From a virus: DNA of 22,342 nt. Both the position numbers and the translations under genes were made by a program. The DNA is taken from IMG/VR virus record IMGVR_UViG_3300042893_001275, positions 1-22,342 of that record. The stretch is one strand, 5' to 3'. This document shows, piece after piece, positions 1 through 22,342 of this stretch (position 1 is its first letter; the number at the start of each line of letters is the position of its first letter). The notes under the pieces are model-generated. The model searched no databases. It was given only the letters and a program-made list of their open reading frames with translations, and was not told where the DNA came from.

Positions 1-42
1 AAACAATATAAAATGATTAATAATAGATTAGTTTCTGATAAC

Positions 43-105
43 TTTATGCAGTTTTTATGCATCTTTTATGCATTTTATGCACGTTTTATGCATGAATTTT
101 ATGCA
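43..105 (+). repeat. Six iteron-like TTTATGCA repeats
   Basis: TTTATGCA occurs at 43-50, 54-61, 65-72, 74-81, 85-92 and 98-105. Five of the six extend to TTTTATGCA. Start-to-start distances are 11, 11, 9, 11 and 13 bp, so most copies fall on about the same face of the helix. This is typical of iterons or of an array of binding sites for an initiator or repressor. The protein that would bind is not identified in this window. Confidence 0.8.
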
Positions 106-120
106 CATATTCAGAGCTTT

Positions 121-217
121 GTCAAGGTATTTTCTATAACATATTACGAATCAGATAGAAAAGTCACTGGAATATAGGGGATATAGAGCAGTCAAGGGTA
201 TATTTATAACATTACGA
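121..217 (+). repeat. Imperfect direct repeat, promoter-like
   Basis: GTCAAGG..TATAACAT..TTACGA occurs twice, at 121-149 and 191-217, about 70 bp apart. The first copy can be read as a weak promoter: TTGTCA (119-124), a 17-nt spacer, and TATTAC (142-147). The second copy has a poorer -35 element. These could be two promoters of the rightward operon, origin-linked transcription, or binding sites for the same protein. Confidence 0.4.
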
Positions 218-305
218 TTACGATTGCACACACCCGATTACACATATAATATGCAAATATTATGCAAGATTATGTATAAAATATCTTATAGGTTCTTTAT
301 GATAG

Positions 306-349
306 TTATCCACAGCTTATCCACATACTTTATCCACAGGTTATCCACA
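306..349 (+). promoter_or_regulatory. Cluster of four perfect DnaA boxes
   Basis: TTATCCACA, the exact consensus DnaA box, occurs at 306-314, 317-325, 330-338 and 341-349. All four copies have the same orientation, and their starts are 11, 13 and 11 bp apart. Four 9-bp matches in 44 bp cannot be chance in this AT-rich DNA. Host DnaA is the likely ligand. The site may start phage replication or titrate or recruit host DnaA. Confidence 0.88.
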
Positions 350-550
350 TATTGTGTATATCTTTTGATATGCTTGCAATATGTTTTGGACGGAAAAGAA
401 CTCTAGACAATCAGAGAATTATCTGATATCATTATCAAGTGAGGAAATATGTCTTAGTTCTTGTTATATGGTTATCTATATCCTTATTGACTATATATCT
501 ATCAAGGGTTACTTTTCCTCCTACCGCCGAAAAATCAGAATGGAATCTAA

Positions 551-766
551 GTGCAATCAAATAGTGTTATACCACTTGTAAAGCAAGCTATGCTTGATCA
601 TGAAGTTGAGGTTGGTCCATTTCTTGATGATAAAGATTATGAACAATGGTTTGTTAAGTACTACCTACATTTCTCATCAATTATTTCTAATCACCCCACA
701 TCATCTAAGAAAAAGTCTAGGTCTATGTGGTCTCCAGAAAATCTACCGAAATGGACATCTAAATAA
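551..766 (+). CDS. Small hypothetical protein
   Basis: This frame encodes 71 residues from a GTG start, with an in-frame TAA immediately before it. An ATG at 590 would give a 58-residue form starting MLDHEVEVG and is a plausible alternative. No strong ribosome site precedes either start. The C-terminal half is basic and has a short Pro/Trp-rich end (SPENLPKW). Its stop codon overlaps the ATG of the next gene (TAATG), so it probably heads the rightward operon. A possible promoter is TTGACT (487-492) with a weak -10 near 510. I do not recognise the family. Confidence 0.55.
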   Translation: MQSNSVIPLVKQAMLDHEVEVGPFLDDKDYEQWFVKYYLHFSSIISNHPTSSKKKSRSMWSPENLPKWTSK

Positions 767-900
767 TGTGTGCTAACTGTGATACAAATATTGTAAATGA
801 AGTAATGATAGCATTGGATCCAATCTTTGAGGAGTTTGGAAAGCAAGAAGTTTTAGATATTATCCACGACTACTACCATAATCGCCATAGGGAGAGCTAA
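766..900 (+). CDS. 44-residue acidic micropeptide
   Basis: An ATG overlapping the previous stop (TAATG) opens a frame of 44 residues, MCANCDTN...HRES. It has one CxxC pair at residues 2-5, an acidic helical middle (EEFGKQEVLDIIHDYY) and a His/Arg-rich end. Its stop TAA overlaps the next ATG in the same way. The tight coupling on both sides is the main evidence that it is real. Function is unknown; one CxxC pair could bind metal only as a dimer. Confidence 0.6.
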   Translation: MCANCDTNIVNEVMIALDPIFEEFGKQEVLDIIHDYYHNRHRES

Positions 901-1076
901 TGAACATCAAAGAATTTATGAATATTGTTATGGTTTCTATGCCTGGAATTGAAGAGAATATGGGTAGGGAACTAACTGTAACCGAAAAGCGTTTTATCAT
1001 TAAAGGTGCTATCGATAAGTGGAATACTGAAAATCCAGATAATTGGCTTGTTATTCCTGCCGAGTTTTTGAAGTAG
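900..1076 (+). CDS. 58-residue hypothetical protein
   Basis: The start overlaps the previous stop (TAATG), and GGGAGAG lies just upstream as a good ribosome site. The 58-residue product (MNIKEFMNIV...IPAEFLK) is mixed alpha/beta in character, with a Trp-rich C-terminal half (KWNTENPDNWLVIP). It has no signal peptide and no membrane segment. It is the third of a chain of coupled small genes leading to the proteasome-like gene. I do not recognise the family. Confidence 0.65.
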   Translation: MNIKEFMNIVMVSMPGIEENMGRELTVTEKRFIIKGAIDKWNTENPDNWLVIPAEFLK

Positions 1077-1082
1077 GAACAT

Positions 1083-1214
1083 ATGGACATTATTGTATTT
1101 GTTTGCTTTCTTATCTTTGTCGCAGCCCTGCTTGTTATACCCATTATGGTGTTTGGCGTTTTACTATCTGCTATCTATGTATCATTTAAGGCAAGAGGGA
1201 GTATGAAACAATGA
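1083..1214 (+). CDS. Single-span membrane micropeptide
   Basis: This frame encodes 43 residues, preceded by AGGA four bases before the ATG. A hydrophobic stretch of about 30 residues (from DIIVFVCFL to LLSAIYVSF) is followed by a basic tail, KARGSMKQ. One membrane span with the basic end inside is expected. The stop TGA overlaps the next start in an ATGA junction, which couples it to the proteasome-like gene. Function is unknown. Confidence 0.65.
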   Translation: MDIIVFVCFLIFVAALLVIPIMVFGVLLSAIYVSFKARGSMKQ

Positions 1215-1729
1215 CTTGTATTGTAGCCATCACAGATGGCGATAATGTCTATATGGCAGCAGAACGTGGATTATCAGATGATGATGTTATTACTGCAATG
1301 AGTGTTGCTAAGATACGTCAAAATGATAGGTATCTTATTGGATACGCCGATTCTCCAGGAACAGGGCAATTACTTCATTGGATTGCTCTGCCTACACCGC
1401 CACGAACTAATATAGATAAGTTTATGCGTACTACTTGGGTAACTGCGGTGCGTAAAGCATTAAACGATTCTGGGGTAGATCTAAAAGATAATGCTCATGC
1501 ATCATTTCTTGTTGGGGTATCTGGAAAGTTATTCTTTGTAGATACTGTAGATTGGCAAGTATCAGAGTGTGAGTATATGTCTATTGGATCAGGTTCATCT
1601 ATTGCTCTTGGTTCTTTATACACCACCGCTTCTTGGAAATCTCCAGAGAAACGAGCCTACACAGCAGTTTCTGCTGCTATCGAGCTCTCACCATCTTGTA
1701 AAGGTCCAATAGATAGTTTATATATTTAG
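1211..1729 (+). CDS. Proteasome beta / HslV-like Ntn hydrolase
   Basis: This 172-residue protein starts MTCIVAI, so removal of Met would expose Thr2 as an N-terminal nucleophile. Lys34 (SVAKI) lies 32 residues after Thr2, matching Lys33 of proteasome beta subunits and HslV. Glu18 (AAERG) falls where those proteins have Asp17. IGSGSSIALGSL (about residues 127-138) matches the conserved GSG..A.G element, and the C-terminal region also fits the fold. Its length is that of HslV (about 175), with no propeptide. Phage relatives of this family are known, usually with unproven function. The gene is coupled to the membrane micropeptide upstream (ATGA) and has GGGAG 9 bases before its start. No HslU or proteasomal ATPase is in the window. 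The fold is fairly certain; protease activity is not. Confidence 0.8.
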   Translation: MTCIVAITDGDNVYMAAERGLSDDDVITAMSVAKIRQNDRYLIGYADSPGTGQLLHWIALPTPPRTNIDKFMRTTWVTAVRKALNDSGVDLKDNAHASFLVGVSGKLFFVDTVDWQVSECEYMSIGSGSSIALGSLYTTASWKSPEKRAYTAVSAAIELSPSCKGPIDSLYI

Positions 1730-1734
1730 TAATC

Positions 1735-1786
1735 TATGTCACATTTATATAGTGGCATATGTCACATATATGCAGGGTGTCCTGCA
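1735..1786 (+). promoter_or_regulatory. Repeat pair and hairpin between genes
   Basis: TATGTCACAT occurs twice (1735-1744 and 1758-1767), 23 bp apart, as an operator might. It is followed by a hairpin, TGCAGG-GTGT-CCTGCA (1771-1786), with a moderately T-rich stretch after it (TTGTTGTTCT). This could be a weak terminator for the operon upstream or a leader structure for the small gene at 1826. Confidence 0.4.
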
Positions 1787-1825
1787 TTGTTGTTCTAGTT
1801 TTCGCCGAAACGCCGTAGGGGTATA

Positions 1826-1948
1826 ATGTCAGATATTGTATGTAATGATTGTGGATCAAAGAAATTAATGATATGGTTTAATTCAAAAACTGATGATCGT
1901 GATCTTTGTGATAAGTGTTATTTAATAGATGGTCGTAAAAAGAAGTAG
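1826..1948 (+). CDS. Zinc-ribbon micropeptide
   Basis: This frame encodes 40 residues from an ATG with TAGGGG just upstream. Two pairs of cysteines, CNDC at residues 6-9 and CDKC at residues 28-31, make a minimal treble-clef or zinc-ribbon site. The protein ends in a basic tail, GRKKK. The gene is the last on the plus strand and abuts the convergent minus-strand gene with no spacer. Binding of nucleic acid or protein is likely for this kind of protein, but no target can be named. Confidence 0.65.
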   Translation: MSDIVCNDCGSKKLMIWFNSKTDDRDLCDKCYLIDGRKKK

Positions 1949-1958
1949 TTACTTCTTT
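1939..1958. terminator. Bidirectional hairpin spanning two stop codons
   Basis: AAAGAAGTA-gt-TACTTCTTT is a near-perfect 20-bp palindrome. It contains the TAG stop of the plus-strand gene (1946-1948) and the TAA stop of the minus-strand gene (1949-1951). T-rich DNA follows in both directions (CTTCTTTAATT on plus, CTTCTTTTTAC on minus). A hairpin at a convergent junction with T-tracts on both sides fits a bidirectional terminator, though the stem is AT-rich and weak. Confidence 0.5.
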
Positions 1959-2665
1959 AATTCAAATGCAGAACCAGACCAGAGGCTCTTTTTCATATCG
2001 GACTTATTCTCTCTGCTGTTTTTAATGCTATTCCACTTGGCTGTTGACCAACTATATCCAGCGTCACCGCCCCAGAGATCCCAAGCAACTCTGCCTGGAC
2101 TTGGGAAGCCTTCTTCACCAGAACTAAATCCAGTGGCTTTCTTATCTACTTCGTGACGTGAGAAGAAGGAATACATACGAGCCACAGTAGATTCTGAAAG
2201 TTCTGTACCATTTACTATTTGATTTGCTCTGGCTAAACCAACTCTAGTTCCACCACGCTTACCTTCCTTTTTCCAAGCTAATGCTCTAGCAGCAGCAGAC
2301 TTCATTCCAGATGTTGGTGTAAGGTTTATGTCTGCCTTTAACATATCGTCCATATTGTAATCATTATCCATATCATCATCCATTTGACCAGAAACATTTA
2401 CATATCCATCAGGAATAACAGCAAACCTACATTTACCTTCAGGCTCTACTTCAAATGCAATAATCTCACACACGTTACCACCTGCATACAGGGCACAGTT
2501 AGAGCACTTAACTCCAATTACTTTTTCTTCATTTTCTTCTGGAGATTCATAGGATGCCCATATACCAGTTTTATCTTCATTAAACTTACCATATTGGTTG
2601 GCAATAGCTACAAGTGCATCATGTAAAGCTTTTTCTTCTGGGACTAATAAATCTTCTAAACTCAT
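1949..2665 (-). CDS. Phage protein with Cys cluster and conserved C-terminal domain
   Basis: The product is 238 residues from the ATG at 2665; a TTG six codons upstream lies before the -10 box and is unlikely. Residues 54-79 hold four cysteines in the pattern C-x2-C-x8-C-x12-C, followed by RFAVIPDGYV; this resembles a small iron-sulfur or zinc site. An acidic linker (DDDMDNDYNMDD) leads to a C-terminal domain with LARANQI, SESTVARMYSFFSRHEVDK, FPSPGRVAWDLWGG and SWS. In other phages this last block is found in virion-associated or prohead proteins, often fused to other domains; I recall the motif but cannot name its role. The gene has its own promoter and probably gives a leaderless mRNA. Confidence 0.7.
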   Translation of the reverse strand: MSLEDLLVPEEKALHDALVAIANQYGKFNEDKTGIWASYESPEENEEKVIGVKCSNCALYAGGNVCEIIAFEVEPEGKCRFAVIPDGYVNVSGQMDDDMDNDYNMDDMLKADINLTPTSGMKSAAARALAWKKEGKRGGTRVGLARANQIVNGTELSESTVARMYSFFSRHEVDKKATGFSSGEEGFPSPGRVAWDLWGGDAGYSWSTAKWNSIKNSRENKSDMKKSLWSGSAFELKK

Positions 2666-2671
2666 ACATAT

Positions 2672-2677
2672 ATTATA
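2672..2677 (-). promoter_or_regulatory. -10 box of a leaderless promoter
   Basis: TATAAT on the minus strand ends exactly 6 nt before the ATG at 2665, and no Shine-Dalgarno sequence is present. Transcription would start at about the A of the ATG. No good -35 is seen because the upstream DNA is occupied by the terminator at 2686-2720. Confidence 0.6.
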
Positions 2678-2685
2678 CAACAAGA

Positions 2686-2720
2686 AAGACCAAGATGGTC
2701 GTGAGAATCACCTTGGTCTT
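2686..2720 (-). terminator. Intrinsic terminator after the 2738-3049 gene
   Basis: A 9-bp stem pairs AAGACCAAG (2686-2694) with CTTGGTCTT (2712-2720), and a second small stem, GTGA-gaa-TCAC, lies inside it. On the minus strand the stem is followed by TTTCTTGTTG, a T-rich tail. It lies 18 bp after the stop of the gene upstream and directly before the promoter of the next gene. Confidence 0.75.
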
Positions 2721-2737
2721 CCTATATTAATTATATA

Positions 2738-3049
2738 TTATTCTGCTTTTTTGTCAACTGCACTGAATGCATAGTTGATTTCAGAAGCACTTAGCTTGCC
2801 GTCATCAAGGAATGCTCTTGCAAGCTTTTCAATGACATTAGCAACTCCTAGAGTACCAGCCATTATAACTGCTGTCATTGTATCAATTCCTACAAGCGAA
2901 CCTGCACCAATAATTGATAGCCCTGACGCTGCAAATACTGCAACAATTCTAAAAAGAATGTTCCAAAGATTAGTTACTGCTGAAGATCCAATTACTTCTT
3001 CACCAGTTTCTGTATCAATGTCTACTAAATCTACTTTTCTTTTTGTCAT
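2738..3049 (-). CDS. Holin-like membrane protein
   Basis: The product is 103 residues starting MTKRKVDLVDID. The ATG at 3049 is preferred over the one at 3058, because AAGAAGGAG lies 9 nt before the former and touches the latter. A charged N-terminal 25 residues is followed by a hydrophobic region (NILFRIVAVFAASGLSIIGAGSLVG, then MTAVIMAGTLGVANVI) and a charged tail ending DKKAE. Two membrane passes are possible. It lies directly after another small membrane protein and the two overlap slightly, as paired holin genes often do. A holin or holin partner role is inferred from size, topology and context. Confidence 0.6.
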   Translation of the reverse strand: MTKRKVDLVDIDTETGEEVIGSSAVTNLWNILFRIVAVFAASGLSIIGAGSLVGIDTMTAVIMAGTLGVANVIEKLARAFLDDGKLSASEINYAFSAVDKKAE

Positions 3050-3050
3050 A

Positions 3051-3245
3051 TTATTCATCTCCTTCTTTTTCTTTTTCTTCTCTTAAGTTCATAGAAACCA
3101 GCCAAACAACTATTGACCAAAGTATTGCCCAACCTACTACGGTCTTTGCACTGCCTGTTAAAACTACCCAAGCAATGAACATACCCAATAGGGTGAATGT
3201 CTGGTTTAACATTTCACGGAACTTATCTAAAATCCACTTTTTCAT
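3051..3245 (-). CDS. Small two-span holin candidate
   Basis: The product is 64 residues. A basic N-terminus (MKKWILDKFR) is followed by two hydrophobic segments, about residues 17-33 (TLLGMFIAWVVLTGSA) and 36-52 (VVGWAILWSIVVWLVSM), and a strongly charged tail (REEKEKEGDE). This is the classic layout of a class II holin. GGAGG lies 9 nt before the ATG, inside the end of the large secreted-protein gene. The next membrane protein overlaps its end. Sequence identity to known holins cannot be tested here. Confidence 0.65.
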   Translation of the reverse strand: MKKWILDKFREMLNQTFTLLGMFIAWVVLTGSAKTVVGWAILWSIVVWLVSMNLREEKEKEGDE

Positions 3246-5075
3246 TTATCTCACCCTCCCAACCATACTAGCTGTCGTTAAAACCTGTGCAGCGATTACG
3301 GCTGCTATAACGACCTTCTGAGACTCTTTTCTGGTAGTATCTGTCATATCCTCACCGATGTTTGCAACGGCTGTGAGAGCCTTTCCTGGGTCTGTAAACA
3401 CTGCTCCAAGGATCTCTGAAGGGTTTGAAAATATTTCTAGAGCATCTGCAACTACAGCAAGCAAAATAACCCCATTTTCTAAGGATACTGGCTGATCTTC
3501 AGGAAGGTCCTCAAAATCTAAGCCTAATTCATCAATCATTTCTGAACTAATTGCTTCTCCATCTGCTTGTGCAACAAGGACATCTGCAAGCAATTCTTTA
3601 TCGTCTTGTGTTAATACTCCGTCAGATGTTAGGGAGTCTGACAAGTTTGTTAATTCTTCATTTGAGATATCACCGTCAGATAATAGGTCTCCAATGATTT
3701 CCTGTGTGTCAGCATCTGAGATAGTGCCGTCAGACACAGCATCTTCTACCGCAGCATCTATGATATCATTATTAGATGGAAGATCAGTGGTTTCAGGAGT
3801 TGGATCGGGAACTGGACTCTCTTCTGGACTTGGAGTTGGCTCTGATGGAGCTGAAGGCTCTGGCTCAGGAGATTGGGTCGGACTTGGAGCAGGTTCTGGA
3901 GCCACTGATTCGGATTCTGAAGGAGTTGGAGTAGGTGAAGGTTCTAAGGGCGGTTCAGAAGTTTCTGACGGCTGTGGGCTTGGTTCTGATGGCTGCGGTG
4001 ACGGTTCTACTGTTGGCGTTTGTGATTCTGACGGCTGTGGTTCAGGGCTGGGCGTAGGGGTTGGCTCTATTGGGCATAACTCATTCCAAGCAATAACAGA
4101 CTCATCCCAACAAATAATATTTGGTGGTGTTGGAGGACACTGTTCGTTCCAATTAACTTCTGAGCTATCCCAACACTCAACTGGTGGTGGCATTTGTGGG
4201 CATAACTCATTCCAGCTAATTACTTCTCCGTTCCAACAAACAATATCTGGAGGAGTTGGTGGACAGGCTTGGTCGTAAGGAATTACCGAACCGTCCCAAC
4301 AAGTTATTGGTGGTGGCTGAACTGGACAAGTTTGACTCCAAGTTATCCACGATCCATCCCAACATTGTGTATCTGGAGGTATTGGGGGACAGGTCCCATT
4401 CCAAGGAATAGTTGATCCATCCCAACATTGTCCTGGAGGTGGTTCTGGGGGACAAGCTGAACTAAGGGGAATAATAGAACCATCCCAACAGGTTTGCATT
4501 TCTACTGGAACGCCACCATTAATTGAGAAAGCTTCCGATATTGTAACTACCTCTTCTCCAGGAGCAAACCTAATTCCTCTTCTAAGATCTGTTGGAAGCC
4601 ATCCAGTTGTTTCAATAACTCCAGACCAAGATGGAAGCTTTGAAGTATCAACAGTTAGTTTAATAATTGTAAGATTTCCAGTGCTTTGGGGAAATGGTCT
4701 TACTCTCCACTCAACACAAAATCCTGTATCTGTAGCACCATAACTTAGACTAGCACCTTGACCAAATGTTACCCAGTCATATCCTGCTAAAGAAATAGAT
4801 GGGGTTTGTGGGTATGAACTAAAGTTAGCATCTGGAGTTCCAAAGGTAAGTGTTCCGTTTGTAGTTACATAAGTTGTATTGTATGTTGTATTTCCAAGAG
4901 TTAAAGGGTTTGTTAAAAGCATTTCGTGAGCAGTATCATCTTCACCAGACCAAGAGTATGTGTTGCAAGGCTGTTCAGCAATCACCGCACTGGCTGGTGG
5001 CATTGGTGAAAGTGTTGCTAGTGCTAACAATGAAATAATTGGGCTTAATAGTAGGTAGGAAAGAATTTTCTTCAA
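3246..5075 (-). CDS. Large secreted repeat protein with membrane-anchor-like C-terminus
   Basis: The product is 609 residues from a TTG start with AAGGAG 11 nt upstream; there is no ATG nearby. A Sec signal peptide (MKKILSYLLL...PASA) is followed by a beta-rich domain (about 40-190) in which YVTTNGTLTFG resembles nidogen-like domains. Seven 21-residue repeats of CWDGSxIxWNxxCPPxPP fill residues 196-342. A Pro/Ser/Glu linker of about 95 residues follows, then acidic helical repeats containing SDGTISDAD, SDGDISNEE and SDGVLTQDD, which resemble calcium-binding or dockerin-like loops. A hydrophobic C-terminal segment (KVVIAAVIAAQVLTTASMVGRVR) could anchor it. It has its own promoter and precedes two holin-like genes. 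A role at the cell surface, in adhesion, exclusion or lysis, is inference. Confidence 0.7.
   Translation of the reverse strand: MKKILSYLLLSPIISLLALATLSPMPPASAVIAEQPCNTYSWSGEDDTAHEMLLTNPLTLGNTTYNTTYVTTNGTLTFGTPDANFSSYPQTPSISLAGYDWVTFGQGASLSYGATDTGFCVEWRVRPFPQSTGNLTIIKLTVDTSKLPSWSGVIETTGWLPTDLRRGIRFAPGEEVVTISEAFSINGGVPVEMQTCWDGSIIPLSSACPPEPPPGQCWDGSTIPWNGTCPPIPPDTQCWDGSWITWSQTCPVQPPPITCWDGSVIPYDQACPPTPPDIVCWNGEVISWNELCPQMPPPVECWDSSEVNWNEQCPPTPPNIICWDESVIAWNELCPIEPTPTPSPEPQPSESQTPTVEPSPQPSEPSPQPSETSEPPLEPSPTPTPSESESVAPEPAPSPTQSPEPEPSAPSEPTPSPEESPVPDPTPETTDLPSNNDIIDAAVEDAVSDGTISDADTQEIIGDLLSDGDISNEELTNLSDSLTSDGVLTQDDKELLADVLVAQADGEAISSEMIDELGLDFEDLPEDQPVSLENGVILLAVVADALEIFSNPSEILGAVFTDPGKALTAVANIGEDMTDTTRKESQKVVIAAVIAAQVLTTASMVGRVR
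4050..4490 (-). repeat. Seven 63-bp coding repeats (CWDGS repeat)
   Basis: Seven units of 21 codons run without interruption, each starting at a Cys-Trp pair (first Cys codon at 4490, last unit starting at 4112). Each unit has two cysteines 12 residues apart and ends in a Pro-rich CPPxPP segment. The copies differ clearly in sequence, so the array is old or under selection, not a recent slippage product. The 3' flank becomes the Pro/Ser/Glu linker. Confidence 0.85.
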
Positions 5076-5122
5076 TCTAGTAGGTACTCCTTGTTAAACA
5101 ATTCTTAATGCTTAACTAATTA

Positions 5123-5131
5123 ATTATATCA
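5123..5131 (-). promoter_or_regulatory. Extended -10 promoter of the large secreted protein
   Basis: TGATATAAT on the minus strand is a perfect -10 with the TGn extension. It lies 47 bp before the TTG start, in the gap after the upstream gene, and leaves room for a leader with AAGGAG. No clear -35 is needed for an extended -10. Confidence 0.6.
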
Positions 5132-5136
5132 TCAGA

Positions 5137-5640
5137 CTAATCAATAGTTGTTTCAGGAATGAAGTTTGAAAAATCTTCTGGGTAATCACCACTCGGTGTC
5201 CACATTTTAAATTGAGAGATATCTGTTTTGTATGATGAGCTTCCACCAGTAATTCTTACTTGAACAAAAACGGGCTGGTTTGTAAGTATAGTCCAACATT
5301 GTGAAGCAACAAACCTTTTACTTGGTTTGCTATTAAAGAAATATGTATTTGTAGCAGTAGTATCATCTTTGCCAGACTTTGCCCTTGCAAGCCTTACTTT
5401 TACATATTTTGGCTTCTTTTTACCATCAGTTTTTATAACAACCTGATAGCAAAATAAAGACCTTTGCCCATTGCCTTTAATTGATGTTTTACCGTTAAAG
5501 TTTAGGGTTGTCCAGCTATTTCTCTTTATTGTCTGATCTTTAGTTGACTTATATCTAATAGAATCTGAGGCATTTATTGGTGTAGATCCAGAAAGCAATA
5601 GTGATATCGAACAAATTAGTATTATTAATTTTTTCCACAT
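5137..5640 (-). CDS. Secreted beta-rich protein, paralogue of the 20883-21272 product
   Basis: The product is 167 residues. A signal peptide (MWKKLIILICSISLLLSG) precedes an all-beta domain. That domain shares with the protein at 20883-21272 the order Q-x-I, WTxLxF...SI, a K-rich strand, a Trp strand, QPV...V, D....., and KMWxP at the end. The other copy lacks the signal peptide. A small beta-sandwich is likely. No Shine-Dalgarno is visible; the -10 box TAAACT ends 6 nt before the ATG, so the mRNA is probably leaderless. The function of both paralogues is unknown; decoration of a virion or cell surface is a guess. Confidence 0.65.
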   Translation of the reverse strand: MWKKLIILICSISLLLSGSTPINASDSIRYKSTKDQTIKRNSWTTLNFNGKTSIKGNGQRSLFCYQVVIKTDGKKKPKYVKVRLARAKSGKDDTTATNTYFFNSKPSKRFVASQCWTILTNQPVFVQVRITGGSSSYKTDISQFKMWTPSGDYPEDFSNFIPETTID

Positions 5641-5646
5641 CTAATA

Positions 5647-5655
5647 AGTTTATCA
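5647..5655 (-). promoter_or_regulatory. Extended -10 of a leaderless promoter
   Basis: TGATAAACT on the minus strand: TAAACT ends 6 nt before the ATG at 5640, and the TGA of the extension is also the stop codon of the upstream gene. The same -10 hexamer and the same 6-nt spacing occur before the gene at 17932. Confidence 0.5.
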
Positions 5656-6375
5656 TAGATACTGGTCAGATGCCATCCTGTCATTAATATACTTTATATT
5701 ATCTAGGGCAATCCCTATATCAGCATCTGGAAGTGTATGTAAAAAATGACGAATAATCATAGTCATTTCTTTTTTTGCTACCGTGTGATCATAAGAACTT
5801 CCTTGTGGGTGGTGTACAAAATATTCATCATCTCTTAAAGCTAATTTATTATTTATCTTAGCAATAGTACACCATACATAATCAACACCCCAACCCGATT
5901 TCATTGAGTATAAATCTAAAGAATTAGAAAGGCTATTCATAAAGTTTTGCATCTTTATTGCTAACTCTCTTTTCATAAAGAAGAATATACCTTCTGTCTG
6001 ACAAGATATATATGAGTTGTTAGAGTAATCTTCTATAAAACAAACATTCTTTGTCCAAGGCTCATTTGATAAGTGTGGTGAGTAAAGCCAAACATTATCA
6101 TCAGATAGTAATAGTTGTGCTTTGTTATAGATATCTGAGAAATGATCTGAGCTTATATCTCCAGTAATAAAGCAAAAGGTTTCATCTTGTGTATTGTTTA
6201 TAAAGTGATCTATAGCATATTTGAATTGATTGTAATACCATATTAGTCCAAGATTATGCCAACCGTCTTTTTCTGGGGCATCTGAATTAATTACTTCATA
6301 GTTATCTATTTGATTGGTTATATCATCTAAGCCAGATACAACATTATTCCAAGTTACTATGTATGTCTTAATCAT
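5653..6375 (-). CDS. Putative GT-A-like glycosyltransferase
   Basis: The product is 240 residues. It starts with a beta strand (TYIVTWN) and has FCFITGDISSD near residue 70, a possible metal-binding DxD-type loop. A conserved block GWGVDYVW, then HHPQGSSYDH, lies towards the end, where such enzymes carry acceptor and metal ligands. The whole suggests a GT-A fold, but the family cannot be named. It overlaps the nucleotidyltransferase gene (ATGA) and follows a GT-B enzyme, so the three probably build or attach one glycan. Confidence 0.55.
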   Translation of the reverse strand: MIKTYIVTWNNVVSGLDDITNQIDNYEVINSDAPEKDGWHNLGLIWYYNQFKYAIDHFINNTQDETFCFITGDISSDHFSDIYNKAQLLLSDDNVWLYSPHLSNEPWTKNVCFIEDYSNNSYISCQTEGIFFFMKRELAIKMQNFMNSLSNSLDLYSMKSGWGVDYVWCTIAKINNKLALRDDEYFVHHPQGSSYDHTVAKKEMTMIIRHFLHTLPDADIGIALDNIKYINDRMASDQYL

Positions 6376-6797
6376 TTAATTCTATTTTTTATTTGACTAG
6401 AAGAGATATCTTTAGAATATGGTATGTATATCAAGCCTATGTTTCTTTCATCTAACCATTCTTGGGTAAAGTTCATTTGGGAATAATAGTCTTTCTTTGC
6501 CCAATCCGATCCAATAACAATATAGTCTGGATTTACTAATTCAATAGCTACCTTTGAGTCTGTACCGCCCACATTAAATACTACACCATCAACATACCTG
6601 CAAGACATTAAGACAGCCCTTCTTTCTGTATCACTACATACGGCTGGCTTTCCTTTATATTTTTTAATAAACTCATTTTGATTCAGGGATACAATTACTT
6701 TACCGTTTGATCCAGCAATATCCTTACATCTTTTTAATAGATTAACGTGACCAGAATGGAATAGGTCAAATGTTCCACCTGTGTATACGATAGACAT
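6372..6797 (-). CDS. TagD/RfaE-like cytidylyl- or adenylyltransferase
   Basis: The product is 141 residues, the usual length for glycerol-3-phosphate cytidylyltransferase (TagD) and its relatives. The N-terminal GGTFDLFHSGHVNLL contains the HxGH nucleotide-binding motif (His14, His17). RxxxL in ERRAVLMSCRYVD, the VIGSDW block and the C-terminal ISSSQIKNRI complete the family pattern. Such enzymes make CDP-glycerol, CDP-ribitol or ADP-heptose from the sugar phosphate and NTP. The substrate cannot be told from sequence alone. It lies between two glycosyltransferase-like genes with TAATG and ATGA overlaps, so it probably supplies their activated donor. Confidence 0.82.
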   Translation of the reverse strand: MSIVYTGGTFDLFHSGHVNLLKRCKDIAGSNGKVIVSLNQNEFIKKYKGKPAVCSDTERRAVLMSCRYVDGVVFNVGGTDSKVAIELVNPDYIVIGSDWAKKDYYSQMNFTQEWLDERNIGLIYIPYSKDISSSQIKNRIK

Positions 6798-7912
6798 TAC
6801 TTGCCAGCCAAATATTTTCTAAATGGTTCTAGTGTAGACTTCCACAAAAGTTTTTCATGTCCATATCTATAAACAGTGGGAAGCTTTTCTTCTATAAAAT
6901 TAAAACAAGCCTCTTTAAAACTATCTATATCGTCTTCAACAATAGTATTTCTAGAGCCAATAAAATCATCAAACTCTCTAAAGGACTTAGTTGTTCCAAC
7001 AATAGGACGACCAGAACATATAGCCTCTGCTGTCTTTAAGTTACTACCGCCACCATATGGAATAGGAAGAAGAATTACGCTGGCAGATAAAATAAGTTTA
7101 TTTAGTTCCTCATCTGATCTTACCCCTAATAAAACAACTTCTGTGTTTTTAACTAAATCTATTTCTCTTCCAACTTTTCCACGAAGATCATCACACATAC
7201 TGCCAACATAAATTAGTCTTGAGTTTTCTGGCATCCATTCTGTTGCATCATAAAGGTATTTAATAGAACCTTCTATATTTGGTGGGTGTCCAGAACCAAT
7301 AACTAAAGCATACTTGTTAGTAGAAAAAACTCTTTGTGGAGTTGTTAGTGTTCCATTATTTGCATCAATAACATTCTTTGCACCATTATTTTGAAACCAA
7401 AGTTTATCTAATTCTGTGACACATAATATTAAATCACATTCTTTAGCAATTTCTTCTTCAATGCTTCTAACATATTTGACTGCATCTATTTTAGCATTTT
7501 GGTCAAGCCCTTTTAATAATTCAGACTTTGTTAAAAACTCAATGTTGTGGCTTGAATGTATTAGTTTTGTCTTTGGAAAAATTTCTTTTAGTTTTTTTGC
7601 TTCGGTCCATAACCAAGGATGATCAAAAATTATAGCATCTGGAACATTATTAAGATGGTCTTCTGTGTGAAAATCTTTAAACAACATTAAGATATCTGAT
7701 AGTTGTGGGTGATCATGCTTTGCCCATTCTGGAGTATCTGAATTAAGTTCAGCTATTAGTTGGTCAACGTGTAAGACTTCTGATCTTGGATATATTTCTT
7801 TGATTACATTAAATATTTGCTCTGATCTAATAGGACCACCCCATTTTGCATCTGGAGGAAATGGTGATAGGTGTAATATACAAGCATCTTGTGGTAAATT
7901 AAACTGTTCCAT
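6797..7912 (-). CDS. GT-B (family 4-like) glycosyltransferase
   Basis: The product is 371 residues, the normal length for a GT4-type enzyme. The N-terminal Rossmann half begins CILHLSPFPPDAKWGGP, typical of the acceptor domain. The donor half contains ALVIGSGHPPN and LIYVGS, then PIPYGGGSNLKTAEAICSGRPIVG (GGGSNLKTAEA at residues 287-297), the signature of nucleotide-sugar binding with the E-x7-E-like helix. It is coupled by TAATG to the small gene upstream and to the nucleotidyltransferase downstream. It acts in the cytoplasm and transfers a sugar to an unknown acceptor: virion protein, cell-wall polymer or lipid. Confidence 0.8.
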   Translation of the reverse strand: MEQFNLPQDACILHLSPFPPDAKWGGPIRSEQIFNVIKEIYPRSEVLHVDQLIAELNSDTPEWAKHDHPQLSDILMLFKDFHTEDHLNNVPDAIIFDHPWLWTEAKKLKEIFPKTKLIHSSHNIEFLTKSELLKGLDQNAKIDAVKYVRSIEEEIAKECDLILCVTELDKLWFQNNGAKNVIDANNGTLTTPQRVFSTNKYALVIGSGHPPNIEGSIKYLYDATEWMPENSRLIYVGSMCDDLRGKVGREIDLVKNTEVVLLGVRSDEELNKLILSASVILLPIPYGGGSNLKTAEAICSGRPIVGTTKSFREFDDFIGSRNTIVEDDIDSFKEACFNFIEEKLPTVYRYGHEKLLWKSTLEPFRKYLAGK

Positions 7913-8094
7913 TAATATTCCATAATTTCATGCTCAATCCCTAAATCATCTAGTGGAATAAAATCTTCATTCATAACAACTTCATCGTAGTGGATACCGT
8001 CTAAAGTAAACTGAACACGAGATGAATGAGCACCAAAAGAAACTAATTCGGCAGTTACATGCTCTTCAATCATCCAAACTAAACGATAAAACAT
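7912..8094 (-). CDS. 60-residue hypothetical protein
   Basis: This is a compact acidic protein (MFYRLVWMIEEHVTAELV...IEHEIMEY) with a beta-rich pattern, FTLDGIHYDEVVMNEDF in the middle and an acidic end. It has no Cys and no membrane segment. Both ends overlap neighbours by TAATG, so it is translated with the gene upstream and the glycosyltransferase downstream. I do not recognise the family. Confidence 0.65.
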   Translation of the reverse strand: MFYRLVWMIEEHVTAELVSFGAHSSRVQFTLDGIHYDEVVMNEDFIPLDDLGIEHEIMEY

Positions 8095-8351
8095 TACCCA
8101 ATACTCCTTGGTGGATCGCCTTTAGCACCATCAAAATGAAATGGTACTCCAAATGCTTCTACAATACCACGAAGCTGATGAAGGTATTCAAGCACACTTA
8201 CTTGTTGACCATCACTCATTGCCATCACTTCGTTTTCATATGTTCTTGCTGCAAGGTAATCTGGAAACTCTACAAAATCTACTGTAAGCTTTGAGTATGG
8301 TTTTTTTACAGACTTCATTGCTGCTAAAATTTCTGGAGTAAACCTAGCCAC
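8094..8351 (-). CDS. 85-residue hypothetical protein
   Basis: The GTG start at 8351 overlaps the last codons of whiB (GTGGCTAG), which supports it. The product (MARFTPEILAAMKSVKKPYSK...GDPPRSIG) is mixed alpha/beta, with a central helix (YLAARTYENEVMAMSD) and a second helix (VLEYLHQLRGIVEAFGV). There are no cysteines and no membrane segment. It is coupled to its downstream neighbour by TAATG. Function is unknown. Confidence 0.65.
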   Translation of the reverse strand: MARFTPEILAAMKSVKKPYSKLTVDFVEFPDYLAARTYENEVMAMSDGQQVSVLEYLHQLRGIVEAFGVPFHFDGAKGDPPRSIG

Positions 8352-8640
8352 TTATAGCCTCCAGAACCCTTTGCCATATCTCTTTTGATTTGTGTGCATT
8401 TCTTGCTTGACTGATTTCACCATCAACAAGGTAGACTCCACCCCAAACACCCCACTCTTCATTGGTTGTTCCTTGGTTAAAACATTCTTTAATTACGGGA
8501 CAACGTAAACAAACATTCTCATCAATAGCTTTAGCAAGGTCTTCATCTTCTTCATACTTATCAAAGAACATTTCCTTGTCCATAGCCCTGCATTGGGCTT
8601 TTAAAACCCACTCATCCTCTAGCATAACGCTTTGGAACAT
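8344..8640 (-). CDS. WhiB-family iron-sulfur transcription factor
   Basis: The product is 98 residues from the ATG at 8640, which has AAGGAT just upstream. An open frame continues to 8724 but would run deep into the preceding gene. Four cysteines, Cys17, Cys44, Cys47 and Cys53 (C-x26-C-x2-C-x5-C), bind the [4Fe-4S] cluster of this family, and EEWGVWGG (residues 61-68) is the conserved beta-turn. WhiB proteins occur only in actinobacteria and their phages, where they bind the main sigma factor and change host transcription. This is the best evidence for the host phylum. It overlaps genes on both sides and sits upstream of the glycosylation genes, which it might control. Confidence 0.92.
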   Translation of the reverse strand: MFQSVMLEDEWVLKAQCRAMDKEMFFDKYEEDEDLAKAIDENVCLRCPVIKECFNQGTTNEEWGVWGGVYLVDGEISQARNAHKSKEIWQRVLEAISG

Positions 8641-8824
8641 CCCATCCTTGTTCGGTAATTGGAAAAACATTTGTAGTTCCCCATTTAAGATTTTTAAATA
8701 CACCAGTTGGCATAAAGTATGCATCTGGGTTTGGCTTAAACTCTACAATATTCCAACCATCCCAAGATAGGGAATGATTGTTGTCTACTAACCTATGTGC
8801 ATAGGCATAGTTTGTAACTAACAT
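8612..8824 (-). CDS. 70-residue hypothetical protein upstream of whiB
   Basis: The ATG at 8824 has AAAGGAT 5 nt upstream. The product is rich in aromatic residues (SLSWDGWNIVEFKPNP, FKNLKWGTTNVFPITEQGWDVPKRY) and looks like a small beta-rich domain. I recall similar proteins next to WhiB genes in actinophages, but cannot confirm this. Its end overlaps the start of whiB by 29 nt, a longer overlap than at the other junctions. No function can be assigned. Confidence 0.65.
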   Translation of the reverse strand: MLVTNYAYAHRLVDNNHSLSWDGWNIVEFKPNPDAYFMPTGVFKNLKWGTTNVFPITEQGWDVPKRYARG

Positions 8825-8833
8825 TTTTATCCT

Positions 8834-9199
8834 TTAGTATTTGTAGTAAGATGACTTTATCTTACTATTTTCTGCCTTGTCTAACAGTACGTCAAACAAT
8901 CTTTGGTCTTCTTTAGAGTTAAATGATAGCACATGATCAAACTCATATGTATCAAAGCTCTCAACTACCTGTGCTTTTCTAACACGGTTAAATCTAGCCT
9001 TAATACCATTTTGCTTAAACATAGTCTCGCTACGGTTAATAAACTCTGCTACAAAGTTATTGATTTTATGTGGACCTGCGGTGTAAACATCTAGTCTACC
9101 GTCACTATTGTTCATATTTTCTTCAATAGCAACCACCATACCACGCATAAAGGTAGGGTAGTCCTCAAACTTATCTGTACCATACACTAAAATCTTCAC
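8834..9199 (-). CDS. Hypothetical protein, possible SLOG/Rossmann fold
   Basis: The product is 121 residues. The start MKILVYGTDKFEDYPTFMRGM and the following helix, then DVYTAGPHKINNFVAEFINR, resemble the order of elements in the DUF2493/SLOG group (strand, G-x-x-x-F-D, helix, strand, G-x-x-x, helix). The match is weak and key glycines differ. The C-terminal 40 residues are charged. Its ATG overlaps the stop of the subtilase gene (ATGA), so the two are made together; a short 9-nt gap leads to the next gene. Confidence 0.6.
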   Translation of the reverse strand: MKILVYGTDKFEDYPTFMRGMVVAIEENMNNSDGRLDVYTAGPHKINNFVAEFINRSETMFKQNGIKARFNRVRKAQVVESFDTYEFDHVLSFNSKEDQRLFDVLLDKAENSKIKSSYYKY

Positions 9200-10071
9200 T
9201 GGCTAACCACCAATACATTCTTAACCTTTGCGGTACTGACAACTTTTGCCAGAGATTTAATTCTATCATATTTTTGCTGAAAAGACAACGACTTATCTAG
9301 CTTATACCAGTTGGATGAAAACAGTGCTGTAGCGTTTGAGGTACCAACAGACCTAGACTTTGTTGTTGGACTAATGTATGTGTTCATAGTTCCAAGTGCA
9401 TAGAAGTCATCAGATAGGTTACTGTAGAGTGCAGGAAACTGACCCTTAGAACCTGCAGGATCGGTTGCACCAATAGTAATTACATCTTTAACACATGCAG
9501 GAAAACTTGCACGACTATGATCAGAATCATTCCCACTACCTGCAATAACTGGAACACCAAGACTTTTTAGGATAGCTACATTCGATTCAATAGCCTTGTT
9601 AGTCATACAAGTAGAAGTATTACGAATAGCCAGGCTAATAGAAACTTGAGAGATGTTATACTTTTGCTTGTTTGCTACAACCCATTTAATAGATTCTTCT
9701 AAAACACTTACATTAGATGCTGCTCTTGTTCCATCTGGGTTCATTCCAATTACACGAATCATAATTACATTTGCATTAGAGTTTTCTACAATAACACCAG
9801 CCATCGCTGTTCCGTGATAGAAAGCATTCCTTTGTGCCCTTACTGGATCAAGGGTTGCACTTCCCTTACCCTCCATAAAGTTTTTACCATTAGGGCAGGT
9901 ACTTTGTACAAGAATACATACCTCTTCTACTACTCTATTAGAAACAATCTTATTAGTCATATCAACTCCCGTATCTACAACAACGATTGTTGGGGGTGTT
10001 GTTGAGCGAGCAGCACCTGATAGTCCAAGTAAAATGCCAATAGCAAGACAAGCAATTAAATATTTTTTCAT
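9196..10071 (-). CDS. Secreted subtilisin-like serine protease (S8)
   Basis: The product is 291 residues. A signal peptide (about residues 1-22, MKKYLIACLAIGILLGLSGA) is followed almost at once by the catalytic core: Asp33 in VVDTGVD, His86 in YHGTAMAGV, the oxyanion Asn181 in IAGSGND, and Ser245 in VGTSNATA. The triad is complete, so the enzyme should be active. Only about ten residues separate the signal peptide from the Asp block, so no I9 inhibitor propeptide is present. No C-terminal anchor is seen. It would act outside the cell or in the wall. It has a consensus promoter and an AAAGGA ribosome site 5 nt before the ATG. Secreted proteases are unusual in phages; targets could be host surface proteins or the other secreted phage proteins. 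Confidence 0.88.
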   Translation of the reverse strand: MKKYLIACLAIGILLGLSGAARSTTPPTIVVVDTGVDMTNKIVSNRVVEEVCILVQSTCPNGKNFMEGKGSATLDPVRAQRNAFYHGTAMAGVIVENSNANVIMIRVIGMNPDGTRAASNVSVLEESIKWVVANKQKYNISQVSISLAIRNTSTCMTNKAIESNVAILKSLGVPVIAGSGNDSDHSRASFPACVKDVITIGATDPAGSKGQFPALYSNLSDDFYALGTMNTYISPTTKSRSVGTSNATALFSSNWYKLDKSLSFQQKYDRIKSLAKVVSTAKVKNVLVVSQ

Positions 10072-10098
10072 AACATTCCTTTAAGTTTGGTTTGATTA

Positions 10099-10127
10099 AT
10101 TATCCCATATTGTATAGAAAATGTCAA
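10099..10127 (-). promoter_or_regulatory. Sigma-70-type promoter of the subtilase operon
   Basis: TTGACA (10122-10127), a 17-nt spacer and GATAAT (10099-10104), read on the minus strand. The transcript would carry a leader of about 20 nt including AAAGGA before the subtilase ATG at 10071. Confidence 0.78.
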
Positions 10128-10130
10128 GGT

Positions 10131-10670
10131 CTATCCAATAGCAGTATTATATTCTTTTTCCCAGTTAAAATCACCAAAACCACTGTATGTTTCAAAGCGT
10201 CTTAAAGCAATGATTGAGTCAATTATGCCGTCCGTATAGTCTGATGATTTCTTTTTACCTGCGTAAACATCCTCAACAGCAAGAGCTAAGAGGTCATAGA
10301 GTGGGCGGTATACAGCATTAAAGTTAAAGATAGAGTTAATAAAATCTGGACTTAGATCCGTATTGATTCCACAGGCATCTAGCTGATCAATTACATACTT
10401 GGATATATCTTTAAGCTCTGCATCATTCCAAGTTGTTACAGCAACCTTAAAGCAAGAATATACAACCAATACCTTTATCTGTTCTTCTGTTAACTCTGTT
10501 ACCTCATGAATATATGGAGCAAAATTAATTTTATCAATTAGTTTATTTTCTTCAGTTGCTCTTTTAACTATTAGGTCTCCATACTTTTGAATGTTATCTG
10601 GAAAGCATCCGCTTTCTTCATGATGATGATGGTCTGGACCTAATCCACTTTCATAGTTGTGCTCATGCAT
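10131..10670 (-). CDS. His-rich hypothetical protein
   Basis: The product is 179 residues starting MHEHNYESGLGPDHHHHEESG. The ATG at 10670 overlaps the upstream stop (TAATG) and is preferred to a GTG three codons earlier. The N-terminal 20 residues contain six histidines and could bind metal. The rest is mainly helical (LIVKRATEENKLIDKINF, EEQIKVLVVYSCFKVAV, PLYDLLALAVEDVYAG) and soluble. It follows the gene at 10670-11392 and ends just before the subtilase promoter. I do not recognise the family. Confidence 0.65.
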   Translation of the reverse strand: MHEHNYESGLGPDHHHHEESGCFPDNIQKYGDLIVKRATEENKLIDKINFAPYIHEVTELTEEQIKVLVVYSCFKVAVTTWNDAELKDISKYVIDQLDACGINTDLSPDFINSIFNFNAVYRPLYDLLALAVEDVYAGKKKSSDYTDGIIDSIIALRRFETYSGFGDFNWEKEYNTAIG

Positions 10671-11392
10671 TACTTCCACTCTTTCTTTTGTCTAAAAAAT
10701 GTTTTATATCTATTTGATCCTTTTCTTTCTGCTTTTTTCCATAACTTATGTAAGTTAATATCATGATCTGAAACTATTTCATGTGACCAACTATCACGCT
10801 TGAAAGGAATAATTTGCATAATAGGTGTACCCATAGGAAGCATACCTTCAAAATCTTTTCTAATAAAAAATGGAAAGTTGACATTGATCGGATGAGTATC
10901 TGTATCAACTATTGCTGGTAAAACATAAAATGGTAAATCATCTCTGAATGTTGGTTGAATAAACAAACAAGAGTATCCAGGCGGTGTTTGAGTAATCCAA
11001 GGATTAATAAACTTTAAACCTATTTGTTCATACTCATCTGGAATACTATACGAATCATATTGTGGCTGTGGGTGGCTTTGAATCATACCCAAATCATTTG
11101 TACTCCACAAGGTATTTACATTTCCGTTTTCACCTTTTGAAAAAATAACATCTGCTGGTAAGGTATAAATATATCCAGCAGTCATCACATCAAAGACTGG
11201 CATACATCCTTTAATGGTATGATTTATTGTTCCATTTTCTTGGCTGTAGCTCTTTGTTCCGCCAACATATTTATTCTGATTCTTATACCATTCTGGTATT
11301 AGTTTACTGGCAGGAACTGGTGGGTCATAAATATTTGTGTCTGTACCTATAGCAGGAATAAACTTAATTACTTTTTCTTTTTTTCTAAACAT
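10670..11392 (-). CDS. DUF6065-like phage protein
   Basis: The product is 240 residues. Its landmarks are IPAIGTD near the start, PPVPASKLIPEWYKN, a CMPVFD block, INPWITQTPPGYSCLFIQP in the middle, and FPFFIRKDFEGMLPMGTPIMQIIPFKRDSW. The PPGYS...P and MGTPIxQxIPFKRxxW elements recall DUF6065, a family seen in tailed phages near tail genes; I cannot confirm this by search. A role in tail or fibre assembly would fit the position directly after the three collar genes. No active site can be proposed. The last 35 residues are very basic. Confidence 0.6.
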   Translation of the reverse strand: MFRKKEKVIKFIPAIGTDTNIYDPPVPASKLIPEWYKNQNKYVGGTKSYSQENGTINHTIKGCMPVFDVMTAGYIYTLPADVIFSKGENGNVNTLWSTNDLGMIQSHPQPQYDSYSIPDEYEQIGLKFINPWITQTPPGYSCLFIQPTFRDDLPFYVLPAIVDTDTHPINVNFPFFIRKDFEGMLPMGTPIMQIIPFKRDSWSHEIVSDHDINLHKLWKKAERKGSNRYKTFFRQKKEWK

Positions 11393-11408
11393 TTTATTCT
11401 TTCTGTTA

Positions 11409-12227
11409 TTATGCTTTTATAAAGTATAGCATAGGTGAATATGGAATTGGATATCCAGTTACTGAATTATAACTATTGGTTGTGTCTACTGTTGTTGAGT
11501 GAAGATGGGCATTTGTAAATGCCGTTCCAGTAGAATTATATTGCGTGTTATTCTCTAGTCCTGTTGCTGGTAGAGTGTGGGTATGGTCAGTATATACTGA
11601 AGAATTTGTATTGTATGCATTAAAGTTTTGAACATGAGCGTGTTGCCTTAGACCTGTATTTCCTGTGTTTCCATTTGTTGCACTAGAAGAATCATAGTTC
11701 CAGATATGGGCATTACTATTTCTATTTGCATCTGCATTGATAAGTGTATTAGCATTTGTAGATGGGGTAGCAGATGGTGTTCCATCGTGAGAGTGTCCAG
11801 GTGGATTTCCTGTAGCAAAAACTCTATTACCATCATAAGCATTATGAGAGTGTGTCATTACGGTATTGTTATTTGTACTATTCCAAGTTACCGTTCCAAT
11901 GTCGTGAATATGATTTGTTGTGTTAGTAATTGTGCCAACCACACCAGTATTTGAAGCACCTTTAACAGAAAGCTTTGTATTGTGTAAGTTTGGAACATTA
12001 AAATTTAGTCCCGATCCACCATATGTATATCCAATTACGGTATGTAGGTCTAGATATGTTGCAACAAGATGAGAAGTTCCATCACACTTTAATAAGCCTA
12101 AGGAAGCAAGATCGGAATCTGAAAGCGTTGAGTATGGTCCAGCAAGTGTCAAGATTGCACCTGTTGGAATGTATGCAAAGTTTGTTTGTGAATCTAATAG
12201 GTCTGATTCAAATGTTGTATATGGCAT
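11409..12227 (-). CDS. Tail-collar fibre protein A with six HxH motifs
   Basis: The product is 272 residues. Residues 15-80 form a phage tail collar domain: IPTGAILTLAGP, LLKCDG, YLDLHTVIGYTYGGSGLNFNVPNL. The rest is Asn/Thr/Gly-rich and carries six HxH motifs (HIH, HSH, HSH, HAH, HTH, HLH), ending in PYSPMLYFIKA. In T4 gp37, a trimeric fibre tip with repeated HxH motifs binds a row of iron ions along a needle; the same layout here suggests a metal-knitted trimeric needle. It is the third of three tandem related genes downstream of the long fibre. A distal fibre tip or receptor-binding role is inferred. Confidence 0.78.
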   Translation of the reverse strand: MPYTTFESDLLDSQTNFAYIPTGAILTLAGPYSTLSDSDLASLGLLKCDGTSHLVATYLDLHTVIGYTYGGSGLNFNVPNLHNTKLSVKGASNTGVVGTITNTTNHIHDIGTVTWNSTNNNTVMTHSHNAYDGNRVFATGNPPGHSHDGTPSATPSTNANTLINADANRNSNAHIWNYDSSSATNGNTGNTGLRQHAHVQNFNAYNTNSSVYTDHTHTLPATGLENNTQYNSTGTAFTNAHLHSTTVDTTNSYNSVTGYPIPYSPMLYFIKA

Positions 12228-12231
12228 AGTG

Positions 12232-13047
12232 TTAATACTTTATAATAAAGTATACCTCCTTACTTAATGGTATTTGGGTTGCAGTAGCTGTATTTATTCC
12301 TTGAACAGTTACACCATCTACAGTAATAGATCCATGATTTACTGTATGTGTATGAGAAATATTATCTGCAGAATGAACCTGTACAGCATGTAAGTGACCA
12401 AAAGCATCAGTTCCTGCTGGTATACCAGTTTGTGCTCTAAAAGCAATAGTGGTATTTGAGGCACCCCCGTGATCATGAACGGGAACATTATGATACTGGG
12501 TAGTGTTAGTTGCAGAAGATTGTCTAGAAGTTGCTGCGGTATTTACTGTTGAGTTATTTAAAACATTAGCACCTGCTATTGCACTATGAGTATGAAGTAT
12601 GTTTGCATTATTAGAGCTAACATTCATAGTTGCATGATTGTGATTTGCAGAGTAATTGCTAGTAGTAAAATTAGTAGCATTAGCTTTATAGGAAGCATGT
12701 GAGTGAGCAAAATTTGCTGGGTATGATGGCTCAGATGAGGATCTGCTTACTGCAAACCTTCCTGTTGGATTGTGTGTTGCATTGACAACAAGTGGTGGAA
12801 GATTAAATGTCGTTGAGACACCAGACTGATCAGTTGTTCCAAGAGAATATGCCGTACCGCCATAAGTATTTGTAATAGTTTTATGTAGTTCCTGATAAGT
12901 AAAAGTATTCACTGGTGATCCGTCACAAAGTAGCCATCCATCTGGAACAGTAGATGACATAATAATAACAACAGATCCAACTGGGTATGACTGAGCATAT
13001 CCCCTTTTATCAACAATGTAATCTTCTGATATTTTAAAGTCTACCAT
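12232..13047 (-). CDS. Tail-collar fibre protein B with six HxH motifs
   Basis: The product is 271 residues, nearly the length of its downstream neighbour. The collar domain is clearer here: YPVGSVVIIMSSTVPDGWLLCDGS, YQELHKTITNTYGG, TTFNLPPL. The C-terminal part carries six HxH motifs (HSH, HNH, HTH, HDH, HLH, HTH) in Ala/Asn/Thr-rich sequence and ends in IPLSKEVYFIIKY. The similar C-termini (MLYFIKA, VYFIIKY, MNYIVKL) point to triplication. The gap to the next gene is 4 nt. It may differ from its neighbours in receptor choice. Confidence 0.8.
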   Translation of the reverse strand: MVDFKISEDYIVDKRGYAQSYPVGSVVIIMSSTVPDGWLLCDGSPVNTFTYQELHKTITNTYGGTAYSLGTTDQSGVSTTFNLPPLVVNATHNPTGRFAVSRSSSEPSYPANFAHSHASYKANATNFTTSNYSANHNHATMNVSSNNANILHTHSAIAGANVLNNSTVNTAATSRQSSATNTTQYHNVPVHDHGGASNTTIAFRAQTGIPAGTDAFGHLHAVQVHSADNISHTHTVNHGSITVDGVTVQGINTATATQIPLSKEVYFIIKY

Positions 13048-13057
13048 GCCAACACAC

Positions 13058-13708
13058 CTACAACTTCACTATGTAGTTCATAGAAATGCTACCTGCTTGA
13101 GTTGTTTCTGAGGGGGTTGTACCAGATGGTGAAACCTGAGTATTATGTGCATGTGCTGTTTCTGAAACAGTGTGATTTATTGTTCCAAGAGTTGATGAGT
13201 TTGGATGAGAATGACCTGCTGGGGCAACAACTGCAACATTGGTTATGTATGTTGAAACGTGGTCATGGCTTCTAAAAGTTCTAGTTGTATTAGACCCATT
13301 GGACCAATTAATAAAGCTTGATGCTGAATGAGATGCGGTATCTACTGCAATGCCGATTTGATGAGTATGATTTGTTTCAGCTATGCTAGTTTGTAAGTTT
13401 GTATAATATCCAGGTGCGTCATGAGTGTTTGCAACTGCAGTATATGTTAAAGAACCAAATGCATAGTTATGCGTATGGGTATTTGATCCAGTCACCCCAC
13501 CAAGATTAGATGAAGAGTTTGCACCTACTAAAAAATATCCCCTTAAGTCAGGTGTTCCACCTGTACCGTCACACAATGCCCAACCAGAAGGTGCGGTAGT
13601 ACCAGCAAATGGCATAATAAATCCAGTTTGTGGAATAATATTTACTCCTGCTAAGGCAGTTCCTAAAGATGTTTTATCTGCACTTTCTTTTAATTTAAGA
13701 TTAGCCAT
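13058..13708 (-). CDS. Tail-collar fibre protein C with five HxH motifs
   Basis: The product is 216 residues, the shortest of the three. The collar domain is FIMPFAGTTAPSGWALCDGTGGTPDLRGYFLVGANSSSNLGG, lacking the YGG loop of the others. Five HxH motifs follow (HTH, HTH, HDH, HSH, HAH), and the end is SISMNYIVKL. Its ATG overlaps the stop of the long fibre gene (TAATG), and GGAG lies a few bases upstream. This junction suggests a fixed ratio of long fibre to tip protein. Confidence 0.8.
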   Translation of the reverse strand: MANLKLKESADKTSLGTALAGVNIIPQTGFIMPFAGTTAPSGWALCDGTGGTPDLRGYFLVGANSSSNLGGVTGSNTHTHNYAFGSLTYTAVANTHDAPGYYTNLQTSIAETNHTHQIGIAVDTASHSASSFINWSNGSNTTRTFRSHDHVSTYITNVAVVAPAGHSHPNSSTLGTINHTVSETAHAHNTQVSPSGTTPSETTQAGSISMNYIVKL

Positions 13709-16632
13709 TATGTTGCTCCATTATCTGCACTAATTGCCATAGAAACAACCTTTGCAGTTACACCAGTATAAGCTGTTACCGCAACTTTTAGCTCAATATT
13801 TGATCCAGACATAGCAGTAGTCAAAGTTGCAACCATATCTCCCATAATTCCGTATTCTGTAATAATTGCTGTTGATACTCCTCCAGCAGTTCCACCAAAA
13901 ATCAAACACTTTGATGTGTAATAAGTACCATCATTTGTACTTGATAGTAAAACTAAAAACTCTGCTGAAACTACTTCTTTCCCTGATGGGATTGGTATTG
14001 TAGCAATTACAGTTGCAGAAGATGATGCAAGAGCTGTAGAAGTTGTTTTTACTACCGCCTCTCCAACGGTTACACTTCCAGTAAATGTTGGAGATGCTAT
14101 AGGTGCATATGTTGTTGTGGCAGATGAAGTTGTAAGATATGTTGAATTATCATATGACCAAGTTCCTGCGGTATTCTTTAAGAAACCAGTGCCTGATCCA
14201 AGCTGTTCAATTCCTGCTATAGTTGAGCTCCAAGGTTGAACATCTGTTCCAATAGCAAGACCAAGGTTTGTGCGAGTTGTAGAAGGATCTGCTACCTGTA
14301 AAGAACCTACCTTAAGAATATCAAATGTTGCACTTGTAAAATCAACTGTTCCAGTTGGTTGGGCAGTAATCCCACTAAATAATTTCCATATACCAGAGTC
14401 AGATGCATCTCTTACTAAACCAGTATGATAATCTGTTGAAGATTGACGGTATCCTGCAAAGAGTCCAATATCTAAAATATCTGCAGTATTAGTATCAGCA
14501 AGGGATATTAATGTGTCATCAATCTGAATTGTTGTAGCACTAAGTGAGCTTGCACCTGCAGAGAATGTAATGCTTCCATATACGGCTAAGTCATTATTAA
14601 TTGTTGTAGTTCCAGTGTGTGCAATACTACCAATAGACAATGTTGTTGCAGCATGACCAATTTCTATTGTTGTTGCATTTGCATGAAATAATTTTGCTGT
14701 GGTTCCAGTAGTTGTAATTTCAGTAGATGTGCCGTTATTTATAGCAATGTTTCCAGTAAATGTTGCACCTGCTAGTGGTGCATATGTGCTTAAATCAACA
14801 TTTTGCCAAGATACTGCTGAACCATCTGTTTGTAAAAACTTTCCAGTATTTCCAGTTTGTGTTGGGTAAGATGCTCCACCAGTTATTGTTTCATTTATCC
14901 ACTTTGATGTGGTGGTATCCCAAACAAGGGCTTGTCCATCGGCAGCACTAGTAATTACAACATTGGATAAACTATTTAATGAATGATTATGGGCTGTTGT
15001 AGAATATCCTGCAAGTGAATGATCTCCCCATCCATATGCACTATCCCAGTTTCCAATCTTAGTCGATGTAATACCATATGCAGGATGTGCAACAAAAACT
15101 GGGTCAGTTTCTGTATATGAGGTAAGATAAGTTGCAGTATCCATACCCCAAGTTCCAGTAGTTTTTCTTAATATTCCATTAGCAGTAAGTGCTGCAATAG
15201 CCGTAAGATCGGCATCAAGTGGCTGGTAATCTAAATCTGCTGCTGTTGGTGTTAAATATGTTGCTGATAAGTCTGGTATTTGTTCAACTGGAACAAGTGT
15301 ATCAATATCAAGTTCTGCAACACCTTGAGCAGCACCCTTTTGTGTCAAAGGGATATAGTCACCAACAATAGTTGAAATATCTCCAGTTAATGCAAGTGTT
15401 CCACCTGCATCTGGTAAAAGTATTTCTCTATCATTTGTTGGGTCAACAATATATAGTGTTGTTTTATAGGCTTCATCAGTTGTACCGTCAAAAACTAATT
15501 TTCTAGATACATCAAGTTCTATATTTCCAGTAAATACCGCACCTGAAAGTGCTGCAATACCTGCCTCTGATGCTGTTTGATTAATCCATAGCCCTGATGT
15601 TGAGTCATATGCAAGAACTTCATTGTCTGCTGGAGTGCCATCAATTATTACACCATGAAGTTCTGTTAACTCATAACCATTTTGAATGTTTACAAATATT
15701 TCACCTGCGGTTGCATGAGCTTTAACCACATACCCAAGAAATACAGAGTGTGCTGGCTCTGCTGGTACTGTTGTTGTATATGAACCTGCTGTTGAAGATA
15801 GCCACAAAGCAGCACCTTCAGTTAATCCAAGGGTATTAACTCCACGCAAAACCCCAAAGGTTGCTACAAATCCTTCTGCACCGTCTGCAATCGCTTCTGC
15901 TGTCAAACCAAATGTCTTTGAAGATGTTGCTTCTGTATCAGCATCAGATAGGGCAATAGTAGGTCTTTGACCAGCAGCACCATTAATGTAAACAACTTTA
16001 CCCTTAGCAATAGATGCACCTGTAGCATTTTTACTTAACGCTACTTGTTCTTGTCCTAATCCAATAGTTACATTTGCATTTAAAACTGTTGCTGGAAGAC
16101 CGTCTCCATCGTCCCAAAAAATAGAGCCTGTTGCAGTTGGAACGGTTTCTGGGGTGGTATCAAAAGTAATATAATCTGGATATGTAATAGAATCAACAGA
16201 TGTATATGCTCCAGTAGAGTTAATTGTAATAGAATCTGCGGTGGCATCTGTTGTAATAGATACGTTTGTACCTGCTATAAGACTTAAGGTATCTGTAGAT
16301 GAGTCTGCTACAACACTAGATTGACCAGTAACTGATATTGTTTTAAATGAATCTGATGCAGATCCACCGCCAATAATATTGGTTGTAACACCTGCACCAC
16401 CACCAGTTATATCAAGGTAGTAGCCACGAGCATCTCCACCTTGCTCAAAAAATCTAAGTTTATTTTGAAAAACATCTACAGTAACTCCTGTACCAGCAAT
16501 AGTTGTATTTGTTTGTGGGACAGATAATAATATCTCTCCACCCTCATCACCAGTTGAGTTGGTAGCTTTTAGATACTTTCCAGAGATATCGCCATCTGCT
16601 GTAATATCTGTCTTAAAGTTCTTATTAGCCAT
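13708..16632 (-). CDS. Long tail fibre protein
   Basis: The product is 974 residues, low in Cys and charged residues and rich in Thr, Ala, Gly and Ser. Beta-structured segments repeat throughout, such as DGQALVWDTTTSKWINETI, NGTSTEITTTGTTAKLF and three copies of a FTGNIxx/FTGSVxx element (LSGAVFTGNIEL, AGATFTGNIAI, ASPTFTGSVTV). HNHSLNSLSNV is a common linker of phage fibres. The C-terminal about 110 residues (VKTTSTALASSSATVIATIPIPSGK onward) form a compact domain. A trimeric fibre is expected. Which end binds the tail is not clear. It precedes the three collar proteins with a TAATG overlap. Confidence 0.85.
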   Translation of the reverse strand: MANKNFKTDITADGDISGKYLKATNSTGDEGGEILLSVPQTNTTIAGTGVTVDVFQNKLRFFEQGGDARGYYLDITGGGAGVTTNIIGGGSASDSFKTISVTGQSSVVADSSTDTLSLIAGTNVSITTDATADSITINSTGAYTSVDSITYPDYITFDTTPETVPTATGSIFWDDGDGLPATVLNANVTIGLGQEQVALSKNATGASIAKGKVVYINGAAGQRPTIALSDADTEATSSKTFGLTAEAIADGAEGFVATFGVLRGVNTLGLTEGAALWLSSTAGSYTTTVPAEPAHSVFLGYVVKAHATAGEIFVNIQNGYELTELHGVIIDGTPADNEVLAYDSTSGLWINQTASEAGIAALSGAVFTGNIELDVSRKLVFDGTTDEAYKTTLYIVDPTNDREILLPDAGGTLALTGDISTIVGDYIPLTQKGAAQGVAELDIDTLVPVEQIPDLSATYLTPTAADLDYQPLDADLTAIAALTANGILRKTTGTWGMDTATYLTSYTETDPVFVAHPAYGITSTKIGNWDSAYGWGDHSLAGYSTTAHNHSLNSLSNVVITSAADGQALVWDTTTSKWINETITGGASYPTQTGNTGKFLQTDGSAVSWQNVDLSTYAPLAGATFTGNIAINNGTSTEITTTGTTAKLFHANATTIEIGHAATTLSIGSIAHTGTTTINNDLAVYGSITFSAGASSLSATTIQIDDTLISLADTNTADILDIGLFAGYRQSSTDYHTGLVRDASDSGIWKLFSGITAQPTGTVDFTSATFDILKVGSLQVADPSTTRTNLGLAIGTDVQPWSSTIAGIEQLGSGTGFLKNTAGTWSYDNSTYLTTSSATTTYAPIASPTFTGSVTVGEAVVKTTSTALASSSATVIATIPIPSGKEVVSAEFLVLLSSTNDGTYYTSKCLIFGGTAGGVSTAIITEYGIMGDMVATLTTAMSGSNIELKVAVTAYTGVTAKVVSMAISADNGAT

Positions 16633-16650
16633 AATACCTATTTTACCATT

Positions 16651-16926
16651 TTAATCGTCATAGATGATATAAGAAATCGGGCTACTTACTTGATCATCAA
16701 GGCTTTTTTGCACCCTAATCTTATGTCTTGCAGCAACTTCGGCTTGTCCTTTAGATGCAAAATTAACACCTTTAAGACCACAAGTAACCTTTACCCATTC
16801 ATTAATGCCAATTCTACGCTGCACAGATGCTCTATATACCTGCTTTTGTGGAAGGTATGTAATAACTGCACGATACTGATATTCTTCTACCAAATCTTTA
16901 TCTTTATTCTTTTTAAACATCTCCAA
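16651..16926 (-). CDS. 91-residue hypothetical protein
   Basis: The TTG at 16926 has AAGG 6 nt upstream; an ATG two codons later (16920) touches GGAG and is the alternative. The product begins with a charged stretch (KKNKDKDLVEEY), then a beta-rich region with YRAVITYLPQKQVYRASVQRR, and a helix containing SKGQAEVAARHKIRVQ. It is basic and may bind nucleic acid or a structural protein. It overlaps the end of the thioredoxin gene and lies 18 nt before the fibre gene. I do not recognise the family. Confidence 0.6.
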   Translation of the reverse strand: MEMFKKNKDKDLVEEYQYRAVITYLPQKQVYRASVQRRIGINEWVKVTCGLKGVNFASKGQAEVAARHKIRVQKSLDDQVSSPISYIIYDD

Positions 16927-17206
16927 ACAACGCCTTATTTAATGCTGGCTTTGGCTTTGCACCAATGATATGCTTTGTCTTTTCACCATCGGTATATAGC
17001 ATAATAACTGGAATACTTGTTAAGTTAAAGGCACTTGCAAGTTCCTTGCTCTCATCCACATTAATCTTTAAGAGTCTTACATTGTTTTCTTTTGCAATCT
17101 CTTCTAAAACTGGTGTGACCATTTTACAAGGTCCACACCATTCCGCCCAGAAATCCACGATGGTTGTTCCAGACTTAATTTCTTCAATAAACTCTACTAA
17201 GTTCAT
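16913..17206 (-). CDS. Thioredoxin
   Basis: The product is 97 residues, close to the normal 105. The active site is WCGPC (Cys24, Cys27) in VDFWAEWCGPCKM, and the cis-proline is Pro66 in SIPVIML, followed by the usual G-rich C-terminal strand. It would reduce disulfides in the cytoplasm, or serve as a partner for a phage enzyme, as host thioredoxin does for T7 DNA polymerase. AGGAG lies 7 nt before the ATG. It directly follows tRNA-Thr and is probably co-transcribed with it. Confidence 0.93.
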   Translation of the reverse strand: MNLVEFIEEIKSGTTIVDFWAEWCGPCKMVTPVLEEIAKENNVRLLKINVDESKELASAFNLTSIPVIMLYTDGEKTKHIIGAKPKPALNKALFGDV

Positions 17207-17229
17207 TACTTCTCCTAATTGTTTTCGAG

Positions 17230-17301
17230 AGCCCCTTATCCGATTTGAACGGATGACCTACGCTTTACAAGAGCGTTGCTCTACCACTGAGCTAAAGAGG
17301 C
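17230..17301 (-). tRNA. tRNA-Thr (anticodon UGU)
   Basis: A full cloverleaf can be folded: acceptor GCCTCTT/AAGGGGC, D-stem GCTC/GAGC, anticodon arm ACGCT-CTTGTAA-AGCGT, and T-arm ATCCG-TTCAAAT-CGGAT. The anticodon is TGT. CCA is not encoded, so it needs host nucleotidyltransferase. Its 3' end is 24 nt before the thioredoxin ATG. Confidence 0.95.
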
Positions 17302-17310
17302 AAATATTTA

Positions 17311-17316
17311 ATTATA
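17311..17316 (-). promoter_or_regulatory. -10 box before tRNA-Thr
   Basis: TATAAT on the minus strand ends 9 nt before the first base of tRNA-Thr. The -35 region is weak. It would start transcription almost at the 5' end of the tRNA and continue into thioredoxin. Confidence 0.5.
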
Positions 17317-17338
17317 CATCTATTTTATTATGGTGAGC

Positions 17339-17374
17339 AGTTTAATGTCTGTGCTCAGGACATCTGGTTAAACT
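17339..17374 (-). terminator. Bulged hairpin after the transglycosylase gene
   Basis: AGTTTAA-TGTC (17339-17349) pairs with GACA (17359-17362) and, after a 5-nt bulge, TTAAACT (17368-17374). It lies 6 nt past the stop of the transglycosylase gene. No clear T-tract follows on the minus strand, so it may be a transcript-end structure rather than a strong terminator. Confidence 0.35.
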
Positions 17375-17380
17375 AGTAGG

Positions 17381-17932
17381 TTAATACCAGCCCTTTTTCT
17401 TGAACGCACCCCACGCTCCACAAGGAGTTTCGTACCTATGCTTTATGTACTTTAAACCCCATTTAATTTGTGTTTCTGGATTTGTTCTCCAATCTGCTCC
17501 TGCACTTGCCATTTTACTTCCAGGCAAACTTTGTGGAATACCATAGGCACTTGAAGTTGGGTTGTCAGCGGTGTGCCTCCACCCACTTTCACGATTCCAT
17601 AGATTCACAAGACAGGAGTGCTGGTCTTTGTCCCAAGAGTATTTAGACTCCATATAGGACTTTGCAAAAGCTTTGTTAGCTTCTACATTTGAGTCAGAGT
17701 GTTTTTCTCTGTTATTTGATCTAGAGGGTTTTTCCTTAGACCTTTCATCAATTATTTCATTGATTTCTGTTGCTTTTTCAACTATCTTTATAGAATTTTT
17801 TATTTTATTCTTATCAATAGCTTCATCTTGCGGTGCATTAGCACTGATTTGACTCTGGGTTACTGGTAGGGATACAACATATGTTGCAAGAACCGCAATA
17901 ACGGGAATCAAAACCAAGGTTTTGAATCGCAT
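17381..17932 (-). CDS. Secreted lysozyme-like lytic transglycosylase
   Basis: The product is 183 residues. A membrane or signal segment (RFKTLVLIPVIAVLATYVVSL) is followed by a charged, probably helical linker (about 35-85) and a lysozyme-fold domain from residue 96. Glu115 in LWNRESGW is the likely catalytic acid, AYGIPQ (129-134) is the conserved substrate loop, and NPETQIKWGLKYIKHRY and PCGAW complete the family. Actinobacteria and their phages carry this type widely. It would cut the glycan of peptidoglycan outside the membrane, for virion entry or lysis. The promoter TTGACA-N17-TAAACT ends 6 nt before the ATG, so the mRNA is probably leaderless. Confidence 0.87.
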   Translation of the reverse strand: MRFKTLVLIPVIAVLATYVVSLPVTQSQISANAPQDEAIDKNKIKNSIKIVEKATEINEIIDERSKEKPSRSNNREKHSDSNVEANKAFAKSYMESKYSWDKDQHSCLVNLWNRESGWRHTADNPTSSAYGIPQSLPGSKMASAGADWRTNPETQIKWGLKYIKHRYETPCGAWGAFKKKGWY

Positions 17933-17938
17933 TATTCT

Positions 17939-17967
17939 AGTTTAACACATGACCAAGGGCTTGTCAA
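17939..17967 (-). promoter_or_regulatory. Promoter of the transglycosylase gene, leaderless
   Basis: TTGACA (17962-17967), a 17-nt spacer and TAAACT (17939-17944), read on the minus strand. AGAATA then leads directly to the ATG at 17932, so the start of transcription should fall on the start codon. Confidence 0.75.
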
Positions 17968-17968
17968 G

Positions 17969-18097
17969 TTATCTTGACTTACTATATCCAGTTTTCTTTT
18001 TATTCATTGATCCAGGCATATTATATCCACCTTTTTGTGGAACATTATTTTTTCTAGCCTCTAATGCTCTTAAAACTTTATCATGATGCTTACCCAA
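17969..18097 (-). CDS. Basic 42-residue protein
   Basis: A TTG start overlaps the end of the preceding gene (ATTGGGTAA), giving MGKHHDKVLRALEARK...KTGYSKSR. The protein is very basic, with a short helix (VLRALEARK) and a Gly/Lys-rich tail containing YNMPGSMNKKK. It has no membrane segment. Its stop overlaps the -35 region of the transglycosylase promoter. Its size and charge fit a nucleic-acid-binding or virion-packaged peptide, but this is a guess. Confidence 0.55.
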   Translation of the reverse strand: MGKHHDKVLRALEARKNNVPQKGGYNMPGSMNKKKTGYSKSR

Positions 18098-18227
18098 TTT
18101 GTTTTACTTCCTTCCACATATCTTTTGTTTGTTCAATTAATAACATTGCATCTATCATTGTCATTTGCAATAATTCTTCTCTATCTAAACCTAAATGTTC
18201 AGCATATCTTAAAATTTTTTGTATCAT
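18090..18227 (-). CDS. 45-residue helical protein
   Basis: The ATG overlaps the stop of the glycosyltransferase gene (ATGA). The product (MIQKILRYAEHLGLDREELLQM...WKEVKQIG) looks entirely helical, with LGLDREEL resembling a short helix-turn-helix-like element, though it is too short to be a DNA-binding domain on its own. Gene coupling on both sides supports it. Function is unknown. Confidence 0.6.
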   Translation of the reverse strand: MIQKILRYAEHLGLDREELLQMTMIDAMLLIEQTKDMWKEVKQIG

Positions 18228-18940
18228 CTTTTACCTTTATTTTCATGATAGAATTTATAATAATAATTGTCGATAGGTATCGTCTTCCAATGTGCTGGTA
18301 TTGCTCTTGTGTTAACATAAACAGGAACACCTATTTCTTTTAAGTTTAAACAAAAAACAATATCTTCACTACAATATACAGAATGCCTATCTTTTTGTAT
18401 TTCTAAAAACAAATGCCTATTCCCAAAATGTTCTAAAAGTTTTTTTGCAACACTTTTATGTATCAAAAACATTCCAAAGCCAACAGACTCCGCTTTAATC
18501 ATTTTTTCTTCATTCTCAATATTTATATCCAAGTCCCACCACTGTCTATTATCTGTTTCTTCATCATATTTAAAAAAACAAGGAACAGGAACAGGCAAGC
18601 CTTCATTGTCATATCTCACTGTAGTAAAATACAATCCGCTAACAACTGGAAACTTATCTTTGTCTGCAGAATCTATTAAACATTTTAATACATCGTAACC
18701 TATTTCTATATCGGAATCAAGCCAAAGAAGCCAGTCAACATGATCAAGGTCTGGTAACATCCAAGTGTTAAATATCTCTTGTCTTTGTGTTGCAATCTTT
18801 ATACCTTTTGAGCGAATAAAGTCTGTAAAATGATGACTAATGTCATTGTTCATAATTGAAAAGTTAATAGCTGCTGAGTGTGACCCCTCAACCCTGCCAC
18901 TATCACAAACTGCTATTGCAATTTTTTCATCTTTATCCAT
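18224..18940 (-). CDS. GT-A glycosyltransferase (GT2-like)
   Basis: The product is 238 residues. The nucleotide-sugar domain shows DWLLWLDSDIEIGYDVL with a DxD motif (Asp75, Asp77), then FPVVSGLYF, the acceptor-side SVGFGMFLIHKSV, and SEDIVFCLNLKEIGVPVYVNT. The late His in PAHWKT is a common third metal ligand. No membrane segment is present, so it is soluble and takes an unknown acceptor. It sits in the coupled operon of small genes, far from the other glycosylation genes. It begins at a TAATG overlap and ends at ATGA. Confidence 0.78.
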   Translation of the reverse strand: MDKDEKIAIAVCDSGRVEGSHSAAINFSIMNNDISHHFTDFIRSKGIKIATQRQEIFNTWMLPDLDHVDWLLWLDSDIEIGYDVLKCLIDSADKDKFPVVSGLYFTTVRYDNEGLPVPVPCFFKYDEETDNRQWWDLDINIENEEKMIKAESVGFGMFLIHKSVAKKLLEHFGNRHLFLEIQKDRHSVYCSEDIVFCLNLKEIGVPVYVNTRAIPAHWKTIPIDNYYYKFYHENKGKR

Positions 18941-19110
18941 TACTTTAACTCCGATTTAATAAACTCAATAGCGTGTTCTAAGGTAGCACCATTTTCTTGA
19001 AACCATTCTAGTTTATTTAAAATAGTTCTAAGGGTGTTTACTCTTACAAAAGCATTTACATTTTGTAATTCTTTCATTTGATCTCTATAGTAATATTCAT
19101 TTTCAGACAT
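18940..19110 (-). CDS. 56-residue hypothetical protein
   Basis: The ATG at 19110 and stop at 18940 both overlap neighbours by TAATG. The product (MSENEYYYRDQMKELQNVNAFVRV...FIKSELK) is acidic and helical, with a possible coiled coil (YYYRDQMKELQNV) and KLEWFQENGATLEHAIEFI. It has no Cys and no membrane segment. It lies directly upstream of the glycosyltransferase and may be an accessory protein for it. Confidence 0.65.
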   Translation of the reverse strand: MSENEYYYRDQMKELQNVNAFVRVNTLRTILNKLEWFQENGATLEHAIEFIKSELK

Positions 19111-19295
19111 TAAAAAATCACCATCTGGTCATCATCAATAGGATTTTCATCTTCATATTCATCCCATACTGCTGTATACATATCAGCATAAGGAGCAGAC
19201 ATTTTTGCAAGCCAGCTTGACATACCCATAGCCTGATTTGCTACCCATCTAACCATTGGTCCTTTATCAACTTCGTGCTCTAATTTAAAATCCAT
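19110..19295 (-). CDS. 61-residue hypothetical protein
   Basis: A strong ribosome site, AAAGGATTAAA, precedes the ATG. The product (MDFKLEHEVDKGPMVRWVANQAMGMSSWLAKMSAPYADMY...DDDQMVIF) has a Met-rich amphipathic helix and an acidic tail. It lacks cysteines. Its stop overlaps the next gene by TAATG. The first 19 bases of its initiation region are identical to those of the gene at 20602. I do not recognise it. Confidence 0.65.
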   Translation of the reverse strand: MDFKLEHEVDKGPMVRWVANQAMGMSSWLAKMSAPYADMYTAVWDEYEDENPIDDDQMVIF

Positions 19296-19296
19296 T

Positions 19297-19494
19297 TTAA
19301 TCCTTTGGTAGTGCTGTCATTGTAGCATAAAAACATTCAGCAAAGTTTGCTGCTTCTACCGCAAAATCTTCCATATGCATTTCAGTTTCACCCAATCGGT
19401 TTTTAACATATGTCCTTAATCCTGTTACAAAAATTTCTGTTAGCTCATCTGTTGATTTAATAAAGTAACTTTTAGTTGGTGTTTCTTTAGCCAT
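19297..19494 (-). CDS. 65-residue hypothetical protein
   Basis: The ATG at 19494 overlaps the last codons of the upstream gene (ATGGCTAA); an ATG at 19512 would extend it by six residues and lacks a ribosome site as well. The product (MAKETPTKSYFIKSTDELTEIF...ATMTALPKD) is mostly helical and acidic at its C-terminal half (EMHMEDFAVEAANFAECF). Function is unknown; coupling to the neighbours is the main support. Confidence 0.65.
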   Translation of the reverse strand: MAKETPTKSYFIKSTDELTEIFVTGLRTYVKNRLGETEMHMEDFAVEAANFAECFYATMTALPKD

Positions 19495-19762
19495 AATATT
19501 CATCACACTCATACATTACTACTGGTGTTAATTCACCCATCCATGCACCTACACAATTATAAGAGATATACTCTTCTGCTTCTTGTACATCCATACCGTC
19601 ACGATCAATAAGCACCTGCAACATCTTTTCAAATGAGTATGTTGCTAATGTTGGCTGACCACATCTTCTTGAGAAACCAATAAAGGCTTCATCAAAACCA
19701 TCCATAGTCATTATGTCTTCATCCATATAATGAAGTATGTTTTCTAGCTCTGTTTTATTCAT
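19487..19762 (-). CDS. Conserved phage protein, helical
   Basis: The ATG at 19762 has GGAGG exactly 6 nt upstream; the ATG at 19768 touches that site and is less likely. The product is 91 residues. It has MDGFDEAFIGFSRRCGQ, then KMLQVLIDRDGMDVQEAEEYISYNCVGAWMGELTPVVMY. I recall this pattern, a helix, a xxEAxEYIxxN segment and a GxxTPxxx end, in many phages, always without a known function. It is coupled on both sides. Confidence 0.75.
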   Translation of the reverse strand: MNKTELENILHYMDEDIMTMDGFDEAFIGFSRRCGQPTLATYSFEKMLQVLIDRDGMDVQEAEEYISYNCVGAWMGELTPVVMYECDEYYG

Positions 19763-19914
19763 TACCATCCTCCAAGACAGTCATTTGAATGGGTATGTAT
19801 CCAGAAGTTTCCCTCTATATGTTTTTTAGTTGGTGCATATAGCTCTGTTTTACAAGCACCGCAGGTATGTGACCATTCTTCTGCAAAGAAATCAAACTGG
19901 AAACCTCTGCTCAT
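19762..19914 (-). CDS. 50-residue zinc-finger-like protein
   Basis: The ATG overlaps the stop of the HAD phosphatase gene (TAATG) and the stop overlaps the next ATG in the same way. The product (MSRGFQFDFFAEEWSHTCGACKTELYAPTKKHIEG...HTHSNDCLGGW) has Cys18-x2-Cys21, then a HxH pair and a final Cys, a plausible zinc site. Function is unknown. Confidence 0.65.
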   Translation of the reverse strand: MSRGFQFDFFAEEWSHTCGACKTELYAPTKKHIEGNFWIHTHSNDCLGGW

Positions 19915-20324
19915 TAAAAGTCACCGTACTCAGGCTGAAAACATTTAAGACCAATCTCTCTCCACATTTCTACAACTTGATTGCGATCATCAAACACACA
20001 GAACACATCATAGAATGGTTCGATATGTTCACGATATATCTCTTCTTTAATAATTGAATCTTTACGAAAGTCACCAGTTTTACGCATATACAATTTAATG
20101 AATGGAGGACAATGTAGCCTTAACCATTCATATGAATCATCAAAGCATGAGTCATCACGAGCAGAGATAAATATAATTTTATATCCTGCTCTCCATAAAG
20201 CAGTAATGACCTCAATCGTTTCATTATCTGGGCGGTCTTCTAAGACCTTATCATATTCAAATGGGTCACGATTAGTTCTATGTGCTACTGTTCCATCAAT
20301 GTCAACTAAGACTAGTTTATTCAC
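19914..20324 (-). CDS. HAD-family polynucleotide 3'-phosphatase-like protein
   Basis: The product is 136 residues. The HAD motifs are complete: DIDGT (Asp8, Asp10), SAR (Ser54-Arg56), a Lys in RKDSIIKE (Lys88), and FDDRNQVVEMWREIGL with DDRN at 112-115. The order and wording match the 3'-phosphatase half of T4 polynucleotide kinase, including LYMRKTGDFRKDSI and the GDF end. The kinase half is absent. It would remove 3'-phosphate from RNA or DNA ends, for example after tRNA cleavage by host nucleases; a separate kinase and ligase may lie outside the window. The GTG start overlaps the upstream stop (GTGA). Confidence 0.85.
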   Translation of the reverse strand: MNKLVLVDIDGTVAHRTNRDPFEYDKVLEDRPDNETIEVITALWRAGYKIIFISARDDSCFDDSYEWLRLHCPPFIKLYMRKTGDFRKDSIIKEEIYREHIEPFYDVFCVFDDRNQVVEMWREIGLKCFQPEYGDF

Positions 20325-20602
20325 TTAGATACCTTGCTACTTTTCTTAATAATATTGATAATGATTCCAACTAAAATATTAAACCATAGTACCGTCCAAA
20401 ATCCTGCTGCAGGAATGGAGCTAAATATTGAATGTAATGTGCCAATAAAAATCATTAGAAGCCAGTTTTCTATAAACAATATTGCAGCCCAAAAAGATAA
20501 AGCAACAGCAAGAAAGGCAAACTTTGATGCTGTACTTAATTTTTCATATGATGGCTGAATGTTTCCTTGAAGTTGTTGGAACTTCCATTCGCTGTAATCC
20601 AT
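20321..20602 (-). CDS. Two-span membrane protein
   Basis: The product is 93 residues starting MDYSEWKFQQLQGNIQPSYEK; the ribosome site AAAGGATTAAA precedes the ATG. An open frame upstream would begin inside the tmRNA and is rejected. Two long hydrophobic segments, about 25-53 (FAFLAVALSFWAAILFIENWLLMIFIGTL) and 60-85 (IPAAGFWTVLWFNILVGIIINII), are followed by a basic tail (KKSSKVSK). Both ends would lie in the cytoplasm. The promoter at 20656-20684 would serve it. A holin-like or superinfection-exclusion role is possible, but nothing in the sequence decides. Confidence 0.65.
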   Translation of the reverse strand: MDYSEWKFQQLQGNIQPSYEKLSTASKFAFLAVALSFWAAILFIENWLLMIFIGTLHSIFSSIPAAGFWTVLWFNILVGIIINIIKKSSKVSK

Positions 20603-20614
20603 TTTAATCCTTTG

Positions 20615-20867
20615 TGGAGATGGGCGGAATTGCACCGCCGTCCTTTATGTTTTCAATTATACACTTACACAGCAATATTGTCAAGATATTTCTTACATTT
20701 TCTTACATACACGACTTTCTGTTCCTATCTAGTCGTCAGACGGCTTTTAACTATGCAGCTAAAGCGAAGGCAGTTTGTGTTTTGCCGTTTATATTTATTT
20801 AGTTTTACAAGTAACTCTCTTGTGCTGGTGTATAAGTTTCCACATAAAGTCGAAACTAGTCATCCCC
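20615..20867 (-). ncRNA. tmRNA (ssrA), compact
   Basis: The 5' end GGGGATGACTAGTTTCGAC and the 3' end GGCGGTGCAATTCCGCC-CATCTCC-A are those of a tmRNA. The acceptor stem GGGGATG/CATCTCC (one G-U pair) and a T-arm GGCGG-TGCAATT-CCGCC fold well. Helix P2 pairs CTTTATGT with ACATAAAG and TTATACAC with GTGTATAA. The tag frame starts at GGC 20786 and ends at TAG 20751-20753: GKTQTAFALAA. The CCA is not encoded. At 253 nt it is about 100 nt shorter than most bacterial tmRNAs, so one or more pseudoknots after the tag must be missing or reduced. It would rescue stalled ribosomes with host SmpB. Confidence 0.9.
20656..20684 (-). promoter_or_regulatory. Consensus promoter inside the tmRNA gene
   Basis: TTGACA (20679-20684), 17 nt, TATAAT (20656-20661), read on the minus strand, matches the sigma-70 consensus exactly. 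Part of the -10 also forms helix P2 of the tmRNA. It would start transcription near 20649 and feed the membrane-protein gene at 20602. Confidence 0.6.
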
Positions 20868-20873
20868 TACTAT

Positions 20874-20902
20874 ATTATACTATTAAGGTATCCACATTTT
20901 AA
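20874..20902 (-). promoter_or_regulatory. Promoter of tmRNA
   Basis: TTAAAA (20897-20902), 17 nt, TATAAT (20874-20879). The -10 ends exactly 6 nt before the first base of mature tmRNA, so the RNA may start with its own mature end and need no 5' processing. It overlaps the last codons of the upstream gene. Confidence 0.7.
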
Positions 20903-21272
20903 GTTCACGAGTAGTGATTGTCATATCTGTTTTACCTGCGTGGTAAACCTCAAGACCAACTGGCTGACCTTTATTTGCTTTAAAGAACCAAGTGCCAGAA
21001 TGAATGTTGTCTAGTTCCAGATCAAGCATTCTTTGACCTGTGAAGTCTGCTTCCTTTGTTCCAATATCTCTAGTGAAACGGATTTTCATATTAGGTGCTC
21101 CGCCAAGCTCTGCTACATTAATGTAGAAAGCCCAGTTTGCAATTCCTGTGGTCTTTGGAACAATAGAATCTTGTGCTCCAAAGTCTAGTTGTGTCCAAGT
21201 TTTAGGACGTATTTTTTGCGGTGCTGGTTTAATTTTTGGATCGCCAGCTTTCCAAGATACATATTCGCTCAT
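20883..21272 (-). CDS. Small beta-rich protein, cytoplasmic paralogue of the 5137-5640 product
   Basis: The product is 129 residues starting MSEYVSWKAGDPKIKP; an upstream start at 21308 would lie inside the terminator and before the -10 box. The sequence is all beta in character and matches the secreted protein at 5137-5640 over its length: TWTQLDF...SI, IRFTR, TWFFKANKGQPVGLEVY, and ELKMWIP at the end. It has no signal peptide. The promoter is leaderless. A virion or capsid decoration protein, with a secreted second copy, is one possibility; no family could be named. Confidence 0.68.
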   Translation of the reverse strand: MSEYVSWKAGDPKIKPAPQKIRPKTWTQLDFGAQDSIVPKTTGIANWAFYINVAELGGAPNMKIRFTRDIGTKEADFTGQRMLDLELDNIHSGTWFFKANKGQPVGLEVYHAGKTDMTITTRELKMWIP

Positions 21273-21278
21273 ACCCCA

Positions 21279-21308
21279 ATTATAACAAAAACCCTTAACA
21301 AAAGTCAA
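21279..21308 (-). promoter_or_regulatory. Leaderless promoter overlapping a terminator
   Basis: TTGACT (21303-21308), an 18-nt spacer, and TGTTATAAT with an extended -10 (TATAAT at 21279-21284), then TGGGGT and the ATG at 21272. The -35 and spacer lie within the terminator hairpin of the gene upstream. No ribosome site separates the -10 from the ATG. Confidence 0.7.
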
Positions 21309-21316
21309 GGGTTTTT
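21287..21316 (-). terminator. Intrinsic terminator after the M23 gene
   Basis: A 10-bp stem, AAAAACCCTT (21287-21296) with AAGGGTTTTT (21307-21316), and a 10-nt loop. On the minus strand it ends in TTTTTGTT. It lies 14 bp after the stop of the M23 gene. It is also usable on the plus strand, where no gene ends nearby. Confidence 0.85.
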
Positions 21317-21329
21317 ATTATTTACTTAA

Positions 21330-21719
21330 TTAAGATGCTAGAATTTTAGCAGGATCAATATCTTTACCTGCACTCCATCTAATGTTATCTCTCATTTCAA
21401 AATGTAAATGTGGACCAGAAGAGTTACCTGTATTACCAGATTCTCCAATATGCTGACCCTTCTTTACTGTAGTTCCAGGCTTGACTAGAGCCTTTGAAAG
21501 GTGTGCATAGATTACCCATCCACCCTCAACTTTTTGAACTAATTGTGTGCCATAGCTGGCTCCCCAAGTAGCATTTTCAATCTTACCATCTGCAACAGCA
21601 AGAATATCTGTTCCTTCTTTGCAAGCATAGTCTACTCCTGTATGGTAGCCTTTGCTCCACATCTTACCAAGTTTCTTGTAAGGTGTTGTAACCTTACCAC
21701 CCTTAATAGGTGAACCCAT
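21330..21719 (-). CDS. M23 (lysostaphin-like) endopeptidase
   Basis: The product is 129 residues; the ATG at 21719 has AAAAGAG 8 nt upstream and is preferred to a GTG at 21728. Zinc ligands are complete: His26 and Asp30 in HTGVDYA, His106 in HLHFE, with His73 (YAHLS) and His104 as catalytic helpers. The protein is just the catalytic domain, with no signal peptide and no wall-binding domain. It cuts peptide cross-bridges of peptidoglycan. It may be the endolysin, released by the holin, or a virion lysin; the other wall enzyme at 17381 cuts glycan. It lies after the tRNA-Arg gene. Confidence 0.9.
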   Translation of the reverse strand: MGSPIKGGKVTTPYKKLGKMWSKGYHTGVDYACKEGTDILAVADGKIENATWGASYGTQLVQKVEGGWVIYAHLSKALVKPGTTVKKGQHIGESGNTGNSSGPHLHFEMRDNIRWSAGKDIDPAKILAS

Positions 21720-21778
21720 TTTAATCACTCTTTTCTAATAAATTAGGGATATATCCCAAGTTAATTATATCAGCAAAG

Positions 21779-21851
21779 TACCCTCGGAGAGATTCGAACT
21801 CCCGTCCTAATGGGTAGAAACCATTCGCTATATCCACTTAGCTACGAGGGC
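21779..21851 (-). tRNA. tRNA-Arg (anticodon UCU)
   Basis: Acceptor GCCCTCG/CGAGGGT (one G-U), D-stem GCTA/TAGC, anticodon arm AATGG-TTTCTAC-CCATT with TCT, and T-arm GGGAG-TTCGAAT-CTCTC. CCA is not encoded. It reads AGA, a rare codon in many actinobacteria but useful in AT-rich phage genes. It lies 1 nt from tRNA-Met. Confidence 0.94.
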
Positions 21852-21852
21852 G

Positions 21853-21926
21853 TGGGGTGAGTCAGACTTGAACTGACGCATACTGAATTATGAGTTCAGG
21901 GCTCTGACCAACTGAGCTACCACCCC
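21853..21926 (-). tRNA. tRNA-Met (anticodon CAU)
   Basis: Acceptor GGGGTGG/TCACCCC with a closing G-U, D-stem GCTC/GAGC, anticodon arm CTGAA-CTCATAA-TTCAG, and T-arm GTCAG-TTCAAGT-CTGAC. The anticodon stem lacks the three G-C pairs of initiator tRNA, so it is an elongator. It could be tRNA-Ile with a modified CAU if a lysidine synthase acts on it. Confidence 0.92.
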
Positions 21927-21931
21927 TAAAA

Positions 21932-22153
21932 TTAAATAGGACTAGATGCTGATGTTGCGTTTATGTGATCTCTTTCATCAACAATCTCATATGCATATTT
22001 TTCTAATGCATCTTGGTTCTTTGTATAGTGGTGTCCACAAAACATTAGTTCTCCAGAGATACCCTTAACAAGCACAAAGGCTTGGGATCCACACTTGTCA
22101 CATCTATCTGCAACCTTTAATTGACGATCTACTACTTCTTGTGTTTCAATCAT
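21932..22153 (-). CDS. Cys/His-rich small protein (DUF7455-like)
   Basis: The product is 73 residues starting MIETQEVVDRQL. A longer frame to 22219 begins inside tRNA-Tyr and is an artefact. RCDKCGSQAFVLVKGISGELMFCGHHYTKN has the CxxC...CxHH pattern of a small zinc protein widespread in actinobacteria and their phages (recalled as DUF7455). It lies between tRNA-Tyr and tRNA-Met. A -10 box, TATACT, ends 6 nt before the ATG and no ribosome site is seen. Function is unknown. Confidence 0.8.
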   Translation of the reverse strand: MIETQEVVDRQLKVADRCDKCGSQAFVLVKGISGELMFCGHHYTKNQDALEKYAYEIVDERDHINATSASSPI

Positions 22154-22159
22154 ATTACT

Positions 22160-22165
22160 AGTATA
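22160..22165 (-). promoter_or_regulatory. -10 box before the DUF7455-like gene
   Basis: TATACT on the minus strand ends 6 nt before the ATG at 22153, as in the other leaderless promoters. The -35 region is weak, and the gene may instead be read from a tRNA transcript. Confidence 0.4.
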
Positions 22166-22191
22166 CTCTCTTTTATAGTGTTTTTTGTTAG

Positions 22192-22270
22192 TGCTGGATG
22201 TAGGAATCGAACCTACCATGCATCCGCCACTGATTTACAGTCAGCTGCCCCACATTGAGACATATCCAGC
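22192..22270 (-). tRNA. tRNA-Tyr (anticodon GUA)
   Basis: Acceptor GCTGGAT/ATCCAGC (seven pairs), D-stem TGTC/GGCA, anticodon arm GCTGA-CTGTAAA-TCAGT with GTA, a 12-nt variable arm as in bacterial tRNA-Tyr, and T-arm GTAGG-TTCGATT-CCTAC. CCA is not encoded. Length is 79 nt. Confidence 0.92.
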
Positions 22271-22288
22271 AGAACGTCTGCCTCCGAG

Positions 22289-22342
22289 CTCCCCAACCTA
22301 GACTTGAACTAGGAACATTCAAATTAACAGTTTGACGCTCTG
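22289..22342 (-). tRNA. tRNA-Asn (anticodon GUU), cut by the window end
   Basis: The 3' part is present: anticodon arm TCAAA-CTGTTAA-TTTGA with GTT, T-arm CCTAG-TTCAAGT-CTAGG, acceptor 3' strand TTGGGGA and discriminator G, as expected for tRNA-Asn. The 5' acceptor and most of the D-arm lie beyond 22342. Confidence 0.9.

Follow-up and report, generated by a model that had tools for sequence, protein, structure and literature searches.

A candidate replication origin with host-type DnaA boxes and a second repeat array in a group of actinophage-like genomes

The origins of P1 (oriR) and of F-type plasmids combine iterons of about 19-22 bp with tandem DnaA boxes, AT-rich DNA and an adjacent rep gene. 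Vibrio cholerae ori2 brings together an AT-rich element, one DnaA box and six 12-mers arranged head to tail at 10-11 bp (PMC6090056). How does the locus described here compare? The window, by which we mean the whole of a linear 22.3-kb IMG/VR virus fragment (22,342 nt; IMGVR_UViG_3300042893_001275), carries near its first base a cluster of putative TTATCCACA DnaA boxes and a second array of TTTATGCA units (Table 1). As in ori2, six short head-to-tail iterons, an AT-rich candidate unwinding element and DnaA boxes share one region. Replication from ori2, the origin of chromosome 2, depends on RctB and rctB adjoins it, whereas no initiator gene was recognised at the window locus; moreover, the window units lack GATC, and four DnaA boxes stand against one in ori2. 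An iteron array, tandem DnaA boxes and AT-rich sequence in a replicon of phage or plasmid type also mark P1 oriR and the F-type origins, but the window units are only 8 bp long and we found no rep gene. In bacterial oriC, too, exact TTATCCACA boxes, some of them in tandem at 11 bp, adjoin DNA that melts easily; the window locus differs in having no adjoining dnaA or dnaN and in possessing the TTTATGCA array. We propose that this region is a phage replication origin that uses host DnaA together with a second factor, and we put the probability of this reading at roughly one half.

By themselves, arrays of DnaA boxes are nothing unusual in viruses. The sequence-only reading from which this study started held that few tailed phages carry perfect arrays, and this is too strong: T5-like (SP15) and Lactococcus (WRP3) phages, as well as microviruses, have comparable TTATCCACA clusters outside annotated genes. 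We saw no relatedness of these phages to the window genome, and the likeness concerns the DnaA boxes. A four-box TTATCCACA array occurs in 35 IMG/VR contigs, with no ORF of at least 80 aa spanning it in 32 of the 35. One phage whose four boxes repeat the 11-13-11 spacing exactly (L003/G009) was considered as a relative and rejected as unrelated. In the single-stranded DNA phage Microvirus mar39 (L038, 1842-1883), four TTATCCACA copies at exact 11-bp spacing occupy a gap beside the replication initiator gene.

To what kind of virus does the window belong? It encodes a WhiB protein, an HslV-like hydrolase, a subtilisin-like protease, a tmRNA and tRNAs, and WhiB serves as an actinophage marker (PMC6802176, PMC10202952). 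Judged by sequence, the window is a piece of an actinophage-like genome of about 95-106 kb, from a virus family whose genomes are of that size and whose hosts are probably freshwater Actinobacteria. A second WhiB, used for host identification, gave distant Actinobacteria matches only. The tmRNA gene (20612-20867, minus strand) specifies the tag GKTQTAFALAA and is accompanied in the window by genes for tRNA-Thr, -Arg, -Met and -Tyr. On the same strand, 3246-5075 encodes a 609-aa protein of secreted type, in which CWDGS motifs recur and a long stretch is rich in Pro, Ser and Glu; it had no Pfam match.

Relatives, designated here by G and L numbers, were gathered by HslV and capsid protein searches and include contigs of 71-107 kb. 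Two of these, G011 (105,797 bp) and G014 (94,728 bp), have end repeats of 55 and 99 bp, respectively, which suggests circular assembly; the strongest protein matches of G011 have about 50-65% aa identity. In the relatives, a short early block, about 10-20 kb of small genes, opposes a long structural and replication block. The HslV-like gene of the window is among the last plus-strand genes before the gene directions meet at about 1.93-1.95 kb. Among the products of G006 are a DnaE-type polymerase, DnaB-like helicase, primase, SSB, UvsX, RuvC-like resolvase and terminase. The replisome genes lie about 40 kb from the array locus. A search of eight relatives for a phage-encoded DnaA found no DnaA AAA+ domain. 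Nor did we recognise a gene for an initiator that would act at the TTTATGCA array. The flanking 43-aa and 41-aa ORFs and most of the early ORFs tested had no PHROG match, and an initiator of unfamiliar type may still be encoded beside the array.

Table 1. Features of the array locus and adjoining genes (positions in the window)
Feature	Positions	Strand	Remarks
Upstream 43-aa ORF, 3' end	1-11	+	stop codon 9-11, read in L039; complete in L039, L041, L042, L043
Six head-to-tail TTTATGCA units	43-105	+	starts 43, 54, 65, 74, 85, 98; spacings 11, 11, 9, 11, 13
ATTACGAA-N-TCAC element	143-170	+	repeated, strand-biased in early block of relatives
AT-rich, conserved, low-stability block between arrays, candidate unwinding element	201-305		lone TTATGCA at 260
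Four putative TTATCCACA DnaA boxes	306-349	+	starts 306, 317, 330, 341; spacings 11, 13, 11
Sigma70-like promoter TAGACA-17-TATCAT, extended -10	404-432	+	canonical TTGACA-17-TATCAT in L046, L048
41-aa GTG-start ORF, hydrophobic N-terminus, membrane-type	439-564	+	counterparts in L041, L042, L046, L048
Three small early-type ORFs (551-766, 766-900, 900-1076)	551-1076	+	kept in relatives
HslV/proteasome-like Ntn-hydrolase	1211-1729	+	PHROG 1040, E=2e-19

Both arrays exceed chance. Among 1000 dinucleotide-preserving shuffles of the window, the densest cluster of TTATCCACA was one per 150 bp against the four observed, that of TTATGCA three per 70 bp against six, and none of the 1000 reached the observed clusters. 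No other exact copies of the TTATCCACA cluster boxes or of the TTTATGCA units exist in the 22.3-kb window. The sixth TTTATGCA unit reads TTATGCACA and is compatible with the DnaA consensus TTATNCACA, which has TTATNCA in common with TTATGCA. The sequence-only reading had placed the boxes and units exactly. Its spacing of near 11 bp is right, though intervals of 9 and 13 bp preclude strict phasing, and the 550 bp that it described as free of genes shrink to a non-coding stretch from 12 to 438, bounded by the stop codon of the upstream ORF and the start of the 41-aa ORF. The ATTACGAA-N-TCAC element, present in 11 copies in G004 and eight in G006, is strand-biased and often lies right before small ORFs.

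Are the arrays conserved, as was to be checked? The TTTATGCA array is, and two of the DnaA boxes, while the other two are not. When five close relatives are aligned, the window counted among them, the TTTATGCA array is the best-conserved part of the region, with 86% invariant columns against 28% in the adjoining spacer; the figures are 75% for DnaA boxes 1-2, none for boxes 3-4, 68-83% for the AT-rich block and 66% for the promoter. The 11-11-9-11-13 spacing of the TTTATGCA units is identical in the window, L039, L041 and L042; two of the units in L043 carry single-base changes. More broadly, G006, G023 and G011 have 4-5 copies and G005 three exact copies. The DnaA boxes differ even among close relatives: two are altered to TTATACACA in L039, and L041 and L042 retain two. 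G011 has a DnaA-box pair about 150 bp from its TTTATGCA array, and G006 has no DnaA box beside its own. Scanning IMG/VR for three adjacent TTTATGCA units returned 11 contigs, five of this group (G011 included) and six unrelated; no DnaA boxes were found near the arrays of the latter.

Do the boxes resemble those of the likely host type? For this comparison we examined the surroundings of dnaA in thirteen Actinomycetes genomes of 1.2-1.5 Mb, leaving out a class-wide genome sample with many genomes of 0.6-1.1 Mb, apparently from another class. The thirteen are small and most have 43-48% GC, which suggests Nanopelagicales-like bacteria; two, at 54-60% GC, probably belong elsewhere. Beside dnaA, TTATCCACA prevails, with 48 of the 68 box-like sites in a count that includes some sequences twice, and in two closed genomes a pair of copies stands in 11-bp tandem between dnaA and dnaN. 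The window boxes match this dnaA-adjacent box, and small-genome Actinomycetes are the likely host type. No TTATGCA or TTTATGCA array was found beside dnaA in any of the thirteen, and we rejected the view that the array is a copied host origin.

The DNA next to several of the clusters is of low duplex stability. In the window, the 100-bp segments from 200 and 235 have a stability below that of 98-99% of the fragment, and within this 22.3-kb fragment the segments at 403, 236 and 3 rank 4, 8 and 14. Rankings of 100-bp segments across entire contigs again place the least stable ones beside DnaA-box clusters, at rank 1 in G001, 1-2 in G016, 2 and 4 in G015, and 3, 5, 7 and 8 in G012. Low duplex stability beside the clusters would fit an unwinding element, and supports one short of proof, but it is partly expected because intergenic DNA is generally rich in AT. 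Inversion of GC skew is typical of bacterial oriC, though not strictly defining. The inversion proposed as a check is absent at the array: the skew of the window changes sign near 1.9 kb, about 1.6 kb away, where gene directions converge. Skew tracks gene direction in every relative, and fourfold-degenerate (synonymous) sites show no replichore step. Since all genes in one block share a direction, skew neither supports nor excludes an origin and is a weak test in phages.

The clusters keep to particular places on the map. One kind of DnaA-box site lies where the early block ends (window, G001, G003, G004, G011, G012, G015 and G016) and another near its divergent start, beside early promoters (G006, G011, G023, G025 and possibly G014). 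DnaA-box and TTTATGCA clusters are both missing from G017 (106.6 kb) and G018 (88.6 kb), and a search for alternative box types in these two found no clusters either. The contig of G013 ends within hslV. The early block also harbours an extended -10-like motif, TGTCAGACC-N3-TG(A/C)TA, which eight of the ten genomes checked carry 3-10 times, always on the early-block strand (spanning 24543-30372 in G004, 90077-95723 in G006, 26061-34199 in G017 and 5731-13107 in G012); none was found in G016, in G018 or in the reversed control. We regard it as a candidate phage early promoter.

Might the locus instead control transcription? Host DnaA bound at 306-349 and, at the TTTATGCA array, a regulator made by the phage would then tune the promoter at 404-432 for the small early genes and hslV. 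This promoter lies about 55 bp downstream of the last DnaA box, and DnaA-box pairs stand upstream of several early promoters, at 89.7, 91.1 and 91.9 kb in G006, at 27.0 and 28.5 kb in G011, and in G023 and G016. In G011 and G015, however, the cluster that closes the early block sits between convergent genes, so that it is no upstream promoter element there and has no promoter to serve, which argues against a pure promoter role. Moreover, the cluster stays at the end of the block although hslV is absent (G015) or lies about 10 kb away (G016). As the explanation of the locus, transcription control seems unlikely to us, if worth keeping in mind.

We give still less credence to titration, in which replicating phage genomes would absorb host DnaA and slow initiation on the host chromosome. 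Total TTATCCACA counts above chance in G012 (13 versus 1.1 expected), G006 (8 versus 1.6) and G016 (9 versus 1.1) would suit such a sponge, as would the variable number and orientation of the boxes, but no genome-wide excess was found in G001 or G017, and the better conserved TTTATGCA array, the fixed map position and the adjoining low-stability DNA are left unexplained. Another DNA transaction, such as packaging (pac) or partition with the DnaA boxes incidental, is very improbable: the left end of the window and the contig ends of several relatives (G001, G005, G006 and G023) do lie within 1.3 kb of the array, but they do so at differing distances (42, 275, 316, 832 and 1238 bp), which assembly breaks in a variable region fit better than a fixed cut, the terminase gene of G006 is about 30 kb away, and the boxes exactly match the host-type DnaA box. 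Because bacterial DnaA both initiates replication and regulates, the origin, promoter-control and titration readings are compatible with one another.

How, then, would an origin at this locus work? Host DnaA would bind the TTATCCACA cluster, and the adjoining low-stability DNA would aid duplex opening by DnaA. The opened duplex would be taken up by the helicase, primase and polymerase that the phage itself encodes. The TTTATGCA array, phased at 11 bp, may be a second binding array, occupied by a phage protein or by DnaA at low affinity; the latter is conceivable because TTATGCA shares TTATNCA with TTATNCACA. An origin best explains the conserved array, the map position, the unstable DNA and the host-type boxes together. 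It is supported by clusters that exceed chance, conserved arrays at a fixed position, replisome genes of the phage's own and the lack of a DnaA gene among the relatives searched. Against it stand the missing skew inversion, the two genomes devoid of clusters, the variation of the DnaA boxes among close relatives, the failure to find an initiator gene for the second array and the distance to the replisome genes; in addition, a single dedicated origin leaves the extra DnaA-box pairs beside early promoters unexplained. The description of the region as origin-like is supported by its arrays, both DnaA-box and iteron-like, by its low stability, its host-type box and the lack of a DnaA in the eight relatives searched, and finds no support in its skew.

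Among large lytic phages that encode a replisome themselves, the choice of start site is understood in few models. We tentatively suggest, as a possibility somewhat short of even odds, that these uncultured, widespread actinophages, with a replisome of their own and no recognisable initiator, start from a hybrid origin at which host DnaA occupies host-type boxes and a phage factor the TTTATGCA array. To our knowledge, no such hybrid origin has been described for phages of this size that carry their own replisome. If true, it would provide a sequence-defined origin in an abundant environmental phage group and would tie phage replication to the cell-cycle state of the host. Since the boxes match the host type, the locus could then also be used for host prediction.
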